Below are positions 1 to 40,143 of a stretch of 40,143 nucleotides of DNA, in pieces. The stretch is taken from positions 1-40,143 of the IMG/VR virus record IMGVR_UViG_3300009314_000349; one strand, 5' to 3'. Position numbers and translations under genes: made by a program. How positions within the stretch are numbered: position 1 is the first letter of the stretch; each line of letters starts with the position of its first letter. This stretch comes from a virus. Below the pieces are notes generated by a model that made no database searches, was not told the origin of the DNA, and saw only the letters and a program-made list of their open reading frames with translations.

Positions 1-101
1 TCAGAAGCTATAATTTCAACATTATGTTTTTTTAACCCCTCTATTATAGTTTCAGTTAAGTAATCATGTTTTTTATTTGGTGTTATTGCAACTATTTTCA
101 T
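1..101 (-). CDS. N-terminal fragment of an unknown protein, cut by the window edge
   Basis: About 33 codons read from an ATG at the right end of this interval and run off the left edge. The start reads MKIVAITPNKKHDYL, then a hydrophilic helix and a second beta-like stretch (VEIIAS), as in the first beta-alpha-beta unit of a Rossmann or GT-B glycosyltransferase fold. It begins 12 bases after the stop of the upstream gene, so it continues the glycan operon. The upstream sequence contains TATAAATA a few bases before the ATG, which resembles the T4 late promoter core, but this is weak evidence in AT-rich DNA. Glycosyltransferase is a guess from context. Confidence 0.6.
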   Translation of the reverse strand, partial: MKIVAITPNKKHDYLTETIIEGLKKHNVEIIAS

Positions 102-113
102 TATTTATAATGT

Positions 114-686
114 TTAAGTTGTACAAAGATTATTAATATAACAATTAATTTTTTCTTTTGTTTTTCTCTTTACAACTTTTGTTTTGTCGAGATATACATT
201 CATATTACGAATTGCAGTATTGTTACCTCCAACATACGGATATAAATAAAAGCCCCAATTTTTATCTCTTGTATAATTTTCCATATTTATCCAAGTAGTA
301 TCATCTATATATAGATGATAATTCTTTTCATTTAGAACTATTTCTATTTTAAATTTCCTGTTTGTCGACATATCGCAAATATATTTTGAAACATGTCCAT
401 CATTAAATGGATCATATATATAACCATATAGCTTTATCATATTCTTATTTTCAAAATCTGGTTTCCATACAACTCTAATAGAATTTCTGTGATGATTAAA
501 GCCAAAACCTAATCCACATAGCTTGTTAGAATCATAATCATCTTTATCTCTTGGTGGTCTCCAATAACAGCTTTCGCTAAACATAACTTCATATTGCACT
601 GATTTTATGCCAAAATGCACATTGAACAATCTCCAAATCCAGCCTTTTGCATAATGTCTATTTTTTCTAATTGTATATTTTTTCAT
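114..686 (-). CDS. Jelly-roll-like protein, possibly polysaccharide-binding
   Basis: A 190-residue basic protein with no signal peptide. The sequence alternates short beta strands rich in Trp, Tyr and Phe, and ends in a GFYLYPYVGGNNTAIRNM segment. That YPYxGGNN signature, as I recall it, marks a family of concanavalin/jelly-roll proteins common in Bacteroidota and their phages, often annotated polysaccharide lyase-like. I see no catalytic motif that proves lyase activity. The start is chosen at the ATG at 686, because GGAGG lies 5 bases upstream inside the end of the preceding gene; an in-frame ATG four codons earlier overlaps that gene. Its place downstream of glycosyltransferases suggests a carbohydrate-related role. 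Confidence 0.7.
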   Translation of the reverse strand: MKKYTIRKNRHYAKGWIWRLFNVHFGIKSVQYEVMFSESCYWRPPRDKDDYDSNKLCGLGFGFNHHRNSIRVVWKPDFENKNMIKLYGYIYDPFNDGHVSKYICDMSTNRKFKIEIVLNEKNYHLYIDDTTWINMENYTRDKNWGFYLYPYVGGNNTAIRNMNVYLDKTKVVKRKTKEKINCYINNLCTT

Positions 687-687
687 T

Positions 688-1371
688 TTATCCTCCATTT
701 TGTACTTTTTTCCATCCTCTTATTTTGTGATGATGTACCCAACATGGTTCTAATATGACCAGTTTTCCTCCTTTGGATTTAACTCGATTCATAAATTCCT
801 CTTCATTACCACCCCATTTTATATTTGGATCAAATAAATGTTTTTCATCATATTTAAAAATATCGGCTATCTCGCTTTTGAATCCAAAACAAAATCCATT
901 CAATACATGATGATCATCATTAAATTCTATTATTTTGTCTCCAGGCTCTTTTCTATATTGATGGTGTGATAAAACCCCATTTGTTACTGGTCCAAATATC
1001 GCATTATATCTATATTCATCACTCAATATTATTTCAACAAAATCGTTGATTGTACTGTTAAATAATATATCATCACAACACACCACAATCACATCACAGT
1101 TGTCTCTTACCGCCTTATTTACTCCATCATTCCAAGTTCCGGTTAGACCACGTTTTTTCTGATCTTGCACATATTCATAATCTATTTTTGTGTTTGGTTG
1201 ATTTTGGAAATTCAATGCTAGTATATTCGTCGATTCATTATTAAACAAATATACAATAATTTCGTGTTTGATGCTCTGGGATAATGTGTATAAAAACGCA
1301 TTGATTAATTCCAAACCATTTGGTCTAAATTCATCAGAATAATTTGTGGTTACTATGATTCCTACTTTCAT
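688..1371 (-). CDS. GT-A type glycosyltransferase (family 2-like)
   Basis: Expected to transfer a sugar from a nucleotide-activated donor in the cytoplasm. The 227-residue protein opens with a Rossmann-like strand (KVGIIVTTNY) and has an acidic CCDDILFN segment near residues 98-105, in the position of the DxD metal site. A later NEEEFMNR acidic segment matches the ED-type catalytic region of family 2 enzymes. A His-rich WVHHHK segment is close to the C terminus. Its last codons contain the ribosome-binding site of the next gene. The donor and acceptor cannot be told from sequence. Confidence 0.72.
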   Translation of the reverse strand: MKVGIIVTTNYSDEFRPNGLELINAFLYTLSQSIKHEIIVYLFNNESTNILALNFQNQPNTKIDYEYVQDQKKRGLTGTWNDGVNKAVRDNCDVIVVCCDDILFNSTINDFVEIILSDEYRYNAIFGPVTNGVLSHHQYRKEPGDKIIEFNDDHHVLNGFCFGFKSEIADIFKYDEKHLFDPNIKWGGNEEEFMNRVKSKGGKLVILEPCWVHHHKIRGWKKVQNGG

Positions 1372-1377
1372 TATCTA

Positions 1378-1710
1378 TTAACATCGTTTAGTATTAGAAA
1401 TAAATCCACCAATATTGCGATCATCAATAATTGCATCATAATATATTTTTGGCCAAGCAAATGATTTATCTTTGAATGAGCCGGCTACATTTTCATTCAA
1501 ATAATCAAATTCGACCCCATTTTGTTCACAATAATCATATGCCTCTTCTAAATATCTCTCAGTTCTGCACGTCCATAATATAAGTATATGTCCCATTTTT
1601 TGTAATTCTTTCAATACTTCAAACGCATTTGGTAATGGTTTTCCTATTCTTGGAAAATCATGTTCTACAATCGTACCATCAAAATCTACTGCTATAACTA
1701 ATTTATACAT
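1378..1710 (-). CDS. Small HAD-superfamily phosphatase
   Basis: A 110-residue capless HAD hydrolase. Motif I is DFDGT at residues 9-13, with D9 the expected nucleophile and D11 the acid/base. Motif II is the Thr of WTCR (46-49). The C-terminal IIDDRN segment (about residue 96) supplies the motif IV acids, preceded by a Lys in PKIYYD that can serve as motif III. The size fits compact HAD phosphatases found in Bacteroidota and in phage nucleotide or sugar operons. It sits 2 bases after a nucleotide-sugar reductase gene, so a sugar phosphate substrate is a reasonable inference, but a nucleotide is possible. Confidence 0.78.
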   Translation of the reverse strand: MYKLVIAVDFDGTIVEHDFPRIGKPLPNAFEVLKELQKMGHILILWTCRTERYLEEAYDYCEQNGVEFDYLNENVAGSFKDKSFAWPKIYYDAIIDDRNIGGFISNTKRC

Positions 1711-1712
1711 AA

Positions 1713-2408
1713 TTATTTTATTAAAAAACTTTCAAGCTTAGATACATCCATCATTAAATTAGTTGGAGTTGATTCATCAACTAAATCACAAGTTGGTTTC
1801 GCATCTTTGTTTGTTATTCTGGCCAAATCATACATTGTCTTAATATCAGTTCCAACATTATATATTCCAGTGGCATTATTTTCAATTAATTTGATGATTT
1901 TTTCAGATATAATATCAACATAATCAAAATTGCCGATCTGATTTATCCAAGCTTTTTCATATGGAAATGGATTTATCTTATGTGTACCTCTCAATAGTAA
2001 AAAATTATTAGATTTCAATTGCACATATCCATCCGATAATAATTTAGTATAGCCATACCAACTTCTACAATGTACTGGTACATCATTTTCATTTGCTCCA
2101 ATTTTACTATAAGTATATACATAGTCTGTAGATACGTGTATTAATTTTTTATTTAGTTCATTGCATATCTCCACTAAATTTGCCACACCATCATAATTAA
2201 CTTTCCAGTGTTTTTCTCTATTATCATCATAAGTTTTAGTATATGCTATACAATTTATTATTTCATCATAACCAATTAGCATAGATTTATAAGTATTTGG
2301 TATAGTAAAATCTATGCCATCTTTTTTTCTACTTATATAATCCCAACCAGTTTGTTTAATCAATTCTGATCCGAGTAGCCCGTCGCCTAAAATAAGTCTA
2401 TTTTTCAT
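1713..2408 (-). CDS. RmlD-like NAD(P)-dependent nucleotide-sugar reductase
   Basis: A short-chain dehydrogenase of the extended NDP-sugar type, 231 residues and thus shorter than the usual 280-300 of RmlD. The dinucleotide-binding loop is GDGLLG at residues 8-13 (GxGxxG). The catalytic triad is visible as S93/T94 in VSTDYVY and Y118xxxK122 in YGYTK. A C-terminal GIYNVGTD segment is typical of the family. It overlaps the DegT aminotransferase gene by 4 bases, so the two are probably translationally coupled. RmlD reduces dTDP-4-keto sugars; here the substrate is probably a related 4-keto sugar nucleotide. Confidence 0.8.
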   Translation of the reverse strand: MKNRLILGDGLLGSELIKQTGWDYISRKKDGIDFTIPNTYKSMLIGYDEIINCIAYTKTYDDNREKHWKVNYDGVANLVEICNELNKKLIHVSTDYVYTYSKIGANENDVPVHCRSWYGYTKLLSDGYVQLKSNNFLLLRGTHKINPFPYEKAWINQIGNFDYVDIISEKIIKLIENNATGIYNVGTDIKTMYDLARITNKDAKPTCDLVDESTPTNLMMDVSKLESFLIK

Positions 2409-3517
2409 TTATATTTTTCTTCACAAAATTTATTAACCCAATATACAACATAATCAACATCGTCATCTGTCATTCCGCTATGACATGGTAGACTAAGTAA
2501 CTTCACCCATTCTTTCTCCGATACTGGCAATATTTTTTTATCAACCTTCAATAGATTATATAAATGTAGTGGTTTGAAATGAACAGAGCTATGTATTTTC
2601 TTACTTGCTAAATAATCAATGAGTTGATCCCTTTTTTGGGGCAGTCTAGCACAGTAATACTGAACAGTATCAGAATATGCAGGTCGTTCTATTACTGAAG
2701 ATAATTCTTCATTATATCTTTTTTGAATATGTCTGCGAGTATCCAAAAATTGTGGTAATTTTTTCATCTGTGATAGCCCAAGTGCAGCCAAGATATCAAT
2801 CATATAATATTTATATCCAAGTATACTCACTTGATAATCCCAAGAATAACCAGCACGTACATCGCTTTTACCAGATGCTCTACTCCAAGTTGAAGAAACA
2901 CCAAACCATATCATTTCTTTCATCTTTTCATATAAATTCTTATCATTGGTTGTTATCATTCCACCATCGCCCATTGGCATTGTTTTGACAGCTTGAAACG
3001 ACCAGACGGCCGCGTCCCCTTTCAATCCAGCTCCCTTTGTATAACAACTATGAGCACAATCTTCTATAATGAACCCACCAAATACTTTTCGTATATCATC
3101 TATTGGAGCGGGAATTCCAGCCATATTCACTGCAATGCACACTTCGGAATTGTCCTTTTTATGTTTAGCTACTTCATCGGCTGTTATATTAAGATTTACT
3201 GCGTCTATATCAACAATATTTGAAGTGCAATCATTCCACAATGGAATAACTGCAGTAGCTACAAAAGACATCGTTGGATTAATAACATCAATTCCTCTAA
3301 ATCCCATTGCTTTCATAATTAAATCCTGACCGTGAGAATTACTTGTTACGGCCAAAGCATATTTGGATCCAACCATTTTTGCAAATTTATCTTCAAATTC
3401 ATCTACTTTTGGTCCTTTTCCCCACCAGCCACTTTCAATGACCTCTCGAATGCATTCTACATCTTTATTATCTCCAATTGGGGCTAATACCTTTAATGGT
3501 GTTTCTCTAATTTTCAT
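2405..3517 (-). CDS. DegT/DnrJ/EryC1/StrS-type sugar aminotransferase
   Basis: A PLP-dependent enzyme expected to aminate a keto sugar nucleotide. The 370-residue length is standard. The PLP lysine is K178 in SFQAVKTMPMGDGG and the Asp that pairs with the pyridine nitrogen is D153 in IEDCAH. The N-terminal GWWGKGPKVDEFE and the glycine-rich loop TSNSHGQ (58-64) also fit the family. It lies between an exostosin-like glycosyltransferase, which it overlaps by 11 bases, and the RmlD-like reductase. Together these genes would make and transfer an amino sugar. The product sugar cannot be assigned. Confidence 0.88.
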   Translation of the reverse strand: MKIRETPLKVLAPIGDNKDVECIREVIESGWWGKGPKVDEFEDKFAKMVGSKYALAVTSNSHGQDLIMKAMGFRGIDVINPTMSFVATAVIPLWNDCTSNIVDIDAVNLNITADEVAKHKKDNSEVCIAVNMAGIPAPIDDIRKVFGGFIIEDCAHSCYTKGAGLKGDAAVWSFQAVKTMPMGDGGMITTNDKNLYEKMKEMIWFGVSSTWSRASGKSDVRAGYSWDYQVSILGYKYYMIDILAALGLSQMKKLPQFLDTRRHIQKRYNEELSSVIERPAYSDTVQYYCARLPQKRDQLIDYLASKKIHSSVHFKPLHLYNLLKVDKKILPVSEKEWVKLLSLPCHSGMTDDDVDYVVYWVNKFCEEKYK

Positions 3518-4562
3518 TTACATTAATTTTATCATTGTTAATCTGTACATTGTCTAATTCTTTAAATAAGCTATAAATATACAAAATAAATTTGTTCTTA
3601 TCAAGCTCCTCTGTTATCTTCTTTCTCATGTTCTCAACATAATATTCCTGATAATGTTCATATTTTGATAGTACTTCATCAATTTTTTCAAGCACATCTG
3701 ACCAATCATATTTAACTGAAATGTATGTTTCTCCTGCAACGTATATATTTGGTATTGTTGATATATGATCCATATTCGGCTTCAGTAAGATTCCTCCCAA
3801 TAAAGCTGATTCTAAATCTCGAGGTGCCATTTCACCATAACCAAGTGGTGCCGTAATAATTTTTGAATTAGCCAATATATTGTAATATGTATTTAATTCT
3901 ACTTTTTTAACTGTACCCAGTTTTGCTATATTATATCTATTGCCAAGTATTTTAAGAAGTTCTTCTCGGTGTTTATCATAATATTCTGATTGTAATAATT
4001 CATGTTCATATACTGGTTTTGGTGATGGATATGTAAACATGCATGATACATCATAATATTTTCCATTATATGGAAAAAACTTATATGGTATTGTATTTAA
4101 CCAGTTACAACCAGTTAATTTCATTTTTGGTTTGAGTTCATCGATATCAGGAACTGAATAGTTGCCTGCACCCCAATATATGCGACCATTTACCCACGGT
4201 TTTTTATATAAATCAAAATCTTTTAAGTATGAGTTTTTTAGAAATAATTTGCAGTTTTTATTATTGTGTACATGTCTGAATGCATCGATTGTCCCAATTG
4301 GTGATGTAGAATCCTGACCATCTACTATTATATAATCGCCGGTTATATTATTTAGAAAATTCAGTCCTTTGTCGATTGATTCTTGTAGTGAAGCTTTTTT
4401 ATCAATAATTGATGCTTGTCCAACAAATGCAAAATCATATGAATCGCTAGACCATATAAATTCAATACCAACATCTTTGAATTCTTCTTTTAACTTCCAC
4501 AGTGGCCTGAAAGTCGTTTCATTTCGATGCAGTCCTGGTTCGAGTAGTCTAATTTTAATCAT
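3507..4562 (-). CDS. Putative GT-B glycosyltransferase (exostosin-like C-terminal half)
   Basis: A 351-residue protein. The N-terminal half is not recognisable to me. The C-terminal half has a segment ITAPLGYGEMAPRD followed by LESALLGGILLKP, the arrangement seen in exostosin and family 1/4 glycosyltransferases, where a Gly-rich turn and a Glu contact the donor nucleotide. A final coiled stretch (YEHYQEYYVENMRKKI) also fits these enzymes. It is in an operon with the aminotransferase and reductase, with 4- and 11-base overlaps to its neighbours. Confidence 0.6.
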   Translation of the reverse strand: MIKIRLLEPGLHRNETTFRPLWKLKEEFKDVGIEFIWSSDSYDFAFVGQASIIDKKASLQESIDKGLNFLNNITGDYIIVDGQDSTSPIGTIDAFRHVHNNKNCKLFLKNSYLKDFDLYKKPWVNGRIYWGAGNYSVPDIDELKPKMKLTGCNWLNTIPYKFFPYNGKYYDVSCMFTYPSPKPVYEHELLQSEYYDKHREELLKILGNRYNIAKLGTVKKVELNTYYNILANSKIITAPLGYGEMAPRDLESALLGGILLKPNMDHISTIPNIYVAGETYISVKYDWSDVLEKIDEVLSKYEHYQEYYVENMRKKITEELDKNKFILYIYSLFKELDNVQINNDKINVNEN

Positions 4563-4798
4563 AATTTTCTTGGTATATCAAAATCATCCAAAAGAATATG
4601 TCTTGCTTCATCATCAGTATATGGAGTTGGTCCACAATAATATGGATTATTAAATGCATAACTATATAATGAAAACGAGCCAGTACACAAATCATTTTCA
4701 ATAAATTCTGACCATGGTTCTCCGGTTGGACTTTTCCAATTTTTTGGTTCATTGTCCTTAAACCAATCTATCCGTTCTCTAACTGTTAATATTTTCAT
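4559..4798 (-). CDS. Small hypothetical protein, 79 aa
   Basis: I do not recognise this protein. It starts MKILTVRERIDWFKDNEP, is rich in Trp and Pro, and has an acidic C-terminal half. It overlaps the following glycosyltransferase by 4 bases and the preceding DUF3310 gene by 20 bases. It is conserved in reading frame and has no stop interruptions, so it is probably a real accessory gene. Confidence 0.6.
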   Translation of the reverse strand: MKILTVRERIDWFKDNEPKNWKSPTGEPWSEFIENDLCTGSFSLYSYAFNNPYYCGPTPYTDDEARHILLDDFDIPRKL

Positions 4799-5021
4799 TC
4801 TTCAATTCTTTTGCTTTATTTAGATACCATTGTTCTTTTTCAAAATCTTCTTTTGCTTTTTCATCATCTCCCTTTTGAAATAATCTCATACGATACTTAA
4901 ACGCGTTCATAACACAATAGTCGATGGTTTTTTCGACACCCCAAATACTAACCATCATATCATTTACTTCTATTGGATAATGATTATAGTGTTTTGGATA
5001 GTTTACTAGATCTTCTTTCAT
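4779..5021 (-). CDS. DUF3310 family protein
   Basis: An 80-residue protein with the DUF3310 signature near the N terminus: NYPKHYNHYPIEVNDMM, followed by a helical segment with VMNAFKYRMR that fits the family's CxGNaikYi...R pattern. DUF3310 proteins are widespread in phages. Some are fused to or related to the phage T7 gp1.7 nucleotide kinase, so a nucleotide-related role is possible but unproven. The start ATG overlaps the stop of an upstream 36-codon gene in an ATGA arrangement. Confidence 0.75.
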   Translation of the reverse strand: MKEDLVNYPKHYNHYPIEVNDMMVSIWGVEKTIDYCVMNAFKYRMRLFQKGDDEKAKEDFEKEQWYLNKAKELKNENINS

Positions 5022-5128
5022 CTGGTTATTTTATATATAAATCCCACTACACCAAGCAATATCATTAAAGCAACAAATAATACAGTCATTATAGTAGAAA
5101 GATTCATTTTTTCTCTAGATCGTTTCAT
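5018..5128 (-). CDS. Small single-pass membrane protein, 36 aa
   Basis: A short frame reads MKRSREKMNLS and then about 20 hydrophobic residues (TVLFVALMILLGVVGFIY), ending KITR. This is a positively charged N terminus followed by one membrane helix. The stop overlaps the ATG of the DUF3310 gene by ATGA, and the start lies 6 bases after the preceding gene, so it fills the gap exactly. No strong ribosome-binding site is seen. A spanin, holin or toxin role cannot be decided at this size. Confidence 0.62.
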   Translation of the reverse strand: MKRSREKMNLSTIMTVLFVALMILLGVVGFIYKITR

Positions 5129-5134
5129 GATTCA

Positions 5135-5785
5135 TTATGCTATTGTTGAATAAAACTGATTTTGTTGTTCTTGTTTTGAGATTTTTTTCGGGTGATACAA
5201 ACAAAATTGTTCTTCTGCTGGAAGAGCAACAACTGTTTTGTGTCCCACGATTACTTCGTGTACCGGATTTGTCCAATGGATTTCTGGAGTATTACGAAAT
5301 ATGCGGCTCTGAAAATCTGGCCACTGGAGCCAGCCCTTCTCATTTACTTTCCACCTCCAACGATTTATATGATCCTGCGTAATATTCTCTACTATATTTA
5401 CTCTTGGTACTCTAAACAATTCAACTTCTGGATTTGATTCAAGTATTTCATGTATATTTTTTATCAAGAATTCATGTGGAAACTCATCAGCATCCAAATT
5501 TACTATCCAGTCATTCTGACATTTAGAATTAAGGTAATTTTTATGATCTCCAAAATGTTTATTCAATTTATGATAGTGAACCGATAGATTATTATTTGGT
5601 TCTTTTGAATACTCATCAATCACAATCATTAATTCAGTTGGAACCGGATTTGTGTCATCTATCAATATAACAATTTCATCATGCTCTTTTTTGAATTTTT
5701 CAATTATGGATAATAGACGATCCATTTCTTCGTGCTCGTTGTAAGCAGTAATTCCGTAACTTATGGTTAAATTATTCACAATCAT
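5135..5785 (-). CDS. Family 2 glycosyltransferase
   Basis: A GT-A fold enzyme expected to use an activated sugar. The first strand and loop ISYGITAYNEHEEM are typical of family 2. The metal site DxD is present as NLDADEF about residues 98-104. Two later Trp-rich segments and an HEVIVGH histidine cluster fit the acceptor side of bacterial family 2 enzymes. I chose the ATG at 5785; a TTG two codons upstream would also be in frame. The start lies inside the end of the preceding small gene. Confidence 0.82.
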   Translation of the reverse strand: MIVNNLTISYGITAYNEHEEMDRLLSIIEKFKKEHDEIVILIDDTNPVPTELMIVIDEYSKEPNNNLSVHYHKLNKHFGDHKNYLNSKCQNDWIVNLDADEFPHEFLIKNIHEILESNPEVELFRVPRVNIVENITQDHINRWRWKVNEKGWLQWPDFQSRIFRNTPEIHWTNPVHEVIVGHKTVVALPAEEQFCLYHPKKISKQEQQNQFYSTIA

Positions 5786-5996
5786 CTTCAATTAATGTAT
5801 ATGTAACTTTGTATTTTGCTATTTTATATTTTTCCTTATCTTCAAAAACTCCATGACAATTAGCTAATCTAGCTTCTTCCACGCTATTAAAATCATATTC
5901 ATCACAATATGCTCGACTATATGATCCAATAGCATTGCCGGTTTCTCTATCAATAATTCTAAATACATTTTCTGGTTTTCTTTCTCTTGGTTTCAT
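5772..5996 (-). CDS. Small hypothetical phage protein, 74 aa
   Basis: A charged protein with MKPRERKPENVFRIID at the start, then a segment YCDEYDFNSVEEARLANCHG that resembles small phage proteins of unknown function. Its C terminus is beta-rich and acidic. No catalytic motif is visible. The end of the gene encodes the start of the following glycosyltransferase with a 14-base overlap. Confidence 0.62.
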   Translation of the reverse strand: MKPRERKPENVFRIIDRETGNAIGSYSRAYCDEYDFNSVEEARLANCHGVFEDKEKYKIAKYKVTYTLIEDDCE

Positions 5997-6007
5997 AACT
6001 ATTTTTT

Positions 6008-6433
6008 TTATTTTGAATGTAAAAACCCACCCATTGTTGGTTGTAATATTCTATATAATATATTATTTATAACAATTCTTATATAATATTTTCCATCTAA
6101 ATAACAACATTGATAATAATTAATCGTGGGTTCATCATCACAAACAATACTATATCCTTCTATCATAATTGCTAGAATAGCTTCTGGTGTTCCGATTAAA
6201 ACTCCACTTAATTTTTCAACTAACGAATTATGTATTTTTTTAATTTTTCTTCCTTCTTCTTCTGGTAAATGGTATAAATCAATAAAATTCTTTTCTAATT
6301 CTTGATATTCTTTCCATTCATCATTTAAGCTTTTTGCAGAATCTTTACAATTATCATTTGTTTTAATTAGTTCATCTGCTTGACGACGATATTTTCTTCG
6401 TTTTTCAATTAATATTTCAGTATTATTTTCCAT
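6008..6433 (-). CDS. Hypothetical protein, 141 aa
   Basis: Not recognised. The N-terminal 60 residues are highly charged and probably coiled coil (EKRRKYRRQADELIK and LNDEWKEYQELEKN). The C-terminal half is beta-rich (YYQCCYLDGKYYIRIVI). I chose the ATG at 6433, which overlaps the upstream SNase-like gene by 11 bases; a TTG four codons upstream has an AAGAAGG just before it and is the alternative. Confidence 0.58.
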   Translation of the reverse strand: MENNTEILIEKRRKYRRQADELIKTNDNCKDSAKSLNDEWKEYQELEKNFIDLYHLPEEEGRKIKKIHNSLVEKLSGVLIGTPEAILAIMIEGYSIVCDDEPTINYYQCCYLDGKYYIRIVINNILYRILQPTMGGFLHSK

Positions 6434-6767
6434 ATTTGACAGCAAAACCTTCTTTAATCATTCGTTGATTCAAGTTTTCACCATTCAGATATACATCAGC
6501 TAAATACCCACCATACTTTCCAGTTTTATCTTTATATGTTTTTAGTATAATTGTTTCACCTTCAATTTTACTAGATAGCCATTCTTTGCTGAGTAACCCC
6601 CTCTCTCTTTGGTCGCCACGAATTTCAGGGGCATTGATATCATATAATCTGATCTTCTTATTTATCATTATCATTCCAAAACCGAGATCAATATCTACGG
6701 CAATAGAATCTCCGTCATATACATCAATGACATACGCTGTATATGTGTATTTGTTATTTTCAGTCAT
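6423..6767 (-). CDS. Staphylococcal-nuclease-like (SNase/thermonuclease) protein lacking one catalytic Arg
   Basis: An OB-fold nuclease relative of 114 residues. The calcium site motif YDGDSI (D18, D20), the first catalytic arginine R40 in IRLYDINAPEI and the general-base Glu E48 are present, as is the ERGLLSKEWL helix. The conserved KYGRxLA motif reads KYGGYLA here, so the second catalytic Arg (Arg87 of staphylococcal nuclease) is a Gly. No signal peptide is seen, so it acts in the cytoplasm or the virion. It may be weakly active or have become a DNA-binding protein. It overlaps the following gene by 11 bases. Confidence 0.85.
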   Translation of the reverse strand: MTENNKYTYTAYVIDVYDGDSIAVDIDLGFGMIMINKKIRLYDINAPEIRGDQRERGLLSKEWLSSKIEGETIILKTYKDKTGKYGGYLADVYLNGENLNQRMIKEGFAVKYGK

Positions 6768-6782
6768 AATTTTTGTTTTTGT

Positions 6783-7244
6783 TTATTTTCTTGTTTCTAG
6801 TAAAAACTTTCGTTCTATGTGATCATTAAATTTATAATCGATTAGCGTTATAGTCGTCATTTTATTTATAAGAAATGTTCTGTAGCCGCCGTTGTAATGA
6901 TTTTTCAATTCTTTTTTTAGTTTACCATAATAGAATCTTCTACTTGAGACTTCCATAATTAATTTTGGTATTCGTAATTTCCTAAATCTTCTTATTTTTG
7001 GTATATAAACCAAACCAGTATTTTCAGCCAATCGATTGAAATTATTTACATTAAATTCATCTAGACTCAATGCATGAATTTTGTTTTTATATCTTGGATT
7101 CAGAATCAACAACATATATTTCTTTGGTGTTACTGCATATTCTGGTTTATACATACAGTTGATTACCATTCCTTTTTCTAAGTTTGGTATTGAGAACTGG
7201 ATTTTATCGTTTATATTTAGTATATGTGAGTTATAGAAGCCCAT
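6783..7244 (-). CDS. Hypothetical basic protein, 153 aa
   Basis: I cannot name this family. It has a segment GMVINCMYKPEYAVTPKKY followed by a hydrophobic strand MLLILNPRYKNKIHALSLDEF. That pattern reminds me of uncharacterised myovirus proteins with a 'P..Y...HaLnl' core. The rest is rich in Arg and Lys (RRFRKLRIPKL, RRFYYGKLKKELKNHY), which suggests nucleic acid contact. It follows the upstream gene by a single base. Confidence 0.6.
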   Translation of the reverse strand: MGFYNSHILNINDKIQFSIPNLEKGMVINCMYKPEYAVTPKKYMLLILNPRYKNKIHALSLDEFNVNNFNRLAENTGLVYIPKIRRFRKLRIPKLIMEVSSRRFYYGKLKKELKNHYNGGYRTFLINKMTTITLIDYKFNDHIERKFLLETRK

Positions 7245-7245
7245 T

Positions 7246-7563
7246 TTATTTTCTTTCTGAAGACCAGACTGCTTTCTTTTTTAGCTCGTCAAATGGTTTA
7301 TTTTCTTCTCCAAATCTTGCGTCCATTTCATATAGTACATATATATCTTCATCAATTTCGTCTGCGATTTTGATTAGTTCTTCAGAATCAATCGTGCAAT
7401 CTATGTCTCCAAACCAGATTTTACCTACTGATCCGCATATAATATTCGCATTAAAATATACTTCATTGTCGGGAAATTGATCACGATAGAAACTCTTACT
7501 AGCAGATATTAGTCGGCCGGCTGATCCAAGATTATTCACGCATATTTTTTCTAATTCATTCAT
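7246..7563 (-). CDS. Conserved hypothetical phage protein, 105 aa
   Basis: The central segment GKIWFGDIDCTIDSEELIKIADEI and the C-terminal YVLYEMDARFGEEN fit a small family I recognise from many phages and bacteria but cannot assign a function to. The protein is acidic in the middle and basic at the end. It lies one base after the GT-B glycosyltransferase gene and one base before the next gene, so translation is probably coupled. Confidence 0.66.
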   Translation of the reverse strand: MNELEKICVNNLGSAGRLISASKSFYRDQFPDNEVYFNANIICGSVGKIWFGDIDCTIDSEELIKIADEIDEDIYVLYEMDARFGEENKPFDELKKKAVWSSERK

Positions 7564-7564
7564 T

Positions 7565-8911
7565 TTACATTTTCTTTAGTTTTGGTATCTTAAATTCTTT
7601 TGGTTCCTCTTTTTTCATATTCAATTTTGGTAAATTCAATTTCATTTCAGTTGGTAAGTTAATATGCTTATCCAATATATTCTTAAATACTTTATCCATA
7701 ACCTCCAAACTAAAGTTTTCGGAACTGTATGCTGTATTTTTCTGAGATAGTTCAAGATAAGAGTCATATCTCTTATAAATATCAAGCATTATTCTTTTTG
7801 CCTCGTTATAATCAACCGTAAACCATTTTGATCCTTTTATAATCATGTTTTTAACGAAAGCAGACGGATGTACGTCAGTTAGAGTTCCTGGTAATAGAGT
7901 ATTATAGTTCGGATTCAAAAAATCAAGTTGACCACTCCAACCAGATGCTATAATTGGTTTTCCAGAGATGGATGCTTCGAGTAGTGGTCTACCAAAGCCT
8001 TCACCTTTTGTAAATGTTATATGTACCTTCACTTTATCATGATTATAGAGGCTGTTCATTTCTTGGTCAGTAAGATCACCATGCAATAAATAGATATTTG
8101 GTGTATCATACTTGAATTTTTTTCTGATGTTGTCTATCTTCTCTAACATTTCAGTACGATCAATTGCTGAAAATGTTGCTCCGCTAGTTTTTAGAATTAA
8201 TCCTGGTCGATTTTGTGGTTGTTTTGATTTGAATGCTTCACAGAAAGTACGAATTAGCATTCCTACATCTTTTCGGTCTTGTCCGGTGATTCCAGATAAC
8301 CAGTGTCCGACAAAGCAAAATAAGAATTTTTCTGGAATTTGTTTTAGTTCATCCTTTAGTTCTTTCGAAATTTCTTTAGTCTTCTTATAGATGTCCGTTG
8401 AGATTCCTTCGAAGAGTATTTCCACCGGTTTATTTAATTTAATTTCGCCGATTTTCTTTTTGGTATTTGAGTCCATTTTATCAAATCCAACGTCAGCCAG
8501 CGTTGATTTGGAATGTTTTGATGTTGCTATAATTAGATCCATACGATTCGCGCCTTCTATCCAGCTAGGATCGCAAATATTAGACTCTATGGCTGCCGTT
8601 ATCCCTATATTAAACTTTCCCACACGTTGGAACTCAGATGGTATAGTAATTTGGATCCAGATATCTGGCTGCTTATTCATTTGTTGAAATACAAGTCTAG
8701 AGATCAAATCATCATCTACCTCTTCAGTTAGTACATTCATCGGGCACGACCCCCATTTTGTGCTAATTAATTTAATATCCCAATCTGGGTGAACTCGAAT
8801 TATGGATCTTACTAAATCTCTCGCATGGCTTCCATATCCGCTGCGTGTAGCGATCGGGCTCGAAATGATGCAGAGCTTCTTATTTTCTTCCGCTTTAATA
8901 TCTTTTTCCAT
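7565..8911 (-). CDS. GT-B glycosyltransferase (family 4-like) with LPKL tail
   Basis: A 448-residue retaining-type glycosyltransferase. The N-terminal domain begins CIISSPIATRSGYGSHARDL, with the glycine loop that contacts the acceptor. The donor-binding domain contains the family 4 signature EGFGRPLLE (304-312), with both Glu residues present, followed by SGKPIIASGWSG. The C terminus is unusual: after the enzyme domain it has two copies of a basic peptide, LNLPKLNMKK and FKIPKLKKM. The same peptide occurs at the N terminus of the glycosyltransferase encoded at 9552-11087, so the tails may dock a shared partner. Confidence 0.86.
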   Translation of the reverse strand: MEKDIKAEENKKLCIISSPIATRSGYGSHARDLVRSIIRVHPDWDIKLISTKWGSCPMNVLTEEVDDDLISRLVFQQMNKQPDIWIQITIPSEFQRVGKFNIGITAAIESNICDPSWIEGANRMDLIIATSKHSKSTLADVGFDKMDSNTKKKIGEIKLNKPVEILFEGISTDIYKKTKEISKELKDELKQIPEKFLFCFVGHWLSGITGQDRKDVGMLIRTFCEAFKSKQPQNRPGLILKTSGATFSAIDRTEMLEKIDNIRKKFKYDTPNIYLLHGDLTDQEMNSLYNHDKVKVHITFTKGEGFGRPLLEASISGKPIIASGWSGQLDFLNPNYNTLLPGTLTDVHPSAFVKNMIIKGSKWFTVDYNEAKRIMLDIYKRYDSYLELSQKNTAYSSENFSLEVMDKVFKNILDKHINLPTEMKLNLPKLNMKKEEPKEFKIPKLKKM

Positions 8912-8973
8912 GTAATCTTTCTCTTTGTGTATTATAATATTTTTCTTCTATTTTCATTTTTCAATTTTAGACA

Positions 8974-9285
8974 TTATTCTACTGTTTTATAAGAAATCTT
9001 ATTTATTGCTGGGTTAATATAGACGTATCCAACTTCATTTTCTTTACCAGCTCTTTTCTGAAAATCGACAAATGCATTGCAAATCGTATTCCCTATTCCA
9101 AACAATCCGGAATATTTTTCTTCAATATATTTTTCTGTATCATACATCGCTGATTCGCCTAATTGAATATCATGTATAAGCTCACTATCAGATTCCATAT
9201 TAAATATAATATATTTTCCACCATATCTCATTGTTACAATTGTAAGTGGATATATATCTTCTAAATAATTGATTTCTTTTTTCAT
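8974..9285 (-). CDS. Hypothetical protein, 103 aa
   Basis: Not recognised. The first half is beta-rich (LTIVTMRYGGKYIIFNM) and the second half helical and acidic, followed by VGYVYINPAINKISYKTVE. It lies between two glycosyltransferase genes and 62 bases before the next one; that gap contains no feature I can support. Confidence 0.62.
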   Translation of the reverse strand: MKKEINYLEDIYPLTIVTMRYGGKYIIFNMESDSELIHDIQLGESAMYDTEKYIEEKYSGLFGIGNTICNAFVDFQKRAGKENEVGYVYINPAINKISYKTVE

Positions 9286-9289
9286 AATT

Positions 9290-9547
9290 CTACTGTTTTA
9301 TCATTGTATATACACCAAATTCTCTAATAACTCGATATGTATTATCTTTGTATTCGAATGATTTTGGTATTGTTTCGTTTGTAAATGATTTTGCTTCATC
9401 AGTACATTCCTCTACTAATACATAAAGTGCATACTTTTCATCTCTTTTAGTTATGAATACATCAAATGTTAGTTCTTCTTCTTTGAATAGTTTTTTATAC
9501 TTCTCGTATAATTTTGATTTTGCTTTTCTTACTTCTTTGAAGTCCAT
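9290..9547 (-). CDS. Hypothetical protein, 85 aa
   Basis: Not recognised. A Lys-rich N-terminal helix (KEVRKAKSKLYEKYKKLF) leads into a small alternating beta domain ending YRVIREFGVYTMIKQ. It starts 4 bases after the upstream glycosyltransferase gene in the typical AAAATTATG context of this phage. Confidence 0.6.
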   Translation of the reverse strand: MDFKEVRKAKSKLYEKYKKLFKEEELTFDVFITKRDEKYALYVLVEECTDEAKSFTNETIPKSFEYKDNTYRVIREFGVYTMIKQ

Positions 9548-9551
9548 AATT

Positions 9552-11087
9552 TTATATAAATTTATTATCTGTAAATGTTGATTTTGTTAATTTTGTTTTT
9601 TTCACTTCTACTTTTTCAGCTTTGTATAATTTGAACCGTTTTTTTGGTGCCCAATTCTCCAATGCAAAATCCATATCCTCTATAAAGCGATTACACATTT
9701 CAGATGCTGACATGCCAGATTCTGGTCTTAGTAGATATTCTCTTCCATTTAGACCTCGTTCTTTTCGTTCTTCTTTAGAGGTGTCATACCACTCTCTGAT
9801 TTTGACTGCAATATCTTCAAATCTACAACGATCGTCCGCTATATATGGTGTTGGTATTGATCCTTGAATACTTCTGTTGGATGGCCAAACCACTTTAACC
9901 CAATCTCCGTGATTACGATATCTGCCATCGTGGTTTGATGGCCACTCTTCACTATAATCGTTGACTGTTAAATATTCGCCTTTTTCATTTTTGAAGCCAC
10001 ATTGATCTTGAAGTCCTCCAGTTACATTTACGATGATCGGAGTTCCAGCCATAAGTGATTCGGCTGTTCCTAGCCCGAACCCTTCATTTGATGATGCCAT
10101 AATCGTTACATCCACTCGATTATATAAATGATTTAATTCAACAGTTGATACTTTATCTTTCGAGAAAATAACATTCTGATCTTGGCATAATGTATCAACC
10201 ACAGCTTGTAAGTTAGTACCAGCATCGTCCATCGGTGCTGTATGTAGTGCTAGCAAACATTTTTTTGCTTTACCTTCTGGTAATTCTTCACAGAATAATC
10301 TATATGCATAAATTATATCTGCTGTCATCTTTCTTCTGATGTTCCGGTTATTATAGAATAGGATGAAATCATATTTTGATGTATCGCCCCATACTTTAGT
10401 GACTGTTTCTTTGGCTTTGATTTTTTCGGATTCATCAGTGATTGGATGGAAATATTTTTCGTTGATTCCATGTGGAACATAACTTAATAATGTTTTACCG
10501 TGTCCCTTGCTCACAGCTTCCTCTTTTTCAAGATCGACAGTAATATCGTCGCCCATAACGGCTTTTACTAATGCATGTGTCTGTTTTGATATATTCATAA
10601 TCAAATCACATGATTCATAGAATGGTTTGTTCCACAGTGGAGGGGGTGGGCAGTCCCAAATTGCATAAAAAAACACTGGAATTGACTGTCGTACTTCATG
10701 TTCCATCTGGTATAGCCAATTCCAGAATCTTGGATCTGTATAATGGAGTATTGCATCCGGCTGCTCTCGGTTTATTAGTTCACGAAGGACCTCTTGATTC
10801 CCGTACCCATTGAAGGGATAAAGTTTTACACTTGCATCCTTTACGCCGGTTTCTTTTGCGATTTCAGCAGAGAGGTCTAGTATTTTGCCCACGTCGGGAT
10901 TAGAAATCGCCGAACCTAATTGCACAATCCGATATTTATGGACTATGCCAAGAACAATTTCTTTGGACATGCAAGCAATTCCTGAAAATAATCTCAAATC
11001 GTCGCTGAGTAATAATATACAAGGCTTTTTCTTAGTATTTTCCCCTATTTTCTTAAGTTTTGGTAAGTTAATTTTCTGTTCACTCAT
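9552..11087 (-). CDS. GT-B glycosyltransferase (family 4-like) with N-terminal LPKL motif
   Basis: A 511-residue glycosyltransferase. The C-terminal Rossmann domain holds EGFGLGTAE (335-343) followed by SLMAGTPIIVNVTGG, the donor-binding signature of family 4. The N-terminal domain contains LSDDLRLFSGIACMSKE and a WDCPPPPLW stretch (144-152), unusual for the family. The protein opens with INLPKLKK, the same basic peptide found twice at the C terminus of the other long glycosyltransferase. It is the first gene of the run of glycosylation genes and is 7 bases after a DUF551-like gene. Confidence 0.86.
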   Translation of the reverse strand: MSEQKINLPKLKKIGENTKKKPCILLLSDDLRLFSGIACMSKEIVLGIVHKYRIVQLGSAISNPDVGKILDLSAEIAKETGVKDASVKLYPFNGYGNQEVLRELINREQPDAILHYTDPRFWNWLYQMEHEVRQSIPVFFYAIWDCPPPPLWNKPFYESCDLIMNISKQTHALVKAVMGDDITVDLEKEEAVSKGHGKTLLSYVPHGINEKYFHPITDESEKIKAKETVTKVWGDTSKYDFILFYNNRNIRRKMTADIIYAYRLFCEELPEGKAKKCLLALHTAPMDDAGTNLQAVVDTLCQDQNVIFSKDKVSTVELNHLYNRVDVTIMASSNEGFGLGTAESLMAGTPIIVNVTGGLQDQCGFKNEKGEYLTVNDYSEEWPSNHDGRYRNHGDWVKVVWPSNRSIQGSIPTPYIADDRCRFEDIAVKIREWYDTSKEERKERGLNGREYLLRPESGMSASEMCNRFIEDMDFALENWAPKKRFKLYKAEKVEVKKTKLTKSTFTDNKFI

Positions 11088-11094
11088 GTTTTTA

Positions 11095-11235
11095 TTATTT
11101 TATTAGTCTTGGTCCTTTTTGTAAATTTTCCTTCCATGGTATAAATTGTAGAACTTCAGAGTGCACGTCTTCGGTACAAAATAAAATAGTTACGCTTCTT
11201 GTTGGCAGTCTATCTTTTACGTTTATCCATTCCAT
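11095..11235 (-). CDS. DUF551-like small protein, 46 aa
   Basis: A short frame that begins MEWINVKDRLPTRSVTILFC. The W-I-x-V-x-D-x-LP start followed by a hydrophobic strand is the hallmark of DUF551, a small domain frequent in phages. Here the protein ends soon after, with FIPWKENLQKGPRLIK. It fills the gap between its neighbours (7 and 12 bases). Function unknown. Confidence 0.66.
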   Translation of the reverse strand: MEWINVKDRLPTRSVTILFCTEDVHSEVLQFIPWKENLQKGPRLIK

Positions 11236-11247
11236 ATTTTATTGATT

Positions 11248-11472
11248 TTATTTGTGATATAATACAAATACCTCTTGGCAACATATTTTATCTACATCAA
11301 TATTTCCGGGCGATCCCGGTAGATGAGATTGCCTTGCCTCACTTGCATGATACACTATAGATCGTAGTGGTATAATACTATCTATAATTCCACCATTATT
11401 TATTATTTCAGATATCTCATCATTTAATTGAGATGTTATTTCGAAAGATATATTTCTGTATTTTTGTTTCAT
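11248..11472 (-). CDS. Hypothetical protein, 74 aa
   Basis: Not recognised. It has a hydrophobic middle (IINNGGIIDSIIPLRSIVYHA), two adjacent cysteines (KICCQE) and a short beta end. The frame is uninterrupted, and the start sits in AAGTTATG, the weak start context shared by many genes here. Confidence 0.55.
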   Translation of the reverse strand: MKQKYRNISFEITSQLNDEISEIINNGGIIDSIIPLRSIVYHASEARQSHLPGSPGNIDVDKICCQEVFVLYHK

Positions 11473-11511
11473 AACTTATTTCTTATATATATTGTTTTCA
11501 ATTTTATTGGA

Positions 11512-12726
11512 TTATTTTTTTAATGTAAAATAGTTTTCTATTTTGTATATAAATTCTTCTTGTGTTTTACCTATATAATCAAAGATTCTACCGGAAGTTG
11601 TTATGCCTACAAATCCATGAGTGTCCACTGTTGTTAAATATCTAAATCCCCGTACTTGATCTTCAGTCCAATTTGGTGATACATATTCATTTACTTTTAA
11701 CGAATCATATGGTATGTATCTTTGTGGAAATATAAAAATAGATTGTTTATACTTTAGAGTTATTTCATAACAATATTGTATTCTTTCATATATTTCTTCT
11801 GGAGTATCATTAAAGTTATACAGCATATATAAAAATGGATATGCCTTAATATTATATTTTTTAATTAAAAGAATGGTTCTATCCAACCATTTCTTATCTG
11901 CCTTTCTATCATAAGCAAATCTAATATATGGCACAGTGCCTGGTGCATTTCCTTGAGAAGTGAATGTTAATCTAGAAATATTTTTTGCAACCTCATCAGT
12001 AAACAATTTCATTTCAAATCCAGATACAATGTCCACCTTTAAATTAGCATCAACTATTTCTGTTATTATATTATTATATTCTGGATTTGCTACAAAATTA
12101 TTATCAAGTAGTATTAATTTTTTACAATTATATCCCAATTCCATTTTTGCAAACCTTATTGCATCACTCATAGATTTTTTACAAGATATTTTTCCTTCAA
12201 CCATTGGGACAGCACAATATTTACATTTATTATTACATCCTCTTGATGTATAGTATGCAAATAAATTCTTTTTATTTTTTAATTTTTCTAATCTTCCACC
12301 AAACCGCAATGGTATTTCTTCATCTTTAATATCACAATTATATAATGGTACCACATTATCAATTAAAGAACACACCCCACTATATGTTTCGATATCATAA
12401 AAAAACGACTTATGTTTATCAAAATAACCAGGACTCATAGTTGGAAAAACCCCACCAACAATAAACCTTGCAGATGGAAACAATCTTTGATAAAAATCTA
12501 TAGTTTTATCATACGTACTAGTATAACATGAAAATATACATGACATAAATATTTTTGTAGGAACTATATCTGGCCTAATTACCCCCCTTATATATTGAAA
12601 CTTAACATTATTATCTTTACAATATCTAGCAAATTTAAGTAACGCTATATTATATGTAATAGTTTTGTGTCGTGGTTCAACTAACAATACAATATCATCC
12701 ACATCTATAGTTAGATCTTTATTCAT
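11512..12726 (-). CDS. Radical SAM protein with B12-binding-like N-terminal domain
   Basis: The 4Fe-4S binding motif C164x3C168x2C171 is in SRGCNNKCKYCAVP, the classic radical SAM signature. Before it lies a Rossmann-like domain with LLVEPRH near the start and VGGVFPTMSPGYF near residue 90, the layout of cobalamin-binding radical SAM enzymes (the GGxxPT loop). I do not see the B12 DxHxxG motif, so cobalamin need not be bound. After the cluster, LILLDNNFV and a TIM-barrel pattern follow. The substrate is unknown. It overlaps the SLOG gene by 4 bases. Such enzymes modify tRNA, lipids or peptides; in this phage a DNA or glycan role is possible. Confidence 0.85.
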   Translation of the reverse strand: MNKDLTIDVDDIVLLVEPRHKTITYNIALLKFARYCKDNNVKFQYIRGVIRPDIVPTKIFMSCIFSCYTSTYDKTIDFYQRLFPSARFIVGGVFPTMSPGYFDKHKSFFYDIETYSGVCSLIDNVVPLYNCDIKDEEIPLRFGGRLEKLKNKKNLFAYYTSRGCNNKCKYCAVPMVEGKISCKKSMSDAIRFAKMELGYNCKKLILLDNNFVANPEYNNIITEIVDANLKVDIVSGFEMKLFTDEVAKNISRLTFTSQGNAPGTVPYIRFAYDRKADKKWLDRTILLIKKYNIKAYPFLYMLYNFNDTPEEIYERIQYCYEITLKYKQSIFIFPQRYIPYDSLKVNEYVSPNWTEDQVRGFRYLTTVDTHGFVGITTSGRIFDYIGKTQEEFIYKIENYFTLKK

Positions 12727-13130
12727 ATTTGTTCAAAAATTAATACCGGTTTATTAATCTTTTCTGCTTCACTTATTGTATGTCTTGTTCCAGTTGATTT
12801 TGTATGTGGATTAATAAATGCTATAACTACATCTGAGTTCTTAACTATCAATGTATTACGATGGAAGAAGTGAGACGGATGATATCCTTTTCCAAAGTAT
12901 GATTGTGGCATTATTGAATATTGGTTCTTTCTAGTATGAGCTGGATTATATTCGTGGTATTCAATGCTAAAAAATATAGCATATTTCTTAGCATATGCAT
13001 CAGCTCCATCTTTTGCTCCTCCCGACACTATTGTTAGTTTATCTTCATATTTTTCTTTGAGTTGATTTACGCAATCTCGAATCATCATCTCATCAGAAAA
13101 AGTTCTACTGCCAACTATTGCTATTTTCAT
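12723..13130 (-). CDS. SLOG-domain protein (YspA/DUF2493-like)
   Basis: A 135-residue Rossmann-type nucleotide-binding domain. GSR at residues 7-9 and SGGAKDGAD at 36-44 form the ligand-binding loops of the SMF/DprA/LOG (SLOG) superfamily. The C-terminal VVIAFINPHTKSTGTRHTI is the second conserved loop. Bacterial relatives are thought to bind nucleotides or NAD-derived ligands. The gene is between the radical SAM and a DNA methyltransferase; its role is not known. Confidence 0.8.
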   Translation of the reverse strand: MKIAIVGSRTFSDEMMIRDCVNQLKEKYEDKLTIVSGGAKDGADAYAKKYAIFFSIEYHEYNPAHTRKNQYSIMPQSYFGKGYHPSHFFHRNTLIVKNSDVVIAFINPHTKSTGTRHTISEAEKINKPVLIFEQI

Positions 13131-13133
13131 TTT

Positions 13134-13919
13134 TTACCACCATTTATTTTCTAGTTTATTTAATCTTTCTTTTATGATTTCAAAGTATTTTTGTTCTTTC
13201 TCCATAAGAATAAATCTACGGTTCGTATTTATGCAAGCAACCCCAGCCGTTCCACTTCCCGCGCAGTTATCTAAAACTAAATCTCCTTCGTTCGTATATG
13301 TTTTAATTAAGTATTCAAAAAGTGCGACCGGTTTTTGAGTATCATGATATTGGTTCTCATTATGCATACTAAAATCTAAAATTTGCCTTGGATATCCTTC
13401 AAATCGTATAATTCTTTTTAGCTTATTACTCTTTCTACCGGGATTAACCGCTCTATTAGTATTATATGTTTTTGGTCTTTTCCACTCTTTATTCACTTCA
13501 ACCAAATTTTGCGGATAATATGTCATATTATTAGCTGATCCGTTTGCTGTAGTTCCGTATGAGAATACTGTTATTTCCTCAATATCCTTTAGTGGTTTAA
13601 GTTTTGCATTAACATAACCAGATGGTCGCGACTTTCTCCAATACCACATATACTTAAACATTTCAAAATTACTACTAATCAAAAAACTAGTAAATGGTTG
13701 TTGGCAAAATAATACTACTGCAATATTTTTTTTAATTATTCTTTCATATTCATTCCAGAGAGGTTCAAGTGGAATAATAGTATCCCACTTACAGCTAGTA
13801 GTTCCATACGGCAGATCACAAAGAACCATATCAATACTTTTTTCTGGTATGTCTTTCATAAGTTCCAAGCAATCTCCTAGTCGGACTTCGCCCAATTCAT
13901 ATTTTACTATTTCATTCAT
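13134..13919 (-). CDS. DNA methyltransferase, class beta (N6-adenine or N4-cytosine)
   Basis: An SAM-dependent amino-methyltransferase of 261 residues. The catalytic motif IV is DLPYG at 35-39 and the SAM-binding motif I is NCAGSGT at 218-224, preceded by TQKPVALFEYLI. The order IV before I defines the beta class. DLPY is more typical of N6-adenine methylation, though N4-cytosine cannot be ruled out. No nuclease partner is next to it, so it is probably an orphan methylase protecting phage DNA from host restriction. Confidence 0.9.
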   Translation of the reverse strand: MNEIVKYELGEVRLGDCLELMKDIPEKSIDMVLCDLPYGTTSCKWDTIIPLEPLWNEYERIIKKNIAVVLFCQQPFTSFLISSNFEMFKYMWYWRKSRPSGYVNAKLKPLKDIEEITVFSYGTTANGSANNMTYYPQNLVEVNKEWKRPKTYNTNRAVNPGRKSNKLKRIIRFEGYPRQILDFSMHNENQYHDTQKPVALFEYLIKTYTNEGDLVLDNCAGSGTAGVACINTNRRFILMEKEQKYFEIIKERLNKLENKWW

Positions 13920-14199
13920 CTAGATATTTATCAAGTTTCTTTTTGGTTTCTTTTAGTTTGATTTCAATTTCATTAAATTCTGATTCTGATACGAAGACAG
14001 GATTTATACACTCAATTCGTATGCCAGTATCATCGTAATCTGGAACGATAAACATTACAATATCTTCATCACCAAACATACCCCTTGATTTATTTAGTGA
14101 TTCTTCAATTTCACATATATATTGTTTTGTATATGCAGCGTCTGTATCGAATATGCCGACATATACAACTAATATTATTGGTTTTTCTTTTTTGCTCAT
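13912..14199 (-). CDS. Hypothetical protein, 95 aa
   Basis: Not recognised. It begins with a strand IILVVYVGIFDTDAAY, has an acidic middle and a coiled-coil end (IEIKLKETKKKLDKYLDE). It overlaps both neighbours (8 and 4 bases), which marks it as a coupled operon gene between the DNA methyltransferase and the nuclease. Confidence 0.6.
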   Translation of the reverse strand: MSKKEKPIILVVYVGIFDTDAAYTKQYICEIEESLNKSRGMFGDEDIVMFIVPDYDDTGIRIECINPVFVSESEFNEIEIKLKETKKKLDKYLDE

Positions 14200-15140
14200 G
14201 ATTCAGTTCTTTTATTTAGGTGGCATAATTCATGTTTATCCTTAAAATCACAAAAAGTACAGTTGTATTCTCTCGGTCCATGTACAGCTTTATATTCTGC
14301 TTCTATATTATAACTTCCATCATCATTAAAACAGTGTTCAATAAACTCTCTAAATTCCTTTAGCACCCGATTTGTAGTAACACTTCCAGTTGATGGTTTA
14401 AATTCTTGTACCCTTCTTTGTGGATATATAGAATCCTCATATATTTCTCTCTTCAATATAAAATAACTTGCTTCAATATCGTCAATATTAATCTTATATA
14501 ATTTACTAAAAAAATATTTATACAGAACCAATTGAGCTAGTTTTGTTTTATCTTTCTTTTGGTATTGATTCCAACCTTTTGTTGATGTTTTAATATCTTG
14601 CATATAGAACTTTTTATATGTTGTATCAGATATAATCAAATCAATATATGCTAAAAACCAAATATTCTCATTTATATCAGTTAACTGTATATAGATTGGT
14701 ATTTCTGATCCTTCGAAGTCGTGTCCTCGTTTTGAATAATATTTTGCTCTATTTTTTCGGAACCAAGTTAATATCTTTATACCATCTTCTAAGAAAGAAT
14801 ACATTTCATCTTTTGTGATTTGAACTTTACTGCCTTTCTTTTTAGCATTAGTAAATTCATTTAACATTTCAGTCATTAATAATTTATTCCAGTCAAAATC
14901 CTCTAGTTTTTGTATTGTTGTATCAAACATCATTTGAAGATATCGTTGGATCACAGTATGCATTGCCGATCCAAAAAGCAAGTGGATGCTGTAAACATCA
15001 TCGCCTAACTTATCTATATATTTTAGTTTCCATGATAACGGACATGATGAGTACATACTAAACTGAGTATACGACACTATTGTGCCAGATTTATTATCCA
15101 CAGTATTTCTAACACCTTCTATCGCTTTATGATTAATCAT
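14196..15140 (-). CDS. RecB/Cas4-like PD-(D/E)xK nuclease with probable Fe-S cluster
   Basis: A 314-residue nuclease of the RecB family. The pattern is SYTQFSMYSSCPLSWKLKYI (first Cys C33), GSAMHT with motif I His H61, YIDLII with D167, and QDIKTS with D182/K184. The C-terminal C294x2C297x8C306 adds three cysteines, so with C33 it can form the iron-staple 4Fe-4S cluster of AddB and Cas4 proteins. It is encoded between gp62 and the methyltransferase genes, overlapping gp62 by 4 bases. A recombination or end-processing role is likely; no adjacent CRISPR genes are present. Confidence 0.84.
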   Translation of the reverse strand: MINHKAIEGVRNTVDNKSGTIVSYTQFSMYSSCPLSWKLKYIDKLGDDVYSIHLLFGSAMHTVIQRYLQMMFDTTIQKLEDFDWNKLLMTEMLNEFTNAKKKGSKVQITKDEMYSFLEDGIKILTWFRKNRAKYYSKRGHDFEGSEIPIYIQLTDINENIWFLAYIDLIISDTTYKKFYMQDIKTSTKGWNQYQKKDKTKLAQLVLYKYFFSKLYKINIDDIEASYFILKREIYEDSIYPQRRVQEFKPSTGSVTTNRVLKEFREFIEHCFNDDGSYNIEAEYKAVHGPREYNCTFCDFKDKHELCHLNKRTES

Positions 15141-15607
15141 GTTTTTCCGATTATTTTTTTTATTTCTTTATCGTCCATTCCGTATATTTTCATTACACCA
15201 ATAAGATATAATCTTCCATCTTCATTTTTATTTATTATTTCCAAATAATCTTCTGCTTCTGTGTGGCTGATTTGGAAATGTTTTGATAATATTTCGAGTA
15301 ATTCCTTATTACTTTTTCCCTTTGATTTGCCAATATATTTGTTATATATTTTCTTTTTTGGTAATAGATCAAAATATACTTTATATGTAGATGCTTTATC
15401 CAGTATATTAATTGTATATTGTTGTAAATAATCAACTAGATCAATTAAATCAAAATCCATAGATAACCATCTATTTAACATAAATACATTAAATGATTTT
15501 CTATCCATTTCATCATATTCTGACCACGGTGTTTTTTTATTTGTTAGGTCATTTATATTATCAAATATAGTCTTTGCCTTGTTGCCATCTTTTTTCTTAG
15601 TATTCAT
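15137..15607 (-). CDS. 62: Clamp loader small subunit (gp62-like)
   Basis: A 156-residue all-helical protein. The segment LTNKKTPWSEYDEMDRKSF followed by NVFMLNRWLSMD matches, as I recall, the N-terminal signature of T4-type gp62, the stoichiometric partner of gp44 in the clamp loader. Position supports this: it follows gp44 with only a small gene between, the same 45-44-62 order as in T4. I chose the ATG at 15607, giving an 11-base overlap with the zinc-ribbon gene; a longer frame upstream would overlap it much more. The C terminus is lysine-rich. Confidence 0.8.
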   Translation of the reverse strand: MNTKKKDGNKAKTIFDNINDLTNKKTPWSEYDEMDRKSFNVFMLNRWLSMDFDLIDLVDYLQQYTINILDKASTYKVYFDLLPKKKIYNKYIGKSKGKSNKELLEILSKHFQISHTEAEDYLEIINKNEDGRLYLIGVMKIYGMDDKEIKKIIGKT

Positions 15608-15797
15608 AGTCAAGTATTTCTCTACATTTTGCACATCTAAAAGCCATTGCAGGAATTATTCTTTCCTGTCCATCTGGATTTACTGGATCTAATGCTGATA
15701 ATTTATGTATTACGAACACTTGTTCAAATACTTCGCTATCGCATTCTTCACATGTAATTTTTGGTAAACCAGATATATTAATATTTTGTTTTGTCAT
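15597..15797 (-). CDS. Small zinc-ribbon protein, 66 aa
   Basis: Two CxxC pairs (ITCEECDSE and FRCAKCREI) about 35 residues apart make a zinc ribbon. It has one of the few strong ribosome-binding sites in the window (AGGAGG 8 bases before the ATG), so it should be highly expressed. Placed between gp44 and gp62; it may bind the clamp loader, or RNA polymerase as other small phage zinc proteins do, but there is no direct evidence. Confidence 0.75.
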   Translation of the reverse strand: MTKQNINISGLPKITCEECDSEVFEQVFVIHKLSALDPVNPDGQERIIPAMAFRCAKCREILDYEY

Positions 15798-15812
15798 TAT
15801 TTTATTCCTCCT

Positions 15813-16988
15813 TTATTTTTCATTTATGGTCCTAATTAATTTCACCAATAAGCTTGTTACCGCAATTTCTTTATCCACCACGAAAGTCGACTGAAACTGA
15901 GTCTCGGCTATTTCTAATATAACAGATGCTATATTTCCTTTTGCATAGTCATCTACATTATCAAATAGAAATCTATATAAATCTTCGAAATCTCTTACTT
16001 TACTATCTGATATTATTTTACGTATTGATTTGAATTTTTCTTTTGGTTCTTTATTGGATTTTAGTTCTTCTGCTATTTTTAGCATATAATTTGATTCAAT
16101 AATTGATTGTTTGCTAATCTTAAGTTTACCATTAATGGATTGTCGTTGAATCAAATTAATAGCTCTCCTCATATCCGGATATGTTGAATTAACAACTACT
16201 GCTAAATCAGATACATCATATTCCACTTGCTCTTTATTAAGAATTTTAGTTAATAATACAGCGACCTCTTTCCTGGATGGTGGTGTTATATGGTATACAT
16301 CGCAACGACTTTTGATTGGATCAATTATTTTTTCAACATAATTACAAGTTAAAATAAATCTTGTATTTCTAGATGATGCTTCCATTGTATTTCTAAGTGC
16401 TTGTTGAGAACCACCCATTCCACCAAATGATAAATAATCCGCTTCATCAAGAATTATAATTTTACGATCCTTAAATCCAATTGATGTTGCGAATGGTATG
16501 ATTTCGTTTCTAAGAAAATCAATATTACCTTTATCACTGGCATTAACATACATGAAATCACAATCTATATTCTTAACCAATAATTTTGCTAAAGATGTAT
16601 TGTGGCAAATAACACCATTAGATGTTATATATTCGTGTGGACTATCTATTGAAAAATCATAAACATCTTTAATAGTTCCTGATATTGCCCCCATCTTTTT
16701 TTTATTTCCATATATTGTATCAACTGTATCGGCATCTTTTATACATATAAATCTATTATTACATCTAACTAAATGTTTTTCATCACATTTAATATTTATA
16801 TCATCTTCAAATTTATATATATTTACTTGACCCTGTTTTTTTATTAAAGAATTAATACGTTTATATTTATTATATTGATTTTTAATAGCTAAATATCTAT
16901 TAATATCAACAGTATCATTATCATCAATATCCAATAAATTAAAAAACTTAAAAAGTTCTCCAACTGGTAACCTAAATTTCTTTTTCAT
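15813..16988 (-). CDS. 44: Clamp loader large subunit gp44, C-terminal extein with IntC of a split intein
   Basis: The first 130 residues are the C-terminal intein part; residues 131-391 are the C-extein. The intein part holds block B (CDEKH, H72) and ends DFSIDSPHEYITSNG and VICHN, with penultimate His129 and Asn130. The extein starts TSLAKLL, completing a P-loop with the other fragment. It has Walker B ILDEAD, the sensor segment FILTCNY and the arginine-finger motif SRC, so it is an AAA+ clamp loader ATPase. After trans-splicing the protein would be 316 residues, close to T4 gp44 (319). The sister fragment is at 17110-17358. The ATG start gives no strong ribosome-binding site. Confidence 0.92.
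   Translation of the reverse strand: MKKKFRLPVGELFKFFNLLDIDDNDTVDINRYLAIKNQYNKYKRINSLIKKQGQVNIYKFEDDINIKCDEKHLVRCNNRFICIKDADTVDTIYGNKKKMGAISGTIKDVYDFSIDSPHEYITSNGVICHNTSLAKLLVKNIDCDFMYVNASDKGNIDFLRNEIIPFATSIGFKDRKIIILDEADYLSFGGMGGSQQALRNTMEASSRNTRFILTCNYVEKIIDPIKSRCDVYHITPPSRKEVAVLLTKILNKEQVEYDVSDLAVVVNSTYPDMRRAINLIQRQSINGKLKISKQSIIESNYMLKIAEELKSNKEPKEKFKSIRKIISDSKVRDFEDLYRFLFDNVDDYAKGNIASVILEIAETQFQSTFVVDKEIAVTSLLVKLIRTINEK
16599..16988 (-). other. IntC, long C-terminal half of an atypically split intein in gp44
   Basis: 130 codons from an ATG to the CHN|T junction. Because the N-terminal half (27 residues) stops before block B, this half carries block B and the C-terminal splicing blocks F and G. 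That short-N/long-C arrangement is the known 'atypical split' type. Residue +1 is Thr, an acceptable splicing nucleophile. Block B has CDEKH where a TxxH would be usual. Confidence 0.88.
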
Positions 16989-17097
16989 AAAACTGTTTAT
17001 TTTTATTTACATAATAATCAATCCAACCATCATCATGCGAGTTTGCGGTTCTAGCATGACACGAATGGCATAAGAATATTAAATTAGTATATGTTTT
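16972..17097 (-). pseudogene. 3' remnant of an HNH homing endonuclease gene between the gp44 halves
   Basis: An open stretch of 41 codons with no start codon reads KTYTNLIFLCHSCHARTANS and then DGWIDYYVNKNKQ. NLIxLCxxCHxxT is the second half of the HNH finger (two Cys and the final His) common to phage HNH endonucleases. Upstream it meets a TAG, so the N-terminal part has been deleted. It sits exactly in the break between IntN and IntC, where intact split-intein loci often hold a free-standing endonuclease gene. Confidence 0.8.
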
Positions 17098-17109
17098 CTA
17101 GAAAATATT

Positions 17110-17358
17110 TCAAATTTCATATTGTTTTAGTATCTTATATTCATCATCAGATACTTCCATCTCAATATCAATATACTCAGAATAATCCAAACATTTGCCC
17201 GTCCCAGCTTTCCCATATAATAATAGATTTGGGATTTCGCCACTTTCTATCCATATTTTGACGCTCTGTATTAATGCTTCATTGCCCACATAATCATCTA
17301 AATTTTGGGGGCGGTACCGCTCATTCCAGAAAAAATGTTCTTTATTTTTGTCAATCAT
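17110..17358 (-). CDS. 44: Clamp loader large subunit gp44, N-terminal extein with IntN of a split intein
   Basis: Residues 1-55 are the N-extein: FFWNERYRPQNLDDYVGNEA is the canonical clamp-loader N terminus, and it ends LLLYGKAGTGK, most of the P-loop. Residue 56 is Cys1 of the intein, and after 27 intein residues (C56-I82) a TGA stop follows. The protein alone cannot bind ATP properly, because the P-loop Thr is on the other fragment (GKAGTGK|T). The break is not a simple nonsense mutation, since a splicing-competent C-half with its own ATG lies downstream. Confidence 0.92.
   Translation of the reverse strand: MIDKNKEHFFWNERYRPQNLDDYVGNEALIQSVKIWIESGEIPNLLLYGKAGTGKCLDYSEYIDIEMEVSDDEYKILKQYEI
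17113..17193 (-). other. IntN, 27-residue N-terminal half of an atypically split intein
   Basis: Begins CLDYSEYIDIEM, that is, block A with the catalytic Cys1, and ends in KILKQYEI before the stop. At 27 residues it is close to the roughly 25-residue IntN of AceL-TerL-type inteins and far shorter than the usual about 100. Acidic IntN (DIEMEVSDDE) and lysine-rich start of IntC (MKKKFR) suggest charge pairing of the halves. Confidence 0.88.
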
Positions 17359-17373
17359 ATAATCTTAAATTTA

Positions 17374-17619
17374 TTAATCAAATAATTCCATATCAGCATC
17401 AGTTCTATTACTGTGTTTCATTGCATGGACCATATATTTCATGATATAATTATTATCAAATCCAGCCTTCTCTAGTTTTTTCATTTCCTCTAAAATTTTA
17501 CCATCTGGGTCATCTTTTGCTAACATTTTTGCCATTTTATTAACGGCTGATTTATACTTTTTTGGAGTGTCTAATATTATATTATTCACTACTACTTCCT
17601 GTTTTGTTCTATTTTTCAT
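17374..17619 (-). CDS. Hypothetical helical protein, 81 aa
   Basis: Not recognised. A mostly helical, charged protein (KKYKSAVNKMAKMLAKDDPDG, then KILEEMKKLEKAGF). It is between the methyltransferase and the gp44 gene, in the position of small replication or transcription accessory genes in T4-like genomes, but I see no sequence likeness to T4 RpbA. Confidence 0.6.
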   Translation of the reverse strand: MKNRTKQEVVVNNIILDTPKKYKSAVNKMAKMLAKDDPDGKILEEMKKLEKAGFDNNYIMKYMVHAMKHSNRTDADMELFD

Positions 17620-17622
17620 AAT

Positions 17623-18828
17623 TTATCCTAGTTTCTTAAATATCCAAACTGGCTCGCAAAATACTGAATTCTTATCACCTTCGAACTCTTCAGTTCTCGC
17701 GGCTGAATTTGGTCTCAGCGTCATTTGCATTCCAATTGCTCCTATGTATTTTGCTTTATGTTTTCCTTCAACATATTCAATCATTATATCACATATATTC
17801 ATATATGTATTGCCTCTTTTTACGTCAGCTATATTGATCAACATATGTCCGCCTGGTTTTATTGTTTTCCATACATTGTCTATTGCTTTATGTAGAAATA
17901 ATTCATTCCAGTCGTTGATTGTTTTATATTTATTGCATGATTGAGTTTCTTCACCAGAATATACTTCTGTATCGAAGTATGGTGGTGATGTAAATACCAA
18001 ATCAATTTTATTTTCATATTTTGATAAATCAGCATCTTCAGCTGGAGCAATTATGAAGTCTGTTTTTTTGCTAACTTCAAACCAGCCGTTCCATTTTTGA
18101 TAATGCTCGGCTTGTTCATTATATATCGGATGATTATCAACTTTTGGATCTACGCCAACATATAATTGTGCTGTGTTTGCTGCGAAAAACCCAGCTAGTC
18201 GATCTCCCCATCCCATCGAGAAATCCAAGACAGATTCTGCTTTGAAATAATCATACAGTACTTTAGCTACGTTTGGCTTAAACTGAGAACATATATATGT
18301 ACGCAATGCTGTCATAGTCTTAAACGCACTTAGATTGAATTCTTCAAACCCAAGTGTATAAAAAGCTCCAGCTATTAAGTACGAATATTTGTGTTGATTC
18401 CATACATCAATTGGAGCTGGAAACCTAATTGAAGATGAACTCCATCTATTTTTTATATGGAAGAAATCACTAGATATATTGCCAGTCATTATGCGTCTTA
18501 TGTATGTGTTCTTACCATCTAGTTTAACAGAATGCTTAAAATCCTTTTCATTCCTAAAATTCCAATCGCCAGTAACAAACAACTCATTAAGACGAGTAGA
18601 CTTCAATTTCAGATAATCGACATAGCAATCTTTCAACGAATGTTCGCGGATCGGTGGTGGATAAGTAACCATAACATTTGCTAACTGTATCCTACCTTCT
18701 CTTACTTCGAAATTTTTAACTATATAATCGTGTTCCTCTTTTGTAATATAGAGGTATGGTTCCCGATTCAAAAATCTCTCAAAATAAGGATGTAGTGGTG
18801 TTGGTGTATATCCAGTTTTAGCAGACAT
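17623..18828 (-). CDS. SPPY-type DNA amino-methyltransferase
   Basis: A 401-residue SAM-dependent methyltransferase. Motif I is LDFSMGWGDRLAGF (motif DFSMGWG 202-208), the acidic SAM contact is VGVDPKVDN, and the catalytic motif IV is TSPPYF (280-285), typical of N4-cytosine and some N6-adenine methylases. Motif I precedes IV (alpha/gamma-type order). It ends with a paired TLRPNSAARTEEFEG. The gene at 20098-21630 encodes a clear paralogue. The unusually long N-terminal region (about 190 residues) may read the target. It lies 2 bases after the sliding clamp gene. Confidence 0.82.
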   Translation of the reverse strand: MSAKTGYTPTPLHPYFERFLNREPYLYITKEEHDYIVKNFEVREGRIQLANVMVTYPPPIREHSLKDCYVDYLKLKSTRLNELFVTGDWNFRNEKDFKHSVKLDGKNTYIRRIMTGNISSDFFHIKNRWSSSSIRFPAPIDVWNQHKYSYLIAGAFYTLGFEEFNLSAFKTMTALRTYICSQFKPNVAKVLYDYFKAESVLDFSMGWGDRLAGFFAANTAQLYVGVDPKVDNHPIYNEQAEHYQKWNGWFEVSKKTDFIIAPAEDADLSKYENKIDLVFTSPPYFDTEVYSGEETQSCNKYKTINDWNELFLHKAIDNVWKTIKPGGHMLINIADVKRGNTYMNICDIMIEYVEGKHKAKYIGAIGMQMTLRPNSAARTEEFEGDKNSVFCEPVWIFKKLG

Positions 18829-18830
18829 AA

Positions 18831-19553
18831 TTAAATACTTTGAGCAGCAACTAAATAATATTCAGTTTCAAATTTAGTAGAAGTAAACTTAATAAATGAT
18901 AACCCAGCAGATGATATTTTAATTGATCCACTTAAGCCTCTATTTGCTTTCAATACTTCAGTTAACATATTTGAATTTAATGTTACTTCATCAATTTTTG
19001 ATTGCGTTTTTGCCTTAATATCAAGTGTAATTGTATTTGTATTGGTATGTTTTACATAACCAAAAACAAACTTAATAGAATCATCGTCTGCAATTGCAGT
19101 AAATGTTTCTGCATCAATAGCATTATTTACTCGAATAAAATCATCAATAAAATCTGTGTCGATATCAACTTCGATTTCATATGGTGGTTCTGCTTTCATT
19201 TTTGGAACTACCGGAATTACACTCTGTTCGCATACAACATACTTTGTTTTGATTTTTTTATCCGATAAAATGACAGATGATATTTTGTTTGCTGAAGATT
19301 CTTTTTTGTACTCAATATCAATAGTATCGTCCAGTACATCAAGCATTTTCTTTAGCTTTCCGGTATTATAGATTCCAAGTTCGGCTTCACCCAAGTCCTT
19401 AAAATCATTCATCACGACAGTTCCTTTTGTTGTTTTATCATCAGATATAAAATCAACAGATACTGTGTCGTTCTCTGATTTAATTAGTACAGTAGAGATA
19501 TTATCTCCGAGACTGTACTTGTCAATGAATTGTAATAAACTTTCTTTTTTCAT
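18831..19553 (-). CDS. 45: DNA polymerase sliding clamp (gp45-like)
   Basis: A 240-residue processivity factor, close to T4 gp45 (228). The N-terminal LLQFIDKYSLGDNISTVLI and paired repeats of beta-alpha-beta topology ending LSFIKFTSTKFETEYYLVAA fit the gp45/PCNA fold. It forms a ring on DNA and is loaded by the gp44/gp62 complex encoded downstream, and ties the polymerase to DNA. Gene order 45-44-62 is preserved with insertions. The identification rests on length, fold pattern and context rather than a single motif. Confidence 0.8.
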   Translation of the reverse strand: MKKESLLQFIDKYSLGDNISTVLIKSENDTVSVDFISDDKTTKGTVVMNDFKDLGEAELGIYNTGKLKKMLDVLDDTIDIEYKKESSANKISSVILSDKKIKTKYVVCEQSVIPVVPKMKAEPPYEIEVDIDTDFIDDFIRVNNAIDAETFTAIADDDSIKFVFGYVKHTNTNTITLDIKAKTQSKIDEVTLNSNMLTEVLKANRGLSGSIKISSAGLSFIKFTSTKFETEYYLVAAQSI

Positions 19554-19568
19554 GATTTGTTTTTATTA

Positions 19569-19859
19569 TTATTTAATTTTCCTTATTAGTTCTTCTTCAT
19601 TATCAAAAATATCATCTTGACTATACCAATCATATGATGTATAATTATCGGTTTTATACGTAATTACTAAATAATCAATTTCAATTCCATCTTTTTCAAC
19701 AACGCTTCCTTTTTCTCCAGGATGTCTACCATACTCAAATTCACTGTATGGTTGACTTTCTATAACTCTAATTTTGTCAATTCTACTTTTATAAATTTTC
19801 TTTGATGATAATATATAAACATCGGCACCCACTTTATATTTTACATTATATTCTTTCAT
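19569..19859 (-). CDS. Hypothetical protein, 96 aa
   Basis: Not recognised. A beta-rich protein that begins NVKYKVGADVYILSSKKIYKS, which resembles the first strands of small SH3-like barrels, and ends in an acidic helix. Located between the clamp gene and a small helical gene. Confidence 0.58.
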   Translation of the reverse strand: MKEYNVKYKVGADVYILSSKKIYKSRIDKIRVIESQPYSEFEYGRHPGEKGSVVEKDGIEIDYLVITYKTDNYTSYDWYSQDDIFDNEEELIRKIK

Positions 19860-19869
19860 AATTTATTAT

Positions 19870-20094
19870 TTAATTTAATTTTTTTCTATCTTCTTCATTT
19901 TCTTCTTGTATGATTTTGCTCCAAGTTTCGTGATAATCAATTTTTACTCCCTCTAGTAATCCCATTGCTTCATAATAATTCATTGAAGACCAGTTTACGA
20001 CTTCAAATATTATTCTATGAGCAAAACCAGTTTTTTCTTCTATTGATGAAATATGTTCTAAGACCCCATTAATTACTTTTTCTTCTTTTTTCAT
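19870..20094 (-). CDS. Hypothetical protein, 74 aa
   Basis: Not recognised. Helical and acidic, with an N terminus rich in Lys and Glu and a NYYEAMGLLEGVK segment near the middle. The start is in the AAATTATG context used by most genes here. No motif suggests a function. Confidence 0.55.
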   Translation of the reverse strand: MKKEEKVINGVLEHISSIEEKTGFAHRIIFEVVNWSSMNYYEAMGLLEGVKIDYHETWSKIIQEENEEDRKKLN

Positions 20095-20097
20095 AAT

Positions 20098-21630
20098 TTA
20101 ATTTTTATATGCCAGAAATATTGGCTCATATTTATACCAAACTCCTTTTATCTCTATCCAATTTAATACTCCTTTCGGTCGGATTCCAATCATTTTCGTC
20201 ATTAACATCCGATAATATCCAATATATTCCATTCCCAAATCCTTCAGTATTTGCACTGAATCTTCTTGTAACGGTAAATACTCATCTTTGCCTATTTTAA
20301 TTGATGCTATATTCCACGCCAAATACCTATCATTGTCCAGATATTCAACTGCTGTTTTCAATGTTGGTTTTAGAAAATTATCCCTCCAGTCTTCATATTT
20401 AGGATATTGAATATATGATTGACCATCAGAATCGCCATATTGTTCTCGATTAAAGTAGGGAGGCGACGTAAACACAAAATCAATCTTTCCTTTATATTTT
20501 TGAAAATCGGGATTCAAGTGTATATTTTCACTTCCCGATGGATATATGTCATATGTATTTTTATTTTCTTTTGATTCAAAAAACTTATTAAAATTTTCAT
20601 TTGTTGATCCAATACATTTTTCATTATAGAAGTCAGCTAAGTATTCATACCTTGTAATATTGGGTCCTGATATGAAATTATCTATATTTGGATCTACTCC
20701 AACATAATGTACTCTTTTTGATAATGACATTGCTCCCAAAATACGACCGCCCCAGCCAGCACTTGGATCATATATATTGATCACATCCTTATCTATGTGT
20801 TCTGTATACTTTTCGTACAGTAATTTTGCAGTAGTTGGTGGAAAATTCACAACTGGTTGCGTTCCAAGACTTAGTCTGAGTATTTGAATTATTCCTGGAA
20901 ATATTTGTTGATTTTTTTTATAATATCGAATTAAGTATTTTTTATCGTCTTTTAGATCGGATATATTTGTTAGTTCTTTTTGCGTTATATGATTTGATTC
21001 AATTAATTTTTCGATGTCTGATTTGATGAGATATACGTATTCATCATCACTGCAATCATCTACTTCATTTAACCATATGCCATAATTTGTTAGTTTTTTA
21101 ATATTATCAATAATCCATTTATATCCATCACCGCCCATATAACAAATTTCATCCTCATTTGTCTGTTTTGTTAGCGATTTTGAATATATGTACATTGAAT
21201 CACGTTTGAGTGTCCGCTTCATTATATGAATAAACCTATCTAGAAAACAATCCTTTGAAATCACATCATATATTGATTTTGCTTTATCTGGGTTTTTACT
21301 TATAGTAATTTTAGTTTTGAGCATTGTTGGGAAAAATTGATTTATTTCACTTCCAGTTTTATTGAAATTTCGGATTATTCCCAAGCAATCCTTGTCTGGT
21401 AAAATCAAGTCTGGTGTAAAAAACCCTCTGATTTTCCGGAATGACTTTATGATATCAATTTCATTTTTTCCTACGACCGGAGGGATTCCATTGTTCCAGT
21501 TCTGGATGACTTCTAATCTCAATAGCTTTACCCAAGCGGTAAATTGACATTCGTCCATGCCCAGTATATCATCATATGATATATTTGATTTGAATTTGTC
21601 GAAATCTGTTTTCTCGTAAAAATACTTCAT
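20098..21630 (-). CDS. SPPY-type DNA methyltransferase, paralogue
   Basis: A 510-residue paralogue of the 17623-18828 protein. Motif I is IYDPSAGWGGRILGA (motif 288-295), then VGVDPNIDN as in the paralogue, and catalytic TSPPYF at 388-393, followed by IQYPKYEDW and a Trp-rich region. It is about 110 residues longer, mainly an extra N-terminal region of 280 residues with YFYEKTDF at the start. The two probably recognise different targets. A promoter-like element precedes it. Confidence 0.82.
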   Translation of the reverse strand: MKYFYEKTDFDKFKSNISYDDILGMDECQFTAWVKLLRLEVIQNWNNGIPPVVGKNEIDIIKSFRKIRGFFTPDLILPDKDCLGIIRNFNKTGSEINQFFPTMLKTKITISKNPDKAKSIYDVISKDCFLDRFIHIMKRTLKRDSMYIYSKSLTKQTNEDEICYMGGDGYKWIIDNIKKLTNYGIWLNEVDDCSDDEYVYLIKSDIEKLIESNHITQKELTNISDLKDDKKYLIRYYKKNQQIFPGIIQILRLSLGTQPVVNFPPTTAKLLYEKYTEHIDKDVINIYDPSAGWGGRILGAMSLSKRVHYVGVDPNIDNFISGPNITRYEYLADFYNEKCIGSTNENFNKFFESKENKNTYDIYPSGSENIHLNPDFQKYKGKIDFVFTSPPYFNREQYGDSDGQSYIQYPKYEDWRDNFLKPTLKTAVEYLDNDRYLAWNIASIKIGKDEYLPLQEDSVQILKDLGMEYIGYYRMLMTKMIGIRPKGVLNWIEIKGVWYKYEPIFLAYKN

Positions 21631-21635
21631 TTATA

Positions 21636-21667
21636 TAAATATACAAAAATTATGGGACAGCTACAAG
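21636..21667 (-). promoter_or_regulatory. Probable promoter upstream of the SPPY methyltransferase
   Basis: Read on the minus strand: CTTG, 20 bases, then TATATTTA, with the ATG 5 bases further on. This is close to the Bacteroidota form TTTG/TTG-N19-20-TAnnTTTG with one mismatch at each end. AAGCTTGTA at the upstream box also occurs in the promoter-like element before gp32. Confidence 0.4.
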
Positions 21668-21669
21668 CT

Positions 21670-22503
21670 TTACCAGAAATTATTTACTACCTGGTCATTA
21701 ACTACATCATATTTAGCTGTTATCAATTTATATGAAGCAAAATATGGAAATTTAGTCTCTTTATATTGTTTAACTCCAGATTGTCCAGCGCCCATATTAA
21801 CTAAATAAGGTTTTTTTATATCATCGTAGATTAATTTGAATACACAATAATCCATATACATACATAAATCAGTATATTTTTCATCAGTGAAAGCTTTCCT
21901 ACATAATAGATTATATTTGCCATTAGACGCTCTATCAACGACTGAATATCCGACTAATTCATTATCATCATAAAACCACTTTTGCACTAGTTTATCTTTA
22001 TAATTGTTCAAATTCTCTTTAATGAATCTAACATCATAGCCAGTATGTAATTGAAAGTGTGCATCTTTTCTCATATTATTCCACTTCTTTATAAAAATAT
22101 CAAAATCATACATTGATCTAACGCTGTCTCTAACCTCAAAATTAAATCGTTTTGTATAATGATTTCTTCTATATCTTAAATGTCTATGTTTTTTTCCTTC
22201 CAATTTGAAAAAATCACCATCAAATATTGAAATAATGCTATCATTTTTAGATTTAGCATGCTTTATTCCACGTTTCAGAAATAAATCATAATTATCCTCG
22301 CTCATATTAAACAGTATAATTTTCTTTATGCCGTCTAGAAATGGCTGAGCGTCTTCGATATATTCTTGCTTGAATAATACCATTTGATTCTTATTCTTTA
22401 TGAATCCAATATTATTTGGAAGTGGCTTGCACATCAGATTATAAAATGAAATATAATATGGCAACGAGAAAAAATCATCTATTTTAATTTTATTTGGATC
22501 CAT
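21670..22503 (-). CDS. GNAT-fold protein, DUF2156-like
   Basis: A 277-residue protein with a C-terminal acyltransferase-like half: VGYSVVDRASNGKY, then YMDYCVFKLIYDD and YLVNMGAGQSGVKQYKETKF. Such arrangements occur in DUF2156 proteins, whose bacterial relatives include the catalytic domain of lysylphosphatidylglycerol synthase, and in some FemAB-type enzymes. The N-terminal half is basic with an RHLRYRRNHY stretch. It might add an amino acid or acyl group, for example to a glycan or lipid. Placed beside two methyltransferase genes, which is not informative. Confidence 0.55.
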   Translation of the reverse strand: MDPNKIKIDDFFSLPYYISFYNLMCKPLPNNIGFIKNKNQMVLFKQEYIEDAQPFLDGIKKIILFNMSEDNYDLFLKRGIKHAKSKNDSIISIFDGDFFKLEGKKHRHLRYRRNHYTKRFNFEVRDSVRSMYDFDIFIKKWNNMRKDAHFQLHTGYDVRFIKENLNNYKDKLVQKWFYDDNELVGYSVVDRASNGKYNLLCRKAFTDEKYTDLCMYMDYCVFKLIYDDIKKPYLVNMGAGQSGVKQYKETKFPYFASYKLITAKYDVVNDQVVNNFW

Positions 22504-22509
22504 TTTTAA

Positions 22510-23262
22510 TTAGTTTTTAACTCCATAAACGAAAATATATCTGCCGTCGTATTTATTTTCAGCTATTTCTCCATCTTTATCGAAAGAACCGAATTTAATA
22601 TCATGAAAATCATCTTTCATATAATATACCACTTCTTCAACTTTATGTTTCCAAGTTCCAGCCAATCGTCGATTGTCTGTACTAAAACGATGTTTTATAT
22701 ACTTATAATAATTAACTGATGTTAGCCAAATTTGACCGCCACTATTTACTACTTCTTTGATTACATCAAAAATATGCTCCATTGAATTTAGATCTAATAC
22801 CTGCAATACACCAATCATAGTGCAGAGATCATATGTTTTAATGCCATCGTTATTTGGTATATTAAATAGATTGTCATTTATAAATTCTACATTATGATTT
22901 TTATTTTCTTTTTTAGCATAATCAACAAAATTTGGTACGGCATCGACGCCAACAATATTGTCTATTTCATGATTTGATATAACATAATCTATAAACTCTC
23001 CAGTTCCACATCCAATATCGATAAATGAATCGACCGTGCTGAAATCTATAAATTTGCATGCCAAAATATAATTATTACTCATCGCGGTCTTAGTATTCCA
23101 AAGCAACCGTCGGTAATTCGATTTGTATTTCGTATAATACTTATTCTGATATTTGTATAGTATATCAGTATTTTTAGTTCTTACTTTTCTCTTTTGATCA
23201 GCTCTTAAATTAAGAGTTATATCACTAAAGTCTATGTCTCCGTCTTTATAATTGTATATCAT
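22510..23262 (-). CDS. Class I SAM-dependent methyltransferase
   Basis: A 250-residue methyltransferase. Motif I is FIDIGCGTGEF, followed by VGVDAVPN (motif II acid) and a later acidic segment FINDNLFNIPN. The C-terminal half is typical of small-molecule methylases rather than DNA methylases: there is no (D/N/S)PP(Y/F). The N-terminal 70 residues are basic. Its ATG directly follows the stop codon of the polymerase C-terminal gene as TAGATG. The substrate is unknown; a modified sugar or base is possible. Confidence 0.8.
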   Translation of the reverse strand: MIYNYKDGDIDFSDITLNLRADQKRKVRTKNTDILYKYQNKYYTKYKSNYRRLLWNTKTAMSNNYILACKFIDFSTVDSFIDIGCGTGEFIDYVISNHEIDNIVGVDAVPNFVDYAKKENKNHNVEFINDNLFNIPNNDGIKTYDLCTMIGVLQVLDLNSMEHIFDVIKEVVNSGGQIWLTSVNYYKYIKHRFSTDNRRLAGTWKHKVEEVVYYMKDDFHDIKFGSFDKDGEIAENKYDGRYIFVYGVKN

Positions 23263-24126
23263 CTAAAAATCAAAAAATTTATTTATGTTTTTATTTATTA
23301 ACGCATTAATCTCGCCCCAGCCCAAAGCTTTATAGAATGAATTTAATTTATTTACCAGCAATAATTCAAAGATTTTATTTCGGTCTATATATTTTTCAAT
23401 AAATTCAATAATTTCTGGCGGATCGTCATATCCCCGATAAGATAAAGATTCAAATTGATATGGATTGTCTTTCAAGTAAACACTCTTAATTTTATCTTTA
23501 TTCCTGATGTGCTCGTAATCTTTTGATTGATCAAATATATTAATCAAATCATTATAATATATACATCCTTTTATATGTGATTGAGCTCCTTTTTTAATTT
23601 CAGTCAATCCTCCTGGTGTTTTTCTTCCAGAATACTTACCAATACCATTTACTGAAGATGGTCGAGCGATATCTTTTACTTCAATTGAATTTATTTTTTC
23701 TTTGAATTGCTCAATATGTTTATCCAAAAACTCTTTTGACTTAAACTCTAATATATGCATTAATGTTTCCTTCATAAACTCACGCATACTATTTGGAAAA
23801 TCACTACGTACAGTATCCAATCCCTTTACATCTAATTTTGGTTTTTCAAGTCTCACGCCCTCTTTATCAACTATTAGTAATGCATATCGTTTCTTTACAT
23901 CTAACCAAAATCCGGATTTTGCTACAAGTTCTTGCTTAATTTTGTAGCTATGATTTTTAACACAATGAAATCCATTTGAATAATTTTTATACGAATCATT
24001 AATAAAGTTTTGTATTTCTCTAGTGATTTCAAGTGTTTTATTAATCATAAAAGAATCATTTTCATAATCCTCAGTTGGATATCTTTTTTCAATAATTGGT
24101 AAAGTTGAAAAGAATAATGAATCCAT
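23263..24126 (-). CDS. 43: DNA polymerase B, C-terminal fragment (gp43B-like)
   Basis: The palm and thumb part of a family B polymerase. It begins MDSLFFSTLPIIEKRYP; the DS continues motif C (YIDT|DS) of the other fragment. KKRYA at 78-82 is the conserved Kx(K/R)Y motif, and KGLDTVRSDFP (101-111) the following turn. The C terminus NINKFFDF resembles the clamp-binding tail of RB69 polymerase (MFDF), so this half carries the sliding-clamp contact. Start: the ATG sits immediately after the stop of the N-terminal fragment in the same frame. Without those six bases the two form one 911-residue enzyme (T4 gp43 is 898). Confidence 0.9.
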   Translation of the reverse strand: MDSLFFSTLPIIEKRYPTEDYENDSFMINKTLEITREIQNFINDSYKNYSNGFHCVKNHSYKIKQELVAKSGFWLDVKKRYALLIVDKEGVRLEKPKLDVKGLDTVRSDFPNSMREFMKETLMHILEFKSKEFLDKHIEQFKEKINSIEVKDIARPSSVNGIGKYSGRKTPGGLTEIKKGAQSHIKGCIYYNDLINIFDQSKDYEHIRNKDKIKSVYLKDNPYQFESLSYRGYDDPPEIIEFIEKYIDRNKIFELLLVNKLNSFYKALGWGEINALINKNINKFFDF

Positions 24127-24129
24127 CTA
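24124..24129 (-). other. In-frame stop-start junction TAGATG within polymerase motif C
   Basis: Read on the minus strand the junction is GAT ACG TAG ATG GAT TCA. All codons are in one frame, and deleting TAGATG gives YIDTDS, the expected motif C. The same six bases form the junction between the C-terminal fragment and the next gene (23260-23265). This favours termination with immediate reinitiation over an accidental nonsense mutation. Confidence 0.85.
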
Positions 24130-26004
24130 CGTATCGATGTAAGCACAATAATCTACTTGATTATTTTTTGATGCACTTACATCGATATTTAACTCTTTAT
24201 TATAAAATAAATTTGCAACTTTTTCTGAATATGTTATTAATGTCCTTCCACTCGACGTTGTTGCTTCCGCATTATCTAAATCATACCAACGAAATGATTG
24301 CAGACCAAGACACCCATAAATTGAGTTAAGCAAAACCTTTTGCCTTTCCTGGAGTCTATCGAAATACTGATATTTCTTTGATCCTTCTTTATGTTCATCG
24401 CGTTTTTCCTTTACATCATCGCGCTCAAAAGACCACAATTCAAGTATATTTGGTATCAAACCACGTTTTTCAAGTGAATAAATTATTCCATTGGATGATA
24501 TAGAACAATTATATTTTATCAACAATTTCCTTAATTCAGAATACGTAATCAATAATTCATCTGAGTCAAATATGACTCTTATATTTGCGTCTTTATTATT
24601 ATAAAACTCATATGGGTCAAATTCAAATACTTTGCCTTTTTTTGTTTCTGGAGATATATTCAATGTAATAATTGAAAACGGATACATTGATTTTAAGTCT
24701 AAATCAAACATCCACTTAAACCTACCTGGTTTTGGTGGTTTAACTCTAGCTCCTGTAAACTCGAACGATACCTTATAAGTTTTATCTATATATTCTTTTA
24801 GTGGTTCCTTTAATATGAAATAGTTCCCCTTATATTCTTTATAGTCGACATATACAAATGAGGATTTTGATTTCTTTATGCCTAACATACCACTTAATGG
24901 TGTTTCTTTTGGTATGCTTCTAACATATAATTTTGATTCATCTAAGTTATGATCTCGAGATAATACAAGTTTGATTTCTGGTTTTTTATTGGGTGATACT
25001 ATTTCATTATTTTTCAAATACGTTAATATCGCTCCTTCTAAATATCTAGACGACATAAATATATCTTCGTATGGTACGTGTCCTTTATGACATACCATCT
25101 TAGTCAGTTCAATATGGTTTAATTTTTCATCAAGTTGTTTTACAATTTCAACATCACGAAAACAATACTCAATAAATCCTTCGATGTCTGTATTGTATAG
25201 ATCATCCAATGATTTGTCATATTTTACCTTGCCAAGTCCTATCTCCAATTCACCAATAAAATCAAGTGAATATGCTTGTTTCTGGTTTGATTCGAATTTC
25301 TTATATAATAATAAATAGTCTAAACAATTTACACCAGCTATTTTATATTCACCGTCGTTATAATGATCCTCTTTAACTATGTTAATTGGACTTAATTGTT
25401 TTGCTACATCTTCACCAAATATATTGGTATACCTATTATATAGATATGGTATATCAAAGTTATTTATATTCCAACCAGTTAGTATCGTTGGTTTGATTTT
25501 GTGTAATATATTAATAAATTCATCCAATAAAGATACTTCATCTTTGAATGATATAATTTTAACATTTTTCTTATTTACATCTTTTATAATGTCGCTTTTA
25601 TCAAGAAGAAGTAGTATAGATGAATCTATCTCTTTTATCCAACATGATATTGCAGTTACCTCTTGCTCAGCTAATACTTGGTCTGGGAAACCATCAGCTG
25701 ATTCGACTTCGATATCAAAAAATAGTGTAATATGATTTTTGGATGGTTCATCTGATAGTCCGTACTTGTCGATCAAAAACCTTATTTCTGGTTTTACATC
25801 TGATTCATATAATAAACTTTTATCATATTCTTTAACCTTATATCCCGGTATCCTCTTAACAGTTTTGCCATCCAGTGTATTATACATACCACCAGCATCT
25901 AATACATAGGCATACGAATTGTATTTGGATTTATAGTATCCTTTAGCATCGTCGAAGACGTGCATTACATAACTTTCTCGATCGAAAAAAAGATTTTGGT
26001 ACAT
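24127..26004 (-). CDS. 43: DNA polymerase B, N-terminal fragment (gp43A-like)
   Basis: A 625-residue protein with a 3'-5' exonuclease domain and most of the palm and fingers. Exo I is DIEVE (D97, E99), Exo II NNFDIPYL (about 181-188), Exo III YCFRDVEIV (280-288). Polymerase motif A is LDLKSMYP with catalytic D436, and motif B is KVLLNSIYG (556-564). The protein ends in CAYIDT, the first half of motif C. The first motif C Asp is D624; the second (the catalytic one, RB69 D623) lies just after the Met of the next protein. The break is TAG ATG in the same frame, with no intein or endonuclease gene present. The likely state is a two-subunit polymerase. Confidence 0.92.
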   Translation of the reverse strand: MYQNLFFDRESYVMHVFDDAKGYYKSKYNSYAYVLDAGGMYNTLDGKTVKRIPGYKVKEYDKSLLYESDVKPEIRFLIDKYGLSDEPSKNHITLFFDIEVESADGFPDQVLAEQEVTAISCWIKEIDSSILLLLDKSDIIKDVNKKNVKIISFKDEVSLLDEFINILHKIKPTILTGWNINNFDIPYLYNRYTNIFGEDVAKQLSPINIVKEDHYNDGEYKIAGVNCLDYLLLYKKFESNQKQAYSLDFIGELEIGLGKVKYDKSLDDLYNTDIEGFIEYCFRDVEIVKQLDEKLNHIELTKMVCHKGHVPYEDIFMSSRYLEGAILTYLKNNEIVSPNKKPEIKLVLSRDHNLDESKLYVRSIPKETPLSGMLGIKKSKSSFVYVDYKEYKGNYFILKEPLKEYIDKTYKVSFEFTGARVKPPKPGRFKWMFDLDLKSMYPFSIITLNISPETKKGKVFEFDPYEFYNNKDANIRVIFDSDELLITYSELRKLLIKYNCSISSNGIIYSLEKRGLIPNILELWSFERDDVKEKRDEHKEGSKKYQYFDRLQERQKVLLNSIYGCLGLQSFRWYDLDNAEATTSSGRTLITYSEKVANLFYNKELNIDVSASKNNQVDYCAYIDT

Positions 26005-26032
26005 TCGTTATTTATTTTTTTTCATTTCAATA

Positions 26033-26365
26033 CTATTTTAATAACTTAATGTTCCAACCAACCATCAAACACATTTCAGTATAAAATTGTGTTTTTTGTT
26101 TTTTATTATCAGTTATGCTAATTTGATATTCAACCATTTGGCCATCGGTCTTATGGTCTTCATGTTTATTTTGTTGAATTTGGAATTCCCATCCCAGCAT
26201 ATTATCAAATAATCCATTATAATCATCAACATCTTTTTGTGTAATTACCATTTTAGCTTTTCCATTCCAATCAGATGTTTCATTAACAGATTCTATTATC
26301 TCATTTAACCAATCGCTATCGAAATCATTTGGCCAATTCAATTCTTCAAGTAATACCTTTTTCAT
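26033..26365 (-). CDS. Hypothetical protein, 110 aa
   Basis: Not recognised. An acidic N-terminal half with three Trp (NWPNDFDSDWLNEI) leads to a beta-rich C-terminal half ending YTEMCLMVGWNIKLLK. Situated between the NrdJ C-terminal fragment and the polymerase. Its Trp-rich character is unusual but no motif is visible. Confidence 0.6.
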   Translation of the reverse strand: MKKVLLEELNWPNDFDSDWLNEIIESVNETSDWNGKAKMVITQKDVDDYNGLFDNMLGWEFQIQQNKHEDHKTDGQMVEYQISITDNKKQKTQFYTEMCLMVGWNIKLLK

Positions 26366-26369
26366 AATT

Positions 26370-27521
26370 TTAACATTTACTCCACGAACAAGATTTGCAG
26401 CGTATGCATCCCTCTTGATATATCATTTCACCGCCACACTCAGGACATAGCACACTAGATTTATCACCGTCATTAATATATTTTTTCAATGTTCGTGAAA
26501 TAGCTTTACTAAATGATGCTATTGATTCACCCGATTTATTCAGTTGTTCCATTGCATATTTAACGCCGCCGCCGTGTCGTAATCCCCATGATAAAATTCT
26601 AGTGAGAGATTCTTGCTCATCACGTTCAAACAAATTTGTAATATCATTGAATTCTATTGTGTCTGGTATTTCTAGTTTATAATGGCCGCTCTTATGTCGT
26701 GTTAATAATCCTTTTGTAAATTTTGGTGATATAGTTATTTTATCTTGTTTGAATGCAAAAACTTCATATGGATCTCCTTCTAATAAACCAACCAATACAA
26801 CCCATTTTTTACCAAGAGCTGTTATTTGGTGTATATCACAATCAAGTATTTTTGGACGTTTTGGTGCTGAGTTATGTTGGATTTTAGTCCCATTTCTATC
26901 TAAATCGTTATTTGATATCAAAACACCGGCACGACAACCATCGCGATATACTGTAATGCCCTTGCAGCCTGATTTCCAAGACTGCTTAAATATATCTGAT
27001 ATTAATTCTTCTGTTGCTGTATTTGGTAAATTAACTGTTACTGATATTGAATGGTCGACCCACTTTTGTATTTCACCTTGCATTTTAACTTTATCCAACC
27101 AATTAATGTCATTTGCAGTTGATCCAAAGTATGGAGATTTTTCAAATATATTATTTAACTCATCATCTATTTTATCCTCAATATTAGTATGCCCCATCAA
27201 TTCCATCCAGTGTTTTAGTTTTGGATGAAATACATTATATTGTTCCCAACTATCACCCGAAGCATCCGTATGATGTACCTTTGCATCAACATCATTTGAA
27301 TTAATTTTTTTATTTCTTTTATAATATGGCATAAATAACGGTTCAATGCCCGATGTGGTTTGTGTTAATAATGATACAGTATTGTGCGAATATATCCCAC
27401 CATCTAGTTCATAATAATGATCGTTCTCAACTTCAATATCCATTGTTTCAGCAACATTATCATCTACACTAATCACAGTTAATTCTTCATATTGTATATT
27501 CTCTATATTAATCTTTTCCAT
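26370..27521 (-). CDS. nrdJ: Ribonucleotide reductase NrdJ, C-terminal fragment with IntC
   Basis: The first 47 residues are an IntC half: ETMDIEVENDHYYELDGGI then SHN, ending with the penultimate His and Asn. The extein begins TVSLLTQTTSGIEPLFMPYY, the class II reductase loop. Its end, LCPECGGEMIYQEGCIRCKSCSWSKC, is the C-terminal zinc-ribbon/redox Cys region found in NrdJ. It thus supplies the C-terminal part of the B12-dependent enzyme, which makes dNTPs without oxygen dependence. It needs trans-splicing with the 28694-29740 protein. The start overlaps the upstream homing endonuclease by 14 bases. Confidence 0.92.
   Translation of the reverse strand: MEKINIENIQYEELTVISVDDNVAETMDIEVENDHYYELDGGIYSHNTVSLLTQTTSGIEPLFMPYYKRNKKINSNDVDAKVHHTDASGDSWEQYNVFHPKLKHWMELMGHTNIEDKIDDELNNIFEKSPYFGSTANDINWLDKVKMQGEIQKWVDHSISVTVNLPNTATEELISDIFKQSWKSGCKGITVYRDGCRAGVLISNNDLDRNGTKIQHNSAPKRPKILDCDIHQITALGKKWVVLVGLLEGDPYEVFAFKQDKITISPKFTKGLLTRHKSGHYKLEIPDTIEFNDITNLFERDEQESLTRILSWGLRHGGGVKYAMEQLNKSGESIASFSKAISRTLKKYINDGDKSSVLCPECGGEMIYQEGCIRCKSCSWSKC
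27381..27521 (-). other. IntC of the second NrdJ split intein
   Basis: 47 codons ending SHN|T, where Thr is the first extein residue. The block F region includes MDIEVENDHYY. Partner IntN lies at 28697-29041. The extein joint reads MLTVAPTG|TVSLLTQT, the family consensus. Confidence 0.9.
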
Positions 27522-28632
27522 AATTCATAATTATTTCATCCACTATTTTATTTATTACACCATCCGGATCTTTGCGATAATCATATTCCCACACTATTAT
27601 TACATTGGAATTTATTTTCTTTTCTAGTATGGAGATCCGTTTTTCGTCTCGTTCCCATGTTTCTTTTACAAATTCTTGCGAAATATCATATATTAATGGA
27701 TTTTTATGCCAGAAATCACCATAAAATTCGATAACCAAATTTATATCTTTTATATACATATCTGGGACTATTATCCTTACATCATCTTCAAATATAAAAA
27801 ACATATATTCTGATTCCCCGTAATAAAAATTGCTATATTTATGACAAAGTTTCTTATATATTTCTTCACAGAATTCCAAACCAATATCAGAATATCTTTT
27901 GGTTCTTTCTATTTTCTTTTTTGTTAATTCTAGATATCTCCTATTACCGTCTACTTCACCATATTTTTTTATCCAATCCTCTTTCAAGTGCTTATTGGTA
28001 TTCCTCCAAATCTCGTATTTTTCTTTACCTTCTACTTCACCATATTTTTCGATCATTGTTCGTAGTGTCGTTCCTCTTTTTGCATTTGTTTCCAAATACC
28101 GTCTTTTACCATCTACATCCCCATATTTATTTATAAATTTATCTAAACTTGCTGTATTTTGATATTCGGATAATTTTCTTTTTGCAAGTTGAACATCACC
28201 GTTAGTAACATCCATCCAATAATTTAATTTTCTAATTGACTTCTTTTTTGATTGATCCACTTTAGATAATGCGGCCAATGATTTTCTTTTAAATTCATTA
28301 TATTTTTCTTCACCACTAATGCGGCCATATCTTTTTATAAACGCGTTTAAATCTTGTCTAGTATCTTGTTTCCAATTCTCATATTTTTTCTTACCATCTA
28401 TTTCACCATATTTTTTAATCATTTTATCCAAAGAAACCCCCGAATTCTTTTGTATATCTTTCCATTCGTCGTATTTTTTCTTACCATCTATTTCACCATA
28501 TTTCAATATATATTTTTCTAATGACACCCCCCTAATAAATCGGTAATATTGATTCATTCCCTCTATTGGTCCATGTTCTTCAACTAGTTTGTTATATTTT
28601 TCCAAATACGATATTTTTTTTATATTTCTCAC
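27508..28632 (-). CDS. Vsr-like homing endonuclease with repeat DNA-binding region
   Basis: A 374-residue free-standing homing endonuclease between the IntN and IntC halves of the second NrdJ intein. The C-terminal domain has PDMYIKDINLVIEFYGDFWH (D291, E302, H309) and then KETWERDEKRISILEKK, and VIIVWEYDY, the layout of Vsr-type nicking endonucleases. The first 236 residues contain seven clear copies of a roughly YGxxxGxxKYxxW unit, which I expect to make repeated contacts to a long DNA target. The start is a GTG seven bases after AGGAG. This is the typical neighbour of split inteins in phages. Confidence 0.85.
   Translation of the reverse strand: MRNIKKISYLEKYNKLVEEHGPIEGMNQYYRFIRGVSLEKYILKYGEIDGKKKYDEWKDIQKNSGVSLDKMIKKYGEIDGKKKYENWKQDTRQDLNAFIKRYGRISGEEKYNEFKRKSLAALSKVDQSKKKSIRKLNYWMDVTNGDVQLAKRKLSEYQNTASLDKFINKYGDVDGKRRYLETNAKRGTTLRTMIEKYGEVEGKEKYEIWRNTNKHLKEDWIKKYGEVDGNRRYLELTKKKIERTKRYSDIGLEFCEEIYKKLCHKYSNFYYGESEYMFFIFEDDVRIIVPDMYIKDINLVIEFYGDFWHKNPLIYDISQEFVKETWERDEKRISILEKKINSNVIIVWEYDYRKDPDGVINKIVDEIIMNYGKD
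27925..28575 (-). repeat. Tandem YG-x3-G-x2-KY protein repeats in the homing endonuclease
   Basis: Seven repeat units of the type YGEIDGKKKYDEW occur in the N-terminal part, plus one degenerate copy. Copies 2 and 3 are almost identical (YGEIDGKKKY). They show as repeated DNA of matching period, mostly 26-31 codons apart. Confidence 0.8.
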
Positions 28633-28693
28633 TATTGCTCCTATTTATGTTCCTTTAGTATAAGTATAGAGCAATAGTAAAAATATCAAATAT

Positions 28694-29740
28694 TTATTCA
28701 ATTTTCTTAATAATAATATCACCAACCCGTAAATCAACTGCCTTCTTCCATATTGCTTCTTTATTATTTAGTTTAACTAAAAATTTATGATTCATGGTTG
28801 ACTCCAACAAATTATCATCGCTCAATCTAATTCTTTTCGTGTTATATTCACCCGCCCAATATAATTTCGTGATTCTATTCTTCTCACCAAATATATTATA
28901 CACATATATATCCTGGGTTGGTTCTATCCACATATCTCGTAGTCCCCTAAGTCTCTCCAGATCATATCCATTAACCAAAAATAATTCTGCCAATGTTATA
29001 TATCCGTGATCTGTTTTAATTTTAGTTGAATCAACTAAACACCCAGTCGGCGCGACAGTTAACATTGATATATTTCGTCTACCATATTTTTTGTAATCAT
29101 CCAATAAATCAGGTTCAGCTTCCATTATTCTTTTAATAAATGGATTATCTTTTTCTTTATCTAAATTCCATATTGAAAAACTACCTCTCTCTTTTGATAG
29201 ATTAATTGATTCACGATATGATTCTATTGCCAATAATTTATGCACGCGTGTAGAGAATCCAATGGCCTTTTTACTAGCATATTGAATACCCAATGCGGCT
29301 AACATGTCTCCTTCAGCTGTGATTCCAATTCCTGTTCTGCGACCAGCTGATGTTTTGTGATAAATATTTTCCCATAGGCGTTTTTCAACCAATTTAATCT
29401 CGGGTAGTTCTGGATCATTATCTATTTTTGTAATAATCACTTTAATTTTTTCAAGCTCCAAATCAATAATATCGTCCATAATACGTGTAACAAATCCAAT
29501 ATGTTGTTTAAACAAATCAAAATCAAATTTTGCTTTTTTTGTAAATGGATTTGAAACATAACTATATAAATTTATTGCTAATAGACGACAAGAATCAAAA
29601 ATACACAACGGAATTTCTGAACAATTGTGGACCAATAAATCATTAGCAAAAAAGTTATTATTTTTTTTAACTTTCAAATCATAAACAGTTTCATTCTTAT
29701 GAATATTGATTTTTTTTATTTTTGTTTCTATAACTTTCAT
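28694..29740 (-). CDS. nrdJ: Ribonucleotide reductase NrdJ, middle fragment with IntC and IntN
   Basis: A protein with an intein half at each end. Residues 1-39 are IntC (ends LLVHN), then a 194-residue extein from CSEIPLCIFDSCRLLAINLY to MLTVAPTG, then a 115-residue IntN beginning CLVDSTKIK. Within the extein, GRRTGIGITAEGDMLAALG is characteristic of class II/III reductase folds. The first extein residue is Cys, which is both the intein +1 nucleophile and, by homology with NPCSE, the thiyl-radical cysteine of the reductase. The start is chosen at an ATG that overlaps the upstream endonuclease stop by ATGA. Confidence 0.93.
   Translation of the reverse strand: MKVIETKIKKINIHKNETVYDLKVKKNNNFFANDLLVHNCSEIPLCIFDSCRLLAINLYSYVSNPFTKKAKFDFDLFKQHIGFVTRIMDDIIDLELEKIKVIITKIDNDPELPEIKLVEKRLWENIYHKTSAGRRTGIGITAEGDMLAALGIQYASKKAIGFSTRVHKLLAIESYRESINLSKERGSFSIWNLDKEKDNPFIKRIMEAEPDLLDDYKKYGRRNISMLTVAPTGCLVDSTKIKTDHGYITLAELFLVNGYDLERLRGLRDMWIEPTQDIYVYNIFGEKNRITKLYWAGEYNTKRIRLSDDNLLESTMNHKFLVKLNNKEAIWKKAVDLRVGDIIIKKIE
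28697..29041 (-). other. IntN of the second NrdJ split intein
   Basis: 115 codons beginning at Cys1 (CLVDSTK). Block B is STMNHKFLV, with the TxxH pattern. It ends at DLRVGDIIIKKIE before a stop. The extein ends APTG. Confidence 0.9.
29624..29740 (-). other. IntC of the first NrdJ split intein
   Basis: 39 codons, ending LLVHN|C. The block F region reads VYDLKVKKNNNFFANDLL, similar in length and sequence to the C-half of the known NrdJ-1 split intein (about 40 residues). It rejoins the extein as STNP|CSEIPLC. Confidence 0.92.
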
Positions 29741-30504
29741 TTGTCTGCCTTTCTTTCTAGTTTCCAAGTTTCCACCTCATCTTTGAATTTAAGTGAACAA
29801 TAGGGTAAAATATTTTCTATCAAAATAAATTCTATATTTTTATCTTTTAATTGTTCACCTAATACTTCAAATTTCCAATTATTATTTTTCCAATAGCCTT
29901 TAACTTCTATAATTTTTGTTATCTTGCTATTTTCAAATATAAAGAAATCTGGCCTATATTTCTTGCCTCCCACATTATACATTTCTACTTCAACGTCCCA
30001 ATCAAATTTATTTTTATTAAGCCATTTTGCAAAAATATATTCCCAAGAACTTCTTAACCAAACGAATTTATTTCTGCTCTCATTAAAAAAATAACCTTGG
30101 ATCCCCCTCTGTATAGAATTTCTTATTTTTGTCTTTCTTCTTGATTCTTCAGAAAACCATCCCATATTGTTTTCTCTCTCATATTCTATTTTTTCCCTTC
30201 TTAGTTTGCGTAAATTATCTGTTATTTCTTCATAACTCCTCAATTTTATTTCAAAAAAATTTAAGAAACACTTTCTAAGAACTGGGTAAGAAACATTCAA
30301 TTTGAAATATTTTATAAAATATTTTATGCCAAATCCTTTTTCATAATAATATTTTTCAATAATCTTTTTAGAATTTTCATATCTTTTGTCATTTTTAATT
30401 TTTTCAATATTATGAAATCGCGCCTTACCTTTAACATCAAAAAATTTTTGCTCATATATATCAGATATAAAATTTCTAAACTCATCTAAATTTTCATTTT
30501 CCAT
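29737..30504 (-). CDS. PD-(D/E)xK-type homing endonuclease
   Basis: A 255-residue free-standing endonuclease gene between the IntN and IntC of the first NrdJ split intein. The catalytic core is WLRSSWEYIFAKWL (E155), YRPDFFIF (D186) and IIEVKGYW (E200, K202), the E-PD-ExK pattern. The basic N-terminal 130 residues have two helical regions. The closest established type is the Vsr/EDxHD-like homing endonucleases linked to split inteins in phage genomes. It overlaps the next start by ATGA and is preceded by a 50-base gap after the IntN stop. Confidence 0.85.
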   Translation of the reverse strand: MENENLDEFRNFISDIYEQKFFDVKGKARFHNIEKIKNDKRYENSKKIIEKYYYEKGFGIKYFIKYFKLNVSYPVLRKCFLNFFEIKLRSYEEITDNLRKLRREKIEYERENNMGWFSEESRRKTKIRNSIQRGIQGYFFNESRNKFVWLRSSWEYIFAKWLNKNKFDWDVEVEMYNVGGKKYRPDFFIFENSKITKIIEVKGYWKNNNWKFEVLGEQLKDKNIEFILIENILPYCSLKFKDEVETWKLERKADK

Positions 30505-30554
30505 AAATCTGTGCCCATCTTTAATATACTATATATATCACGAAAATAAATTTT

Positions 30555-31757
30555 TCAACTTTTTTCATCAATCTTTAATAAAATATCTTCTTCACAAAGC
30601 TGGCACGCATTGACCCATCCTCTATTTTTAGTAAACACTTTATGGTCTGGTGTTAAAACAAGTGTTGAATTATCTTCTAAAATTAATTCTATAGTATTCG
30701 CATTTCTTTTTGTCAATAATATATCCTCTATTTCATCTTTTTCTAGTTTGTTTTCTTTAACATTAAACGAATCAATAATAAATTTTTCACCATTATTAAA
30801 TCTTTCAAAAATTTCTTTAACTGTCAATTTGCCAATATTGGTTGTTATTATTGTATCGCCCGAAACACATGGATTCGTGCTCACTGTTTCAAATCCATCT
30901 GATTTATAACAATCAGCTGGACTTTCAGATATAATTTTATCCCAAAATAATATTCCAGGTTCAGCAGTATTCCAAGCATTAAATACAATTTGATTCCATA
31001 AGTCAATAGCATTAACTTCTTTTGTCTGTTTTATATCATCGCCAGTTGCATTAATTGGAAATGTATGTGTAAATTTTTTATCAGCAATAACCGATTTCAA
31101 AAATTCATCAGTCAATTTTATAGACACATTTGCTCCAGTAACTTTATCTAAATTAGATTTAATCTTAATAAATTCAAGTACATCGGGGTGTTTTATCGAT
31201 AGTGTTAGCATTAAAGCACCACGACGACCGTCTTGTGCTACTTCCCTAGTTGAATTAGAATATCTCTCCATAAATGAAGTAACACCAGTTGACGTTAATG
31301 CTGAATTTTGTACAGATGAATTTGATGGTCTTAAGTGCGACAAATCATGTCCAACTCCTCCCCTACGTTTCATCAGTTGAACTTGTTGTTCGTCAGTTTT
31401 TAATATACCACCATATGAATCTGCCGGTGGATCACTGCCAACGACAAAACAATTTGATAAGGATGTAATCTGATAGTTATTTCCTATGCCGGCCATTGGT
31501 CCGCCTTGTGGAATAACATATTGAAAGTCTTTTAATAATTCATATATTTGTTGTCTGGTTATTGGATTATCATATGTATTTTCCACTCTAGATATTTCAT
31601 CAGCCAGTCTATTGTGCATATCATCTGGAGTTAGCTCATATATATTTTTATCTGAGTCCTTTAAAGCGTATTTATTGATCCAAGCTATAGCTGCTAACTC
31701 ATCACCATCAAAATACTGTTTTGTTTTTTCTAAAACATCATTATAATTGTATAGCAT
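30555..31757 (-). CDS. nrdJ: Ribonucleotide reductase NrdJ, N-terminal fragment with IntN
   Basis: The first 296 residues are the N-extein of a class II reductase: PQGGPMAGIGNNYQITSLSNCFV (with a redox cysteine), the RRGGVGHDLSHLRP loop and the substrate-site DGRRGALM. It ends ETVSTNP. From C297 the 104-residue IntN follows (CVSGDTIITT), with block B LVLTPDHKVFTKNRG. The extein rejoins in the middle fragment as NP|CSEI. Its start has a strong ribosome-binding site (AGGAGG, 10 bases before the ATG). The enzyme makes deoxynucleotides with adenosylcobalamin. Total spliced NrdJ is about 826 residues. Confidence 0.94.
   Translation of the reverse strand: MLYNYNDVLEKTKQYFDGDELAAIAWINKYALKDSDKNIYELTPDDMHNRLADEISRVENTYDNPITRQQIYELLKDFQYVIPQGGPMAGIGNNYQITSLSNCFVVGSDPPADSYGGILKTDEQQVQLMKRRGGVGHDLSHLRPSNSSVQNSALTSTGVTSFMERYSNSTREVAQDGRRGALMLTLSIKHPDVLEFIKIKSNLDKVTGANVSIKLTDEFLKSVIADKKFTHTFPINATGDDIKQTKEVNAIDLWNQIVFNAWNTAEPGILFWDKIISESPADCYKSDGFETVSTNPCVSGDTIITTNIGKLTVKEIFERFNNGEKFIIDSFNVKENKLEKDEIEDILLTKRNANTIELILEDNSTLVLTPDHKVFTKNRGWVNACQLCEEDILLKIDEKS
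30558..30869 (-). other. IntN of the first NrdJ split intein
   Basis: 104 codons beginning Cys1 (CVSGDT). Block B, LTPDHKVFTKNRGW, matches the TPDHPVYTKNRG of the known NrdJ-1 split intein closely, and the insertion site appears to be the same, so this is probably the same intein allele. Confidence 0.9.
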
Positions 31758-31778
31758 GTATATATATCCTCCTAAATA

Positions 31779-33173
31779 TTATCCTAAATCTATTTTTTTA
31801 TCATCTAATTTTTTGTCTTTGCCCATCAAATCATTGAACCTATCACGTAATTCAACTCTTGTTGGTATATCATTGTCTAGATCATTCGTTACTTTTTTTC
31901 CTTCAATGCTATCTTTTTCATATATCAATATCCGGCCGTTGCTTGCATTAAATTTCGAAGGAAAAGTTAATCCATCTGGACCAAATCTATTCTTTGCCAC
32001 AAAGATTTTTGCTGTTCCGCCTTCTTTATCTGTTACATTTCTTGATACTGTCATAACAAAATATGATTCCATTATTTTGCCATATGATCCGGCAATTGAA
32101 TCATCTTCAATAATATCTAAGTTTATAGCATGTCTTCCGGTTTGTGATGCAGTCCAGCACGGTATATTATATTCTTCGGCCAATACGCATAAGTCGACAT
32201 ATATGTCTTGCAATATCGCATGTGATTCTTTATTATGATATATTGTAGGTTTTAGTAAATCAGCATAATCTACAACAATCAAATCTGGCTTTATTCCATT
32301 ATTGATACATTTTTCAATATGAGCAGTAAGAGTTTGTATTGATGCTTTTTTGCCACCATATTTTTTTATTATTAGAGTTGATTCATCATAACTTTTAATA
32401 CTATCAAATACCTCTTCTTTTTTGAACCTTAGTTCTGAAAATGGTACGCCGCTGTATATTGAATCATATCGTTTTGCCACATAATGCTCATTAATTTCAA
32501 GTGTATAATGTAATACATTTTTTCCAATCTTAAGAGCGTGAGAACCAATTGCCGACAAACTCCATGTTTTTCCTCTTCCGGGCGGTGAGATTACACACCC
32601 AAGTTCTCCTCCAGATAATCCGCCATCCATTATTTTATTAATAACCGGCCATGGAGTTGGTATTGGATTTCGGATATCTTTCTCGTATCTATCTTCAAAT
32701 CCTTTTAAGTAATTATGACCAAAATCGCGATCCGATATTGAATTAAATGCATTACTGACTAGTGTTTTTATTCCATCTAATTCACCAACTTGTAATAAGT
32801 CAGCTGATTTTATTAGTGCTGATTCGATTTCTTTGGTTAGACAGAATTTCAAATATTCATCCTTGACATATTGTAAATCAGTCGAGTCAATAACCGATTG
32901 AACTTTTTTTAATCTATCATATATTGATGATCTCAATACATCATCTTTAATCTTTTCAATTTCAGTTTTTATTACAGTTCCTGTCGGTAATTGTTTATAA
33001 TCCAAAAAGTGATCAAACATTAATTTAACGACAAACTGGTCCATCTCTGTAGTAAAATGCTTTGGATCAATAACATCAATTACTTGTTGAAAGAAAAACT
33101 TATCAGTGATAAAAGAAGCTATTAATTTAGCTTGAAAGTTATCGTCGTGTTCTTTTAAGTTATCACTTTGCAT
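31779..33173 (-). CDS. 41: Replicative DNA helicase (DnaB/gp41-type)
   Basis: A 464-residue hexameric helicase. The C-terminal RecA-like ATPase has a P-loop SPPGRGKT (196-203) and Walker B LIVVDYADLL (D302). The segment FVMTVSRNVTDKEGGTAKIFVAKNRFGPDG is a DnaB-type motif including the arginine finger region. The N-terminal 150 residues are helical, as in gp41. It overlaps the exonuclease gene by 11 bases. It unwinds the fork in front of the polymerase. No primase gene is in this window. Confidence 0.93.
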   Translation of the reverse strand: MQSDNLKEHDDNFQAKLIASFITDKFFFQQVIDVIDPKHFTTEMDQFVVKLMFDHFLDYKQLPTGTVIKTEIEKIKDDVLRSSIYDRLKKVQSVIDSTDLQYVKDEYLKFCLTKEIESALIKSADLLQVGELDGIKTLVSNAFNSISDRDFGHNYLKGFEDRYEKDIRNPIPTPWPVINKIMDGGLSGGELGCVISPPGRGKTWSLSAIGSHALKIGKNVLHYTLEINEHYVAKRYDSIYSGVPFSELRFKKEEVFDSIKSYDESTLIIKKYGGKKASIQTLTAHIEKCINNGIKPDLIVVDYADLLKPTIYHNKESHAILQDIYVDLCVLAEEYNIPCWTASQTGRHAINLDIIEDDSIAGSYGKIMESYFVMTVSRNVTDKEGGTAKIFVAKNRFGPDGLTFPSKFNASNGRILIYEKDSIEGKKVTNDLDNDIPTRVELRDRFNDLMGKDKKLDDKKIDLG

Positions 33174-34062
33174 AGTAGTTCAATTTATCGAATGAGTTTT
33201 TTAGCCAGAAATGTACATCACCAACCAAGTTAATAATATCATCCTTTAATAACATTCCAACGAATGCTATTTTATTTAAGCTTTCTATTTTCTCTTCTAT
33301 TTTATATCCTATTAATAATTTTGAGTTTCCTGATATGTCTAAATTTTTCAAATCCATCAGTTGTTTATTTAACAACAGTTGATCTTTTTGGTTTATTACG
33401 GAATCATATATTTTGATTTTAGTATTTTGATTTAATACACATTCATTAATAATATCATTAATGCTATATTCTTTGTCCTCTTTTAGAAATGAAAATCTTT
33501 TTTCAATTGTTTTAATTCCAACTCCCTTGATTCCCGGAATATTATCTGAATTATCTCCGACGAACATTTTATACAATAAAAAATTATTAGGACTTATACC
33601 AAATTCCTCTTTAATTGTATCAACATTATATAGTATCTTTTTAATAGGACTCCACACATTGATTCGTTTGTCGACCAATTGTAAGAAATCCCTATCAGTT
33701 GATAATATAACTACATCACTATCTTTTAGTATTTCAGTTGATGCATATGCTATTGTATCATCAGCTTCAATACCATCTATTGATATTATAGATATAGGTA
33801 AAGTACTTAAATAATCAAGTAATCTAGAAAATTGTTTTTTCATCGATGCCACTTCGTCAGCATCATTTTTATACATCCGATTATACTTTGATGAAATAGT
33901 ACTTTTATGTTTATAATCTGGGTATAATTTCCTGCGTCTAACCGATCCATTTTTTCCATCAAACACAATTATACATCTTGTTGGATTAAATTGTCGGATG
34001 GCATACGCAATTGATTTCAAAAATCCTGTTATACCACCGACATGATATCCTTCGCCATTCAT
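33163..34062 (-). CDS. 5'-3' exonuclease / FEN-like nuclease (RNase H-type), N-terminally cut
   Basis: A 299-residue FEN-family nuclease frame. The core motifs are visible: IVFDGKNGSVRRRKLYPDYK, IDGIEADDTIAY, STDRDFLQLV and the helix-hairpin-helix region VGDNSDNIPGIKGVGIKTIEK. It removes RNA primers and flaps. But the family's first motif, the metal-binding VDGxN strand, is missing from this frame: it is encoded upstream in the same reading frame, cut off by a TAA (see 34102-34188). If unread, the protein starts at the ATG of MNGEGYHVGGITGF and lacks an essential Asp. In full length, reading through two codons, it would be 339 residues (T4 RNase H is 305). Confidence 0.85.
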   Translation of the reverse strand: MNGEGYHVGGITGFLKSIAYAIRQFNPTRCIIVFDGKNGSVRRRKLYPDYKHKSTISSKYNRMYKNDADEVASMKKQFSRLLDYLSTLPISIISIDGIEADDTIAYASTEILKDSDVVILSTDRDFLQLVDKRINVWSPIKKILYNVDTIKEEFGISPNNFLLYKMFVGDNSDNIPGIKGVGIKTIEKRFSFLKEDKEYSINDIINECVLNQNTKIKIYDSVINQKDQLLLNKQLMDLKNLDISGNSKLLIGYKIEEKIESLNKIAFVGMLLKDDIINLVGDVHFWLKNSFDKLNYYAK

Positions 34063-34101
34063 TGCGGGTATAGCGGCAAAACAACGAATATATAAGTTGA
34101 G

Positions 34102-34188
34102 TTAAAGTCCATCCACTATCAACACCTTTGAATTAATGTCTTGGTGGATGGACTCTGCTTTACTCCTATTTATTATATTATTTGACAT
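34102..34188 (-). other. Detached 5' exon-like start of the exonuclease, ending in an in-frame TAA
   Basis: From an ATG overlapping the recA stop by 11 bases, 28 codons read MSNNIINRSKAESIHQDINS and then KVLIVDGL, before TAA at 34102-34104. The next codons, still in frame, are CTC AAC TTA TAT ATT CGT. Removing TAACTC gives VDGLNLYIRCF, the FEN-family consensus around the first metal-binding Asp. CTT before the stop and CTC after it are both Leu codons for one tRNA, as a +6 hop would need. Confidence 0.8.
34106..34154. repeat. 11-bp perfect inverted repeat next to the exonuclease stop
   Basis: AGTCCATCCAC at 34106-34116 and GTGGATGGACT at 34144-34154 pair without mismatch around a 27-base loop. 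In the minus-strand mRNA the stem ends at GGACU, followed directly by U and UAA. The stem lies inside the detached start of the exonuclease gene and the right arm is coding. No U-run follows, so it does not look like a terminator. Confidence 0.8.
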
Positions 34189-35374
34189 TTGGTTTTATTT
34201 TTGCTGATGGTTTTGCATCATCTTCCGAGTCTGTTAGTTCATCAATATCTTCATCATATATGTTCTCATCAACTTTGATATCATCAATACCACCATCTTC
34301 ATTGGCTCTATATTTTGATATCAATGAATTACATATATCATTATATATTGTTTCTTTTCTAGTTTCATCAGATAATATGTCTGATTCAAATGTTTTAGAT
34401 TGAAATTTTAGAACTTCACCAGTATCTTTATCTGTATACTCGTACCAAGCTCCCGCTTGTTTGACAAGTTTTCTTTCCTTCATTGTGGTCAACCAACCAC
34501 CACAATTATCAATTCCAGAATTGAAATATATATCATACACCAATTCCTTCCACGGTGGACCAACTCGGTTCTTTGTAATAACAACTCGAGTCTTCATACC
34601 GACTACTTCTTCAACACCGCCTGCCTTGGTTTTTAATTTGCCCATATTTCTCAATCGGATTCTAACAGATGAATGAAACGCAAGAGCCATACCACCACTT
34701 GTGGTATATGGATCGGTTCCAGGCATTGAGTTCATGTTTTTTCTAAGCTGATTTGTGAATATTAAACACACTCGCTCACGAGCGATTGTATTGGTTATTT
34801 TACGTAAGGCCTGTGAAATGATAATAGACTTACCAGTATTATATCCGGCTTTATCATAGTCAGATGACATTTCCAGTTTTGTAGTTGTTGCTGCAACTGA
34901 GTCAACTACTATAGTTACTAGAACATCTTTACTTGTTTTTCTGATTTTTTCGATAATTGATTCAATCGCTTCAAATACGTCTTCAATTGTATCAAGTGGT
35001 ACATATACCAAATTCTTCAAATCAACCCCGATTGCTCTTAGAAATTCTTTGCTTACTGAACTTTCAGTTTCAATATAAACTGCTATGCCTCCCAGTTTCT
35101 GTGTATTGGCTAGTGCATGCGCGGCTAGTAAAGATTTTCCGCTAGCCTCCAATCCTAGAAGCTCAATTATACGACCAACGGGAAATCCTCCATTTGGTTT
35201 ATTTGATATTTTAATATCAAGTATAGATGACCCAGTTGGCACCCACTCATTTACATTTGTGGGTGCATCGGGATCGTCTTCAAGAAAATAGGCTGTTTTA
35301 TAATTGGTTGCTTTAAATTTATTATTAAGCGTGTTCGCTAATAACTCAGCGAGTTCACTTCTTTTATTTTCCAT
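34178..35374 (-). CDS. uvsX: RecA/UvsX-type recombinase
   Basis: A 398-residue strand-exchange ATPase. Walker A is GLEASGKS (74-81) and Walker B VTIVVDSVAA (D158). FLRAIGVDLKNLVYV, KIRKTSKDVLV and SSDYDKAGYNTGKSIIISQALRK fit the RecA/UvsX core, and RIIELLGLE its start. The C-terminal part is acidic. It binds the ssDNA left by gp32 and helps recombination-dependent replication. It is followed by an overlapping start for the exonuclease gene and preceded by 18 bases from gp32. The assignment to the RecA superfamily is sure; UvsX is by context. Confidence 0.93.
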   Translation of the reverse strand: MENKRSELAELLANTLNNKFKATNYKTAYFLEDDPDAPTNVNEWVPTGSSILDIKISNKPNGGFPVGRIIELLGLEASGKSLLAAHALANTQKLGGIAVYIETESSVSKEFLRAIGVDLKNLVYVPLDTIEDVFEAIESIIEKIRKTSKDVLVTIVVDSVAATTTKLEMSSDYDKAGYNTGKSIIISQALRKITNTIARERVCLIFTNQLRKNMNSMPGTDPYTTSGGMALAFHSSVRIRLRNMGKLKTKAGGVEEVVGMKTRVVITKNRVGPPWKELVYDIYFNSGIDNCGGWLTTMKERKLVKQAGAWYEYTDKDTGEVLKFQSKTFESDILSDETRKETIYNDICNSLISKYRANEDGGIDDIKVDENIYDEDIDELTDSEDDAKPSAKIKPNVK

Positions 35375-35392
35375 AAAAATCTCTTAATTTAT

Positions 35393-36214
35393 TTATTCTT
35401 CTGATGGGAATAAGTTATCCAACTCGCTTTTTAGTTTATCGATGCCTCTAACATTCTTGGTTGATTCCTTTTTTTCTGGAACTTCTTTGCTATCGAATGG
35501 TAGATCATCATAACCTTTTTCTGTTGGCTCTTTCGGTTTGTCTTCTTCTTCTTCATCTGATTCAGGTGTAACCTCCAAATATTCATTTAACAAATCAACC
35601 ATTTCCTCATATGTTGGTGTTGTATAAGCATCAGATATTGGTGCTTGATTCTTCACTTCAGATATGATCGCCGTATCTGTACTAATTGGTGTAATATTTG
35701 GTTGTACCACAATAGTAGTTTTTGGATATGTATCCTTACTCTTTGCTGGTATAAATGTTACTTTTACATCTCTACCTTCTGCTGGGTCAGTAATATCGCC
35801 CCAAACAGGATCACTTAATATTCCTAAGAATTCTTCATAAATGGTTTTATTAAATCCCCAGAATTTAACACCTTCTCCTTCTTCACCACGAACAAGGATC
35901 GGAGCATAAACTCTCATTTTTGGAAATAACTTTTTAGAATTTTCATAATCCTTTTTATCACCTGATTCTCTCAGTTTATTGGCATATTCTACCAATGGGT
36001 CTGGTTCATCAAATGTTGTTGGTGATAAAATGTTCTTACCCATAAATCCATAATGGAAATATAGTTCAATAAATGGGAAGCCCGGATTTGATTTATAAGG
36101 AACAATACGTACATATTGGTCTCCTGCGTCTGGTTTCCAAACGATTTTTCTACGTCTGGCTGATTGTGAAATTCTTTCTAATTTCTCTTTAATAATTTTT
36201 TTGTCAATTGGCAT
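35393..36214 (-). CDS. 32: Single-stranded DNA-binding protein (gp32-like)
   Basis: A 273-residue protein with a basic N terminus (QSARRRKIVWKPDAGDQYVRIVPY), an OB-type core and a long acidic C-terminal tail (PESDEEEEDKPKEPTE and a final LKSELDNLFPSEE). This is the T4 gp32 layout: N-terminal cooperativity region, DNA-binding core, acidic protein-docking tail. The zinc finger of T4 gp32 is absent: no Cys is present in the whole protein. The start has a ribosome-binding site (AAGGAG before AATTAAAA ATG), unlike most genes here, which fits a high-copy protein. A promoter-like element with a palindrome lies upstream. Confidence 0.85.
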   Translation of the reverse strand: MPIDKKIIKEKLERISQSARRRKIVWKPDAGDQYVRIVPYKSNPGFPFIELYFHYGFMGKNILSPTTFDEPDPLVEYANKLRESGDKKDYENSKKLFPKMRVYAPILVRGEEGEGVKFWGFNKTIYEEFLGILSDPVWGDITDPAEGRDVKVTFIPAKSKDTYPKTTIVVQPNITPISTDTAIISEVKNQAPISDAYTTPTYEEMVDLLNEYLEVTPESDEEEEDKPKEPTEKGYDDLPFDSKEVPEKKESTKNVRGIDKLKSELDNLFPSEE

Positions 36215-36257
36215 TTTTAATTCTCCTTTTTTAGTTTTAATTAATGTTTAATTTACA

Positions 36258-36289
36258 CGAATATACAACTTTTTTTTCAGTTGTACAAG
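36258..36289 (-). promoter_or_regulatory. Probable promoter of gp32 with a palindrome in its spacer
   Basis: Minus strand: CTTG, 20 bases, TATATTCG, close to TTTG-N19-20-TAnnTTTG of Bacteroidota. The spacing equals that of the element at 21636-21667 and both share AAGCTTGTA at the upstream box. The spacer contains the inverted repeat TACAACT-N8-AGTTGTA (36264-36285), which could be an operator. Confidence 0.45.
36264..36285. repeat. 7-bp palindrome with poly-T/A loop
   Basis: TACAACT and AGTTGTA enclose TTTTTTTC on the plus strand. It covers the space between the two boxes of the gp32 promoter-like element. It may be an operator or a short hairpin; no U-run follows on the minus strand, so it is not a clear terminator. 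Confidence 0.6.
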
Positions 36290-36291
36290 CT

Positions 36292-36684
36292 TTATTTTTC
36301 AATATTTATTATTTCTGATAGGTTTGTATTTATTTTTTTTAATTCTCCGTTATCAATAATTAATAAGCAATTCTCATAATTGTCCCATGGAATTTGTAAT
36401 GTTTTATCTAACAAACCATTGTTCATTCTTTTTATTATGAAATTTAGTGCATTTATAGAATATAACGTATTCGTATATTTTTTCCTATGTACCAAAATAC
36501 TATCAGATAGAAAAGCTATTGGCTCTTTTAACTGAACAGAATAACTACATATTAATTTTTCGCCAGATGTTGATAGTACATATATTTTATTATTTAATAT
36601 GTTATCAAATTTATCTACGATGTTTTTAGTAACATTTTGTAGTGATTTTTTGTTAGTGAATGTGACTATTAGTTGTAACTTCAA
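36292..36684 (-). CDS. Hypothetical protein, 130 aa
   Basis: Not assigned. A beta-rich N-terminal half (MKLQLIVTFTNKKSL) is followed by SILVHRKKYTNTLYSINALNF, which I have seen in uncharacterised proteins of T4-type phages near gp32, but I cannot give a role. The C terminus holds WDNYENCLLIIDNGELKKIN. The start is 47 bases after the upstream gene; nothing notable lies in that gap. Confidence 0.66.
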   Translation of the reverse strand: MKLQLIVTFTNKKSLQNVTKNIVDKFDNILNNKIYVLSTSGEKLICSYSVQLKEPIAFLSDSILVHRKKYTNTLYSINALNFIIKRMNNGLLDKTLQIPWDNYENCLLIIDNGELKKINTNLSEIINIEK

Positions 36685-36731
36685 TCATTTTCTCCGAGTA
36701 TTTTGCTAATTAAATTTTCAATACCAAAATT

Positions 36732-38339
36732 CTATTTTTTATCATCTTTTGTTTTTTTAATTTTTTTTGTTATATGTCTAAATAACAATACCGGTGCTGC
36801 TTTATCCTCTGTTTTAACATCAATTTGAATAAAAGAATCATTATTACCATCTACTTCAATTATCATTTTAGTTCCATCGTGTGATGTTTTGAGTGGTTTT
36901 TTTATACCAATACAATAATAATTTGGTGGTTTTAATTCAACATTCCCTGTGCGTTTATTTGCTATTGATGTACTTACATCTGCACCGCAGCCATGTATAT
37001 CACTCCACATTTTAATGAGTTGGTCTTGTCCCGCATCTGTTTTGGATAATTCCTCCATTTTTGAGAAAAACATATTCATATATTCCTTCTTAAAATCTAC
37101 CTTTTTTTGTTTTTTCTCTTGAACAGACATCGAATCATCCCACTTGTGTTTTTCTCTCATAGCTAGAACAACATCATCTACTTCTTTTCCAGCGTCACCC
37201 AAATATGTTACTCCAGCGTCTGTCATTCCAGCATTTTTCATTGTAATTCTACTCGGATCAGAATATATTTTGGCTGATAATTTCGTGTATTTAGTGTTGC
37301 CTTCCTTATCTTTATAGGTAACCACGATATCGGTTGGATCCGTTCTATTGGATATTCCCATTTTTTCTAATTCCAATTTACCTATTCCACCAACGGCTAA
37401 ACAATCCGTAACCTTAGATCCTTCCGGCAATGCTTCTAATATAAGTTTTGCTGTTTTTTTATTTATATCATCATATTTTTGTTCTTCGGTTTCTCCAGCT
37501 CCAATTAGTTCTGTTTTAGCAGATTCATATATATCTTTATTTTCTTTACTTGAAAAAACATAAGATGCAATTCCACTCTCATTGTGAGCTCCATAGTATG
37601 CTGATCCGGTTCTTCTGCCACTTGATCGGAGTGGAACGTCTATTCCTTCAGCCCTAATAATTTTTATCATAGCAGCTGTTAGTTGAGTTCCACTACTTTT
37701 AGTAATAAATTTATATGGTAGTGTTGTATTATCTGATAAATATATTTTTTTACTTTTAGATCCAATTGGAGCCTCTATTAAACCATATTCAACCATTTCA
37801 CGTATTGCTGATACTTGGTCTTCATAGTTATCCGATTCCATAAATTTATTAATTGATTGCTTTAGAATTTTTATTCTATCTTTTGTGGTTTGATCAGCTT
37901 GTTCGGTCATCGTATCCATATTTGATAAGATTTCGGAATAATCCTGTTTAGTTTTATCAGATACACTAATTACATCCTTTTTCTGTTTGGTGTCTTCAGT
38001 TTCCTTTTTATCTTTACCTTTACTATCCTCTTTTGCTTTTTTCACTATTTCATCATCAGATAGTCCAGTATCACCGCCCTTCTCATAAAATGTTCTAGCA
38101 TACGCTAGTGTAACCATGTCCTTTTTTTTATTTGGACTCGGATTTGGATTGGGTACCATTTGTTCTTCATTGATTTCGCCACGAATACTCGACATTACTT
38201 CTTGAATTTGATCTTCTTCAATGTTCATATCTCGCAATATTTCAATTAAATTTGCTTGATGTACAATATTTTTAGTATCAATTACACCATTGGGTATACT
38301 TTGTGCCCACTTTTTAAGTATTAATTTTTGATTTATCAT
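36732..38339 (-). CDS. Large protein of unknown function, 535 aa
   Basis: I do not recognise it. The N-terminal 60 residues are helical (LKKWAQSIPNGVIDTKNIVHQ). Residues 60-160 are highly charged and likely disordered (KGKDKKETEDTKQKKD). A structured central part reads IRAEGIDVPLRSSGRRTGSAYYGAH, then a domain with GKLELEKMGISNRTDPTDIVVTYKD and an AKIYSDPSRITMKNAG segment. The last residues are lysine-rich. The segment DPTDIVV-x-KLSAKIY is reminiscent of restriction-like D-x(n)-ExK or DxK cores (D...xAK), but I cannot show a complete site. It overlaps the PolA-like gene by 4 bases. Confidence 0.7.
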   Translation of the reverse strand: MINQKLILKKWAQSIPNGVIDTKNIVHQANLIEILRDMNIEEDQIQEVMSSIRGEINEEQMVPNPNPSPNKKKDMVTLAYARTFYEKGGDTGLSDDEIVKKAKEDSKGKDKKETEDTKQKKDVISVSDKTKQDYSEILSNMDTMTEQADQTTKDRIKILKQSINKFMESDNYEDQVSAIREMVEYGLIEAPIGSKSKKIYLSDNTTLPYKFITKSSGTQLTAAMIKIIRAEGIDVPLRSSGRRTGSAYYGAHNESGIASYVFSSKENKDIYESAKTELIGAGETEEQKYDDINKKTAKLILEALPEGSKVTDCLAVGGIGKLELEKMGISNRTDPTDIVVTYKDKEGNTKYTKLSAKIYSDPSRITMKNAGMTDAGVTYLGDAGKEVDDVVLAMREKHKWDDSMSVQEKKQKKVDFKKEYMNMFFSKMEELSKTDAGQDQLIKMWSDIHGCGADVSTSIANKRTGNVELKPPNYYCIGIKKPLKTSHDGTKMIIEVDGNNDSFIQIDVKTEDKAAPVLLFRHITKKIKKTKDDKK

Positions 38340-39673
38340 AGTTTATCTACATTTATTATATTGAAATAATCATAACCAATTTTAACTGATGTCGGATATT
38401 TTCCTTCACATTCCAAAGTATTCTTAATATCCGTAATCAATTCACCCCCATCAGCTTTATTAAAATCAACCAATATGCTATCATAAGTATATAATATTAT
38501 TTTTGATTTGAAACTATCCAGTAGTTTAACGACCTTATTAATATTCATTATACTTGTTTCCGATTCCATTGATTGAATTAAATAGTTAAACAGTTTATTT
38601 GGACTCATATCATCGATAGATGATTTTTTGATTTTCCTCTTAAAAATCGGACTACAGATATAAGTATCATTTTCAAAACTTTTCCATTGTTCTTCTATGT
38701 AAGAATTTGTTAAATTGAAAAATGGTATGCTCAAGAAATCCTCATCTATGCCGCCATACAATATATTAAAATTTATTTTTTTTGCTTCTGCAATTTCATC
38801 TTCAGTCAGTGATTCTTTATTATAATAAAATCTACCCAGATATTCATGAGCACTCACGTCCTTTGGAAATGTATAACCAATTAAAGATGCAACCAAATAT
38901 AAATGATATGCTGTATGGTCAAATTGGATCATCATGCCATCTTTGCCAAATCTACTAATAAAGCACTCTCGATCTTCGTTATTATTGATTGCAGAAAAAT
39001 TTACGCCACCAAATGCATTGCTCGTACGACCTGTGCGTGTGAATATATTATACTCGCTGTACACAAGAGATGACACTAGTTGATTGTAGTTAAACAAGTG
39101 ATGGAATCTATCAGTTACTTTTAATCCATTTTTTTCAATATTAAACAATGTATCATTAAACGCCAGATCATAGTATGCAAATTGATCGGTGATTTTTGTA
39201 TTTTTATAGAATTCTATAAAATTATCTCTGATCTTATTACACATTTCCACTATTTTTATAAGCGGTACTATGTCAATAATATTCTTGATATTGCCACGAC
39301 GTCTAGTATAATATGATATACAGTTATTTTCATATGATTCTATGTCAATTGGATTATTTGTATAAAAGTAATTCAATGTATTATAATCAAACATTGATTC
39401 AAATTTCATATGATACATGAACCTCTTTTTGTTTAATACAAAAACCAGACCATCGAGTTTTATTTTGTCAATTAACTTTTTATCCACTAGTGATTCGGAA
39501 TGATTTGATGGAATCACATATGTATTGCCGCCAATTACATGAATATAAAGCAGACTGATTCGGTTATTAACCGAATGTTTGTTTATATCAGAATATATTG
39601 GAATCAATAATACATTCTTTTTGGAAGCATCTTCCAAAAAAACATTAAAGCCATCTAAATTATCAATAATCAT
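38336..39673 (-). CDS. Divergent family A DNA polymerase-like protein
   Basis: A 445-residue protein with the core of the PolA palm and fingers. TRTGRTSN (212-219) and GGVNFSAIN precede motif A at MIQFDHTAYHLYLVASLIG (D252). Motif B is AKKINFNILYGG (K298/K299, Y306, G307). A PolA-like IQSMESE segment is near 367-373, and motif C is LYTYDSIL (D398). The usual Glu of motif A (DYSQIE) is His, and HDE of motif C is YDS, so it is far from the classical enzymes. There is no 3'-5' exonuclease motif in its N terminus. It is extra to the family B polymerase. I chose the ATG at 39673; an in-frame TTG lies 5 codons upstream. Confidence 0.8.
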   Translation of the reverse strand: MIIDNLDGFNVFLEDASKKNVLLIPIYSDINKHSVNNRISLLYIHVIGGNTYVIPSNHSESLVDKKLIDKIKLDGLVFVLNKKRFMYHMKFESMFDYNTLNYFYTNNPIDIESYENNCISYYTRRRGNIKNIIDIVPLIKIVEMCNKIRDNFIEFYKNTKITDQFAYYDLAFNDTLFNIEKNGLKVTDRFHHLFNYNQLVSSLVYSEYNIFTRTGRTSNAFGGVNFSAINNNEDRECFISRFGKDGMMIQFDHTAYHLYLVASLIGYTFPKDVSAHEYLGRFYYNKESLTEDEIAEAKKINFNILYGGIDEDFLSIPFFNLTNSYIEEQWKSFENDTYICSPIFKRKIKKSSIDDMSPNKLFNYLIQSMESETSIMNINKVVKLLDSFKSKIILYTYDSILVDFNKADGGELITDIKNTLECEGKYPTSVKIGYDYFNIINVDKL

Positions 39674-39677
39674 TATA

Positions 39678-39708
39678 CAAATATACAAAAAAAACTTGAA
39701 TTATCAAA
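39678..39708 (-). promoter_or_regulatory. Probable Bacteroidota-type promoter of the PolA-like gene
   Basis: Minus strand: TTTG, 19 bases, TATATTTG: a full match to TTTG-N19-TAnnTTTG. The TATATTTG box ends only 4 bases before the ATG, so transcription would begin at or near the start codon and the mRNA would be leaderless or nearly so. Confidence 0.5.
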
Positions 39709-40143
39709 ACATATTTTTAATCTGAACTGGTGTATTTGGATCATATATGGTATATCTCAAATAGTCAGTTATAACATTTTTTAGACATGAGAATCCAGTT
39801 CTCTGTGACGCTGATTCTATGATCCGTTTGTTTGTATCATACACGCCACTTTCCAATCTAACATCTTTATCATATATATCATTCATTGATCCAGTTAATT
39901 TCCATTTGATTTCGATGAGATTGTATATGAACGACGCTGATGTTTTCTTTACTCTAAATTTTGTATAGTCTTTTTCTGATATTTCAATTACAGAATCACC
40001 AGTATAATCATTAATTCTCACTGCTATATATCTCGAAATGCTGCCAATCTTATAATCATCTTCTGTTAATATTGGTTGCTGTGGTGTTAATAGTGATTTT
40101 TTAGGAAATGCATGTTGGACTATTTTATCATATAACAAAGACG
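39704..40143 (-). CDS. Unknown phage protein, 5' end cut by the window edge
   Basis: The frame is open to the right edge, and the first in-frame start codon near it is only a TTG (40138), so the true start probably lies outside. Visible are KIVQHAFPKKSLLTPQQPILTEDDYKIGSISRYIAVR and SASFIYNLIEIKWKLTG. I recall the pattern HAFP...P..TEDDY..G...RY from uncharacterised proteins of large myoviruses. Its function is not known to me. Confidence 0.68.
   Translation of the reverse strand, partial: SLLYDKIVQHAFPKKSLLTPQQPILTEDDYKIGSISRYIAVRINDYTGDSVIEISEKDYTKFRVKKTSASFIYNLIEIKWKLTGSMNDIYDKDVRLESGVYDTNKRIIESASQRTGFSCLKNVITDYLRYTIYDPNTPVQIKNMF

Follow-up and report, generated by a model that had tools for sequence, protein, structure and literature searches.

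The family-B DNA polymerase gene (polB) of the 40,143-base virus record IMGVR_UViG_3300009314_000349 (this whole stretch is called the window below) is split on the minus strand by an in-frame TAG-ATG inside the catalytic motif C. A strong RNA hairpin is predicted directly ahead of the stop. The same layout was found in a distantly related virus, apparently by separate origin, which suggests a translational trick more than a broken gene. Judging from the sequence, we consider it about an even prospect that a hairpin-assisted stop-start junction yields a polymerase of two chains, divided within its catalytic turn.

The first frame, gp43A (24127..26004, minus strand; 625 aa), encodes the N-terminal part of the polymerase, with the exonuclease, motif A (DLDLKSMYP), motif B (KVLLNSIYG) and the first half of motif C (..AYIDT). 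The second, gp43B (23263..24126, minus strand; 287 aa), encodes the C-terminal part, which begins with the M-DS of motif C and includes KKRY and all that follows. Pfam matched gp43A to PF03104 (exo1; 2.5e-27) and PF00136 (DNA_pol_B; 5.1e-19), and gp43B to PF00136 (DNA_pol_B; 4.3e-6, profile positions 264-349); across both halves, the exonuclease and PolB domains, motifs A, B and C and KxY of a T4/RB69-type gp43 are all present. gp43A ends with ..NNQVDYCAYIDT and gp43B starts with MDSLFFSTLPIIEKRYP. When the minus strand was read directly, the break was GAT ACG TAG ATG GAT TCA. Within the motif C coding region (24118..24141, minus strand; TAC ATC GAT ACG, then TAG ATG, then GAT TCA), the TAG stop of gp43A (24127..24129) follows T625, and the ATG that starts gp43B, also in the ORF list (24124..24126), stands behind it with zero gap. 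The TAG-ATG is six extra bases in frame, behind T625 and ahead of the motif-C Asp-Ser (YIDT/DS), with no residue lost. This reading bears out the preliminary description, according to which an in-frame TAGATG splits motif C of a DNA polymerase B so that D624 comes near the C terminus of one protein and the catalytic Asp at position 2 of the next, with no gene inserted at the break. D624 is the penultimate residue of gp43A, and gp43B has the second Asp of motif C at its position 2; the two ORFs abut, and no gene lies between the halves.

In an alignment of 27 polymerases, D624, T625, D628 and S629 were invariant in all 27. Both window halves keep the conserved motifs and are rather divergent, having the second and fifth lowest mean identity among the 27 rows. 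The closest isolate match was Microcystis phage Mel-JY01, whose uninterrupted 848-aa enzyme reads YIDTDS and is 38% identical. An AlphaFold2 model of the read-through frame, made with 26 relatives, had a pLDDT of 84.8, and its best PDB matches were RB69 gp43 (E 2.5e-53, TM 0.75/0.77), the gp43 fold being recovered. The break lies in the turn between model strands 620-624 and 629-633. Chain continuity is imposed in such a model, so that it locates the break and has no bearing on the assembly of separate chains. Approximately at residues 341-411, gp43A carries an insert of about 70 residues that is absent from Mel-JY01 and modelled with pLDDT blocks of 49-61; a similar stretch occurs in L013, an assembly of the second virus described below.

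The same 18 nt were present in two further assemblies of the window virus, L002 (IMGVR_UViG_3300009373_000044) and L003 (3300009320_000011). A gap-free alignment of the window to the 75 kb contig behind L003 spans 39,670 bp and contains 8 mismatches; the samples from which these assemblies come are perhaps not independent. Motif C was uninterrupted in 82 of 82 other aligned loci (the 83 loci being a first set of 80, in which the window virus stands once, as L003, together with L004, L005 and L006). A second set of 80 loci comprised 78 uninterrupted ones, one truncated before the site and one interrupted, the second virus. Viral contigs were scanned for YxDT-stop-ATG-DS, which gave nine contigs with a TCN serine, four of them polB, and no match with an AGY serine at the same junction. 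When any codon was allowed after the stop, YID gave 7, YTD 1 and YVD 6 contigs, 14 in all; the four polB contigs among these came from two viruses, each with ATG after the stop, and the YTD and YVD matches were all due to chance. These scans demanded exact spacing in a single register, and the any-codon version covered TAR stops (without TGA) and TCN serines only. The same junction gave 13 matches in genome_contigs, none of them polB, and DNA searches of isolate phages returned 1 and 3 records with short, weak matches only. There are only two independent cases of interrupted motif C, and the search for this junction in related genomes, proposed in the preliminary description, is what brought the second to light.

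The second virus is represented by two assemblies, L007 and L013, which share 24,575 bp with 2 mismatches. Its junction reads TAC ATC GAC ACG TAA ATG GAT TCA, or, with the sequence ahead of it, TACATCGACACG-TAA-ATG-GATTCA, in which a 13-bp perfect inverted repeat ends 3 nt before the stop. In DNA comparisons with the window it gave four short matches only, of 66-80% identity. Its gp43A (624 aa) stops earlier, bears an additional tail and is followed by small ORFs; a 27-codon frame, MKIKNIQKIEVDVDTSGPSDHNIYIDT (MKIKNIQ..NIYIDT), leads into the TAA, and gp43B begins MDSVFF. In the sister locus L097, polB is in three pieces with further ORFs between them, and the last piece reads MIIKKIERVEVPVEKLEQSDWNIYIDTDSVFF unbroken; L098 and L120 resemble L097. 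The ORFs inside polB of the relatives of this virus sit at other residues than the motif-C break. By eye, two ORFs (230 aa and 339 aa) between the polB pieces of L097 (61-4858) look HNH- or nuclease-like, and the extra tails of its pieces may be halves of degenerate inteins that act as docking tags; Pfam confirmed neither intein-like tails nor nuclease-like ORFs around the split polB of L013 and L097.

In a gp43B tree of 35 rows, L007 stood firmly beside L097, and the window row had a long branch (1.03) and an unsure placement. Well-supported branches force two changes, none (0%) of 200 bootstrap trees joined the interrupted pair, and a tree constrained to hold the two interrupted rows together was rejected (p-AU 2.5e-6). 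As far as the gp43B sequences tell, the two interrupted junctions were apparently acquired separately; short-tract transfer between the two viruses may be compatible with the protein tree.

That the gene was recently broken and is dying, or that the break is an assembly artefact, is quite unlikely. The sequences are indeed metagenomic contigs with no isolate, from samples that may not be independent. Against this, three assemblies of the window virus and two of the second virus agree, and the 914-codon frame of the window, which stays open across the TAG, holds no other stop. Between the second virus and L097, gp43B gave a dN of 0.045, a dS of 0.57 and a dN/dS of about 0.08; because of this low ratio and its very short end branch (0.003), gp43B of the second virus appears free of decay. 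A second intact DNA polymerase, which the preliminary description had named as contrary evidence, was not encountered, there being no further PolB match in the virus's own record or in the 75 kb contig. A weak PolA-like ORF (38336-39688, minus strand; 450 aa) fell under the curated cut-off; by eye, it has YDS at the place of PolA's last motif. PolA-like matches, all under the curated cut-off, occurred in four of the ten records searched (the window virus and G006-G008) and in none of the other six, Mel-JY01 included, several records being fragments. Since G006-G008 carry the PolA-like match together with an uninterrupted PolB, the PolA-like gene is not a replacement.

Pfam found no intein (no PF14890 match) on gp43A or gp43B. 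The precursor with an intein or endonuclease gene at DT/DS that the preliminary description had proposed looking for was not recovered, Pfam showing no intein and no gene lying between the halves. Genes fractured by split inteins have reportedly been described by Dassa in 2009, and inteins need Cys, Ser or Thr as the residue after the break. The window phage does have a gene of this kind: its ribonucleotide reductase (RNR) is in three pieces on the minus strand (30555-31757, 28694-29767 and 26370-27521; span 26370-31757), with Pfam intein matches of 28.5 bits on the first piece (below the cut-off of 35.8) and 52.7 bits on the second. In polB, unlike such genes, Asp follows the break, and a split-intein fracture was rejected as neither half carries a recognisable N or C intein fragment. 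Of the fragmented genes of this phage (RNR, clamp loader and polB), polB alone lacks recognisable intein remains. The following details were seen by eye or as weak matches: the third RNR piece has an intein domain, and two ORFs between the RNR pieces (29737-30504 and 27508-28632) are nuclease-like. The clamp loader (15813-17358, minus strand) seems, by eye, broken in Walker A, where GKAGTGK runs into an intein-like start led by Cys and, in the second ORF, ..ICHN precedes TSLAK; Pfam gave no intein match there.

The hairpin predicted ahead of the stop by folding and stem search (24132..24187, minus strand) is 56 nt long, within the coding sequence, with 22 bp and a bulge: a 16-bp lower stem (arms 24172-24187 and 24132-24147), a 7-nt bulge, a 6-bp upper stem and a 5-nt loop, AAGUA. 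The Y-I-D codons lie inside its 3' arm, and its foot is 2 nt ahead of the TAG, compared with 3 nt ahead of the stop in L007. Against dinucleotide shuffles, the window hairpin had a z of -4.48, and 0 of 200 were as stable. The 75 nt through the Thr codon were folded at 160 sites (119 distinct), and the window (-23.2 kcal/mol) and L007 (-21.1 kcal/mol) were the two lowest; the 158 uninterrupted motif-C sites had a mean of -7.8, an sd of 2.6 and a minimum of -14.1 kcal/mol. These 158, all of which match polB downstream, were taken from 161 loci by requiring a readable YxDTDS and 75 nt ahead of it, which dropped L004, L005 and L147. Stems ending within 6 nt of the motif-C site were 16 bp in the window and 13 bp in L007, and at most 10 bp elsewhere. 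The same lengths stood out among 79 distinct stop-ATG junctions that are in frame and flanked by open frames, where the other 77 had at most 10 bp (survey of 193 sequences, the loci and the window, of 1.77 Mb, partly overlapping). On synonymous recoding at the window's codon frequencies, the observed energy was reached in 1 (window) and 2 (L007) of 2000 trials, and the observed stem length in 97 and 782 of 20,000, respectively. Part of the complementarity therefore comes with the protein sequence, and stem length is less telling than folding energy. Paired positions vary between the two viruses with the pairing kept, and neither the loop nor the sequence is alike. The 5' arm of the window hairpin falls within about 7-8 residues that are absent from many, not all, relatives.

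An internal control is provided by the next gene, a methyltransferase (22510..23262, minus strand; ORFs and stem search), which is joined to gp43B by another zero-gap TAG-ATG (23260-23265). This ordinary stop-start junction has only an 8-bp stem before the stop, which indicates that reinitiation alone needs no such hairpin. The hairpin, which the preliminary description does not mention, is the strongest sign of a programmed event.

A hairpin at this place might instead be a protein-binding or plain translational operator of the split gene's gp43B, with no ribosome being moved. It overlaps the 30S binding region expected for the AUG, and in the available text of PMC3014915, gp43 of T4 and RB69 binds a hairpin operator upstream of its own start, T4 gp43 repressing its own mRNA. 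The same text gives the T4 operator as 18 bases with a -UAAC- loop, about 40 bases upstream of the gene 43 start, whereas the window hairpin has 56 nt, the loop AAGUA and a position inside coding sequence; moreover, the hairpin of the second virus has another loop and another sequence than that of the window. We therefore consider an operator improbable.

For the hairpin-assisted stop-start junction, we infer the following course of RNA folding in the cell and of ribosome behaviour. The translating ribosome would unwind the hairpin and terminate at the TAG with the ACG codon in its P site, and the hairpin would begin to refold behind it, loop side first. As the lowest pairs could form only after the ribosome has moved forward, refolding would favour a 6-nt step, which would place the AUG in the P site, where the ribosome would restart. 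As long as no upstream ribosome arrives, the hairpin would stay closed and also impede independent initiation at the AUG, which would keep production of the halves in step. They would then reassemble as one active T4-type polymerase, whose catalytic beta-hairpin would be formed by AYIDT, the last strand of gp43A, together with MDSLFF, the first of gp43B. Any codon was allowed after the stop in the scans, yet ATG stands there in both viruses, which speaks for a start codon. Some observations count against this course. Placing a carboxylate and an amino terminus next to the metal site seems costly, and the break has no tail or drift, in contrast to the split polB of L097. The divergence of the window halves and the long branch of the window's gp43B weigh on the same side. 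In L007, the first catalytic Asp would after reinitiation be carried by a peptide of 27 aa, which would require a three-chain enzyme; this 27-codon frame speaks for continuity. If two chains are made and meet in the active site, as the preliminary description supposes, this would be a replicative polymerase with its metal-binding motif broken between its two aspartates, and the presence of a free carboxylate and a free amino end within the turn would test the tolerance of the site.

Continuity could be obtained by an in-frame stop hop, in which peptidyl-tRNA(Thr) would release ACG, the ribosome would slide 6 nt with help from the refolding hairpin, re-pair on AUG (A-U, U.G, G-C) and resume at GAU, reading nine nucleotides as one Thr and giving a continuous YIDTDS. 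From the sequence this is a possible reading, held tentatively. The hop product is the exact consensus in both viruses, each with a 6-nt insert and no residue removed, and in the second virus the extension MKIKNIQ..NIYIDT, which the sisters L097 and L098 have in one chain with gp43B, would stay attached only through continuity. Stop hops occur in synthetic constructs, according to the text available of PMC5009743, and for the bypassing of T4 gene 60 the accessible part of PMC11194080 proposes that mRNA refolding behind the ribosome aids forward sliding. The layout of both viruses, ACG TAR ATG and then GAY, suits a hop, with codons that match only in part. On the other side, a hop would favour a matched ACN landing codon, whereas both viruses have ATG, and the any-codon scans of viral contigs (YID, YTD and YVD) gave no polB with an ACN landing. 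ACG at the Thr codon was dropped as evidence for a hop because it is common at that position (32 of 118 distinct uninterrupted sites). Moreover, the foot of the hairpin lies within the ribosome footprint at the stop, so the hairpin could not be complete there. It is doubtful, though conceivable, that two lineages separately gained a hairpin-driven 6-nt hop of this kind, with full-length enzyme coming only from ribosomes that jump the TAR; if they did, in-frame stop hopping would occur in nature, and it might serve as a switch or protect against nucleases homing to motif C. The two-chain course and the hop share one step, hairpin refolding that would reward a forward movement of a few nucleotides: if the peptide is released first, restart at the AUG would give two chains, and if peptidyl-tRNA is retained, landing on the AUG would give a continuous enzyme. 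As two lineages pair the hairpin with TAR-ATG at one and the same residue, this is directly testable with two short sequences in a reporter.

Continuity by reading through the stop, by a suppressor tRNA or a recoded TAG, would give YIDT-X-M-DS and is very unlikely. The open 914-codon frame would allow it; TAG, on the other hand, ends 5 of the 51 other listed ORFs outside polB (7 of 53 with gp43A and gp43B), and no tRNA gene, suppressor or other, was found in the window or in the possibly incomplete 75 kb contig. A recoded or suppressed TAG is disfavoured on these two counts. In addition, the stop of the second virus is TAA, and two extra residues in the catalytic turn occurred in 0 of the 82 + 78 uninterrupted loci.

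Split T4-type enzymes can work, as the available text of PMC2988022 reports for 43A/43B of phage 25, whose halves are active and co-purify, and for NrdA of Aeh1. The Aeromonas phages 44RR and 25 resemble the window virus in making a T4-type PolB from two adjacent cistrons. In 44RR, gp43A has 498 codons, the break is before motif B, and a 49-nt gap is followed by 43B with an SD-like AGAGGA before it, whereas the window polB is broken in motif C, with zero gap, no evident SD and a hairpin in coding sequence; the untranslated gap and the break upstream of motif B that mark the 44RR/25 type are thus absent from it. In the 49-nt gap of the split gene 43 of 44RR (L095 1173-1221), an 8-bp hairpin ends 18 nt before the 43B start. 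Archaeal PolB is also split, in Methanothermobacter and, with a split intein, in Nanoarchaeum; the likeness to the window would be a family-B polymerase of two chains. T4 gene 60 shares with the window junction that an essential T4-type phage gene carries the insertion, and further a stop right after the take-off codon, RNA hairpins and, if ribosomes do move here, their forward movement. It has matched GGA codons and a 50-nt gap, within which a hairpin sits at the A site; the window junction has 6 nt, unmatched ACG/ATG and a strong hairpin upstream only, the gap hairpin at the A site being absent. In the synthetic stop hops of E. coli, one amino acid likewise takes up nine nucleotides that include a stop, although in constructs with matched codons (PMC5009743, text available). 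The available text of that 2016 review holds that in-frame stop hopping could explain some supposed read-through and states that no natural occurrence is known, so that one chain made here would be such an occurrence. Neither a natural in-frame stop hop nor a polymerase split at motif C is described in the accessible text of the literature searched on bypassing and split phage polymerases. With either outcome, two chains or one, the interrupted polB is unusual.
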